Shown here in pieces: positions 1-38,308 of a stretch of 38,308 nucleotides of DNA. The stretch spans positions 1 through 38,308 of the IMG/VR virus record IMGVR_UViG_3300009173_000035. One strand, 5' to 3'. A program made the position numbers and the translations under genes. The stretch is from a virus. The notes under the pieces were generated by a model, which searched no databases, was not told the origin of the DNA, and saw nothing but the letters and a program-made list of their open reading frames with translations. How positions within the stretch are numbered: position 1 is the first letter of the stretch; each line of letters opens with the position of its first letter.

Positions 1-1
1 C

Positions 2-1819
2 ACATCATCGACTTACAGGGTCATGAACGTTTACTCCTACAGTTCAGGCGGGATGGCGTTCTTTTATCAGTTGCAACCATTGGCGGCGGGGCAGGTCGGA
101 GTTTACATCTATTCGAATCAGGCAAATGTGAACGGGGCAACACTTGTGACCATCTATCAAGACGGCGGTACGTCAACGGATACGGCATTATACCTTTACA
201 ATGACGGGTTGGGGCATGCTCTGAATCTTGTACAGAATGGGGTATTAAACTCGGCGCGTCATGCATTTTACATTTATAGTAATGTGGCGCAGACGTCGAG
301 CAATTCGTACCTATTCAACGTGTGGAGCGATCATGCATCGTCAACGGGTCCAGCGGCGCAGATTCGCAATGACGGAACGGGTCACGGTCTGGTGTGTTAC
401 GCAAACGGCGTCCTGGCGGCATCGCGGAACGGATTGCAGGTTTATACCAATTCGGCTCAAGTGAATAGCTACTTGCTTTATGTTCAGAGTGATAACGCAA
501 GTTCTACATACGCAATGAGCGCGTTTGTTAATGATGGTTCAGGGATCGGTTTGTATTTGAAGCAGAATGGGTCTGGCAACGCGCTTTGGATCGACAATTA
601 CGGCGACCAATACGGATGTTTGGTGTATGCTCGGGCCGCGATTGCGGCGTCTTATTCAGTTCTAAAAGTCTACAGTCATATAAACCAAACAACGGGCGCG
701 AATTTGTTCGCGGTGGTCATGGACGGAACGCTTGCGGCAATTGACGTTGCGTATTTGCAGAATGCAGGATCGGGCATGTGCCTGAACATAAACCAGACCC
801 AAGCACACGCGGCTGGCAAGGCAACGGTTTACATCTACGACAGCGGTGGGTCAACGGCTGGCGCGGGAACGGTTTACATCTGGACGGCTTCGGCCAGTCA
901 CACAGACGATTGCACGACGATAGTCAATCAGGGAACGGGTCACGGGTTGCGGGTAGTACAAAACACGGCAATGGCAACAGGCAAGCACGCGTTTTATGTG
1001 GTGGCTGGGGTAGCGCAAACCTCGGGCAATTCGCAAGTCATGAAAATACAGCAAAATCATTCCGGGTCGACAAATGTCATGGCGTATTTTTTGAATGAGG
1101 CCAGGGGAACGGGAGTACAAATAGATCAGAATTTCGCTTTAAACTCGAGCAAATACTCTTTTCATATTTACAGCAATACCGCGCAAACCAATTCAAACCT
1201 TTTCTTTATATGGCAAGATCATGCAAGCTCGACGATTACTCCAGCAGTTATCCGGAATGACGGAACCAATACCGCGCTTTATCTCAATGTCCAGAACGCG
1301 AGCAATACCGCCGGTGCGCTTTATATTCAGACTACGGGAACGGGCGATTTTATATACTGTTACAAGGCGGCGGCTAAAGCCTATTGCCAAAGCGACGGAG
1401 ATTGGTACAACGTCAACGGGACGTATGGCACAATTTCCGATCGACGATTAAAAAAGGATATTGAACCGGGGCGGTCCTATTGGGGCGATTTGAAAAAGTT
1501 AAAGGTCCAGAATTACACGTCGATCATTTCCGGCGAACGGCTAATCGGCCAGGTGGCCGACGAGGTGGCGGCGGTGTTCCCTGGCCTGGTATCGGTGAGC
1601 AGTAAAACGGGATACCAGGCGGTACGGGATTCGGTGATATATGGGCCGATCATGTTGAGGGGCTTGCAGGAGAACATGGGCCGCACCGAATCCCTGGAGA
1701 TTTGGAAGATTGACATTGACTCCTGGAAGGCCGATACTACCGATAAGATATTGACACTCGAAACCAAACTTGCCGAGGCGAATGAGGAGATCGATCTCCT
1801 CAAAAAGTCGGCGGCATAA
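2..1819 (+). CDS. Tail fibre / tail spike with C-terminal S74 intramolecular chaperone (5' partial)
   Basis: The frame is open to the left edge of the window, so the true start is probably upstream; the first ATG is at 23. The long N-terminal part is made of degenerate repeats of roughly 45-50 residues, rich in N, S, T, G and aromatic residues, with recurring patterns such as YIYSN, AQTSSN, DHASST and IRNDGTG, as expected for a beta-structured trimeric fibre. The last ~130 residues match the peptidase S74 family: SDRRLKKDIE followed by GQVADEV and a terminal coiled coil. In this family the domain assists trimer folding and then cuts itself off just before the Ser of SDxxxK. Counting from the ATG, the predicted dyad is Ser472 and Lys477, and both are present. 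The role is host receptor binding. The gene sits just upstream of the lysis genes. Confidence 0.9.
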   Translation, partial: TSSTYRVMNVYSYSSGGMAFFYQLQPLAAGQVGVYIYSNQANVNGATLVTIYQDGGTSTDTALYLYNDGLGHALNLVQNGVLNSARHAFYIYSNVAQTSSNSYLFNVWSDHASSTGPAAQIRNDGTGHGLVCYANGVLAASRNGLQVYTNSAQVNSYLLYVQSDNASSTYAMSAFVNDGSGIGLYLKQNGSGNALWIDNYGDQYGCLVYARAAIAASYSVLKVYSHINQTTGANLFAVVMDGTLAAIDVAYLQNAGSGMCLNINQTQAHAAGKATVYIYDSGGSTAGAGTVYIWTASASHTDDCTTIVNQGTGHGLRVVQNTAMATGKHAFYVVAGVAQTSGNSQVMKIQQNHSGSTNVMAYFLNEARGTGVQIDQNFALNSSKYSFHIYSNTAQTNSNLFFIWQDHASSTITPAVIRNDGTNTALYLNVQNASNTAGALYIQTTGTGDFIYCYKAAAKAYCQSDGDWYNVNGTYGTISDRRLKKDIEPGRSYWGDLKKLKVQNYTSIISGERLIGQVADEVAAVFPGLVSVSSKTGYQAVRDSVIYGPIMLRGLQENMGRTESLEIWKIDIDSWKADTTDKILTLETKLAEANEEIDLLKKSAA

Positions 1820-1835
1820 AAGGAGGTGGATCACA

Positions 1836-2117
1836 GTGACCGAGGAAGAAGAAGACTATGTGCAAAAGGTGAGTGCCGCTCGGAATCGGATCCAGGGTGC
1901 GACAGAACAGGCCGCACGGATCGTCTATGATGCCGAGAACACGCTTGTAAAACTCGCGGAGGAATTCCCCGAGGAACACGCTTCGATGTACGCCACAGGG
2001 ACCGAGGCAGGAGATGGGGCTCTGGCAGATCTGGTGGGAGTAAAGGCAACCGTCGATGGGATTTTGAAATCAACCACCCTCGCCCGAAAAGATCTCAACT
2101 CGATGTTTCCCGGTTAA
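1836..2117 (+). CDS. Small acidic hypothetical protein
   Basis: A 93-residue protein beginning MTEEEEDYVQKVSAA. The GTG start at 1836 is chosen because a perfect AGGAGG lies at 1821-1826; an upstream ATG in the same frame would fall inside the tail fibre gene without a ribosome site. The protein looks mostly helical and acidic, with no signal peptide or membrane segment. It lies between the fibre gene and the lysis region. I do not recognise a family; a fibre-associated or chaperone-like role is only a guess from position. Confidence 0.7.
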   Translation: MTEEEEDYVQKVSAARNRIQGATEQAARIVYDAENTLVKLAEEFPEEHASMYATGTEAGDGALADLVGVKATVDGILKSTTLARKDLNSMFPG

Positions 2118-2156
2118 TCAATGAACCGCAGAACCTTACGCAGAAGGAGAAGGAAA

Positions 2157-2636
2157 ATGTCGATGCTTGAACTCCCTATTAAGTTGATTGTGGACAAGAC
2201 GCTACAGAGCATCCTCCAGGGTGGGCAGGAGGTGCGCGTTCCTGTTCGGCAGGAGATCCAGAACGATGCGGAAACGCTTGACGTGATCCTGTCCGTGGTG
2301 GATGTGGCCGAGGACCAGTACAAAGACAAGTACGCTTTGATTCGCAGACTGCGCCACCGCTTGCGCCCGATGGTGAAGCAGGGTCAAGCAATGAGCGTGG
2401 AAGGCGAACACGAACTTGGAAAATTGCAATTGTCCGAGGAAGCACTCGAATTCCTTATCAAGCTGAAAGATGAACCGCCAGAGGTCCAGGGGCAGGGGGG
2501 CAAGACGAAAATGTCCTACCGTGGGGCGATGCTGGAAACGCTCTGTGATTTGCAGGACTTCGCGGACGAGTTGAAGCGATCCAAAGAACCCGCAGAACCG
2601 GAGGGCGCAGAAGATGATAAAGAAATTTCTGAGTAG
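2157..2636 (+). CDS. Hypothetical protein, helical, charged
   Basis: A 159-residue protein starting MSMLELPIKLIVDK. The ATG at 2157 is preferred over the ATG at 2121 because AAGGAGAAGG lies just before it and the longer form begins with an implausible arginine run. It is mostly helical with many charged residues, has an acidic tail, and shows no membrane segment. Its stop overlaps the next gene (starting at 2614) by 23 bases, which suggests coupled translation. Function unknown; the position between fibre and endolysin is typical of accessory tail or lysis proteins. Confidence 0.75.
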   Translation: MSMLELPIKLIVDKTLQSILQGGQEVRVPVRQEIQNDAETLDVILSVVDVAEDQYKDKYALIRRLRHRLRPMVKQGQAMSVEGEHELGKLQLSEEALEFLIKLKDEPPEVQGQGGKTKMSYRGAMLETLCDLQDFADELKRSKEPAEPEGAEDDKEISE

Positions 2637-2805
2637 GAAGCTGTTGGCGACCGTAGGCGGGTCCGTTGTGGTCCTTATGACACAAGCCGGCCTACCTGCT
2701 GAAGTGGCGGCAGAGGTCACGCAGGCTGTCGTGACCATCGTTGCCGTGTATGTCCTGGGACAGTCTGCGGTTGACGTTGTGGACAAGATCAAAGCGAAGC
2801 ATTGA
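2614..2805 (+). CDS. Small membrane protein, candidate holin
   Basis: A 63-residue protein with basic ends (MIKKFLSRK and DKIKAKH) and two hydrophobic stretches, about residues 10-27 and 33-55, separated by a short GLPAEVAAE turn. Small two-segment membrane proteins of this kind next to an endolysin are commonly holins or holin-like proteins. Here the M15 endolysin follows about 0.9 kb downstream with two more membrane-anchored proteins in between. The start ATG lies inside the previous gene and the ribosome site is the purine-rich GGAGGGCGCAGAAG stretch. The holin call is inferred from size, topology and neighbourhood, not from a recognised motif. Confidence 0.65.
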   Translation: MIKKFLSRKLLATVGGSVVVLMTQAGLPAEVAAEVTQAVVTIVAVYVLGQSAVDVVDKIKAKH

Positions 2806-3095
2806 CGTGCGCTCCGTGAAGCATTCCGCCACCGATGCTACAATACAGAAAGGCAGGGGGTCTGCTCTGCCCCAGGCTGCCCCCCCCGAATCCCTTTACC
2901 AACAGTAACTACTATGTGGAACGCCTAACTTACACCCACGGAGTCAGTTAACCGGAAAGGACCGGATTTCATAGGTTTTGCAACGCTGAACCAATGTAGA
3001 GTAACCATCACCCAGGGCAACGTGGTGGATTCTGTTGTTCGCAAAACGGTTGACCGAGAAGTGGCACGAGTCACATTAGGACAGGTGAGGTTTTA
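2806..3095 (+). other. Unassigned 290-base interval with open frames and a hairpin
   Basis: No conventional gene is assigned. The stretch holds a G/C-rich hairpin region (GGCAG and CTGCC arms near 2852-2871), an 8-base C run at 2880-2887, a 38-codon ORF starting with ATG at 2835 and ending at 2951, and a second frame open from 2929 to the TAA at 3094-3096. The second frame overlaps the next ATG by one base but has no good start codon. See the findings. Confidence 0.4.
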
Positions 3096-3425
3096 ATGTC
3101 TGAGGGCAATGGGAACGGTTCAAAAAACTGGACGTTTTTGTCGATGGGTATCTCTGGATTTGCTGTTCTATCTCTGACGCTCTTTATATGGATTCTCGAT
3201 GACGTGCGCCAGGACATACGGGACGATAACAAAGCAGACCGGGAGGACTTTCGAGAGATCCGGGAATCAATAAAGGAGATCGGGGAGAAGCTGACCTCGC
3301 ACGTCACCAAGCACCCGGACGCGGAGTTGAAAAACCTTATCGTGGGGCTTGCGAAAGATTCGATGAAACACGAAGCCCAAATCGAGAAACTGTGGGAGCG
3401 GTGGGACAATCCGCAACGTAAATGA
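3096..3425 (+). CDS. Membrane-anchored coiled-coil protein, lysis module
   Basis: A 109-residue protein. Residues about 12-34 form one transmembrane segment (WTFLSMGISGFAVLSLTLFI region). It is followed by a long, highly charged helix (DDVRQDIRDDNKADREDFREI) that looks like a coiled coil. This architecture recalls XhlA-type holin-associated proteins and other phage lysis accessory proteins, but I see no diagnostic motif. AGGTGAGG provides the ribosome site. The stop overlaps the next start as ATGA, so the two proteins are probably made together. Confidence 0.75.
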   Translation: MSEGNGNGSKNWTFLSMGISGFAVLSLTLFIWILDDVRQDIRDDNKADREDFREIRESIKEIGEKLTSHVTKHPDAELKNLIVGLAKDSMKHEAQIEKLWERWDNPQRK

Positions 3426-3730
3426 GTAACCTGCAAATCCTACTCGGCGCGTGCCTGGTGATTGTCCTGTGGCGTGGGTTCGACCTGCTCCGTTCTCACA
3501 TCGACAGGCTGTCCGCGAAAGCCCTTCTGGATGGCGTGGCGACCAATCCTTTGAAAATGACAGAGGAGGAACGCAGGGTGATCTATGACGTGTCGGTCAC
3601 GCTGTCAGCACTGAGCGAAGATGTAAAGCGGCTTATTTTGGCGGTTGAGCAGATCAAGGCAAAGGTGGACGCCGCCGCTTCAGTTGAAACGGTATTCGAC
3701 AACGAACAAGAACGTTCCCGGCGCGCTTAG
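3422..3730 (+). CDS. Membrane-anchored small protein, possible spanin-like or holin-associated
   Basis: A 102-residue protein with an N-terminal hydrophobic anchor (residues about 4-17, LQILLGACLVIVLW) and a soluble helical domain predicted to be periplasmic or cytoplasmic. It overlaps the preceding gene by ATGA and precedes the endolysin by 17 bases. A single-anchor helical protein in a lysis cassette may be an inner-membrane spanin or a holin partner. No lipoprotein outer spanin is visible, so this is uncertain. Confidence 0.7.
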   Translation: MSNLQILLGACLVIVLWRGFDLLRSHIDRLSAKALLDGVATNPLKMTEEERRVIYDVSVTLSALSEDVKRLILAVEQIKAKVDAAASVETVFDNEQERSRRA

Positions 3731-3747
3731 ATAAAGAGGGTCTTACA

Positions 3748-4143
3748 ATGGCGGCATTCGGCAAAAAGTCCAGGGCGCACCTTGATACGTGCGACGAGAG
3801 GTTGCAGAGGTTGTTCGGGGAAGTGGTCAAGCGGTTTGACTGCTCGGTTATCGATGGGCATCGGGGCGAGGAAAGGCAAAACGCTCTGTATAATGCAGAA
3901 CCGCAAAGGTCCAAAGTTCAGTGGCCCAACGGGAAGCACAACAAACAACCTTCGCTTGCGGCTGACGTTGTGCCATACCCTGTGAACTGGAACGACATTG
4001 AGCAATTCTATTATTTTGCGGGGTACGTGAAGGGGGTCGCTTCTCAGATGGGCATCTCAATCCGGTGGGGTGGCGATTGGGACCAGGACAACGAGGTCGG
4101 TGACGAGGGGTTCAAAGACCTGCCGCACTTCGAGATTGGATAA
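3748..4143 (+). CDS. Endolysin, M15-family peptidoglycan peptidase
   Basis: A 131-residue zinc peptidase of the M15 (VanY/L-Ala-D-Glu peptidase-like) type that would cut the peptide stems of peptidoglycan at the end of infection. The expected metal ligands are visible: His64 and Asp73 in KHNKQPSLAADVVPYP, and His127 in DLPHFEI, with SVIDGHRGEERQ near residue 33 forming the conserved substrate region. Length is normal for phage single-domain M15 lysins. There is no signal peptide, so release through a holin from the genes just upstream is expected. A GAGGG ribosome site precedes the ATG. A terminator and an early promoter follow. Confidence 0.92.
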   Translation: MAAFGKKSRAHLDTCDERLQRLFGEVVKRFDCSVIDGHRGEERQNALYNAEPQRSKVQWPNGKHNKQPSLAADVVPYPVNWNDIEQFYYFAGYVKGVASQMGISIRWGGDWDQDNEVGDEGFKDLPHFEIG

Positions 4144-4157
4144 GTGGATCCGAATAG

Positions 4158-4186
4158 TTGACGCAGGATGACTTCTGGCGTATAAT
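4158..4186 (+). promoter_or_regulatory. Sigma-70 promoter (TTGACG-N17-TATAAT)
   Basis: TTGACG at 4158-4163, an exact 17-base spacer and a perfect TATAAT at 4181-4186. Transcription should start near 4193. Only about 95 bases lie between that point and an intrinsic terminator. Confidence 0.8.
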
Positions 4187-4192
4187 CAGACC

Positions 4193-4287
4193 GAACAAGA
4201 GATCCAGATAATCCATTTGTGCAATCCTCCCAAGATAGCAAAATGGACAAGAGAACGGCCGAGGACTGATCCCTCTCGGTCGTTTTC
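4193..4287 (+). ncRNA. Candidate ~95-nt small RNA with a CCUCCC loop
   Basis: The span lies between a near-consensus promoter and a terminator and has no ORF with a ribosome site. TCCATTT (4212-4218) pairs perfectly with AAATGGA (4241-4247), leaving a 22-base loop that displays TCCTCCC (4225-4231), the complement of a Shine-Dalgarno sequence. The 3' end is the terminator hairpin. This suggests a trans-acting RNA that binds ribosome sites, but no target is proven. An alternative is a short leader with constitutive termination. Confidence 0.45.
4255..4287 (+). terminator. Intrinsic terminator after endolysin / small RNA
   Basis: ACGGCCGAGG (4255-4264) pairs imperfectly with CCTCTCGGTCGT (4271-4282), using G-U pairs and a small bulge, followed by TTTTCGC. 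It would stop both lysis-operon transcripts and the short RNA from the promoter at 4158. Confidence 0.7.
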
Positions 4288-4452
4288 GCTATTATAGGGT
4301 AAAGGCGAAGGGAAAGCAGGGCAGGTTGAGAGATAAGGCGAAACCTGGATAGATTAGGCACAATTAGAGCAAAAGGCTTAGGATCGTTCCGTGAGCGCGT
4401 GGGGCTGTTTCAATTATTTTTGCCCTGGGCGCATTTTTCTATGCCTTTTCTC
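4288..4452 (+). other. Non-coding stretch upstream of early promoter
   Basis: No gene seen. It contains AAGGCGAA twice (4302-4309 and 4335-4342) and an A/T-rich run just upstream of the early promoter that could act as an UP element. As the longest non-coding part of the window it could hold a packaging or origin site, but nothing diagnostic is visible. Confidence 0.4.
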
Positions 4453-4481
4453 TTGACATATGTTTAGCTAAAGGTTATATT
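4453..4481 (+). promoter_or_regulatory. Early promoter (TTGACA-N17-TATATT)
   Basis: A perfect TTGACA at 4453-4458, a 17-base spacer and TATATT at 4476-4481, with A/T-rich sequence upstream. It faces the long series of small genes from 4589 onward and is the likely main early promoter. The expected start near 4488 rules out the nominal TTG start at 4486 for the first reading frame. Confidence 0.85.
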
Positions 4482-4588
4482 CTAATTGTCAGCAGGGAAC
4501 AACCACCACGGAGGACACAGAGAGAAAATAGGGAACTTGGGAGAGCAACAGAAGCGCAGACGCTTGTTGCAGACCCCGCCCGGAGGAA

Positions 4589-4687
4589 ATGGCCAACACA
4601 CCACAACCTCTCGAAACAACAATGAGTCGCCGGGGATCGGACCCTGGCCTGAAGAGATCCGCGAAACTCAAACACGGAGACATATAA
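4589..4687 (+). CDS. 32-residue leader microprotein
   Basis: A short frame starting MANTPQPLETTMSRRGSD and ending HGDI. GGAGG lies only two bases before the ATG, which is closer than usual, so translation may be weak. Its TAA overlaps the ATG of the next gene by one base (TAATG), a classic coupling arrangement, which is the main reason to believe it. It is the first gene after the early promoter. Function unknown; it could be a translational leader for the next gene. Confidence 0.4.
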   Translation: MANTPQPLETTMSRRGSDPGLKRSAKLKHGDI

Positions 4688-4878
4688 TGGACAAGTCAAA
4701 ATTGCGAGGTAATCGAAAATTCAATGTCATAGTGAAAGTTGCCAGTTTGGGCATTGAAGAAGCCTTTGAGAGTATCAATGGGAAGGATGAATGGCAGGTT
4801 CGGACAAATGCAATGTTTCTGTTCAGACACAAGTTGAATGGTGAAATGGTTTCATATGATGTTGAAGAAGTGATATAG
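4687..4878 (+). CDS. Small early hypothetical protein
   Basis: A 63-residue protein beginning MDKSKLRGNRKFNVIVK, read from the ATG at 4687 with ACGGAGA upstream. A longer version of the same frame would begin before the predicted transcription start, so it is rejected. The sequence is mixed alpha/beta with no recognisable motif. First or second gene of the early operon, where host-takeover proteins are often found; no function can be assigned. Confidence 0.65.
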   Translation: MDKSKLRGNRKFNVIVKVASLGIEEAFESINGKDEWQVRTNAMFLFRHKLNGEMVSYDVEEVI

Positions 4879-4901
4879 ACCATAACAAAGGAGAAGTTAA
4901 G

Positions 4902-5048
4902 ATGACCAAGAAAGAGAAAGTGGCGATCCTGGATTTGTTGGAAAATGTCGGATATGAATTAATCAATTTGGATGGCACGGTGGATTTAGGCGAAGAAGCA
5001 TTCAAGCAGATGAAGGTTTTAAAAGAGGCTTGGAAATTAGACAACTAA
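4902..5048 (+). CDS. 48-residue early protein
   Basis: Starts MTKKEKVAILDLLENVGYEL at 4902, with an excellent AAAGGAG ribosome site eight bases upstream. It is helical and soluble. It follows the previous gene by 23 bases and is followed after 21 bases by another small gene with its own GGGAGGA site. Spacing and ribosome site make it a real gene despite its size; function unknown. Confidence 0.6.
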   Translation: MTKKEKVAILDLLENVGYELINLDGTVDLGEEAFKQMKVLKEAWKLDN

Positions 5049-5069
5049 ATATCCTGGGAGGATATCACA

Positions 5070-5195
5070 ATGGATTCTGAACTTGCTGGATTCGCTGGAT
5101 TATTCACTCCGATATGGATGTGCATCTATTTCGCAATCAAGTCGGCATTGGAAGATTGTCGCCGGAAAGCCCTACACCGGAGGTTAGGAAGATGA
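5070..5195 (+). CDS. 41-residue probable membrane peptide
   Basis: Starts MDSELAGFAGLFTPIWMC at 5070, with GGGAGGA upstream. Residues about 6-24 are hydrophobic and could span or sit on the membrane; the C-terminus is very basic (CRRKALHRRLGR). Its TGA overlaps the next ATG (ATGA at 5192-5195). Such small early membrane peptides can act on host membrane targets, but this is speculation. Confidence 0.55.
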   Translation: MDSELAGFAGLFTPIWMCIYFAIKSALEDCRRKALHRRLGR

Positions 5196-5410
5196 AGGAA
5201 ATGACCCTGGAATATTACCGAGACACGGAAACGGGTCTCCGAGGTGGAACACGGACGATTTGGGTTTTGGATGCTCCGGACGATTTCGGGATCCGGGGAA
5301 GCTACTCGCAGAGATACAAGATGCTGAACTTGATCCAATTCGCACAGAGGGTCCGAGGGATGAGGCTTCTTCCTAAAAGGATCCTGAACCCTCACACCTA
5401 CAGGTGGTAA
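5192..5410 (+). CDS. Small early hypothetical protein
   Basis: A 72-residue basic protein starting MKEMTLEYYRDTETGLRGG at 5192. This start is chosen because of the ATGA overlap and the AGGTTAGGA just upstream; the longer frame from 5114 would overlap the previous gene completely. No membrane segment. A strong hairpin follows its stop codon. Not recognised. Confidence 0.6.
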   Translation: MKEMTLEYYRDTETGLRGGTRTIWVLDAPDDFGIRGSYSQRYKMLNLIQFAQRVRGMRLLPKRILNPHTYRW

Positions 5411-5419
5411 CTCAAACTC

Positions 5420-5441
5420 GGGAGGGGCTTCGGCCCCTCCC
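5420..5441 (+). other. Perfect 9-bp hairpin with UUCG tetraloop
   Basis: GGGAGGGGC, loop TTCG, GCCCCTCCC. No U-tract follows, so it is not a normal terminator. It ends one base before the ribosome site CGGAGGA of the next gene. It is likely an RNA stability or processing element between two early genes, and its 3' arm could also mask ribosome sites. Confidence 0.75.
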
Positions 5442-5455
5442 CGGAGGATTCGAAA

Positions 5456-5638
5456 ATGATGAACAACACATATTTGATTGCTCGCCTCAAGGAAATCAAC
5501 GACAAGCTGGAGGAGGCAAGGCGGTGTGAGTTGGAGGGATCGGGGTACGCTTGCTTCTGCAACATTGAAAAAGCACAGGAGATTCTGAGAGAGGTCAAAA
5601 CGGAAGTATACTACGACAAGCAGGAGGTTCCAGCATGA
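5456..5638 (+). CDS. Small early helical protein
   Basis: A 60-residue helical protein starting MMNNTYLIARLKEINDKLEE; the start may be either of two adjacent ATGs (5456 or 5459). CGGAGGA precedes it, right after the UUCG hairpin. It has two or three cysteines (RRCELEG and ACFCNIE) that could bind a metal, but no clear finger. ATGA overlap with the next gene. Confidence 0.65.
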   Translation: MMNNTYLIARLKEINDKLEEARRCELEGSGYACFCNIEKAQEILREVKTEVYYDKQEVPA

Positions 5639-5853
5639 CGAACTACCCGCCAGGATGCACACACGCAGACGTTGACAGGGCATTGGGAGTTGACAGGCAG
5701 GAGCAGTTCGAGAAGTGGTGGGAGGATATGGAATACGAATGGATGGATAAGAAAGGTGATGCGGCAATGGAGTGGGACGAAGATGAACTGTGGGAAGCGT
5801 TCGAGAACGAGGAGTCGCCAGAGAATTTCGTGGCAAACTTTCAGGACAGGTAA
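5635..5853 (+). CDS. Small very acidic early protein
   Basis: A 72-residue protein, strongly acidic and tryptophan-rich (KWWEDMEYEWMD, EWDEDELWEAFENEE). Small acidic phage proteins of this composition often mimic DNA or bind host polymerase or nucleases, but there is no family match here. It overlaps the previous gene by ATGA. An 11-bp perfect hairpin follows the stop. Confidence 0.65.
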   Translation: MTNYPPGCTHADVDRALGVDRQEQFEKWWEDMEYEWMDKKGDAAMEWDEDELWEAFENEESPENFVANFQDR

Positions 5854-5860
5854 AAAAATA

Positions 5861-5892
5861 CCCGGTGGATGTTCGCCAGAGCATCCACCGGG
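5861..5892 (-). terminator. Perfect 11-bp hairpin; intrinsic terminator when read on the minus strand
   Basis: CCCGGTGGATG (5861-5871) pairs perfectly with CATCCACCGGG (5882-5892) around a 10-base loop. On the plus strand it is preceded by TAAAAAAATA and has no U-run after it; on the minus strand the same run becomes TATTTTTTTA immediately after the stem. It could therefore block antisense transcription, or act as an RNA hairpin in the plus-strand message. Confidence 0.65.
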
Positions 5893-5916
5893 CCATACGG
5901 AAAAGGAGATTCACAC

Positions 5917-6225
5917 ATGGACAATATACAAGTTGCGACTCAGGAGGTCAACCCACACCAAGAGATCATGGGCCTCGCTGAATCTGCAATGTCGTTGCGG
6001 AAGTTGGCGAGACAGGCCGAGGAAATGGGATCGATGATAGCAAAGGGCGAGTTCCTGGATGCGGCCAGAGAGAAAGAGGCGGCAATCGAACATCACATAT
6101 TTGTAATCGGCCAGGGTGCGGAAGTGGACGCGCAGGAGGAAGCGCAACGGGATATGCAGATACCAGACTATGCAGAATGGCAAGCGGCCAACGAAATCGC
6201 CTTCGACAACCACTATCCAGATTGA
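5917..6225 (+). CDS. Early hypothetical protein
   Basis: A 102-residue protein from the ATG at 5917 (MDNIQVATQEVNPHQEI), chosen because AAAAGGAGA sits just upstream; the longer frame begins inside the hairpin. Mostly helical and acidic, with a long central amphipathic helix. No recognised domain. It may bind another protein through the helix, but that is inference. Confidence 0.7.
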   Translation: MDNIQVATQEVNPHQEIMGLAESAMSLRKLARQAEEMGSMIAKGEFLDAAREKEAAIEHHIFVIGQGAEVDAQEEAQRDMQIPDYAEWQAANEIAFDNHYPD

Positions 6226-6247
6226 ACACTTCACGAAAGGGATCGTC

Positions 6248-6487
6248 ATGTATAGCTTCTTGTCGATGACGCAGAACCATTGGGGTGCTGGAACAACGCA
6301 AGAGAAGGCCGAGCGTCAAATGCGACTGCAAGCAGGACAACGGCACGTGAAGCAACACGGGTTCGTCACTTACGAATTCTCGACCCCGACACAGCTTGAG
6401 GTTAGCCCGGTCAACGGTTCCTTCCAGATCGACGCAGGGGTTCGGTTCTCGATTGTCAAGAATACAACCAAGGGACAGGAAGCCTAA
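6248..6487 (+). CDS. Small early hypothetical protein
   Basis: A 79-residue protein starting MYSFLSMTQNHWGAGTTQ at 6248 with AAAGGG upstream. The upstream extension of the frame would overlap the previous gene by over 100 bases and has no ribosome site. The C-terminal half looks beta-rich. Two hairpins follow the stop codon. Not recognised. Confidence 0.6.
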   Translation: MYSFLSMTQNHWGAGTTQEKAERQMRLQAGQRHVKQHGFVTYEFSTPTQLEVSPVNGSFQIDAGVRFSIVKNTTKGQEA

Positions 6488-6489
6488 CA

Positions 6490-6548
6490 ACCTCCGGGGG
6501 AACGGAGGTCCATCACCCCGGCCCTGTTTTGGATGAGCAGGGTCGGGG
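6490..6548 (+). other. Two consecutive intercistronic hairpins
   Basis: First hairpin: ACCTCCG (6490-6496) and CGGAGGT (6503-6509), a perfect 7-bp stem. Second: CCCCGGCCCTG (6516-6526) and CAGGGTCGGGG (6538-6548), 11 pairs with one G-U. Neither is followed by a U-run. They fill the gap before the next gene and probably protect or process the message. Confidence 0.65.
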
Positions 6549-6568
6549 ATAAATAAAGAGGATCGTTA

Positions 6569-6724
6569 ATGACACGGATCGAAGCGGTGAAGGAAGCGGC
6601 AAGGCGTGAGGCACAGGAGGGGCAACCTTACATGGTCTGCTATAACTGGATCAGAGGTAACGCAGACCCGCCGAGCGAAGGGTATTATATCAAGCCGGGA
6701 CAGATCAAGGAGGTTCGGGTATGA
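6569..6724 (+). CDS. 51-residue early protein
   Basis: Starts MTRIEAVKEAARREAQEG at 6569 after AAGAGGA; ends EVRV with TGA overlapping the next ATG (ATGA at 6721-6724). Helical N-terminus, then YMVCYNWIRG and PPSEGYYIKPG. The overlap and ribosome site support it as a gene. Function unknown. Confidence 0.6.
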   Translation: MTRIEAVKEAARREAQEGQPYMVCYNWIRGNADPPSEGYYIKPGQIKEVRV

Positions 6725-7104
6725 TTGCACCAGAAGCGTTGGAGGGGATTCTTGCACACGCCACCGGAACAGAGCAGTGGTACAAGCATTGGACAGGCCC
6801 GGTATTCTATACCGATGGGGCGAAGGTGATGGCAGAGCAAGCGCAAGCGTTTTGGTTGATCGACATTATCGCAATTCAACAGAAGTATGGAAAGGTGAAA
6901 CTGGCAGACAGCCAGGAGTGGATATTGAGGAAGGACGCAAAAGGGGCCGGGGCCTTGTTGGTCTGCAAAGATGAAAGGGGAATGGAGATACTTAGGCAGA
7001 CGCTCGAATACACAGATTTCCCACTATACCCGCGTGGGGAGTTTACGGTATGGGTCGAAGGGTTGCAGGGCGAACGAATCATACTGCTACCCTCAGAGCA
7101 TTAA
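6721..7104 (+). CDS. DUF6876-like phage protein
   Basis: A 127-residue protein containing TGTEQWYKHW, FYTDGAKVMAEQAQAFWLID and a YPRGEFTVWVE tail, which match my memory of the DUF6876 family of small phage and plasmid proteins. No biochemical role is established for that family. AAGGAGG precedes the start, and the gene overlaps its upstream neighbour by ATGA. It lies among early genes leading to the recombination genes. Confidence 0.75.
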   Translation: MIAPEALEGILAHATGTEQWYKHWTGPVFYTDGAKVMAEQAQAFWLIDIIAIQQKYGKVKLADSQEWILRKDAKGAGALLVCKDERGMEILRQTLEYTDFPLYPRGEFTVWVEGLQGERIILLPSEH

Positions 7105-7124
7105 ACTTTTTCAAGGAGGCAACG

Positions 7125-7505
7125 ATGCCAGCAAAAAGGCAAACCCTTTTGGACGAACTCTCAGACCTGAGAGAAGAACTTGAACTTGAGGACATGGAAC
7201 AGCAGGAGGCAATAGAAAAGATACTGACCCCTGAAATCAAGGAGCAGTTGGAACAGGCCGAGAAGAAATACGCCGAGAAGATCGCAGTCCGAAAAGAAAA
7301 AGCCAAAGACCTCGAATCCTCGATACGGGCAAACATTCTTGTTCTTGGCGAGTCCGTGAAAGGGGAAACGCTTCACGCGATTTTCGTCAAGGGCCGCACC
7401 TCCTGGGACTCGAAGAAGCTGGACGGAATGATGGTCCTTCTCCCTGAGTTGAACGAATGCCGTAAGGTTGGAAGTCCATCGGTCAGTTTGCGAAAGATTG
7501 GGTAG
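7125..7505 (+). CDS. Conserved phage protein with coiled coil, recombination-associated
   Basis: A 126-residue protein from the ATG at 7125 (MPAKRQTLLDELSDLREE), with AAGGAGG before it. Residues about 8-75 form a long charged coiled coil. The C-terminal part reads HAIFVKGRTSWDSKKLDG followed by a VGSPSVSLRKI tail, a pattern I recall from hypothetical proteins near single-strand annealing genes in siphophages. A Rad52-type gene follows 0.7 kb later. A role as a partner of recombination or a nuclease inhibitor is possible but unproven. Confidence 0.7.
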   Translation: MPAKRQTLLDELSDLREELELEDMEQQEAIEKILTPEIKEQLEQAEKKYAEKIAVRKEKAKDLESSIRANILVLGESVKGETLHAIFVKGRTSWDSKKLDGMMVLLPELNECRKVGSPSVSLRKIG

Positions 7506-7540
7506 CGTAGTCGGCGGCTGATTGGTATTTGGAGGCAGGG

Positions 7541-7557
7541 CTATTCACGTGGATACA
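7541..7557 (-). repeat. CACGTG-centred motif, copy 1 (inverted)
   Basis: On the minus strand it reads TGTATCCACGTGAATAG, identical over 17 bases to the copy at 14479-14495. It lies just before the start of the 72-residue gene at 7568. See the finding on the three copies. Confidence 0.6.
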
Positions 7558-7567
7558 AGGGGGCGAT

Positions 7568-7786
7568 ATGAAAATCGGAGTCGAGCAGGTGATGCTTGTC
7601 GAGTTGGAAATGATCGAGGTGGCACAGTTGGTCAACGAGTTCGAGAAACTTGGGAAAGAATACATCAAAGAACACCCGGTCTTGAGGGGGTTCTATACGC
7701 ACCTTGTTGAAGTCAGGGACGCGGCAAGGAACGCCCTGGTGGATGGGAAGCACATTCAACTGATAAACCCGACTGAGACAGGTTGA
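7568..7786 (+). CDS. Small early helical protein
   Basis: A 72-residue protein starting MKIGVEQVMLVELEMIEV at 7568, with a GGGGGC purine run before it. The longer frame from a TTG at 7529 would run through the CACGTG motif and is less likely. Helical, no motif recognised. The consensus promoter for the regulator gene overlaps its end. Confidence 0.6.
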   Translation: MKIGVEQVMLVELEMIEVAQLVNEFEKLGKEYIKEHPVLRGFYTHLVEVRDAARNALVDGKHIQLINPTETG

Positions 7787-7811
7787 CAAGTGGTGTATAT
7801 ATATGTATAAT
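7783..7811 (+). promoter_or_regulatory. Consensus sigma-70 promoter (TTGACA-N17-TATAAT)
   Basis: Both hexamers are perfect: TTGACA at 7783-7788 and TATAAT at 7806-7811, with a 17-base A/T-rich spacer. It overlaps the end of the previous gene. It should give strong transcription of the Cro-like gene and, if the terminator at 8096-8145 is passed, of the recombination genes. Confidence 0.92.
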
Positions 7812-7857
7812 CATATAGGAAACAGAAACCAACAAAAACAGAAGGGAGGCTGACCGG

Positions 7858-8034
7858 ATGACCCCGAAACAGATCAAGGTGTTAAGAACGGATCGGGGAT
7901 TGACACAAGAGCAGTTCGCCAGAGAACTCGGCGTGTCGCACATGACGATTTCCAGGTGGGAGAAGGGGCGCAGTATTCCGAGGGGGTTGAGTAGGAGTGC
8001 GTTGGACAAGTTCTCCAAACGAAAAGCGGCTTAG
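7858..8034 (+). CDS. Cro/XRE-family mini transcription regulator
   Basis: A 58-residue protein that is almost entirely a helix-turn-helix domain of the XRE (Cro/C1) type. The diagnostic run is LTQEQFARELGVSHMTIS followed by RWEKGRSIP, with helices 2 and 3 at about residues 15-35. GGGAGG lies before the ATG at 7858. It is the size of Cro and lacks the C-terminal dimer/cleavage domain of a CI repressor. It is transcribed from a perfect promoter and probably binds operators in this region, possibly its own promoter. It is too short to appear in searches limited to 60 residues. Confidence 0.88.
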   Translation: MTPKQIKVLRTDRGLTQEQFARELGVSHMTISRWEKGRSIPRGLSRSALDKFSKRKAA

Positions 8035-8039
8035 ATAAA

Positions 8040-8092
8040 GTGTGCGTAATGCCGGGGAATTCTTGGAGGGAGGACCCGGTGCAGACGCACAC
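8040..8092 (+). promoter_or_regulatory. Leader hairpin upstream of a terminator (attenuator-like)
   Basis: GTGTGCGT (8040-8047) pairs perfectly with ACGCACAC (8085-8092), with further inner pairing between TGCCGGG and CCCGGTGCA. The loop carries GGAGGGAGGA, a strong ribosome-site-like sequence with no proper ORF behind it. TGCCGGGG (8050-8057) is repeated at 8095-8102 as the start of the terminator stem, so alternative pairing is possible. Confidence 0.5.
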
Positions 8093-8095
8093 CTT

Positions 8096-8145
8096 GCCGG
8101 GGCAGATCGGTTCTGTGGGGGTGCCATCTGCCTCGGCTTTATTTT
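8096..8145 (+). terminator. Intrinsic terminator between regulator and rad52-like gene
   Basis: GCCGGGGCAGAT (8096-8107) pairs with ATCTGCCTCGGC (8126-8137): 12 pairs, one of them G-U. TTTATTTT follows. It separates the Cro-like gene from the recombination genes and is probably a control point. Confidence 0.85.
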
Positions 8146-8166
8146 ACAATGGGAGGATTGAAAGCG

Positions 8167-8796
8167 ATGACAGAACAAGAACTGAAAAACCTCGAAGCGG
8201 TGTTTCCTGCGGAGTTGGTCAAGAACCGCGAGGGCAGGGGAGGGAAAACCTATTCGTATTTTGATACGCCTACGATAATTCGCCGCCTCAATGAATGTTT
8301 TGGTGGCGATTGGTCTTTTGAGGTCAAAGGCCATTGGGTCCGGGATGACGAGGTAGTGGTCCTGGGAGAGATCACGGCGGGAGGTGTTGTCAAGCAACAG
8401 TTCGGAGAAAGCGAAACGGAGAGATATTCGCAGGGCCACAAGAACGCCGGAAAACCTCTCAGCATAGGCGATGACCTCAAGTCTGCAACGTCTGACTGTT
8501 TGAAGAAATGCGCCACCCTACTCGGTGTCGGCCTTGAACTTTACGACAAGAAAACCGGAAGCAGGAACGGTGGGGGGCAAGGGAATGCGCCGCCGGGGAA
8601 TCCAGACGAGAAGGCGAACCCCAGGCAGATCAAATATATCGAAAGTTTGCTCAAGAACGCCGCTATACCTATGGAGGTGAAGGACCGGGCGGTGGCGGCA
8701 ATCGCAAAGGGGATGGGAAAAACACAGGCTTCAGAATCTATCGAAGCGTTGAAGGCCATTATTGAAAAGGCAAAGGGCGATGGCGAAGCAAAATGA
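8167..8796 (+). CDS. Rad52/Rad22-family single-strand annealing protein
   Basis: A 209-residue recombinase that would anneal complementary single strands during phage recombination. Support comes from the N-terminal alpha/beta domain (YFDTPTIIRRLNECFGGDWS at about 31-50) and the family hallmark GDDLKSATSDCLKKCATLLG at about residues 101-120, followed by GVGLELY. A G/P-rich linker then leads to a helical C-terminus (residues about 150-205) that may bind partners. The ATG at 8167 is used because GGGAGG lies before it; the earlier ATG at 8149 has no ribosome site. It follows a terminator, so its expression may depend on readthrough. Confidence 0.85.
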   Translation: MTEQELKNLEAVFPAELVKNREGRGGKTYSYFDTPTIIRRLNECFGGDWSFEVKGHWVRDDEVVVLGEITAGGVVKQQFGESETERYSQGHKNAGKPLSIGDDLKSATSDCLKKCATLLGVGLELYDKKTGSRNGGGQGNAPPGNPDEKANPRQIKYIESLLKNAAIPMEVKDRAVAAIAKGMGKTQASESIEALKAIIEKAKGDGEAK

Positions 8797-9019
8797 AACG
8801 CTGGAGGATCGGCTTAAGGCAGGGTATGTATACGAGATCGATTCCAATGACCGAACACAGATGGTTGTGACAAACACAGAAGGGGTTCGGTATGAGGTCG
8901 AGTTGACCGACAACCCCTATTGCTCTTGCCCGGCCTTCATACTCTGCAAACATATTCGGGACGGGTGGACATTGAAAAACGTGAGGGTGAGGGATGCCAG
9001 AACAACAGCCGGGGCTTGA
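8780..9019 (+). CDS. SWIM-like zinc finger protein
   Basis: A 79-residue protein with the pattern C-S-C-P-A-F-I-L-C-K-H at residues 48-58, which fits the SWIM zinc finger (CxCx-n-CxH). SWIM domains bind DNA or proteins and occur in recombination factors such as those helping Rad51 paralogues. It overlaps the end of the Rad52-like gene by 17 bases, so a joint role in recombination is plausible. AAAGGG precedes the ATG at 8780. The remainder is a small beta-rich domain. Confidence 0.7.
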   Translation: MAKQNETLEDRLKAGYVYEIDSNDRTQMVVTNTEGVRYEVELTDNPYCSCPAFILCKHIRDGWTLKNVRVRDARTTAGA

Positions 9020-9665
9020 GGAAGTCCACTTTCAATATCCAGTGGTAATCCAGGAGGACGAAAACGAACGGTTTTACCACTACCGGACAATGGCAACAAA
9101 GCACCTGCAAGCGTCCGTTTTGCATTACCTGCATTTCGGCCTGTGGGCGCGTAAGATCAAGCAGGAGATACCCGCAGACCTGTATGGGTTCGATACCTTC
9201 GAAGCCCTGTGTTTTGCTCCTATGGAGTCCGGGGGGTTTGGTCTACGATCCAACGAGGTATACCACGCAATCCGGGTGGTCGAGAAGTTCGTGCTTGAAC
9301 TGCATACCTCGCCCGAGTTCCTGGCCTTGTGTTCAAAGTCGAACCTGAAATTGCTACAGCCGCATATCAATGCAGGGAACCGGGGGGAAGCACTTGCAGA
9401 CGCTCAAGTATGCACCGTGAAGGACTTGCAACAGAACATTAAGGACGGGAAATACTCAGGGGGGGTGATCGATTTTGACCCGGAGAAAGAACCGGAGATT
9501 GACACGCAGACGAAACTCGAACGGGACCAACTGTTGATGGACCTCATTTCGGATCTGGAAGCGTGGAACGATGGCAGGGTCCACAAGAATTGGTTCCATC
9601 CTGGATGCCCGAAAACGCTCAGACTGATTGCATATCTCAAGACAACGGGAGGGTCATCTGTATGA
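8994..9665 (+). CDS. Hypothetical protein of the recombination region
   Basis: A 223-residue mostly helical protein. Residues about 30-110 (ATKHLQASVLHYLHFGLWAR and FGLRSNEVYHAIRVVEKFVL) form a helical domain, followed by an acidic linker and a helical C-terminus. GAGGGTGAGGG precedes the ATG. It overlaps the SWIM protein by 26 bases. I do not recognise the family; the position suggests replication or recombination. Confidence 0.75.
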   Translation: MPEQQPGLEEVHFQYPVVIQEDENERFYHYRTMATKHLQASVLHYLHFGLWARKIKQEIPADLYGFDTFEALCFAPMESGGFGLRSNEVYHAIRVVEKFVLELHTSPEFLALCSKSNLKLLQPHINAGNRGEALADAQVCTVKDLQQNIKDGKYSGGVIDFDPEKEPEIDTQTKLERDQLLMDLISDLEAWNDGRVHKNWFHPGCPKTLRLIAYLKTTGGSSV

Positions 9666-9841
9666 CGAGTTTCAAAATTCGACATGAGACATTGGGCAGT
9701 CACGTGCATTGTCAATTATTCGCCGGGGCTGATCCTGAACATAGAGCATTGACTGGGAATTTTTGTATGCGGCAAAACGAGTTCGATGATTTCAAGAACT
9801 GTATCAAGAACGATTATGTCGTGTTCGACGAGAGGCGTTAA
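9662..9841 (+). CDS. 59-residue hypothetical protein
   Basis: Starts MTSFKIRHETLGSHVHCQLF at 9662 with ATGA overlap to the previous gene and GGGAGG eight bases upstream. Beta-rich: the pattern of a short strand pair, then RQNEFDDFKN and a charged end. Not recognised. Confidence 0.6.
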   Translation: MTSFKIRHETLGSHVHCQLFAGADPEHRALTGNFCMRQNEFDDFKNCIKNDYVVFDERR

Positions 9842-9867
9842 ACGACACAGTTTCGCGGGAGGGTAGC

Positions 9868-10221
9868 ATGTTGAAGGGATTCGAGAACCACACAAGCCAC
9901 GGCAACACCATCGAAACGGAACTCCCTGCCGTGCGCCAGATCATCCAGGAGGCGAGGAAGGACAACCCAATCAAAAGCCCTGAGATCGAGCGGCGGCTGA
10001 GACTGTGCGGCCCACAAGTCCGGGCCTGTGTCCACGAACTTCGACTACGGGGGGAACCTGTATGCAGTAGTTCCAAAGGTTACTTTTGGGGAACGCCAGA
10101 CGAGGTAATGGAAACGGTCACGCATTTGGAGCAGAGGATTCGCAGTTTGTCGGAGATCGCCAGGGCGTTGAAGGGGTCTTACAGCACACCGCAACAGGTT
10201 GAAATGAGTTTAGGGGTATAA
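9868..10221 (+). CDS. Probable winged-helix DNA-binding protein
   Basis: A 117-residue protein with GGAGG before the ATG. The central part (SPEIERRLRLCGPQVRACVH, then ELRLRGEPVCSSSKGYFWG) has the helix-helix-wing pattern of a winged helix DNA-binding domain, with the wing ending at GYFWG. The C-terminal segment is one amphipathic helix. It lies just before the replication gene and its RNA region, so it may control replication or transcription there. Confidence 0.65.
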   Translation: MLKGFENHTSHGNTIETELPAVRQIIQEARKDNPIKSPEIERRLRLCGPQVRACVHELRLRGEPVCSSSKGYFWGTPDEVMETVTHLEQRIRSLSEIARALKGSYSTPQQVEMSLGV

Positions 10222-10256
10222 CCGGGCGGTGCCTCGCAGACCACCGCAAAAAGCGT

Positions 10257-10285
10257 TTGACTCTTAGCGAAAGGAGGCATATATT
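10257..10285 (+). promoter_or_regulatory. Promoter for structured RNA (TTGACT-N17-TATATT)
   Basis: TTGACT at 10257-10262 and TATATT at 10280-10285 with a 17-base spacer. The expected start is near 10291, a few bases before the first arm of the pairing network described for the RNA. Confidence 0.75.
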
Positions 10286-10290
10286 CAAAA

Positions 10291-10420
10291 CACCATTGGG
10301 GCAGTCATCAAGTAGTTCAGGCACGATTCAAAATTGTATAAGTCAAATATACGCCTGGATTCCCAAGTCTGTTCGGTGACTGCCCCAAACAGTGCCTACA
10401 GAGGGAATCCAGGCGTTTTT
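10291..10420 (+). ncRNA. Candidate ~130-nt structured RNA (interleaved pairings, pseudoknot topology)
   Basis: Three perfect pairings are interleaved. A: TTGGGGCAGTCA (10296-10307) with TGACTGCCCCAA (10377-10388), 12 bp. C: AGGCAC (10319-10324) with GTGCCT (10392-10397), 6 bp. B: CGCCTGGATTCCC (10352-10364) with GGGAATCCAGGCG (10403-10415), 13 bp, followed by TTTTT. The order A-C-B-A'-C'-B' means they cannot all form as nested hairpins. The RNA has its own promoter and terminator and lies directly upstream of the replication gene. It may be a regulatory RNA or a switchable attenuator. Confidence 0.55.
10352..10420 (+). terminator. Long-loop intrinsic terminator upstream of the replication gene
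   Basis: A perfect 13-bp stem (10352-10364 with 10403-10415) closes a 38-base loop and is followed by five Ts. Two segments of the loop can instead pair with upstream arms, which would compete with or lock the terminator. Confidence 0.75.
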
Positions 10421-10439
10421 CTATTTGGGAGTAATGGTT

Positions 10440-11270
10440 GTGAATAATGGGCAACGATACAATCCTTACAAAATGTTTCACGGATCGTTTATCCCTGATT
10501 GGCTTTCGAAACGCCAAGACCTGGGAGCGGGGGCGAAGATGGTATTTGCACGCCTTGCGAGGTATGCGGGGGATGATGGGTATTGCTATCCGTCATACAA
10601 GACAATCGCAGACGAAATTGGGATGGCCCGGATAACTGTAATCAAGGCCGTGGGCCAACTTGTGGAAAAGGGGCTTTTGCAAGTTGAATCGGGCATGCAG
10701 ATCGGAAAGGCGAATCGGTATTTCTTCTTGTGGGATGATGATTTTGTGCAGGTAAAAGAGGGTGGTCAAGAAAGTATACCCCCCCGGTCAGAAAAGTATA
10801 TGGGGGGTGGTCAAGAAAGTATACCCAAAGAGAATCAAGAAGTAGAATCAATAACTAAAAACAACGCCGAACCCGTTTTTGTTGTTGATCCAGATGCCAA
10901 ACAACTCAGGGACCGAATCGCAAAGGAGGTTCTAAGCTGTGCCGCCAGGACGTTGCAAATCTCAGATTCTCAGGTTCGCATTATACAGACCTACAGATTC
11001 CCGTTACCCAAGACGATGACGCACAACGATGTTGTGGACGAGATCAACAAGGTGATGGAGCGTATCAAGAAAAACTGTAGCTGGAATTATATCATCGGGA
11101 CACCGGACGCGCCGGGCATCTTGGGCAATATCATCAATCAACATTTAGCCAAAAAGGAGGAAAAGGCAGAGCAGGACAAACGCACAAAGATAGTCAGGAC
11201 GGAAAAGGAAATGATGCGATTAGCCGCCATTCGGAAAGCAGTCAAAGCACAAAAGGAGAGTCACGCATGA
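10440..11270 (+). CDS. Replication initiation protein with N-terminal helix-turn-helix
   Basis: A 276-residue protein. Residues about 25-95 form a helix-turn-helix domain of the HTH_36 type (KMVFARLARYAG, YPSYKTIADEIGMARITVIK), followed by a flexible region encoded by iteron-like DNA repeats (GGQESIP occurs twice). The C-terminal part is a charged helix. This layout, with an origin inside the gene, is typical of lambda O-like initiators. The GTG at 10440 has GGGAG eight bases upstream and is preferred; an ATG at 10434 lies too close to that site, and the GTG at 10392 lies inside the terminator hairpin. ATGA overlap with the next gene. Confidence 0.8.
   Translation: MNNGQRYNPYKMFHGSFIPDWLSKRQDLGAGAKMVFARLARYAGDDGYCYPSYKTIADEIGMARITVIKAVGQLVEKGLLQVESGMQIGKANRYFFLWDDDFVQVKEGGQESIPPRSEKYMGGGQESIPKENQEVESITKNNAEPVFVVDPDAKQLRDRIAKEVLSCAARTLQISDSQVRIIQTYRFPLPKTMTHNDVVDEINKVMERIKKNCSWNYIIGTPDAPGILGNIINQHLAKKEEKAEQDKRTKIVRTEKEMMRLAAIRKAVKAQKESHA
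10764..10823 (+). repeat. Three iteron-like direct repeats (putative origin)
   Basis: GGTCAAGAAAGTATA at 10764-10778, GGTCAGAAAAGTATA at 10786-10800 and GGTCAAGAAAGTATA at 10809-10823. Spacing is 22-23 bases, about two helix turns. The outer two copies extend to 21 identical bases (GGTGG on the left, CCC on the right). A-rich sequence follows at 10824-10870. Iterons inside an initiator gene next to an A/T-rich stretch match the lambda O origin design. Confidence 0.65.
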
Positions 11271-11563
11271 TTACGAAAGTCACAATTACGCCAGAGCAGT
11301 TGAGAGATATTATTGAGGTAGCATGCGAATCGCCAATGTCCGGGGAGTTGCATGTGTCGAAACCCAATGGCGAGGACGCAGAAACAAAGGCAACGTTCAC
11401 GGTCACAATGTGCCAATCTCACATTATCGCTTTGGTCAAGGATCACATCGAAGCATCCACCGGGGGCGATGTTGGCCCTATCGAATTTACCAGGGGTAAG
11501 GGTGGAGTGGGCGCCACAATGTCAGTTGGATTTGGAAATAGTGCTGAAGGCGAACAAGAATGA
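11267..11563 (+). CDS. Hypothetical protein, beta-rich
   Basis: A 98-residue protein starting MITKVTITPEQLRDIIEVAC, with GGAGAG upstream and ATGA overlap at both ends. One short helix, then mainly strands and a glycine-rich loop (TRGKGGVGATMS). No recognised motif. It travels with the replication genes. Confidence 0.65.
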   Translation: MITKVTITPEQLRDIIEVACESPMSGELHVSKPNGEDAETKATFTVTMCQSHIIALVKDHIEASTGGDVGPIEFTRGKGGVGATMSVGFGNSAEGEQE

Positions 11564-11826
11564 ATTACGTGATGGCCTGGGAGAATACCCACAAAAGGAG
11601 CGTCAGGCTTCGTTACGACCTCTCAGGCCATCAATCTTGCCCGTTCTGCGTAATGGGGCAGGTTTCCGAGATCGGGCAACTGTGCGCTTGCTGTGGGGCC
11701 GTGGTGGCAAGTATCCATCTAAACGAGAATGATCTATTCAGGAGAAAGATGTATGCTGAAAGGCTTGAGCAAAAGAGATCGCGCCCTGGTGGACCTCCGG
11801 GCCAGGATGGGAAAGTATTTCGATGA
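11560..11826 (+). CDS. Zinc-ribbon protein
   Basis: An 88-residue protein with two CxxC knuckles, CPFC and CACC, separated by about 13 residues, indicating a zinc ribbon. Such small ribbons bind nucleic acid or act as adaptors. ATGA overlap upstream; its end overlaps the next gene by 74 bases. The C-terminus is basic and proline/glycine-rich. Exact role unknown. Confidence 0.65.
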   Translation: MNYVMAWENTHKRSVRLRYDLSGHQSCPFCVMGQVSEIGQLCACCGAVVASIHLNENDLFRRKMYAERLEQKRSRPGGPPGQDGKVFR

Positions 11827-12031
11827 ATCCGGTCTGTGTGTCCCTGCAATGGAAGTCCGAGCCAGGATGCTCAAGATCCCGGTTGCAGAGTATCGGGCGA
11901 AATGTCTCCAGTATAAAATGGACCGGCCGAATCCGGATTGGGGAACCGATCAGAAGCACCGCGAACACCAGGAGGCCTACGAGCAGTCCGTTGCCGCCAA
12001 GATGGAACGCCCTTCACACCTTCCGATCTGA
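11753..12031 (+). CDS. Hypothetical protein, helical, basic
   Basis: A 92-residue protein from the ATG at 11753 (MLKGLSKRDRALVDLRARMG), with AGGAG upstream; the longer form from 11729 lacks a ribosome site. Helical and basic, ending AKMERPSHLPI. The 74-base overlap with the zinc-ribbon gene is long, but both frames have good starts. It immediately precedes the DNA methyltransferase. Not recognised. Confidence 0.6.
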   Translation: MLKGLSKRDRALVDLRARMGKYFDESGLCVPAMEVRARMLKIPVAEYRAKCLQYKMDRPNPDWGTDQKHREHQEAYEQSVAAKMERPSHLPI

Positions 12032-12038
12032 GGACGCT

Positions 12039-12845
12039 ATGACCTTTGGTTCTTTGTTCTCGGGAATAGGAGGTATTGATTTAGGACTTGAACGTGCCGG
12101 GATGGAATGCAAATGGCAGGTGGAGATCGACCCGTTCTGCCGCAAGGTATTAGCAAAGCACTGGCCAGATGTCAGGAGGTATGAAGATGTCAGAACCGTT
12201 GGAGCAGATAACCTTGAGCCTGTCGATGTCATCGCAGGGGGGTTCCCATGTCAAGACGTATCAGTCGCAGGGAAACGCGAAGGACTCAAGGAAGGCAACA
12301 GATCGGGCCTCTGGTTTGAATACCACAGAATCATTTGCGAACTACGACCCAGATACGTCCTCGTGGAGAACGTGCCAGGCTTGCTTGCTAACGGTATGGA
12401 CCGTGTTCTCGGAGACTTGGCCGAAATCGGGTACGATGCGGAGTGGCAGGTGCTATCGGCAGCGGACATGGGGGCACCGCACCTCAGACGGCGAGTCTTC
12501 ATTGTGGCCTACCCCAGCACAGGACAGCGTGTCTATGCGGAAGAACAAATACAAGCAGGGGGGTATGCCGCTGACAACGGCGGTAATGATGTGGCATACA
12601 CCCACACGGGGAGATTCGAGAGGTGCGGGACCAAATCAGCACACAGCGACACTCGGAAGGGATATAAAACAAAAGCATGGTGGACAGTTGAACCCGACGT
12701 GGGTCGAGTGGCTAATGGGGTTCCCGCCAGGGTGGACCGACTTAAATCCCTCGGCAACGCCGTAGTGCCGCAATGCGCTGAATACATAGGACGGATGATA
12801 ATTGACCATGCCAATCAAGCCAGAGAACAAGCACTTGTACCCTGA
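12039..12845 (+). CDS. DNA C5-cytosine methyltransferase
   Basis: A 268-residue enzyme that would transfer a methyl group from S-adenosylmethionine to carbon 5 of cytosine in DNA. Motifs occur in order: motif I FSGIGGIDLGLERAG (residues about 7-21), motif IV GGFPCQ with catalytic Cys71, motif VI ENV (110-112), motif VIII RRRVF (150-154), and motif X GNAVVP (239-244). The target recognition segment between VIII and X is short (about 80 residues) and loosely packed, at the small end for the family. The ATG at 12039 gives motif I at the normal place. A second gene is read in another frame inside it. The product could protect phage DNA or feed a cytosine hypermodification pathway with the glycosyltransferase at 15294. 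Confidence 0.93.
   Translation: MTFGSLFSGIGGIDLGLERAGMECKWQVEIDPFCRKVLAKHWPDVRRYEDVRTVGADNLEPVDVIAGGFPCQDVSVAGKREGLKEGNRSGLWFEYHRIICELRPRYVLVENVPGLLANGMDRVLGDLAEIGYDAEWQVLSAADMGAPHLRRRVFIVAYPSTGQRVYAEEQIQAGGYAADNGGNDVAYTHTGRFERCGTKSAHSDTRKGYKTKAWWTVEPDVGRVANGVPARVDRLKSLGNAVVPQCAEYIGRMIIDHANQAREQALVP
12187..12765 (+). CDS. Overprinted gene inside the C5-methyltransferase (WPTP / WVEWLMGFPxGW family)
   Basis: A 192-residue frame lying wholly within the methyltransferase gene, shifted by one base. It has its own perfect AGGAGG (12174-12179) with a seven-base gap to ATG 12187. The product has DPDTSSWRTCQACLL (about 54-68), SETWPKSGTMRSGRCY (75-90), SLWPTP (105-110) and GQLNPTWVEWLMGFPPGW (166-183). 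I recall these same motifs from a widespread but uncharacterised family of phage and prophage proteins, so this is more than a chance open frame. Tryptophan-rich, with no membrane segment. Function unknown. The alternative is that database relatives are themselves misread shadows of methyltransferase genes. Confidence 0.55.
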   Translation: MSEPLEQITLSLSMSSQGGSHVKTYQSQGNAKDSRKATDRASGLNTTESFANYDPDTSSWRTCQACLLTVWTVFSETWPKSGTMRSGRCYRQRTWGHRTSDGESSLWPTPAQDSVSMRKNKYKQGGMPLTTAVMMWHTPTRGDSRGAGPNQHTATLGRDIKQKHGGQLNPTWVEWLMGFPPGWTDLNPSATP

Positions 12846-13335
12846 CAACTGGAAAGACATTCGGGCCGAATTGCTCGAGGAATACGGCAACTGTTGCCAG
12901 GGGTCGATGGCATACCCGGATTGCAGGGCGGCGAATGGACAGGCGCACCCGGTCACAGGGTCCAGGGTGGTGTTGACGATTGCCCATTGGCCAGACCATT
13001 CGCCCACAAATAACCACCGAAAGAATCTTAATGTCTGGTGTCAGCGATGCCACCTTGCAATGGATCAGCCGCACCGCCTGAAAACTGCGGCACTCACACG
13101 GAAAAGGAAACGCCTCGCTATGGAAATGGAGAAACTTGTATTGTCAGCCGAGGACTTGATACAGAAGTCCGAGGAACTGGATGCAATGACCACGGACCCG
13201 ATTACGCCAGAGGTTCGGAAAGGGTTGTCCACACTGAAGAAACGGATTGCGATATTCGAAAAGCTGGACTTTGAAGTCAAGAAGGAATCTCTCAGATTGG
13301 CCTCGAACCAGATTCCACTACCTGTGAGGGGGTAG
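12808..13335 (+). CDS. HNH-like nuclease
   Basis: A 175-residue protein. Residues about 25-95 contain CCQGS, YPDCRA, LTIAHWPDH, NLNVWCQRCH and LAMDQPHR, a zinc-binding HNH-like arrangement in which AHWPDH supplies the histidine region and NNHRKN/CxxCH the rest. The C-terminal half is a long coiled-coil helix. Homing-type and packaging-associated HNH enzymes are frequent in phages; which applies here is unclear. It overlaps the methyltransferase by 38 bases. The ATG at 12808 is chosen over a TTG six bases upstream. Confidence 0.7.
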   Translation: MPIKPENKHLYPDNWKDIRAELLEEYGNCCQGSMAYPDCRAANGQAHPVTGSRVVLTIAHWPDHSPTNNHRKNLNVWCQRCHLAMDQPHRLKTAALTRKRKRLAMEMEKLVLSAEDLIQKSEELDAMTTDPITPEVRKGLSTLKKRIAIFEKLDFEVKKESLRLASNQIPLPVRG

Positions 13336-13336
13336 T

Positions 13337-13735
13337 ATGAAACTACTATACGCAATCAAATACGCCACCGGGAAGGTGGAGCAACACCGGAGGTCGGCGG
13401 CGCAGATACAAAAGCTGATTGCATCTGGAAAAGTGATCGATGCCCGGGTGGTGGTAACGTTTACCCCGGAACAGCAGGCCCATATCCTGGCCGTGAAGGG
13501 GTTGCCCTGCACCGTCTGCGGCAAGGCCGCACCGTCAGAAGCGCACCATTGCGGCACAGGGATGGGTAGACGGAAAGATCACGCGAAGGTGATACCTGTA
13601 TGCCAGGACTGCCACATAAGCCGGCCAGGGGGCGAGTGTTTGCTGTCCAGAAGGGAATGGGAACGGGAATATGGCACGGAAGACTATCACCTTCAGAAAA
13701 CCGAAATATTCCTCCAGCGGCGCGTTTGTCCGTGA
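13337..13735 (+). CDS. HNH-family nuclease (Ref / DUF968-like)
   Basis: A 132-residue protein whose second half carries LPCTVCGKAAPSEAHHCG, GMGRRKDHAKVIPVCQDCH and a glycine-rich end, matching the zinc-containing HNH fold of Ref-like and DUF968 phage nucleases (CxxC, HH, then CxxCH). P1 Ref cuts DNA at RecA filaments, but the RecA dependence here is not known. The N-terminal half is a small basic domain. It lies one base after the preceding HNH-like gene, so two nucleases lie in tandem. Confidence 0.75.
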   Translation: MKLLYAIKYATGKVEQHRRSAAQIQKLIASGKVIDARVVVTFTPEQQAHILAVKGLPCTVCGKAAPSEAHHCGTGMGRRKDHAKVIPVCQDCHISRPGGECLLSRREWEREYGTEDYHLQKTEIFLQRRVCP

Positions 13736-13877
13736 AGTGTATTGGATCAGCTATAAGGAGTGCTTGGAATGTCAACAAAGCGAGAACTACTTGCCTCGAA
13801 CGGTCTGGACCTTGGAACCTTACAGTCGTTGCCCTTCATGCAAAGGCCCGACGAGTTACTTTGTAGCCAAGAAATGA
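13671..13877 (+). CDS. Small zinc-ribbon protein
   Basis: A 68-residue protein with CLEC and CPSC knuckles about 19 residues apart, the typical spacing of a zinc ribbon, and a basic N-terminus (MARKTITFRKPKY). It overlaps the HNH gene by 65 bases in a different frame, with a GGGAA purine stretch upstream. It may bind nucleic acid. No further assignment. Confidence 0.6.
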   Translation: MARKTITFRKPKYSSSGAFVREVYWISYKECLECQQSENYLPRTVWTLEPYSRCPSCKGPTSYFVAKK

Positions 13878-13954
13878 TCGAACTGTGGGAGGGTCGGAAG
13901 GCCTTGTATTTTTGGTTTTGCAATCACGTCACCCGAATAATAATGGAGGACTGA
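13874..13954 (+). CDS. 26-residue microprotein, candidate
   Basis: MIELWEGRKALYFWFCNHV and on to IIMED. The start overlaps the preceding stop as ATGA and its TGA directly abuts the next ATG, so it would sit perfectly between coupled genes. The ribosome site is weak. A longer frame from 13760 exists but overlaps fully with the previous gene. Aromatic and hydrophobic centre. Treat as tentative. Confidence 0.35.
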   Translation: MIELWEGRKALYFWFCNHVTRIIMED

Positions 13955-14299
13955 ATGGCATTTTTTACAATGGTGTTTGTCCTGGTGTTGTACGGATTCC
14001 TCGACTCGGCCCAAGACAAATTGAACAGTGCGAAATACAAAAGGAATCCAGGAGTGCCGAAAACGTGGTATAATTATATGCCCCGGCCCTTTTATGATCT
14101 GTGGCATTTGGTAAAAAGGACGCGGCTCTACCTTCTCCCGGTTTACATCCTGGCCTTGTGGGTCTGGCCGGAGATGATCCCGGAGTGGCAGGGGTGGTTT
14201 GGCTTCGCGGTCTCAGTCGGATTCCTTTACGTATGGGGAAGGATCACATGGAAGCTGATTCCGAATCCTGAATGGTGGTTCAAGACGAAAGAAGGCTAA
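13955..14299 (+). CDS. Membrane protein, hypothetical
   Basis: A 114-residue protein with three hydrophobic segments: about residues 2-16 (AFFTMVFVLVLYGFL), 57-71 (RLYLLPVYILALWVW) and 80-95 (WFGFAVSVGFLYVWG). GGAGG lies nine bases before the ATG. Placed between nucleases and the ParB-like gene. It might be a superinfection or host-defence membrane factor, but nothing in the sequence proves this. Confidence 0.7.
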   Translation: MAFFTMVFVLVLYGFLDSAQDKLNSAKYKRNPGVPKTWYNYMPRPFYDLWHLVKRTRLYLLPVYILALWVWPEMIPEWQGWFGFAVSVGFLYVWGRITWKLIPNPEWWFKTKEG

Positions 14300-14318
14300 A
14301 CCTTGGAGGAACCAGACA

Positions 14319-14443
14319 ATGAGCGCGAGTGACAAGATTTGGAGGGGCAGGTAAACGTATCCGCTGACCTGATACGCAAGCAGACGGCCAGGATCACCGA
14401 AATGCAGGAAGCGGCCGATTACGAACGATCAACGGACAATTGA
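14319..14443 (+). pseudogene. Small ORF apparently broken by a one-base frameshift
   Basis: GGAGG precedes ATG 14319, which gives MSASDKIWRGR and stops. The adjacent frame reads LEGQVNVSADLIRKQTARIT and then a short tail to TGA at 14441-14443. Adding one T in the TTT run near 14338-14340 would join them into a 41-residue helical protein. This may be a real mutation, a sequencing error or chance. Confidence 0.35.
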
Positions 14444-14468
14444 CAAATGTTGTAACCTGACGTAAATT
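14440..14468 (+). promoter_or_regulatory. Probable promoter (TTGACA-N17-TAAATT)
   Basis: Perfect TTGACA at 14440-14445 with a 17-base spacer and TAAATT, a 4-of-6 match, at 14463-14468. The CACGTG motif at 14481-14494 would lie just downstream of the start point, in a good place for an operator. It would serve the ParB-like gene and the packaging genes. Confidence 0.6.
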
Positions 14469-14478
14469 TGCCCTACAG

Positions 14479-14495
14479 TGTATCCACGTGAATAG
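14479..14495 (+). repeat. CACGTG-centred motif, copy 2
   Basis: TGTATCCACGTGAATAG, identical over 17 bases to the inverted copy at 7541-7557. It lies between the promoter at 14440 and the ParB-like gene. Confidence 0.6.
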
Positions 14496-14527
14496 ATCAA
14501 ATCGTTATACCCACCGGGGGGAAAAGG

Positions 14528-15304
14528 ATGGCGAAGCAACAGAAGGCCAAAGTTACAGACTTCACACCAGACAGCAAGAACGCCAACAAAGGCACGGAAC
14601 GAGGCCGGTCCCTTCTCGAAAAGTCACTTCGGGAATTGGGGGCCGGCCGTTCTATTTTGGCAGACAAGCACGGCAACCTAATAGCGGGGAACAAGACCGC
14701 AGAGGTGGCAGGGGAAATTGGCCTGGACGAGGCCATCGTAGTCGAGACAAACGGGCATCAGGTGGTGGTAGTCAAGCGGATGGACCTGGACCTGGGAGAA
14801 GATGAGAAGGCGCGGACATTGGCATATATGGACAACAGGGTTGGCGAACTCGACCTTGAGTGGGACATCGAGCAACTGTTAGAAGACAAGGAGCAGGGGG
14901 TGGCACTTCCGTGGACAGATGTCGAACTGGGCAAGATGTTTCAAACTGAAGGTGAAGACCCATATTCCAACAAGGTGAATACCCCTACTTATGAACCGTC
15001 AGAAGAAAAGCCGATGGTTGGAGAACTGTTTGACAATACCTATGCCAAACAGCTTATCGCTGACATCCGGGGATCGAGCATCCCGAAAGCAGAAAAAGAT
15101 TTCCTTATCCTGGCCGCAGGGAGGCATGTCAAGCTGGACTTCGAGCAGATCGCAGACTACTACGCTCATTCCAACAAAGAGATGCAGGAATTAATGGAGG
15201 ACAATGCCCTGGTGATCGTGGACTTCGACAAGGCCATTGAAAAAGGATGGGTGAAGCTATCCGTAAAGATGGATGCTCAGTTCGAGGAAGAAAATGAAGG
15301 ATGA
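14528..15304 (+). CDS. ParB/Srx-superfamily nuclease-domain protein
   Basis: A 258-residue protein. Residues about 10-110 resemble the ParB N-terminal-like (ParB/sulfiredoxin) domain of phage proteins: RSLLEKSLRELGAGRSILAD, then GNLIAGNKTAEVAGEIG and VVVKRMDLDLGED, followed by ARTLAYMDNRVGELDLEWD. The C-terminal half is helical and acidic. Phage ParB-like domains often occur beside DNA base modification genes and terminases; here a glycosyltransferase (ten-base overlap) and the terminase follow. A chromosome-partition role is unlikely without ParA. GGGGGGAAAAGG precedes the ATG. Confidence 0.8.
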   Translation: MAKQQKAKVTDFTPDSKNANKGTERGRSLLEKSLRELGAGRSILADKHGNLIAGNKTAEVAGEIGLDEAIVVETNGHQVVVVKRMDLDLGEDEKARTLAYMDNRVGELDLEWDIEQLLEDKEQGVALPWTDVELGKMFQTEGEDPYSNKVNTPTYEPSEEKPMVGELFDNTYAKQLIADIRGSSIPKAEKDFLILAAGRHVKLDFEQIADYYAHSNKEMQELMEDNALVIVDFDKAIEKGWVKLSVKMDAQFEEENEG

Positions 15305-16187
15305 TTTCGCCGCCTTCATCCTGACACACGGCAGGGCAAATAATGTTGCTACATACGATACCCTCAAGAAGCATGGGTATACTGGGAAAATCTACCTCCT
15401 GGTAGACGATACGGATAAACAAATCGAGGAATACAAGGAACGGTATGGGGATCAGGTAATCGTCTTTGAGAAGCAAAAAGCAATAGACATGACGAACTGC
15501 TGTGATAATTTTGGGGTGGGGAAACCGTTGGATTCAGCTTGCAACAAGACGATTACGTTTGTGCGAAATTATGCCTTTGTTATTGCGAAAGAGTTGGGCC
15601 TTAAATACTTCCTTCAGCTTGATGACGATTATACGAATTTCTGGTTTACGATTGACAATGACAGAAACTACCTGACGGCGCATAAGAAAATCCAAGACCT
15701 TGACCGGACATTTGAAATGGTGGTGGAGTTCCTGGTTGAGAGTGGCGTGCAGACCGTATGCATGTCTCAAAGTGGCGACTTCATCGGGGGGCCAAATTCC
15801 ACGATAGCGAAAGCAGGAAGGGCGGGGAAGTGGTCACGGAAGGCGATGAACTCCTTTTTTGTGTGTGTGGACAGGCCGTTTAAGTTCCTGGGACGGATGA
15901 ATGAGGATGTGAACACGTACACGTCAATGGGTAATACAGGAACCAAGTTCCTCACCATCCCGAGGTTGAGGCTCAAGCAGGGTGCATCGCAGGCGAATGA
16001 GGGTGGAATAAGCGAAATGTATCTGGACTTCGGGACTTATGTAAAGTCATTCTATACCGTTATGGTTGCGCCGTCGAGTGTGTCGGTGGGGAAAATGGGC
16101 GTGATCAATATGCGCCTTCACCATCATGTCAAATGGAAATATACAGTTCCGCAGATCGTCAGCGAAGACCTGAAGAAACACCTATAG
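15294..16187 (+). CDS. TET-associated-type glycosyltransferase (TAGT-like)
   Basis: A 297-residue GT-A-type glycosyltransferase. It starts KDDFAAFILTHGRANNVATY, has the metal and sugar-nucleotide motif LQLDDDYTNF (109-113 for LDDDY), GRMNEDVNTYTSMGN near 200-214, LDFGTYVKSFYTVMVAPSSV and RLHHHVKWK near the end. These match my memory of the TAGT family, which in phages transfers sugar to 5-hydroxymethylcytosine made by TET-type oxygenases. The gene lies between ParB-like and terminase genes, the usual neighbourhood. No TET gene is visible here, so the acceptor could be something else. The ATG at 15294 is chosen for its GAGGAAG ribosome site. Confidence 0.82.
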   Translation: MKDDFAAFILTHGRANNVATYDTLKKHGYTGKIYLLVDDTDKQIEEYKERYGDQVIVFEKQKAIDMTNCCDNFGVGKPLDSACNKTITFVRNYAFVIAKELGLKYFLQLDDDYTNFWFTIDNDRNYLTAHKKIQDLDRTFEMVVEFLVESGVQTVCMSQSGDFIGGPNSTIAKAGRAGKWSRKAMNSFFVCVDRPFKFLGRMNEDVNTYTSMGNTGTKFLTIPRLRLKQGASQANEGGISEMYLDFGTYVKSFYTVMVAPSSVSVGKMGVINMRLHHHVKWKYTVPQIVSEDLKKHL

Positions 16188-16197
16188 GATTCACACA

Positions 16198-16800
16198 TTG
16201 CCCAACCACCGACAAATAGCAGAAGCAGAACGCCGCCGCGCCCTGGTGATGGGGTATTGGAAGAAAGGGCAACGCAACCAGACCCGAATCCGGGCATTGC
16301 TGGAAACGGACCACGGTATCAAGATAGATCGATCCACCGTGGCGAAGATGATCGCAAAGCAACGAAAGCTATGGAGAGAATCTGCCGAGACCGACTTTAC
16401 AGAAGAACAAACACAGGTGCTCGAGGAAATAGAGCTTGTCAAGTTCACATACTGGCAAGAGTGGGAGAGGTCGCAGAAGGACATCGAAGAAACAAGCCAG
16501 ATGGCCGAGGAATCCGGGGAGCAGATTAAAGAGGTAGATGGACAGCCTATCCCGGTGTTGGTGAAGGACATCAAGAAACGGGCCACCAACAAGACGAGGG
16601 AGAGGCTTGGCGACCCCCGGTTCCTGCAAGGTGTCGAGCGGATGATCGAGCAGAGGCGGCAGGTATTGGGCATCGACAAGCCCGTTGCAGACCCAAGCAA
16701 GACCGCAGAGGAAATCCGACAATTCTTACACGAGATCGATGGAAGCATAGAGGGACCACCAGACGATGACGGGAAAAAGCCTGACCTCAAGGTGGGATAG
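16198..16800 (+). CDS. Terminase small subunit (probable)
   Basis: A 200-residue protein with a predicted N-terminal helix-turn-helix (residues about 5-55, including RIRALLETDHGIKIDRSTVA) and a helical charged remainder. It overlaps the large terminase gene by 35 bases, the normal place for the DNA-recognising small subunit that starts packaging. A TTG start at 16198 is used; GGAT lies before it, a modest ribosome site. There is no family-specific motif, so the call rests on HTH plus position. Confidence 0.75.
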   Translation: MPNHRQIAEAERRRALVMGYWKKGQRNQTRIRALLETDHGIKIDRSTVAKMIAKQRKLWRESAETDFTEEQTQVLEEIELVKFTYWQEWERSQKDIEETSQMAEESGEQIKEVDGQPIPVLVKDIKKRATNKTRERLGDPRFLQGVERMIEQRRQVLGIDKPVADPSKTAEEIRQFLHEIDGSIEGPPDDDGKKPDLKVG

Positions 16801-18109
16801 ACTGAAGCACCACGATGTTCAATATTCGGGGTGGCACAGTCCGCACCGCTTCAATGTTGTCCCTGCCGGCCGCCGATCTGGCAAGACAGAGATATGGGGG
16901 AAACGCCGCTTTATCTATCGGGCGATGCGTGGGTCTGCAAGGTTCAATGATGCCCGGTATTTTGTGGGCGCACCCACCAGGGACCAAGCGAAGCGCATCT
17001 ATTGGGGCGATCTTAAGAAGATGTTCCCGCCGCAGATAGTCGAGGACAAGTCCGAATCCGAACTGATGATAGAGCTTGCCACCGGGACACGGATATTCGT
17101 TATCGGGATGGACAAGCCAGAGAGGATAGAGGGTACGCCGTGGGACGGTTGTGTCCTGGACGAGTATGCCAATATGAAAGCGAAGGTGTGGGGTGAGCAT
17201 GTGCGCCCGGCACTTTCTGACCGTTTGGGGTGGTGTGACTTCATCGGAGTCCCGGAGGGCCGAAACCATTACTACGAACTGAGCCGCTTTGCCCTTCAGG
17301 AGATGGCAGAGAAAGGCGAGGACAGTGCTTACGGGCATTATTCGTGGCCGTCTGCTGACATACTCCCGGAATCGGAGATCGAGGCGGCAAAGGCCGATCT
17401 GGACGAACTGACATATGACCAGGAATACAACGCTTCATTTGTCAATTTCAGCGGAAGGGCTTATTATCCGTTCATAGAGGCAACGCATACCGCCAGGATC
17501 AAGCCGCTATACAACACACTCAAACCTCTGATCCTGTGTTTTGACTTCAACGTCGAGCCAGGGGTGGCGGCAATCGCTCAGGAAATGACGCTCCCTACAG
17601 GCAAGCCGGGAACAGGTTGCATCGGGGAAGTCTACATACCCCGTAACAGCAACACACCGGCCGTATGCAGGAAGATCGCACAGCAGTGGGGCAATCATGC
17701 CGGGAACGTGGTTGTGTATGGGGACGCCTCCGGGGGGGCCAGAGGATCGGCAAAGGTGAATGGGTCCGATTGGGATTTAATCAAGTTTGAACTGAGAAAG
17801 ACTTTCGGCAACCGAGTCCACTACAGAGTCCCTTCTGCCAATCCCGCCGAGCGATCCAGGATCAACGCGATGAATACCCGGATCAAGGCAGGGAACGGGC
17901 ATATCCGCTTGATGGTGGACCCGGTAGAATGCAAATGGTTGGTGAAAGACCTCGAAGGCGTCCAGACCCTTACGGGTGGAGCAGGGGAAATCGACAAGGC
18001 CAAAGACAGAAAACTTTCGCACATGACGGACGCATTAGGGTATTATATCTCCAAAGAGTTCCCGGTCCGGGATAGCAGGGTACGACGTGCCTCGCTGAGT
18101 ATTGGATAA
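16766..18109 (+). CDS. terL: Terminase large subunit
   Basis: A 447-residue packaging motor and nuclease. ATPase: Walker A GRRSGKT at residues 35-41, Walker B CVLDE at 129-133. Nuclease (RNase H fold): Asp259 in CFDFNVEPG, Asp319 in VVYGDASGGARG and Asp421 in KLSHMTDALGYY. All three acidic metal ligands are present. It cuts genome concatemers and pumps DNA into the prohead at the portal. GAGGGA precedes the ATG. Length is normal. Confidence 0.95.
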   Translation: MTGKSLTSRWDRLKHHDVQYSGWHSPHRFNVVPAGRRSGKTEIWGKRRFIYRAMRGSARFNDARYFVGAPTRDQAKRIYWGDLKKMFPPQIVEDKSESELMIELATGTRIFVIGMDKPERIEGTPWDGCVLDEYANMKAKVWGEHVRPALSDRLGWCDFIGVPEGRNHYYELSRFALQEMAEKGEDSAYGHYSWPSADILPESEIEAAKADLDELTYDQEYNASFVNFSGRAYYPFIEATHTARIKPLYNTLKPLILCFDFNVEPGVAAIAQEMTLPTGKPGTGCIGEVYIPRNSNTPAVCRKIAQQWGNHAGNVVVYGDASGGARGSAKVNGSDWDLIKFELRKTFGNRVHYRVPSANPAERSRINAMNTRIKAGNGHIRLMVDPVECKWLVKDLEGVQTLTGGAGEIDKAKDRKLSHMTDALGYYISKEFPVRDSRVRRASLSIG

Positions 18110-18127
18110 TCACAGGGGGAAATTGCC

Positions 18128-19630
18128 ATGCCAGTCGAAGCATCGAATACGGAATACCAGAAACACAAAGACCAGTGGGAGAGGTGTGAAGATGCTTTCG
18201 AGGGCACCGATGCAGTCAAGGCAAAGGGCGCAAAGTATCTGCCCAAGCTGTCAGGACACAAAGATGCGGAGGACCGATATAAGGCATACAAGCAACGTGC
18301 TTTGTGGTATAACGCTCTGCGAAGGACGGTCGAAGGTGTCCACGGTGCTGTGATGCGTAAGGATGTGACATACGTTTTGCCACAACCTGTCGAGGATCAG
18401 TCAAAGGATATTACCCTGGACGGTATGACCCTGGACGAACTGACAAAGGCCACCTTGCGCCGCATCCTTATGACGGGTCGCTATGGCCTGTTCACCTCAT
18501 ACAGCGAGGACGAGAAGCGGCCCTTTATTCGGGGGTATGATGAAAAAAATATCCTGTATTGGGAGTCGGATCGATGGGAGGGCAGGACACAGCTTACGCA
18601 CCTGAGACTGAAAGAGGTATATCTTGAAACAGATGCCGAGGACGAATTTAGCGTGACCGAGAAAGACCAGATCAGAGTATTCCGGTTGATGAGCAACGAC
18701 ACCACCGGAACGGGCCTGGTGGTTGATGTATACAGGTTAGAGAGTTCAGCCAGTGGCGGCGACGAGTGGGTGTCCGTGGAGCAAATCTTCCCCACAAGGC
18801 AGGGCGAACGGTTGCAGTTCATCCCGTTCAGTTTCGTGTCTGGTGTAGGGACGCAACCGGGTGTGGAGGAAGCACCGTTCCTTGACCTCGCCGATGTGAA
18901 CTATACCCATTACCGGACGGATGCAGACTACCGGGCGAATATGTTCCTTTGTGCGAATCCGCAATTGCTCCTGACAGGTTGGGAAACGCCGATTACAGAT
19001 TCCACGGAAACAGATGGGTATGAGGGTGAAGCCCTGAACTCCAAAGTGCCTATCGGATCCGAATACGCTTTGATTCAGTCTGCCGCCGATGCCGATGCTA
19101 AGTGGATCGAGTTGGAAGGGAAGTCCCTGGAAACGCAAAGCACTGAGGAAGATCGCCTTGAGAAGAAAATGGCGGTCCTGGGTGCGCGGATACTTGAGGA
19201 GCAGAAAGCAGGGATCGAGACAGCCGCCGCGCAGCAGTTCAGACACGCCGGGGAGCGTTCTGCCCTGGCAGGACTTGTCCGTGGTGTCGAGTCAGGCATT
19301 GAACAAGCCCTGTCGCAATATTCGTGGTGGGCCGGGTCGTTGGATTCCTGGCAGAACCCGATGGACAACGAAATTCTCGATGTGGATATGAACAAGGATT
19401 ACATGGCCGCTTCTATGCCGCCGCAGATGCTTACGGCACTGATGCAGGGCTTACAGAATGGGAACATCGACTTCGAAACGTGGCACTACAATCTCAAGAA
19501 GGGCGAAATTACAATACCGGACGATACCCCGAAAGCGATGGAAGAACGCCTGTTCACACAGAACCCCATGTTCGTCCCGGCAACCTTCTTTGGCGATGGC
19601 GAAGATGTGGACATTGAGGAAGCGGCGTAA
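18128..19630 (+). CDS. Portal protein (DUF4055-like)
   Basis: A 500-residue protein directly after the large terminase, with GGGGGAAA before the ATG. It matches what I recall of DUF4055 phage portals: an N-terminal helical part (EYQKHKDQWERCEDAFEG), YGLFTSYSED, LQFIPFSFVSG, FLDLADVNYTHYRTDADYR and a C-terminal helix region with AAAQQFRHAGERSALAGL. It should form the dodecameric ring at the capsid vertex through which DNA passes. TAATG overlap with the next gene. Confidence 0.9.
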   Translation: MPVEASNTEYQKHKDQWERCEDAFEGTDAVKAKGAKYLPKLSGHKDAEDRYKAYKQRALWYNALRRTVEGVHGAVMRKDVTYVLPQPVEDQSKDITLDGMTLDELTKATLRRILMTGRYGLFTSYSEDEKRPFIRGYDEKNILYWESDRWEGRTQLTHLRLKEVYLETDAEDEFSVTEKDQIRVFRLMSNDTTGTGLVVDVYRLESSASGGDEWVSVEQIFPTRQGERLQFIPFSFVSGVGTQPGVEEAPFLDLADVNYTHYRTDADYRANMFLCANPQLLLTGWETPITDSTETDGYEGEALNSKVPIGSEYALIQSAADADAKWIELEGKSLETQSTEEDRLEKKMAVLGARILEEQKAGIETAAAQQFRHAGERSALAGLVRGVESGIEQALSQYSWWAGSLDSWQNPMDNEILDVDMNKDYMAASMPPQMLTALMQGLQNGNIDFETWHYNLKKGEITIPDDTPKAMEERLFTQNPMFVPATFFGDGEDVDIEEAA

Positions 19631-19851
19631 TGTTGATCGTTCATCCTAAAATCTACGTGGAGATGCTTGGACTGTATGGGAAGGACTACATGGACGGAAG
19701 GGTGAGGACAACGCTTCCGGTGGAGATTGGCACACCTGAACCTGTGGAGATTATTCAGGGCAGGCACATCCAGACCAAAGAGAGCAAGCGACGAGCGCGA
19801 TCCATTGAGCGAGAGAAGGAAGTCCGGTTCTTCAACCCGAGGAAGTTCTGA
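19630..19851 (+). CDS. Small basic head-region protein
   Basis: A 73-residue basic protein starting MLIVHPKIYVEMLGLYGKDY and ending REKEVRFFNPRKF. It overlaps the portal stop by one base (TAATG) and ends three bases before the head morphogenesis gene. The short region after YMDGR looks like a beta hairpin, then a basic helix. Unknown function; probably made with portal. Confidence 0.7.
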   Translation: MLIVHPKIYVEMLGLYGKDYMDGRVRTTLPVEIGTPEPVEIIQGRHIQTKESKRRARSIEREKEVRFFNPRKF

Positions 19852-19854
19852 TCG

Positions 19855-20916
19855 ATGGCCCTGACCGATGAAATAGCCGACACCTTGACTGAGCAGGACA
19901 TGGATATAATGCGTGTCGGTGGTGGAAGGCGGCGCAAGATGGTTCAGGAACTCAACGCTCTTATGGGTGAACTGATTGCCCTGTTGCGTTCCGAATCCCT
20001 GGACCCTACCGCAGTCACCCGAACCAGGGACGTAAGGAACAGGATTGACAAACTGTCGAAAGAGGTGGGGCTTAAAGTCCGCGAAGCCTATTCAGGGTTG
20101 CACCGGGCGACAAAGAAGGAACTGGAACTGCTCGTCACGTTCGATGCGAACGGTCTGGTGGGAGGTGCAAACTTCGCCGCCGATGTTTCCTTGTTCTCAG
20201 GAACGATCAATGCCACACAAGCCAGGGAGATAGTCAACACAACCACGATGCAGGGGCAGACGTTGGGCAAATGGTTCCAGGCCAACGCCAACGACTACGC
20301 GAACCGGGTGGTCCTTCAGGTAAACGAAGGGGTCAAGGCAAATGAGACAATAAACCAGATCACCACACGGGTTCGCAGGACGGCCATTCCTTCTATTCGC
20401 AATGCGGTCACGCTCACCGACACGGCCAGTGCCGCAGTAATCAATCAAGAGCGTTTGGAGTTGTATCAACAGAACGCAGAGGTGGTCAAGGCAGTCCAGG
20501 CAATCAACCCGCTCGACTCTCGAACGTCTGACATATGCAGGGCCAGGGCCGGGAGGGTATGGCGGCTTGACGATCCGGGTTTTCCTGGGCCTCCACCGTG
20601 GCATTTCAATTGCAGGACAACCCTTGTGCCGATTACCTATTCAGGAAATAGCTTGAAACGGGTGAAAGGAAAGGCTAAATTAAAGCGAGAACTTAAAGAC
20701 CTGACTGGTGGCGAGATCAAAGAGATCAACGGCGCACCCGCCAAGAATGTGACTTTCGAGTCGTTCCTGAACAAGCGATCAGTCGCACAGCAGAAGGAAA
20801 TACTCGGACCCGGCAAATACAAATTGTGGAAAGATGGCGATATAAATATGCGAGATTTGATCGACCAGACAGGTCGGCCGCTTACCCTGGAACAACTCAG
20901 GGCGAAACACCAATAA
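19855..20916 (+). CDS. Phage head morphogenesis protein (SPP1 gp7 / Mu F type)
   Basis: A 353-residue protein. The diagnostic part is residues about 215-262: NPLDSRTSDICRARAGRVWR, then PPPWHFNCRTTLVPI, the conserved metal-binding-like D-x-C ... PPWH-x-NCR signature of the family. The N-terminal half is helical. Relatives bind the portal or enter the prohead as minor head proteins. The extra ~90 C-terminal residues (after YSGNS) are a separate region ending DLIDQTGRPLTLEQLRAKHQ. Confidence 0.9.
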   Translation: MALTDEIADTLTEQDMDIMRVGGGRRRKMVQELNALMGELIALLRSESLDPTAVTRTRDVRNRIDKLSKEVGLKVREAYSGLHRATKKELELLVTFDANGLVGGANFAADVSLFSGTINATQAREIVNTTTMQGQTLGKWFQANANDYANRVVLQVNEGVKANETINQITTRVRRTAIPSIRNAVTLTDTASAAVINQERLELYQQNAEVVKAVQAINPLDSRTSDICRARAGRVWRLDDPGFPGPPPWHFNCRTTLVPITYSGNSLKRVKGKAKLKRELKDLTGGEIKEINGAPAKNVTFESFLNKRSVAQQKEILGPGKYKLWKDGDINMRDLIDQTGRPLTLEQLRAKHQ

Positions 20917-20943
20917 CAAACCTCTGAAGGGGGAGAAGTAGAC

Positions 20944-21759
20944 ATGCCAAAGATTACGTATGACAGCCGCGATGCGGTCCCGGAACATCTGAGAGATGGT
21001 GCCGAGGAGCTTGGAGAGGGCGCAGGTTTCACGGTTACGGTTGATAGCATCGAAGATGATGTTTACAAGCCGCAGACTGCCGGGATGCGTTCAGCTTTGG
21101 AGAAGCTGAAAACGGCAGACAAAGACCAGAGGGAGAAACTTCGTGCCTACGAGGGTATTGATCCAGAGGAATACCAGAAGTTGAAAGAAGCGCAGGACGA
21201 AGCCGCCCGGCAGTTGGCCGAGAAGGATGGCGATGTGGAGTCCCTGGTGGACCAACGCACAAAGAAGATTCGGGAGGAAGCGGAAGCGAAGCAAAAGGCA
21301 ACCGATACACAGCTTGGCGACCTGACTTCCCTCTTGAATAAATTGGTGGTTGAGAACGAGTTGACCGCCGCCGCCCTTTCCGCAGGTGTCCAAAAGGGTG
21401 CGGTGCAGACTGCCGTTCTACTTGCTCGAGCCAGTGTAAAACGTGACGGTGATAATGCCGTGGTGTATGAGGCAGATGGGACCACCGAACGCTTTGGCAG
21501 TGATGGCGAGCGAATGAAACCCGCTGAGTTCCTTGTGGAGTTGGTCAAGGATCACCCATACCTGTTGGAGAAATCTTCAGGCGCAGGAGGCGACAACAGT
21601 TCCGGGAGTGGTGGCGCAGGGAGCAACGGCCAGCCACCGGGCAATCCTTTGGCGTGGAACGAGAAGCAGAAAATGGATTACATCAAAGAACACGGAGGGA
21701 CTGCATACGCGGAGATGATTTCCAAGTTCAAGACCCCTTCGCCAACGCCGCAAACATAA
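20944..21759 (+). CDS. Capsid scaffolding protein
   Basis: A 271-residue, highly charged protein with a long coiled coil (residues about 50-135), a middle region typical of GP20-like phage scaffolds (VVENELTAAALSAGVQKGAV), a Gly/Ser-rich linker (GAGGDNSSGSGGAGSNG) and a short helical C-terminus that could touch capsid protein. It lies directly before the major capsid gene, the usual place. GGGGGAG is the ribosome site. Confidence 0.88.
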   Translation: MPKITYDSRDAVPEHLRDGAEELGEGAGFTVTVDSIEDDVYKPQTAGMRSALEKLKTADKDQREKLRAYEGIDPEEYQKLKEAQDEAARQLAEKDGDVESLVDQRTKKIREEAEAKQKATDTQLGDLTSLLNKLVVENELTAAALSAGVQKGAVQTAVLLARASVKRDGDNAVVYEADGTTERFGSDGERMKPAEFLVELVKDHPYLLEKSSGAGGDNSSGSGGAGSNGQPPGNPLAWNEKQKMDYIKEHGGTAYAEMISKFKTPSPTPQT

Positions 21760-21821
21760 GAGAACACCCGTTTCGCAGACGGTAACTCCCTCAAGTTCTC
21801 CCATTTAGGAGGATTTGAGAT
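21760..21821 (+). other. Leader of the capsid gene with weak hairpins
   Basis: GAGAAC and GTTCTC can pair around an inner CCGT/ACGG hairpin; AGGAGG (21809-21814) is left free for the capsid gene. It may tune capsid expression; no promoter is visible. Confidence 0.4.
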
Positions 21822-22790
21822 ATGGCAATCGGAGACAAAACAGATTTCGTGATCTACGAGGACGAGGCCTTTGCGGGTTTCTCCGACATGATCAAGCAAC
21901 GTTCGGACCTGTTCAACGAAGCATCGCGGGGAGCGATTACCCTGGTCACACGCGCAGAGCGTGGTGACTTCACGAAGCGTTCTTTCATTGATCGCCTTTC
22001 CGGTCTGGTGACGCGGCGTGACATTACCGCGACCACCGCCGCAACCGGAATCGCCGTCACGCAGGACGAGCAGGTTTCCGTCAAGCTGAACCGTAAGGGT
22101 GGGCCGATCGAGCAGACCCTTGATTCCTGGGCAAAAATTATGCCTGACGAAGATACCACCCGTCAGACTTCATTCCGGCTTGGGGAACAGCTTGCAAAGG
22201 CGTTCCAGGTGAACATGATCGATGCCGCCATCCGTGGTTGTGAAGCCGCGCTTGATGGTGTCGTGGCACTGGAACACAACAGGTCAGCGGGAACGCTCCG
22301 TTCTCAGGACTTGGCAGATGGCCTGGGCAAGTTGGGTGATGCCTCGAACGAGATGGTTGTGTGGGTGATGCACTCAAAGGTCGCCACCGATCTCTTGAAA
22401 GAGCAGATGGGGCTTGCAATCACCAATGTGTCGGATGTGAATATCATCGAGGGCACGATTGCAACATTGGGCCGGCCCACGTTGATCGTCGATTCCCCGG
22501 CACTGATCGAAGCAGGTTCACCCGATACATACATCACCCTGGGCTTGAAAGTTGGGGCCGTGTCTTGTGTCGAGTCTGAACTGCCGCGATTCCAGGACGA
22601 AATTGTAACAGGGCTTGAGAACCTTGTGGGCCGGGTGCAGGTCGAAACGGCCTTCAACCTGGGCGTTCTTGGATTCAAGTTCGGGGCCACCATCAACCCC
22701 ACCGATGCACAGGTGGCAACCACCGGGAACTGGACGCAGGTTTTCGCATCCCACAAATCGCTTGCGGGTTGCCGAATCTACAGTCAGTAG
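21822..22790 (+). CDS. Major capsid protein (HK97 fold)
   Basis: A 322-residue protein with a perfect AGGAGG before its ATG and a strong terminator right after it, which suits the most abundant virion protein. Sequence patterns fit an HK97-type capsid: an N-terminal arm with acidic and aromatic residues (DFVIYEDEAFAGF), a central spine-helix-like part (SFRLGEQLAKAFQVNMIDAA), and a C-terminal beta region ending GVLGFKFGATINPT. It follows scaffold directly. No delta-domain or protease gene is seen, so a separate scaffold is used. Confidence 0.88.
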   Translation: MAIGDKTDFVIYEDEAFAGFSDMIKQRSDLFNEASRGAITLVTRAERGDFTKRSFIDRLSGLVTRRDITATTAATGIAVTQDEQVSVKLNRKGGPIEQTLDSWAKIMPDEDTTRQTSFRLGEQLAKAFQVNMIDAAIRGCEAALDGVVALEHNRSAGTLRSQDLADGLGKLGDASNEMVVWVMHSKVATDLLKEQMGLAITNVSDVNIIEGTIATLGRPTLIVDSPALIEAGSPDTYITLGLKVGAVSCVESELPRFQDEIVTGLENLVGRVQVETAFNLGVLGFKFGATINPTDAQVATTGNWTQVFASHKSLAGCRIYSQ

Positions 22791-22808
22791 TTTTAGTTAG
22801 CTGACCAG

Positions 22809-22866
22809 GGCGGGTAAGGGTGGGAGATCGTTGGACCCCGGCCGCGACTCCCACCCCCCGCCTTTT
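22809..22866 (+). terminator. Strong terminator after the major capsid gene
   Basis: GGCGGG (22809-22814), three unpaired bases, then GGGTGGGAG (22818-22826) pair with CTCCCACCC (22848-22856) and CCCGCC (22857-22862), 15 pairs in all, followed by TTTTC. It would make a capsid-ended message and lower expression of the genes beyond. Confidence 0.9.
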
Positions 22867-22882
22867 CAAAGGAGCAAATGGT

Positions 22883-23437
22883 ATGGCGCAGGATACTGTA
22901 TTGGTGTGGGCAGGGAACAGAGACTTCGCACTACAGCAAGCCGGGGCCAGAGTCGTTTCTGACAAGTTCCCGGAAAAGAAAGTGGAGTTATGCGGGACAA
23001 AAGGATTCGGTAGTGCGGAGGAAATGCGCGACTACCACGCCGTAGTGATTCCTCACAACCAAGAAGCGATCCTCGACTCCTATCAACAGTTGGCCCCGAA
23101 CGAGAAATACCCGCTTGTCCCTGAAATAGTGATCGTGGAAGCACCGCAGGAGTATCGGGCGACATTACCCCCGGACCCGGTGCAGGTCGATGGGACGGTG
23201 GCCCCGGAAGTCTACGCCGAGCCTGTGGTCCCTGAGGCGGTGGAAGATGGCATGGTAGACCGCGAACAGGTGGAGAGCATTTCCGCGCTGGACCTCAAAT
23301 CAATGAAAGAACTTCTCCCGGCATTGGTCGAACCCGGATTGGTCAAAGCACTGATCGAAGCCGAGGGGGTCAAGGGCCGCAGGACACGAAGCACAGTGAT
23401 TGCCGCACTCAAGGAGCATCTGGAAACGCTGAATTAA
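22883..23437 (+). CDS. Accessory head protein
   Basis: A 184-residue protein from the ATG at 22883 (MAQDTVLVWAGNRDFALQQA), with AAAGGAG upstream. N-terminal alpha/beta domain, a proline/valine-rich linker (PVVPEAVEDG), and a C-terminal helical domain (LDLKSMKELLPALVEPGLVK, then an RTRSTVIAALKEHL end) that looks like a SAP/LEM-type or Rho-N-like helix pair. Position suggests a head decoration or completion protein. It is the last structural gene before the sugar cassette. Confidence 0.65.
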   Translation: MAQDTVLVWAGNRDFALQQAGARVVSDKFPEKKVELCGTKGFGSAEEMRDYHAVVIPHNQEAILDSYQQLAPNEKYPLVPEIVIVEAPQEYRATLPPDPVQVDGTVAPEVYAEPVVPEAVEDGMVDREQVESISALDLKSMKELLPALVEPGLVKALIEAEGVKGRRTRSTVIAALKEHLETLN

Positions 23438-23458
23438 TCAAAAGCCGGGGGGCTTACT

Positions 23459-24493
23459 TTGAAAATTCTGTGGTTGACCACTGACCGAAGTTTGAGAGTC
23501 GCACAACTCTTTGATCCATTGCGTAAAGCGGTGGGGGAGTTGTGCGATTTGCACGTTATACAGCAGAAGGGCATCTGGTATCGAAAGGACGTGGCAGGGG
23601 GCCAGGAGGCCGAGCCGTTGCTTGAGGTGGACTTTGCCAACACCTTTGATATAATATTCACAGATGCCCCGTTCGCCTTCCTGGGTGAGCGTTGGGGGGC
23701 TATAAGCACTCCGAAATGCGCCTTGATGGAAGATCAGCACTCGCTCGTTGTTCAGGGGTATATGGAAAGCTGTTTCGAGCAGGGCTTCACCCATTTCTTT
23801 ACCCGGTATCGAGATCCCACCTACGGCAACCATTCCTATTTGTTGTCCAGGCCGACATATTGGTTGCCACATTCCATCGACCCGGAGGTGTTTCACCCCG
23901 ATTATCCTGAGAAGCAACCACCGGACCCGATGACGGCATTGTTTACCGGGTCTGTTGGGCGCAAGGAGTCCGGGGCATATCCTTTGCGGGTTCACCTCTG
24001 CAACGCCCTGGAAGGGCACCCACGCTTCGTCAGGGTGGAACGTCCTAAGGATGTGAGATCCAAGCAGGAAGCATCCGAGCGATCCGGGTATATGGGCAAG
24101 AGGTATGCCGAGTTGCTTTCAATGGCAGACCTATCATTCGCAACGGGGTCCAAGTTTCGATATGTCGTTGCCAAGTATTTCGAGATACCTGCTTGCGGGG
24201 CCGCGCTGATGTGCGACTTTATGCCAGAGATGAAGGATTTGGGATTTATACCCCTGGTGAACTGCATCGAGATCGGTACCAAGACACCGCTCACGGAACA
24301 AGTTGACTATTGGCTTTCAACCCCATATCGTAAAACCATAGCGGAGAACGGACGGCGGCTGATCCACGGGAGGCACACCACGCAGGTTCGCGCAAGGGAA
24401 CTTGTCAACACTTTTGGGAATATCATTGATGGCAAAACCGAAAGCACAACCCCAAAGACCCAACAAGAGGGCCAGCTACAACTATTGGCTTGA
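23459..24493 (+). CDS. Glycosyltransferase, CgeB-like / GT-B type
   Basis: A 344-residue protein with a TTG start (23459) and a weak GGGGGG purine site. The C-terminal half (residues about 200-320) is typical of CgeB-like GT1 enzymes: RYAELLSMADLSFATGSKFR, YFEIPACGAALMCDF, EMKDLGFIP and VDYWLSTPYRKTIAENGRR. The N-terminal half has a nucleotide-binding-like start (KILWLTTDRSL). It should move a sugar from a nucleotide donor to an acceptor. First gene of the cassette; the acceptor could be a capsid protein, another glycan or DNA. It overlaps the next gene by 65 bases. Confidence 0.85.
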   Translation: MKILWLTTDRSLRVAQLFDPLRKAVGELCDLHVIQQKGIWYRKDVAGGQEAEPLLEVDFANTFDIIFTDAPFAFLGERWGAISTPKCALMEDQHSLVVQGYMESCFEQGFTHFFTRYRDPTYGNHSYLLSRPTYWLPHSIDPEVFHPDYPEKQPPDPMTALFTGSVGRKESGAYPLRVHLCNALEGHPRFVRVERPKDVRSKQEASERSGYMGKRYAELLSMADLSFATGSKFRYVVAKYFEIPACGAALMCDFMPEMKDLGFIPLVNCIEIGTKTPLTEQVDYWLSTPYRKTIAENGRRLIHGRHTTQVRARELVNTFGNIIDGKTESTTPKTQQEGQLQLLA

Positions 24494-25022
24494 GCCTGAC
24501 AATCTGATGAAGCAAGCGCATGTTCACCGCTACAATGAGGCGGCGTGTTTTGTGTCTGGCCGCGTGGTTGATCTGGCTTGTGGTTGGGGAATGGGCACGT
24601 CGATACTTGCCGATGTGGACATGGTGGATTCGGTGTTCGGTATGGACGCAGATTTGGAAGCGATCAATTTTGCATCCAGGCAATGCCCGAATATTGCGTT
24701 TGGAATATCCGATTTCAACAGTCCACATTTCCATGTTCCCACCGCAGTCGATTGGGTGGTGTCCCTGGAAACCATAGAACACCTCGAGGATCCGATACAG
24801 TTTGTTGCAAAAATCAAGGATGCCGCCGCCGTGGGCGTGGTGGTGTCCGTTCCAATAGAACCCACAAAATCAAAGAACGCTTTCCACCTTCACGACTTTA
24901 CCGCAGATCAAGTTGATAGTTGGTTCCCTCGGTGGACAATCAAAGCAGATAGACGCCTTATGCAGAAGGTAGGCAATAGAACAATCGCGCTCGGCAAGTT
25001 GGGGGTATATCTCAAGCCGTGA
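24429..25022 (+). CDS. Class I SAM-dependent methyltransferase (sugar- or small-molecule-type)
   Basis: A 197-residue protein starting MAKPKAQPQRPNKRASYNYW. The SAM-binding motif is VVDLACGWGMGTSILA (about residues 46-61), with an acidic residue at the end of strand 2 (FGMDADLEAI) and VDWVVSLETIEHLEDP as motif post-I/II. This is the Methyltransf_11/23 pattern used on small molecules and glycans. It lies between glycosyltransferases, so O-methylation of a sugar is likely. The ATG at 24429 is chosen from a weak TTGGGA site; it overlaps the previous gene by 65 bases. Confidence 0.85.
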   Translation: MAKPKAQPQRPNKRASYNYWLEPDNLMKQAHVHRYNEAACFVSGRVVDLACGWGMGTSILADVDMVDSVFGMDADLEAINFASRQCPNIAFGISDFNSPHFHVPTAVDWVVSLETIEHLEDPIQFVAKIKDAAAVGVVVSVPIEPTKSKNAFHLHDFTADQVDSWFPRWTIKADRRLMQKVGNRTIALGKLGVYLKP

Positions 25023-25798
25023 TACACGATTTCACATTCATGATTAAAACACTGTTGCGCCCGGAGGCGTTGGGACGGTTGCTCCCGACCCTCCGGGCCT
25101 TCTATCCAGATACCCCGGTGATGATAGCCGACGATTCGCCAGACCCATACCCGGAGGTGGCAAAAGGATTCGATTGTGAATATTTCACATACCCATACGA
25201 CATCGGGATCGGCCATTGTTACAACGATATGCTGGACAAGATCAAGACTCCTGGCGTGGTCCTTCTCGATGACGATTTTATATTTTCCAAACAGACGGAA
25301 GTCGAAAAGCTGTGGGCCTGGGTTGCGTCCGGGCTATATGATCTTGTGGGAGGGCGGGTCTGGAATACCACGCGCCGGGACTTTCAAGGGTTCGTGGGAT
25401 TTTTCTACTCAGATGGAGAGAACATCACAAGCCTGAAGAAAGTGCCACAAGACAAGGTGCGGACAATCAAGCAGGTAGACATAACGATGAACTTTTGGGC
25501 GGCGTCAACCGAGTCTCTGCGGAGGGTCAGATGGAACGAGGAACTAAAGGTGTGCCGACACGAAGATTTCTTCTTGAGATACTTAGGCCACACGCCAACG
25601 AAGCGGAGGGGGCTGCCCAAAGCGGCGCAGGTGGGACACAAGCACCGGGTGGGGTTCTATCCGCAGTGTATCGTAACACACGACAACAGGAGTTTCATGG
25701 GGCGGGACAAAAACCACGAATACATCTGGCATCGCAAGGGCAGGTTTGACACGTTCCGTCAGGTGTTCATTGATATTTGGGGGTTTGAATTCGTATGA
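25019..25798 (+). CDS. GT-A glycosyltransferase, paralogue 1 (GalNAc-transferase-like)
   Basis: A 259-residue protein with a GTG start overlapping the previous stop. It begins FMIKTLLRPEALGRLLPTL, has VMIADDSPDPYPEVA (first acid motif), the DxD-type LLDDDFIF near residue 83, a conserved TMNFWAAST and CRHEDFFLR. This recalls beta-1,4-N-acetylgalactosaminyltransferase-like GT-A enzymes (GT2/GT12). The genes at 26459 and 30861 are clear paralogues. It is coupled to the next gene by ATGA. Confidence 0.85.
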   Translation: MIHDFTFMIKTLLRPEALGRLLPTLRAFYPDTPVMIADDSPDPYPEVAKGFDCEYFTYPYDIGIGHCYNDMLDKIKTPGVVLLDDDFIFSKQTEVEKLWAWVASGLYDLVGGRVWNTTRRDFQGFVGFFYSDGENITSLKKVPQDKVRTIKQVDITMNFWAASTESLRRVRWNEELKVCRHEDFFLRYLGHTPTKRRGLPKAAQVGHKHRVGFYPQCIVTHDNRSFMGRDKNHEYIWHRKGRFDTFRQVFIDIWGFEFV

Positions 25799-26541
25799 TC
25801 GGCATCGTGATAGGCTACCGGGAAGATGAAGAAAGGCCAGAGCGCACCGAGAACTTGAACAACGCGGTCCAGGCATTGATGGACCAAGAGTTCGCCGGGT
25901 CTGTCCGGGTTGTGGTATGCGAACAGTCAGAGAAGGGAACGCTAAAAAACTATCACCCTTTCGGGTGGGTGTGGGACGAATACACATTACCGTTCAACAG
26001 GTCCAGGGCGTTCAACCTGGGCGCAAGGGTCTTGCCACATTGCGACACGCTGTGTTTCTTCGATGCCGACATTCTGGTTGATCGGTGGTGGGTGAAAAGA
26101 TGTTCCGATCAGATGGTGGGCAACGATTTGATTATCCCATATACTACCGTGAACTATTTAAAGGAGAAGGGAACCCCGGCTGTCGTAGAGGCAAGGAAAA
26201 GGTCAGGGTCCGTTCCTGAAGTATCGCCAGAGCGCAGGGCGCGTTTTGCTTATGGTGGCGTTCTGTGGATCACCCGCACCCTGTTCGAATTGTCTGGTGG
26301 ATACGACGAGCAATACATCGGATGGGGTGCAGAAGATGACGATTACGTGTGGCGGCTGAAACAGTTGGGGCCTGTAATGAGGATGGACGAAACCTTGACG
26401 CATATGTGGCACGCCCCGGCAGACATGGACCGGGCACAACTCAATAAGGACATTTACTTTGCAAAACGATTTGTACGTGACCGCCGTTATCAAGACGATT
26501 TGCAGACCGGAGAGCTTGCGCCGGCTGTTGCTGTCGATTAG
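25795..26541 (+). CDS. GT2 glycosyltransferase with galactosyltransferase-type C-terminus
   Basis: A 248-residue protein. The DxD-type motif is CFFDADILVD (about residues 81-90). The segment AYGGVLWITRTLFELSGGYD followed by WGAEDDDYVWRL (about 151-189) is typical of the Glyco_transf_7C acceptor/donor region of beta-galactosyl- and GalNAc-type enzymes. It is not closely similar to the three paralogues around it. ATGA overlap with the previous gene; its last 83 bases are also coding for the next gene in another frame. Confidence 0.87.
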   Translation: MIGIVIGYREDEERPERTENLNNAVQALMDQEFAGSVRVVVCEQSEKGTLKNYHPFGWVWDEYTLPFNRSRAFNLGARVLPHCDTLCFFDADILVDRWWVKRCSDQMVGNDLIIPYTTVNYLKEKGTPAVVEARKRSGSVPEVSPERRARFAYGGVLWITRTLFELSGGYDEQYIGWGAEDDDYVWRLKQLGPVMRMDETLTHMWHAPADMDRAQLNKDIYFAKRFVRDRRYQDDLQTGELAPAVAVD

Positions 26542-27220
26542 GGATTTCTACCCTGACCTGCGGATTCTGATTGCAGATGATTCCCCGGAGCCATACCCGG
26601 AGGTAGCCAGGGAGATTGACCCGACCATCCAGTATCACGTTTTGCCAACGGATGCCGGGGCGGGGGAATCATACAACAGGCTGATGGAATTCGTCACCAC
26701 GGAACACGTTCTGATGCTGGATGACGATTTCGAACTGTCAGGGGAAACGGACCTTGTGTTGATGGAGGACTTGTTATACCTGTCCGAGATCGATCTTCTT
26801 GGAGGGAGGATCTTTCAGCCAGACGGAACGGAACACAACTACGAATTCAACCTGTCCTTGAACGATGACATAATGTATTGCCACACGGTGAAGCGAAGTC
26901 CGATAGAGGTGATGCGATGCGACACGGTGCTGAATTTCTGGATGGCCCGAACGGAGGCTGTCAAGGTGGTGGGGTGGGATGATAGGCAGAAGATCATGCG
27001 CCACCTGGATTTCTTCTTTCGGACGAACAAGGGCAAGTTGAAGGTGGGCTTTACGCCTCAAGTCGGCATCAATCACTTCCCCGCAATGAACGATGAGTAT
27101 TTGCAGTATCGCCACGGGGCAGAAAGGGTGCAGGAGCATATCGTATATTTCCTCGAGAAGTGGGGCTTGGAAGCTGTGTTGTCAGATCGGTTTCAATATC
27201 GCAGACGGGAGACAGCATGA
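26459..27220 (+). CDS. GT-A glycosyltransferase, paralogue 2
   Basis: A 253-residue protein starting at a TTG (26459) with AAGGA upstream, inside the end of the previous gene. Key matches to paralogue 1: VIKTICRPESLRRLLLSIR, ILIADDSPEPYPEVA, LMLDDDFELSG, VLNFWMART and MRHLDFFFR. The acid-rich D-D-D motif for metal and sugar-nucleotide binding is intact. The DNA also keeps an identical CCATACCCGGAGGT stretch shared with paralogue 1, so the duplication may be fairly recent. ATGA overlap with the epimerase gene. Confidence 0.85.
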   Translation: MQNDLYVTAVIKTICRPESLRRLLLSIRDFYPDLRILIADDSPEPYPEVAREIDPTIQYHVLPTDAGAGESYNRLMEFVTTEHVLMLDDDFELSGETDLVLMEDLLYLSEIDLLGGRIFQPDGTEHNYEFNLSLNDDIMYCHTVKRSPIEVMRCDTVLNFWMARTEAVKVVGWDDRQKIMRHLDFFFRTNKGKLKVGFTPQVGINHFPAMNDEYLQYRHGAERVQEHIVYFLEKWGLEAVLSDRFQYRRRETA

Positions 27221-28107
27221 GATACTTCATCACAGGGAGCGCAGGGTTCATAGGGCAGAACTTGATAAAGAATATCGGAATGGCGAACGTGTGTGCCGGG
27301 TATGATATTGCCGATAGTCCCGTTGAAAATCTGTATAACGTGGACCACCTCAGACATGCGATGGAAACTTTTCGCCCGGACGCTGTTGTCCATCTTGCCG
27401 CTGAGACTTCCGTGCCTGGGTCGTTTGGGAATCCTGCATTGCATATTGAAAACAATTACATCGGCACACAGAACGTTTTCTTTACAGCACAAAGTGCAGG
27501 GGTGAAGCAGTTTGTCTTCGCTTCATCCTGTGCCGCCGAGAAGATGGGTAGCCCTTATGCTGTGAGCAAGGCCGCGGCAGAGCAGTTCCTTGAATCAGAG
27601 ATGCGGGGCTACAAGTCGTTGGGCGTCCCGGAGTTCTGGTACAACATCCTGCGATTTGCAAACGTCTACGGGCCAGGGTCGGACAAGAAAAGTTCAGTAA
27701 TCGCCCGCTTCTGCCGGGAGGTGTTGGAATCCAATTCCGTGACGATCAACGGTGAAGGTTCTCAGATGCGCGACTTTGTCCATGTCGATGATGTGTGCCG
27801 GGCCATTATGCATGTCACAAAAGAGATATGCCCACCGGGGCCGCATTACGTGGGAACGAATCAAATGACTTCGATAAACGAACTTGTGCGACTGCTGGAA
27901 GATGCTCGAGGGAACCAAGATGTGGTGGACCCGCCTATTGTGGTCAAGCGAGGCCCGGAAGATGTGGCCGATGGGATTCCGCACATTGATTGTCCGACTG
28001 TGCCAGGATGGGAAGCAAAGACCAGACTTGAATCCGGGCTTGTTTCAACCTACAATTACTTTTATCAGAAAGCGGTATCGGAAAGGCGTGATTGCACAGT
28101 GATGTAA
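27217..28107 (+). CDS. NAD-dependent nucleotide-sugar epimerase/dehydratase
   Basis: A 296-residue extended short-chain dehydrogenase. NAD-binding motif TGSAGFIGQNL near residues 6-16, VVHLAAETSVPGSF near 58-71, and the catalytic YAVSK (Y-x3-K) in GSPYAVSKAAAEQFL. The substrate part FANVYGPGSDKKS and the MRDFVHVDDVCRAI run follow. It resembles GalE/RfbB-like enzymes that change a UDP- or dTDP-sugar. It probably makes a donor for the glycosyltransferases alongside it. The ATG at 27217 overlaps the previous stop. Confidence 0.9.
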   Translation: MRYFITGSAGFIGQNLIKNIGMANVCAGYDIADSPVENLYNVDHLRHAMETFRPDAVVHLAAETSVPGSFGNPALHIENNYIGTQNVFFTAQSAGVKQFVFASSCAAEKMGSPYAVSKAAAEQFLESEMRGYKSLGVPEFWYNILRFANVYGPGSDKKSSVIARFCREVLESNSVTINGEGSQMRDFVHVDDVCRAIMHVTKEICPPGPHYVGTNQMTSINELVRLLEDARGNQDVVDPPIVVKRGPEDVADGIPHIDCPTVPGWEAKTRLESGLVSTYNYFYQKAVSERRDCTVM

Positions 28108-28141
28108 TTCGTTGTTCGCAGATTTCCAAAGGAGACAGACG

Positions 28142-29452
28142 ATGGGCGAGCTGAGAGTATTTATCGCAGGGATCGATGGCTATTTGGGCCACGCGTTGGC
28201 GCAGTATCTAATGAGCCGGGGCCATTACGTTTCGGGGTGTGATTGCCACCACCGGAGAGAATGGGTCAAATCCGAGGGCGGCGACACCGCCATCCCAATC
28301 GGAACCCCTGGTGAGAGGCACCATTATTTTAAGGAGCGTTTCGGCAAGCTGTGGGTAGGCAGTTACAATATCAACATCGCCCACGAAGACAACTACGGCA
28401 AACTGGCAGGGAAGTTCGCAGACCTGAAACCACATGCCGTTGTGCATCTGGCCGAAATGCCGAGCGCACCGTTCTCTATGATTTCCAGGGAACACGCCGC
28501 AATGACCCACATGAACAACGTGGTGGGTTCGCTCAACGTGATCTATGCCATCCGGGGGAGTTGCCCCGATGCCCACCTTGTGAAGTTGGGAACGATGGGA
28601 GAGTATGGGACGCCGCCAGGGACCATTATACCCGAGGGGGTTTTTCCAGAGGGTTCGCATTGGGATATTGAAATGCCCATTGTGCAAGGGGGGCAGGAAA
28701 CGGGCACCCAATACAGCAAGAGCTATGTTCTCGACGGCTTAATGTTTCCCCGCCAAGCAGGTTCGTGGTATCACCAGACGAAAGTCCACGACACCAACAA
28801 CGTCAATTTCGCCTGTCGTATGTGGGGTCTGAGATCAACGGACATTATGCAGGGGGTTGTCTACGGAACCCGGATCAAGGAGATGGACGAGAACCCCATG
28901 TCTGCCACCCGGTTTGATTTCGATGAATGCTTTGGAACAGCGATCAACAGGTTCTGCTCTCAAGCGACTATCGGGATGCCGCTGACCGTCTATGGCAACG
29001 GGACACAGAAACGGGGGTTCCTGCCCCTTTGTGATTCGATGCAGTGTTTAGCCATAGCGATCGAGCAACCCCCGGCAGAGGGCGAATACCGCGTCTGGAA
29101 TCAATTCGAGGAAGTCTATTCAATCCGGGCATTGGCGCAAGCTGTCGCTTCCTCTGCTTCTGTCCCTGTGGAGATCGAGAACGTGCCGAACCCCCGCAAA
29201 GAGGCAGAGGGGCATATGTACGAGGCTGAACATTCGACCCTGCTCAAGATGGGGTATGTTCCAACGAATGACCTGTCCGGGCAGATTGTGGGCATCTTGG
29301 AGGATCTGGAACCCCACGCGGACCGCATACGCAGGTATGCAGACACAATTATGCCTCAGATCACCTGGGACGGTGGGGAATATGACGAGAAGGTGGACCC
29401 TGTGGCGGGAAACGGGGCAGAGGTCGAAGATAAAACGGAATTCCATATATAA
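28142..29452 (+). CDS. UDP-sulfoquinovose synthase-like enzyme (SQD1/SqdB type)
   Basis: A 436-residue extended short-chain dehydrogenase. Similarity to UDP-sulfoquinovose synthase is unusually specific: VVHLAEMPSAPFSMI, HLVKLGTMGEYGTP (Thr151), FPRQAGSWYHQTKVHDTNN (Tyr210, Lys214), STDIMQGVVYGTR, FGTAINRFCSQATIGMPLTV, YRVWNQFEEVYSI and VPNPRKEAEGHMYEAEH. In plants and bacteria this enzyme joins sulfite to UDP-glucose to make UDP-sulfoquinovose, the sugar of sulfolipid. The catalytic T, Y and K are all present. It differs near residues 160-200, where an extra segment is inserted. AAAGGAG precedes ATG 28142. It is rare to see this in a phage; the exact sugar product remains to be shown. Confidence 0.82.
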   Translation: MGELRVFIAGIDGYLGHALAQYLMSRGHYVSGCDCHHRREWVKSEGGDTAIPIGTPGERHHYFKERFGKLWVGSYNINIAHEDNYGKLAGKFADLKPHAVVHLAEMPSAPFSMISREHAAMTHMNNVVGSLNVIYAIRGSCPDAHLVKLGTMGEYGTPPGTIIPEGVFPEGSHWDIEMPIVQGGQETGTQYSKSYVLDGLMFPRQAGSWYHQTKVHDTNNVNFACRMWGLRSTDIMQGVVYGTRIKEMDENPMSATRFDFDECFGTAINRFCSQATIGMPLTVYGNGTQKRGFLPLCDSMQCLAIAIEQPPAEGEYRVWNQFEEVYSIRALAQAVASSASVPVEIENVPNPRKEAEGHMYEAEHSTLLKMGYVPTNDLSGQIVGILEDLEPHADRIRRYADTIMPQITWDGGEYDEKVDPVAGNGAEVEDKTEFHI

Positions 29453-29503
29453 CCCGAGAAAGGGGATAGGCCGTTAGGGTCGCTCTATGGCGTTCCTGTG
29501 GAC

Positions 29504-29517
29504 TATCCACGTGAATA
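29504..29517 (+). repeat. CACGTG-centred motif, copy 3
   Basis: TATCCACGTGAATA, the 14-base core shared by all three copies. It ends four bases before the ATG at 29521, and its left half forms a small hairpin with GTGGA (29498-29502). Confidence 0.55.
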
Positions 29518-29520
29518 CAG

Positions 29521-30147
29521 ATGATCGAGGACAAAGGGACATTTTTAGGTCGCCCGATGGCACAAACAAGGGAAGCAGTCAGGATGTGGGAGATCATCTT
29601 GAGTTCTCTTGACTTTGCCCGGCTGATCGAATTGGGAACGGGCCGGGGCAACCTGTCCCTTTTCTTCGCCCTGTATTGCGTATCAAGAAGCAGGGCATTT
29701 CATACTTTCGACAATGCAAAGCGGTGGGTAGAGGATCCGACAACTTCGAGGGTTGACCTTGAGTGGTGTTTTACTGAGGTCAATGTATTTAGCCGCATGG
29801 GGTCCGATATTGTCAAAGGACATTTGCAGAGGGAAGGGCAAGCGGTTCTGTTCTGCGACAACGGCCACAAGACAAAGGAAGTGAAGTGGTTTGCGCCCCA
29901 TATGAAGGCGGGGGATGTGATTGCCATTCACGATTGGGGAACGGAATGCAAGTTCAAGGACGTGTCCGAAACTCTGCTCGGGTGGGAAAAGTATCTTCCT
30001 GAGGCGTGGGATGGATCAACGGCAGTTTTCCAGAAAGGGGAATTGGATGGATCGCAGAGAGATTGCAATAAGCCTGTTGAACTCGCGGATTTTGGTGGAG
30101 AGGGCGTTGAACCTGAACGAGCAGATGATGAACCAAGCCCTGGATGA
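29521..30147 (+). CDS. SAM-dependent methyltransferase, cephalosporin hydroxylase/Methyltransf_24-like
   Basis: A 208-residue protein. The motif I region is LIELGTGRGNLSLFFALY (about residues 35-52), followed by FHTFDNAKRW and VLFCDNGHKTKEVKWFAPHM, then GDVIAIHDWGTE, which is the acidic/HD end of the CmcI-like and Methyltransf_24 group. It probably methylates a sugar or small molecule. No clear Shine-Dalgarno precedes the ATG; instead the CACGTG motif lies there. Its 3' end overlaps the next small gene. Confidence 0.78.
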   Translation: MIEDKGTFLGRPMAQTREAVRMWEIILSSLDFARLIELGTGRGNLSLFFALYCVSRSRAFHTFDNAKRWVEDPTTSRVDLEWCFTEVNVFSRMGSDIVKGHLQREGQAVLFCDNGHKTKEVKWFAPHMKAGDVIAIHDWGTECKFKDVSETLLGWEKYLPEAWDGSTAVFQKGELDGSQRDCNKPVELADFGGEGVEPERADDEPSPG

Positions 30148-30217
30148 CGCAGACCTGTTTATCAAGTTGGAAAAAGCACATGCCGACCCGAAGACCAGAG
30201 GGGAACATAAGTCGTGA
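30047..30217 (+). CDS. 56-residue helical protein
   Basis: Starts MDRREIAISLLNSRILVERA at 30047 with AAAGGGGA as ribosome site, inside the end of the methyltransferase gene. Helical and charged. Its TGA overlaps the GTG start of the adenine methyltransferase (GTGA). Possibly a small partner of one of the methyltransferases; not recognised. Confidence 0.6.
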   Translation: MDRREIAISLLNSRILVERALNLNEQMMNQALDDADLFIKLEKAHADPKTRGEHKS

Positions 30218-30864
30218 AGGCCTACTACCAGGATGATGCTTGCACCATATACCACGGTGACTGCCGTGACATCCTACCGCATCTGGAGCCGGTGGATCTT
30301 GTGCTGACGGACCCGCCGTATGGGATACAGATAGTGCGCAAGCCAAAAGAATTTGGCTTGCGCACAGATTTAAGCAGAAAAGCAACAGATGAGTGTTGGG
30401 ACGATACCACCCCTGACAAGCGTATATGGCCTATGATTTTTTCAAAATCGCAGAATCAGATTGTATTTGGAGCAAATTTCTTTTGGGAACAATTTACGTC
30501 TTGCACTTGCTACATAATTTGGGACAAAAGAGGCAATTTGCCTACTGTGCCATTTTCACCTATGGAAATGGCATGGTCATCCTTTAAGAGAATGCCCATC
30601 AAATATACTTGCATTAATCATGGATTTATTAAGGACAGCAAGGAACATAAATCACACCCCACGCAAAAACCTTTGAAACTCATTACTCAAATCGTAAATG
30701 ATTTTAGTGATGAGGACAACATTCTCCTCGATCCATTCATGGGCAGTGGAACAACCCTCCGCGCCGCCAAGGACTTAGGCCGTAAATCTATTGGGATTGA
30801 ACTGGAAGAGAAGTATTGCGAGATTGCCGTGGAGCGGCTCAGGCAGGAGGTGTTGGCCTTTTGA
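30214..30864 (+). CDS. DNA adenine-N6 / cytosine-N4 methyltransferase
   Basis: A 216-residue DNA amino-methyltransferase. The catalytic motif IV is LTDPPYG (DPPY at residues 33-36) and comes before the target region, while HPTQKP (148-153) and the SAM motif DPFMGSGTT (173-181) are C-terminal, the beta-class order. DPPY favours adenine N6. The target-recognition middle (30330-30700) is A/T-rich, unlike its surroundings, and begins with a perfect 14-bp inverted repeat. Such a gene could protect phage DNA or mark host sites. GTG start overlapping the previous stop. Confidence 0.9.
   Translation: MKAYYQDDACTIYHGDCRDILPHLEPVDLVLTDPPYGIQIVRKPKEFGLRTDLSRKATDECWDDTTPDKRIWPMIFSKSQNQIVFGANFFWEQFTSCTCYIIWDKRGNLPTVPFSPMEMAWSSFKRMPIKYTCINHGFIKDSKEHKSHPTQKPLKLITQIVNDFSDEDNILLDPFMGSGTTLRAAKDLGRKSIGIELEEKYCEIAVERLRQEVLAF
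30334..30365 (+). repeat. Perfect 14-bp inverted repeat inside the adenine methyltransferase
   Basis: GTGCGCAAGCCAAA (30334-30347), loop AGAA, TTTGGCTTGCGCAC (30352-30365). It is coding, yet exactly palindromic, and lies at the left edge of the A/T-rich target-recognition segment. Confidence 0.85.
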
Positions 30865-31553
30865 AAAATGTCACCTTTGCAATCAAGACCTATGAACGCC
30901 CGGCCCTGGCTGAAAGGTGCGTCGAATCCATCCTGAAGTATTACCCCGAAGCAACGCTCCTGGTGGGTGATGATGGTAAGCGGATGGTCTACAACGGTCC
31001 CGGGCGTCTGGTCCTGCCTCACGACATTGGACTGTCAGCAGGGCGCAATGCGTTGGTGAAAGCCACTACCACGAAATACGTGGTAATCTTGGAAGATGAT
31101 TTCGTGTTCAATTCTCACACAAAAATCGAAAACTTGCTTACATTCGTATCGTGCGGTATCTTTGATATTGCAGGGGGGATACAGACACACAACGGGGAAC
31201 ACATACCGTTCGAAGGTTCTGTCTCCTGGCAAAGAGGCGTGGTTGACCTTGTAGCGAACAGAAAGAAGGGGCCGACGAAGGTCGATGTGGTTCCGAACTT
31301 CTTACTTGCAAAAACGGAGACATTGATAAATATCCAGTGGGATGCTCGGTTGAAGATGGGCGAACACCTGGATTTTTTCATGCGATGTAAGCAGAAGGGC
31401 ATCAAGGTCGGCACAGTGCCTGCGGTAAGCATAGAACACAAGAAAGAAAAGGTCCGGGGATATATGGACGAGAGGAAACAGAAGGCGGCTGACTGCCGGG
31501 AACTGTTCTGCAAGAAGTGGAACTTGACTAACATCCCCTGGCAATTCCAATAA
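30861..31553 (+). CDS. GT-A glycosyltransferase, paralogue 3
   Basis: A 230-residue protein starting at TTG 30861, which overlaps the previous stop (TTGA); AGGAGG lies ten bases before it. It matches paralogues 1 and 2: FAIKTYERPALAERCVESIL, LVGDDGK, VVILEDDFVFNSHTKIENLL, FLLAKTETL and GEHLDFFMRC. The metal motif is EDD rather than DDD. It is the most divergent and shortest of the three. Last gene of the cassette, 12 bases before the head-tail connector gene. Confidence 0.82.
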   Translation: MKNVTFAIKTYERPALAERCVESILKYYPEATLLVGDDGKRMVYNGPGRLVLPHDIGLSAGRNALVKATTTKYVVILEDDFVFNSHTKIENLLTFVSCGIFDIAGGIQTHNGEHIPFEGSVSWQRGVVDLVANRKKGPTKVDVVPNFLLAKTETLINIQWDARLKMGEHLDFFMRCKQKGIKVGTVPAVSIEHKKEKVRGYMDERKQKAADCRELFCKKWNLTNIPWQFQ

Positions 31554-31565
31554 GAGGATCCGAGC

Positions 31566-32249
31566 ATGGCGATTACGATTCCGGTGGATGGATACTGCGA
31601 ACTGACAGACGTAAACTCCCTTGCCCCGCAAAGGACGATCAGTTCCACCACCAAGCCCGACGATACACAGGCCGAGGAGATGATCCGGTGGTGGTATGCC
31701 GAGATCAACATGATGCTGGCACGGGCGGGGTATATCACGCCGATGACCAACATCGCCACACAACTCCTTGCCGGGGGAACCATACAGGTGAGCGAGGCGG
31801 TGGTGGTCGATGACTACCTTGTCGAGTTGAAGGATTCTACCGGGGTGCTGGCAGGGCGCGTTATCAAAGGCGATCTGTTCCTGTTCTCCGGTGACACGAT
31901 GTATTATACCGTTGCCAATACCGTCGATGCGGTGGACAACCTCGTCACGGTGGAACTTGTTCCCAAACTGCGCATCGCCCTGACGGTGGGTCTTACGGCG
32001 GCACACACGCCGAACCTTGCGGCGGCGCGACATCTCAAGAGGCTCAACGCCCTGTGTGTGGCGGCAGAGGCAGAGCGTGCAACCTTCTCTGTGGCCACCA
32101 ATGAGGAATCGGAGAGCAACATCGTATTCGAAGATCAGAAAACAGACCTGTGGAACGCCATTTCTTCTGGCAGGTTGACGCTGATCGGGGCGCAGAGGTC
32201 GAGGAAGGTAAGTCCACCGGGTTCTGCACGTATCGAGCGGAGGGGCTGA
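31566..32249 (+). CDS. Head-tail connector / adaptor protein (probable)
   Basis: A 227-residue protein starting MAITIPVDGYCELTDVNSLA, with GAGGAT before it. The N-terminal helical pattern (TKPDDTQAEEMIRWWYAEIN) recalls gp6-like connectors (a layer below the portal). A central beta insert is followed by a helical tail (LAAARHLKRLNALCVAAEAE). The position after the head genes and before tail completion genes fits. It lies on the far side of the sugar cassette. Confidence 0.75.
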   Translation: MAITIPVDGYCELTDVNSLAPQRTISSTTKPDDTQAEEMIRWWYAEINMMLARAGYITPMTNIATQLLAGGTIQVSEAVVVDDYLVELKDSTGVLAGRVIKGDLFLFSGDTMYYTVANTVDAVDNLVTVELVPKLRIALTVGLTAAHTPNLAAARHLKRLNALCVAAEAERATFSVATNEESESNIVFEDQKTDLWNAISSGRLTLIGAQRSRKVSPPGSARIERRG

Positions 32250-32250
32250 C

Positions 32251-32724
32251 ATGCCCGTATCTGCCAGACTGATAGGCCAACAGCGGCTCGAGCAAATGTA
32301 CCGCGATGTGGAGATACAGACTGACAAGACGTTTCGTGCCGCCGCGCGTGAGATAGACGATGCCTTTCAAGATGCGATGGAGAAACAGTTTCGCACCGAG
32401 GGCAGTTCCCTCCTGGGTAGGCGGTGGAAGTCCCTGTCTACCGAATATGCAAAACGGAAGGCACGTAAATTCGGGAAGAAAACGATCCTGCGCCGCACCG
32501 ACAGGCTTTTCGATTCCCTCGTCACGCGGTCACACTCCGAACACATATTCCGCATCCAGGGGCCGCGTATCACGATGGGTAGCAAAGTCCCGTATGGAAG
32601 GTTTCATCAAGATGGCGGCAGGAAAAAGGGTAGGCCACCACGCAGGCAGATTATCAAAGTCCCTGGGTGGCTCCTCAAGAAGTGGACCGCGATCTTGCAC
32701 AAGCACCTGTGGAAAAAGAGGTAA
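32251..32724 (+). CDS. Virion morphogenesis / tail completion protein (gpS-like)
   Basis: A 157-residue basic protein. The pattern FRTEGSSLLGRRWKSLSTEY, KILRRT-like DRLFDSLV and YGRFHQDGGRKKGRPPRRQI matches phage virion morphogenesis (tail completion S, DUF/Phage_tail_S) proteins, which finish the head-tail joint. The GRFHQ signature is characteristic. It starts one base after the connector stop. Confidence 0.85.
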   Translation: MPVSARLIGQQRLEQMYRDVEIQTDKTFRAAAREIDDAFQDAMEKQFRTEGSSLLGRRWKSLSTEYAKRKARKFGKKTILRRTDRLFDSLVTRSHSEHIFRIQGPRITMGSKVPYGRFHQDGGRKKGRPPRRQIIKVPGWLLKKWTAILHKHLWKKR

Positions 32725-32727
32725 GCG

Positions 32728-33234
32728 ATGGCGACGAATAGGGTGGCACTCAGCCCCGGACCCATAGTAGAGCGGATCATCGCCATACTTACGGCAGACC
32801 TGTCGGCGAAGTTCGATGTGATAGACACGCAGATTGCGGAGTCCTTCACCCTGGACGATGTGGCGTATTACTACCGGGCACTGTTAGAGAGGTTCGACGC
32901 TTTCCCCTGTGTCGTTCTCTACCCCGTCCTGGACACACCGTTCAATCAAGAGGCCGGGTGGTATGCCCGGCAGTATGAATTGGAACTACAGATTATGATG
33001 GTCAGCCGCGAGGCGGTCGATGGCTTATTGGCCCCGGAGGTTATGGAAAAGCGGTTAGAGTATTCGATACGAGGTATTGAGGAAGTTCTAAACGACAATC
33101 GCATCCTGGCCGTAACGGGCTTTTCCAATGTGGCGATTATAGAAATCGCCCCTGTGGAGTATCTCGATTTCGAGTTCGCCAACACCGCGTTTGGACGCCG
33201 CGCCATGTTGCGCCTCGTGGTCGATGCCAAATAA
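32728..33234 (+). CDS. Tail terminator-like protein
   Basis: A 168-residue protein with FPCVVLYPVLDTPFNQEAGW, ELELQIMMVSREA and an alpha/beta pattern like lambda gpU/SPP1 gp17 terminators that cap the tail tube. It lies between tail completion and tail tube genes, as usual. AAGAGG precedes the ATG. The family match is by layout rather than by motif. Confidence 0.72.
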   Translation: MATNRVALSPGPIVERIIAILTADLSAKFDVIDTQIAESFTLDDVAYYYRALLERFDAFPCVVLYPVLDTPFNQEAGWYARQYELELQIMMVSREAVDGLLAPEVMEKRLEYSIRGIEEVLNDNRILAVTGFSNVAIIEIAPVEYLDFEFANTAFGRRAMLRLVVDAK

Positions 33235-33246
33235 GGAGAAACCGAT

Positions 33247-33768
33247 ATGGCCGCAAGTGCACCAGACAGCAGAGAAAACGCCGAGTGGGGTTTCGAACCC
33301 GGAAACACTGGCGTGATCCAGTATAAGACAATCGAGAAAGGTTTCCTCCAGGGTGATATTGGTATCACCGTCCCGAGGGAATACGCTTTCAAGCAGTTGG
33401 ACCAGGACATTGTGGACATTGACGCGGTGTGTATCAAGAAGGACTTTATGGTCGATTTCGCAATGGGCGAAGTCCTGCTCGGGAACCTGCAAACGGCCTG
33501 GGACAATGACGATGCCAGTTTGGGCGTTCTTACTGTCGATGCTGACATGGGAACTTCAGGGGTTCTGGTGGTCAACACTGTCCCTCCGAATACTGTGGGC
33601 GACGATGATACCCGAGTGGTGAATCTGCCTACTGCGCTCCCAATCTCAGAAGGGGCATACTCTGTACCGAACGCACGGAACGGCCTGCAACAGGTAGGCA
33701 CGCAGATCAAGGCTCTCGGCGATGCCGAGGCTCTGCTCGCCACTGTGACAGACACCTACACGCCATAG
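33247..33768 (+). CDS. Major tail (tube) protein
   Basis: A 173-residue beta-rich protein with AAGGAG before the ATG. The order connector, completion, terminator, tube, chaperone, tape measure makes this the tail tube gene. It contains IDIDAVCIKKDFMVDFAMGE and a C-terminal stretch ending LATVTDTYTP. Its size is small for a tube protein but within range for siphophages without an added Ig domain. Confidence 0.8.
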   Translation: MAASAPDSRENAEWGFEPGNTGVIQYKTIEKGFLQGDIGITVPREYAFKQLDQDIVDIDAVCIKKDFMVDFAMGEVLLGNLQTAWDNDDASLGVLTVDADMGTSGVLVVNTVPPNTVGDDDTRVVNLPTALPISEGAYSVPNARNGLQQVGTQIKALGDAEALLATVTDTYTP

Positions 33769-33780
33769 GAGGAAACCGCC

Positions 33781-33990
33781 TTGCCGAATAAAAAGTTGCT
33801 TGTGGCCGGGGGCAATCCTTTCTATCCGCACCGTGATGGATTTATGTTCGGATCTCATTTCGTGACTGCTCAGGACTTCGCGGCGATGGCACTTCTTGCC
33901 GGGTATGCGAAGCCCAATATAAAAGCGGCTACGAAGGCGGTAGAGAAAACAGAGGACGCTCCCGATGAGTCAGGTTCAGCTAAAGAATAG
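33781..33990 (+). CDS. Small tail-region protein
   Basis: A 69-residue protein with a TTG start (33781) and a good GGAGG seven to eight bases upstream. It contains GGNPFYPHRDGFMFGSHFVT and then a helical, acidic end. It overlaps the next gene by 26 bases. Not recognised; likely a minor tail or chaperone-related protein. Confidence 0.65.
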   Translation: MPNKKLLVAGGNPFYPHRDGFMFGSHFVTAQDFAAMALLAGYAKPNIKAATKAVEKTEDAPDESGSAKE

Positions 33991-34774
33991 TTTCTCGGTC
34001 ACAACATCGCCTCAGATGGAGAGGGCGAGAGACTACCGCAAACGCTGTGGGCAGATGGCGGTACAGGCCATCGCTCACGGCATCCTTTCCCGTGATATGC
34101 CTGTCCTGGATGTGGGTTGCCGCAACCCGTATTCCGGCATGTATGCGGCCCTCCGTATGCACGTCAACTGGGATGGGGAATATACCGGGGTCGATTCCCC
34201 TGTGGACCCCAACGCCAAACGCTCATGGACGCATCGGCGCGAGGTGGGGGAAACCGAATCTGTCAACCTTGTCGAGAGGTCTTTTCAACTCGATGAGGAA
34301 CAAGCACGACTGCCGTTCCCGCCTACGAAGAACAACCCCGTCAAACCGTTCGGATGTGCCTTTGCTGTCAACACCCTGGGAGATGTGCGCCAGCAGGATC
34401 GGCTTGTGTCCGACCTCAAGCGCGTGTCAGCTATGGTGGTGGTATGCGGTGGCGTGACCGAACAAGACCTCGAACGGTGGGGATTCCTGACCACGGGGTG
34501 GATAAACGTAGATGATGGCACTACGGAGTTTTGGGGTATCTGGATGGATGAACGCGCCAAGAGGCGATACACCCTCAGAAATACGTTGCCGCAGACAACG
34601 ATGGGCTTTTTTGCTGTACGCCGCAGTGGTGACAGCAACGGCTTTCTCCCTGTCCGGTTGGGCCTGTGTCAGAAATGCGGCACGCCGGACCTTACCAACA
34701 AATCGAAATTCGGGTGTGTCAAATGCGGGACGACGAACCAGATAAAGAGGATGAAGTACCAGACGAAGCGATAG
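33965..34774 (+). CDS. Methyltransferase-like protein with C-terminal zinc ribbon, in the tail module
   Basis: A 269-residue protein. The start of a Rossmann SAM-binding fold is visible: MPVLDVGCRNPYSGMYAALR (about residues 45-64) and YTGVDSPVDP, followed by CAFAVNTLGDVRQQDRLVSD and VVVCGGVTEQDL. The C-terminal 40 residues have LCQKCG and GCVKCG, a zinc ribbon. A methyltransferase inserted between tail tube and chaperone genes is unusual and could modify a tail protein. The SAM motif is less typical than in the cassette enzymes, so catalysis is uncertain. Confidence 0.7.
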   Translation: MSQVQLKNSFSVTTSPQMERARDYRKRCGQMAVQAIAHGILSRDMPVLDVGCRNPYSGMYAALRMHVNWDGEYTGVDSPVDPNAKRSWTHRREVGETESVNLVERSFQLDEEQARLPFPPTKNNPVKPFGCAFAVNTLGDVRQQDRLVSDLKRVSAMVVVCGGVTEQDLERWGFLTTGWINVDDGTTEFWGIWMDERAKRRYTLRNTLPQTTMGFFAVRRSGDSNGFLPVRLGLCQKCGTPDLTNKSKFGCVKCGTTNQIKRMKYQTKR

Positions 34775-35331
34775 AGGATTCTCTGCCGGAGGATGCGCCG
34801 GGAGATATTCTCCTGGCTTCAGGCTCTCGAAGCGAGGCAGGGGGAGGCCTCAACCGGGGGCTGTTGGATAAGGAATCTGCGATTCTTTCCGACCGTCCTC
34901 TGGCAGAGTTCACCCTGCCAAACGGTAAGGTGCTAAAAATATTCGCCAAGTCAGAGGGTCAGATGATCCTCGTGGACATGGCTTTTCAAGCGTATCTCGA
35001 TACCCTGGTAGTGATTGAGAAAAGGGCAAGGAAACGGTGGTGGCGGTTCGGCAGTAGGCAACGGAGGATAAAGCGGTGGCTGACACGCTCACAGCTTGCG
35101 AAGGCTGAACTGTTCCGCGCCATATTCGAGGATCAGTATAACGAGGAGATGCACCAGGAGTTTACCGCCACCGATTTTATGTCAAGCACGATGGATATGC
35201 AACAGGCCATCATATCCGCATACCGTGATGCCAACGACCCATCGGACCTGATCGACGCGATGTTCCCCGAGGTAAAAAAAAACAGGATAATGCGCCAGCA
35301 AAGCCAGGGAGTTATGCAAGGCAGTTCGTGA
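34723..35331 (+). CDS. Tail assembly chaperone G
   Basis: A 202-residue protein from the ATG at 34723 (MRDDEPDKEDEVPDEAIED); the longer form from 34666 overlaps the previous gene more and neither has a strong ribosome site. It precedes the tape measure gene and ends just after an A AAA AAC slippery site, both hallmarks of tail assembly chaperones. The helical middle (LVDMAFQAYLDTLVVIEKRA) and acidic/basic pattern are typical. Most ribosomes make this form. Confidence 0.8.
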   Translation: MRDDEPDKEDEVPDEAIEDSLPEDAPGDILLASGSRSEAGGGLNRGLLDKESAILSDRPLAEFTLPNGKVLKIFAKSEGQMILVDMAFQAYLDTLVVIEKRARKRWWRFGSRQRRIKRWLTRSQLAKAELFRAIFEDQYNEEMHQEFTATDFMSSTMDMQQAIISAYRDANDPSDLIDAMFPEVKKNRIMRQQSQGVMQGSS

Positions 35332-35459
35332 GGCTGAAAAAGAACCTGGGGTATTCTGACTTCGAAATGAAGTGGATCGTCTCACACGCAAAACTGTTGC
35401 TTCTGGCGGCGGCTACCATAGAACCACCATCTCTCATCGAGGATAAAAATGCCATCTGA
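34723..35459 (+). CDS. Tail assembly chaperone G-T, made by -1 frameshift
   Basis: At 35277-35283 the sequence A AAA AAC is in the right frame (codons AAA AAC) for a -1 slip. After slipping, the frame continues QDNAPAKPGSYARQFVRLKK, FEMKWIVSHAKLLLLAAATI and so on to TGA at 35457-35459, adding about 58 residues. The extension is protein-like and its end overlaps the tape measure start by 11 bases. This matches the G/GT arrangement of lambda and many siphophages, where GT recruits the tape measure protein. This extension has no start codon of its own. Confidence 0.85.
35277..35283 (+). promoter_or_regulatory. Programmed -1 frameshift slippery site (A AAA AAC)
   Basis: The last seven bases of a nine-A run plus C, phased A-AAA-AAC with respect to the G frame. 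The downstream -1 frame stays open for 58 codons. Confidence 0.85.
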
Positions 35460-37551
35460 GAAGGTGACTGCGGTATTTGAGACAAAGGGTAAGGCTCGGT
35501 TCAAGCGCGATATGAAAGAGGCGCAGGGTAGCGTAAAGACTGCCTCGACCTCTATGGCAGGAAGCCTCAAGGGGATCGGTACGGCGGCGGTGGCGTTCCT
35601 GTCCATACAGACCGTCAGGGCGGTCTTTTCTGGTATAAAAAGCCTTGTTGAGTTCGGGGAGCAGGCGAAGGTCATAGAGACATCGTTCAAGCGGCTCGCA
35701 AAGAGTATCGGGCAAAGTTCAGAGCAAATGATGATGGGTATGCGGAGAGGCACGCAGGGCCTTGTCAATGACTTCTCGTTGATGCGTCACGCGAACCAAG
35801 CCATCTTGCTCGGCATCCCTGCAACGGCAAAACAGATGGAGGAAATGGCAGATGTTTCCTTGCGTTTGGGCCGTGCCGTGGGACGGACCGCAAACGAATC
35901 AATGGCCGACCTGATAACGGGTTTCGGTAGGCAGTCGGCAATGATCCTCGACAACCTGGGCATCACTATCAAGGCCGAGGAAGCCTATGAGGAGTTCGCG
36001 GGAAAGATAGGCAAGACTGCGGATGAACTCACCGACGCAGAAAAGAAACTGGCCTTCTTCACGATTGGGATGGAGAAGGCACGGGTAAAAGCGGAGGCCC
36101 TGGGGGATGTTGTAGGCGGCATAGCGGAGAAGGCACAGCGGGTAAAAACGGATTGGCAGAACGCGGGGTCGGTCATAGGGCAAGCGTTTGGTCGCGGTCT
36201 TGACAGGGCCTTTGCCCAGGAAAGTCTCGTGGGGAGGCTGATGTCTGTCACTGGCAATCCCTTAGTCAAGTGGATCGCATCGCTGGATGTGCCCAACGAT
36301 AACGATTCTGCATTGGAGAGGGCTGTTGCGCGTCAGGCTGAACTCGCCGGAGAGTTGACAACGATACAGGCCCAAATTGCTGACAGTTTATCGAGGGACC
36401 TTCCGAGTTTCGGTGAATTTCCAGGGATGGGCGAAGCGCGCCTTGAGGCCTTGAAAGAAGAACTCAAACACACGCAGGAGATTCTCGAGATACAGGGTGA
36501 TCTCGTAGACCGGGAGAAGGAGAAAATACGCCTTGCCGCTTTGGATAAACGATTCAAAGAGGCAATGGCGAAGCTGGACAGGGAAAACGAAGCACACCTC
36601 GAACGTGTCATTGCCCTTATGGGTGACCCTGCTATGGAGAGGATAGCAAATCTGCAAGCACCTGGATCGTTCACGGGTAGGGGTTTCGAGCCCCGGGATA
36701 TGGGGGCCGGGCGGATCGAGAGGTTCGACAATAAGGTGGGGTTCCGCAGGGAGACCCCAGAGGAAATGAACCTGCGCCGTATGCGCGAAAGCATGGAGGA
36801 AGTCAAAGAGGATGCTGTCAAGATGGGTGAGGTGTTCGATGATATCCCTGCCACCTTTGAGGAGAAGTTTGGCGAGGCTTTCCAGAATATTAGCCAGGGG
36901 ATGTCGCTCTTGGGGATGGAGACGAACGGGATATTCGGAGGACTACGGAGTGGACTTCTTGGCTTTCGAGGCCTCCAGGGGATAGCGAAGAAACCATCTG
37001 CGGAACGCGGCCTCGGTGACCTACTCGCAGGGGCAGGATTCGCGGGGCAGATAGCGGCAGGCTTTGCCCCTGCTGTGCAGGCTATATCCGGCTTTTTCGC
37101 CAAGAGGGAGCCGGGGACAGGCTCGCAGGGGTTGTTGCCAGAGGAAGAACTTAGCGCGGCAGAGGCGGCGTTTCTTGAATCGGTGGTCCATGACCTTGGA
37201 ATACTACAAGATGCAAAAAAAACAAATACACCGCTTGGGCAACTTGGGGTACGGCTTACAGGCGGAGCAACCATCGACGAAGCAATCGAAGCAAAGCAGG
37301 AACTCGTTCGTAAATTGAGGGAGAAAGCCGCAGGCGGCGTGGTCGATGGGACCAGTGGATCACAGCAGTTTTCGTCGGTGGCCTCGATCACAGAAAAATC
37401 GGCCAACCTGCTCGTCGGGACATTGGAAACGATGAGGACGCAGGACGCCACACGGAATAGGATATTGACCACGATGGACAGGAAGCTCGGTAACATCGAG
37501 TTTCACACGGCAATCAGTTCAGGTGCAGGGCTTTTGAGATTCGCTAATTAG
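35449..37551 (+). CDS. Tape measure protein
   Basis: A 700-residue protein, the longest in the window, starting MPSEKVTAVFETKGKARFKR. Coiled-coil and helical segments, a hydrophobic region near residues 43-68 (GTAAVAFLSIQTVRAVFSGI), the typical tape measure segment around 170-260, and a second hydrophobic region near 495-545 (GLLGFRGLQG, AGQIAAGFAPAVQAI). It sets tail length; 700 residues at about 0.15 nm each suggests a tail near 100 nm. It overlaps the GT frame. No lytic domain is obvious. Confidence 0.9.
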   Translation: MPSEKVTAVFETKGKARFKRDMKEAQGSVKTASTSMAGSLKGIGTAAVAFLSIQTVRAVFSGIKSLVEFGEQAKVIETSFKRLAKSIGQSSEQMMMGMRRGTQGLVNDFSLMRHANQAILLGIPATAKQMEEMADVSLRLGRAVGRTANESMADLITGFGRQSAMILDNLGITIKAEEAYEEFAGKIGKTADELTDAEKKLAFFTIGMEKARVKAEALGDVVGGIAEKAQRVKTDWQNAGSVIGQAFGRGLDRAFAQESLVGRLMSVTGNPLVKWIASLDVPNDNDSALERAVARQAELAGELTTIQAQIADSLSRDLPSFGEFPGMGEARLEALKEELKHTQEILEIQGDLVDREKEKIRLAALDKRFKEAMAKLDRENEAHLERVIALMGDPAMERIANLQAPGSFTGRGFEPRDMGAGRIERFDNKVGFRRETPEEMNLRRMRESMEEVKEDAVKMGEVFDDIPATFEEKFGEAFQNISQGMSLLGMETNGIFGGLRSGLLGFRGLQGIAKKPSAERGLGDLLAGAGFAGQIAAGFAPAVQAISGFFAKREPGTGSQGLLPEEELSAAEAAFLESVVHDLGILQDAKKTNTPLGQLGVRLTGGATIDEAIEAKQELVRKLREKAAGGVVDGTSGSQQFSSVASITEKSANLLVGTLETMRTQDATRNRILTTMDRKLGNIEFHTAISSGAGLLRFAN

Positions 37552-37560
37552 GGGGATGTG

Positions 37561-38308
37561 ATGGCAACACCAACGGTATTGAGTGGCAAAAGTTACGCGG
37601 CCAAAATCAACGGGGTGAACCTGTATCAGTTTGGGTTCCTCGTTTACGACAAGCCGAACCTCTCATCGCCCTCATTACAAGAGTCGATTGTGACGTTCCC
37701 GGAAGAGCATGATTCCTATAATTTCTCCGGTACCTTCCTGCCCCGCACCATTGTGATCGGCGGCGGGATTATTGCCGACAGCAACACCCAGTACCGCACC
37801 AATATAGAGAACCTAAAATCCCTCCTGAACCCTCTACGGAAACGCAGGTGGTCCGATCCCTCCCGGATACGCATAGAGTTCGCAGATCAGAGCGACAGGT
37901 ATTATATGTGCTCGTTCGTGTCCCTGCATGTGGCGTCTGACGGCCCTGAGTTTGCGGCGAGGACAGGCACGTTCGTCCTGACACTGATGCAACCCTCCCC
38001 GTTCGCCATTGCCAATGATGAGGCGGTGGTGACACCTACAGGGACCGGACCTACTTTCACCGTCCTGGATATGGGGTCTGCCGCGAGCAAGCCACGAATC
38101 AAGCTATTGGGTGCCGCCGCCGATGCTACCACCTCGCCCACCTTCACCCTCTCCAACTCGTCGTTCTATGCCGATTTCAACAAGGATCTCATAGCTATAG
38201 ACATTGCGGGGGCGAACAACACAGGGTCAGGGCCGGCGGGTCTGTCCTCACTACTCGAACCGGGGGATTTCATCTACGGCTATCTGCAAGGGGCGTCTGT
38301 CACCACCG
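37561..38308 (+). CDS. Distal tail protein (Dit-like), 3' partial
   Basis: Starts MATPTVLSGKSYAAKINGVN at 37561 with GGGGG before it and stays open for 249 codons to the right edge of the window. It directly follows the tape measure gene, the place of the distal tail (Dit / gp19.1-like) protein. Visible features fit: an N-terminal beta domain with GFLVYDKPNLSSPS and FPEEHDSYNFSGTFLPR, NLKSLLNPLRKRRWSDPSRI, then RYYMCSFVSL and a beta-sandwich-like second domain. Such a protein forms the hub ring at the tail tip. Its end lies outside the window. Confidence 0.8.
   Translation, partial: MATPTVLSGKSYAAKINGVNLYQFGFLVYDKPNLSSPSLQESIVTFPEEHDSYNFSGTFLPRTIVIGGGIIADSNTQYRTNIENLKSLLNPLRKRRWSDPSRIRIEFADQSDRYYMCSFVSLHVASDGPEFAARTGTFVLTLMQPSPFAIANDEAVVTPTGTGPTFTVLDMGSAASKPRIKLLGAAADATTSPTFTLSNSSFYADFNKDLIAIDIAGANNTGSGPAGLSSLLEPGDFIYGYLQGASVTT

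Follow-up and report, generated by a model that had tools for sequence, protein, structure and literature searches.

The closest described relatives of the gene reported here are SQD1 of Arabidopsis, Agl3 of Sulfolobus acidocaldarius and SqdB of Sinorhizobium meliloti, all of which belong to the UDP-sulfoquinovose synthase family of short-chain dehydrogenase/reductases (SDRs). The route of Agl3 consists of C4 oxidation, 5,6-dehydration and addition of sulfite, and when sulfite is left out the enzyme releases UDP-glucose-5,6-ene (PMC4388408). The Ala-scanning of Agl3 showed that His95, Arg101, Met145, Tyr182 and Lys186 are indispensable and that Glu147, Tyr148, Ser180 and Thr185 are important, the R101A mutant being inactive (PMC4388408). 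Among the tabulated sugar-nucleotide dehydratases, the signature [ST]MG...YxxxK is given for UDP-sulfoquinovose synthase alone (PMC8987622). In phages, a survey has reported a putative UDP-sulfoquinovose synthase as an auxiliary metabolic gene of a Mu-like virus from the Cariaco Basin (PMC7785012). It is hence no novelty that the family occurs in phages, and the remark in a preliminary description of our gene that no such phage pathway had been described was only partly right.

Our gene lies in the window, that is, the whole stretch of 38.3 kb of DNA that was analyzed. The window is a phage with genes for the terminase, portal, head morphogenesis, scaffold, major head protein, neck and tape measure. 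A second contig, IMGVR_UViG_3300010883_009200, is nearly identical to it (2 mismatches in 12,897 bases).

Family assignment of the gene

The open reading frame on the plus strand starts with the ATG at 28142, and its stop codon ends at 29452 (Table 1). An AAGGAG ribosome site, which was rated as good, stands directly upstream. This site, the phage genes flanking on both sides and the nearly identical second contig rule out a chance or contaminant reading frame. The coordinates and all sequence blocks quoted in the preliminary description were found as given there.

When the protein was searched against the PDB sequences, Arabidopsis SQD1 was matched with E=6e-84, and the next molecule followed at 6e-5. 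The NCBIfam profile for UDP-sulfoquinovose synthase (NF041015) matched with 438 bits (E=3e-131). An AlphaFold model was obtained with a mean pLDDT of 88.8 and a pTM of 0.89, and the best three Foldseek matches of this model were SQD1 entries (8e-46, TM-score 0.91 by target). The next Foldseek match, UDP-Glc 4-epimerase, had an E-value of 7e-21, which is about 25 orders of magnitude behind. The identity of our protein was 44.0% with SQD1 and 43.7% with Agl3, while that between SQD1 and Agl3 themselves was 44.6%. The family signature is also present, as Thr151-Met152-Gly153 with Tyr210 and Lys214.

The score of 438 bits is below the curated cut-off of NF041015, which is 575. The profile is centered on archaeal copies, and Thaumarchaeal copies of the same type as ours exceed the cut-off, but a cyanobacterial copy with Arg at position 101 also reaches only about 470. 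Because this cyanobacterial copy falls short too, the low score is no argument against membership, and we dropped it as such. An ordinary epimerase or 4,6-dehydratase was also considered and rejected: the GalE, RmlB, PseB and LegB models gave less than 20 bits against 438, and TMG stands in place of DE/DK. In the broad sense, the gene thus truly belongs to the SQD1 family and is not an ordinary epimerase, as had been proposed.

Catalytic residues and position 101

Thr151, Tyr210 and Lys214, which had been named as the catalytic residues, aligned with Thr145, Tyr182 and Lys186 of SQD1. The catalytic residues recognized in our protein are Thr151, Met152, Glu154, Tyr155, Ser208, Tyr210, His211, Thr213 and Lys214. 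Among the residues whose mutation affects Agl3, His95, Met145, Glu147, Tyr148, Ser180, Tyr182, Thr185 and Lys186 are kept as His102, Met152, Glu154, Tyr155, Ser208, Tyr210, Thr213 and Lys214. The sole exception is Arg101 (SQD1 numbering), essential in Agl3, at which our protein has Pro107. Judging from the alignment, then, all residues on which oxidation and elimination are known to depend are conserved, Arg101 apart. The exchange at this residue is absent from the preliminary description. Because the defining residue Arg101 was looked for and Pro was found, we do not file the protein as a proven UDP-sulfoquinovose synthase.

Position 101 was compared across 178 aligned sequences. Outgroup apart, Arg was found in 35, Pro in 141 and Lys in 1, and no other column of the alignment splits the groups as cleanly. 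The 35 sequences with Arg (Arg-type) contain the reference enzymes SQD1, Agl3 and the SqdB encoded on S. meliloti pSymB. The Agl3 gene was recognized as locus L206 by the exact R101A primer sequence, with AGA (Arg) where the primer has the mutant codon. The sequences with Pro are referred to as Pro-type.

In the phylogeny, our gene falls within the SQD1/Agl3 family and not in a non-sulfite SDR group, the placement that the preliminary description had named as contrary to its proposal. It stands outside the Arg groups, but the larger clade to which it belongs also includes Agl3 as a nested member. S. meliloti SqdB is farther from it than SQD1 or Agl3. When the tree was built without the column of position 101, the Arg/Pro state changed at least 5 times and Agl3 was nested among Pro-type sequences. 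Where the synthesis of sulfoquinovose is documented, Arg was thus either gained or retained more than once. A loss of the sulfite-binding residues had also been named as contrary to a sulfonated product, and it is found in part: the substrate-site Arg101 is Pro here and in the other Pro-type sequences sampled, all of which are outside the SQD1, Agl3 and SqdB groups.

The role of Arg101 is drawn from the Agl3 mutants and from GalE, since in our own alignment position 101 corresponds by motif spacing to Lys84 of GalE, a residue described as taking part in recognition of the sugar (PMC7984243). This correspondence and the clean Arg/Pro split, with its repeated changes on the column-free tree, favor an alternative that we regard as quite possible although short of probable. 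That is, the Pro-type enzymes may be a separate functional branch, which would perform the same C4 oxidation and 5,6-elimination but would either use another UDP-sugar (e.g., UDP-GlcNAc) or end the reaction differently (by releasing the 5,6-ene or by adding another nucleophile), and whose product would be a C6-modified hexose other than sulfoquinovose. However, every residue of the C6 chemistry is kept in our protein. In addition, the position that matches GalE Lys84 is Ala in the true UDP-glucose epimerases 4zrm and 2p5u, and the exchange of Arg for Pro alone is therefore no proof of a different substrate.

The lengthened hairpin

The preliminary description had pointed out that residues 160-200 differ from those of the known enzymes and had taken this as a sign of a possibly related reaction. 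The difference is real, and the stretch is a viral elaboration of a length-variable hairpin, by which the active site is not lost; its hairpin nature had not been recognized. The stretch 158-199 has 41 residues in our protein and 19 in 80 of the 80 cellular copies sampled. It is longer than 19 residues in 49 of 79 viral copies.

Occurrence in viruses and cells

The family is encoded on at least 120 IMG/VR contigs. When 96 distinct viral copies were compared, a sequence pattern placed 84 in the Pro-type, and inspection by eye added 6 to these; 4 were Arg-type (L062, L064, L223 and L258) and 2 were left without assignment. The four Arg-type copies look like canonical UDP-sulfoquinovose synthase genes. 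On one of these contigs (L064) the gene adjoins thyX, a class-III aminotransferase gene and a DNA polymerase III alpha gene. The 50,697 isolate phage records yielded no carrier of the family with our protein, the Pro-type L050 or the Arg-type L064 as query; the queries either matched nothing or gave SDR matches that were short or weak. We found no description of the Pro-type branch and its extent in the literature searched.

In one large phage lineage, which is distant from the window and comprises L016, L032, L050, L061 and some 30 viral loci related to them, the Pro-type gene is located in the replication module, between dCMP deaminase or Sak4 genes on one side and a ParB-DNA-methyltransferase fusion and DNA polymerase on the other, with an exonuclease nearby. 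A GT2 glycosyltransferase is encoded elsewhere in 16 of the 20 longer records of this lineage. In this lineage the GT2 adjoins a terminase-like gene, the terminase being recognized by eye from its Walker motif. Besides the window, 43 viral records in which the gene occurs were inspected for GT2, and 31 of them carry it.

Around 46 cellular genes of the Pro-type, the neighbors encode epimerases, GT2 enzymes, methyltransferases, cytidylyltransferases and aminotransferases, that is, general polysaccharide functions. No sulfur-metabolism family is among their 25 commonest neighbors, a count for which the Arg-type set is too small to serve as a comparison. In several Anaerolineae (L083, L088, L089, L091, L095 and others), the Pro-type gene is part of a conserved block that also includes the genes for prephenate dehydratase, semialdehyde dehydrogenase and histidinol dehydrogenase.

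Some Pro-type genes, in phages (L042, L074-L077 and L080) as well as in bacteria (L084 and L157), are near genes for NeuB, a NeuC-type UDP-GlcNAc 2-epimerase or a CMP-sugar transferase. Not all three are present at every such locus; the NeuC-type match is well above its cut-off. This clustering suggests a modified nonulosonic acid, and since such pathways start from UDP-GlcNAc, it also speaks for the separate branch considered above. Such neighbors were absent from the Arg-type bacterial loci, of which a small sample of 11 was examined. On the other hand, NeuB is missing from the cluster of our gene and was found in only 2 of the 35 viral records tested, both outside the group of the window. 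We rejected a nonulosonic-acid pathway as the role of our gene on these grounds.

The glycan gene cluster

The features around the gene are listed in Table 1.

Table 1. Positions of the gene, its distinctive segments and the neighboring genes in the window
Feature	Position	Strand	Evidence or remark
Major head protein	21822..22790	+	Upstream limit of glycan cluster
Glycosyltransferase (PF13524)	23459..24493	+	Common to L005, L008, L011
SAM methyltransferase	24402..25022	+	
GT2-like glycosyltransferase	25019..25798	+	
Galactosyltransferase-like glycosyltransferase	25795..26541	+	
GT2 glycosyltransferase	26459..27220	+	
Second extended SDR (nucleotide-sugar epimerase/reductase-like)	27217..28107	+	Adjacent to and codirectional with the gene
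SQD1/SqdB/Agl3-family SDR, Pro-type, 436 aa	28142..29452	+	Sequence, profile, model fold, residue alignment
Codons 106-107 (Met-Pro) at SQD1 Gln100-Arg101 position	28457..28462	+	Alignment
Lengthened beta-hairpin, predicted strands 173-182 and 185-196	28640..28735 (codons 167-198)	+	Model, length comparison
Methyltransferase	29521..30147	+	Weak PF13578, weak rhamnosyl O-methyltransferase-like match
GT2 glycosyltransferase	30816..31553	+	
Neck/tail completion protein	32251..32724	+	Downstream limit of glycan cluster

As had been described, the gene stands among glycosyltransferases and methyltransferases inside the structural genes: these enzymes span 23459-31553, between the major head and neck genes. 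The block around the gene contains the glycosyltransferases, two methyltransferases, the second SDR and a DNA methyltransferase. The SDR neighbor recurs next to relatives of our gene, and the nearest phage relatives (L005, L008 and L011) have the glycosyltransferases of the window in common. In L008, the gene directly precedes the tape-measure gene. Our gene is thus accompanied by glycan genes within the late virion region, and we therefore think that virion glycosylation is its likeliest role.

It could also be thought that the enzyme alters the membrane sulfolipid or the surface glycans of the host, as auxiliary metabolism or for superinfection exclusion, and not the virion. Classically, SQD1 and SqdB serve to make the head group of the sulfolipid, and a role in host glycosylation was proposed for the copy of the Mu-like virus (PMC7785012). 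However, no sulfolipid-synthase-like partner was recognized, the neighborhood of S. meliloti SqdB, which consists of SqdB and one glycosyltransferase (L166), differs from that of our gene, and the cluster sits among late structural genes. We consider a host target quite unlikely.

DNA was the other target that the preliminary description had suggested for the sugar. A TAGT-family glycosyltransferase (PF20691) is encoded at 15273-16184 of the window, directly after a ParB-like gene (14528-15304), and the same phage encodes a C5-cytosine DNA methylase (PF00145) at 11823-12845. In coliphage records, relatives of the TAGT adjoin an annotated partitioning protein. The activated sugar might accordingly be used by these two enzymes for hypermodification of the phage DNA; T6-type phages use TAGT on cytosine sugars (PMC13390438), and the replication-module lineage described above has the gene by dCMP deaminase and the ParB-methyltransferase fusion. 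However, the TAGT co-occurs with the gene in none of the 43 other viral records, some of which are partial, and no TET/JBP oxygenase was recognized in the window. Moreover, a distance of 12 kb separates the TAGT from our gene; it stands by the ParB and terminase genes and outside the cluster. We rejected the link through TAGT; the idea of DNA as the target finds no specific support here, and we regard hypermodification as very improbable.

Proposed function

Our best overall explanation, to which we give about an even chance, is that the gene encodes a Pro-type, NAD-dependent SDR of the UDP-sulfoquinovose synthase family that makes UDP-sulfoquinovose or a close C6-modified analogue for the glycosyltransferases of the cluster. 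The enzyme would bind a UDP-hexose, in the simplest case UDP-glucose. Its C4 would be oxidized by tightly bound NAD+ via Tyr210 and Lys214, water would be eliminated across C5-C6, a nucleophile, which is sulfite in all characterized relatives, would add at C6, and C4 would be reduced again. The glycosyltransferases of the same cluster would transfer the resulting sugar, most likely onto virion proteins, and the neighboring methyltransferases would perhaps methylate it.

The steps of this explanation differ in strength. The family, the fold, the conserved catalytic residues, the phage setting and the cluster are established by the analysis. The 4-keto/5,6-ene chemistry is highly probable, and the use of the product by the transferases of the cluster is probable. 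Virion protein is the target with even chances, and sulfite and UDP-glucose as the actual substrates fall a little short of that. That is, the enzyme very probably works like UDP-sulfoquinovose synthase up to the 5,6-ene step, and the addition of sulfite after this step is close to an even bet. It is likely to be a C6-activating UDP-hexose enzyme, for which sulfite addition is plausible. The sulfonated product that had been proposed is favored by the family and the catalytic residues but weakened by the exchange of Arg101 to Pro107. Against our explanation we also counted that no sulfite-producing gene was recognized within the window, that the bacterial neighbors are general polysaccharide genes, no sulfur family being among the 25 commonest, and that nonulosonic-acid genes accompany some Pro-type genes, a hint of another product. 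Taken comprehensively, the best reading is that the gene provides an activated sugar, possibly a sulfonated one, with which the virion is glycosylated.

Should the enzyme yield UDP-sulfoquinovose, phages would glycosylate their own products with a sugar that is sulfonated and strongly acidic, and the literature searched describes no such role of sulfoquinovose in phages. We also consider, tentatively, that the Pro-type enzyme may be a distinct, undescribed sugar-nucleotide synthase, which would use the 4-keto/5,6-ene chemistry of sulfoquinovose synthase for another C6-modified sugar and would have been widely taken up by uncultivated phages, in many with the lengthened hairpin, as the donor-maker for their own glycosyltransferases. 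If the product does differ, most phage genes and many bacterial ones would be wrongly labeled as UDP-sulfoquinovose synthase in the databases on which auxiliary-gene surveys draw, and the two enzyme types could be told apart simply by looking for Arg101 in the sequence.

Comparison with known systems

SQD1 (PDB 1i24, 1qrr and 1i2b) resembles our protein in fold, in identity (44%), in the TMGEY and YHxxK motifs and in all catalytic residues. It differs in having Arg101 where our protein has Pro, and in Phe97 and Thr217, which are Leu and Ile, respectively, in our protein. Furthermore, our protein is viral, and the hairpin that separates the TMG from the YxxxK motif is longer in it by 22 residues. 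Agl3 likewise shares 44% identity and all residues found important by Ala-scanning except Arg101, and has the shorter hairpin; it serves protein glycosylation and not lipid synthesis. S. meliloti SqdB belongs to the same family with 33% identity to our protein, but it keeps the Arg and has a single adjoining glycosyltransferase gene. The copy of the Mu-like virus is, like ours, a phage-encoded family member, although its authors read it as acting on host N-glycosylation (PMC7785012). Pro-type homologues occur in Anaerolineae, Desulfobacterota, Acidobacteriota, Thaumarchaeota and uncultivated phages. The nearest cellular copies have 53-56% identity and the same Pro-Ser-Ala-Pro motif as our protein, and differ from it in the short hairpin, which is found in all 80 sampled.
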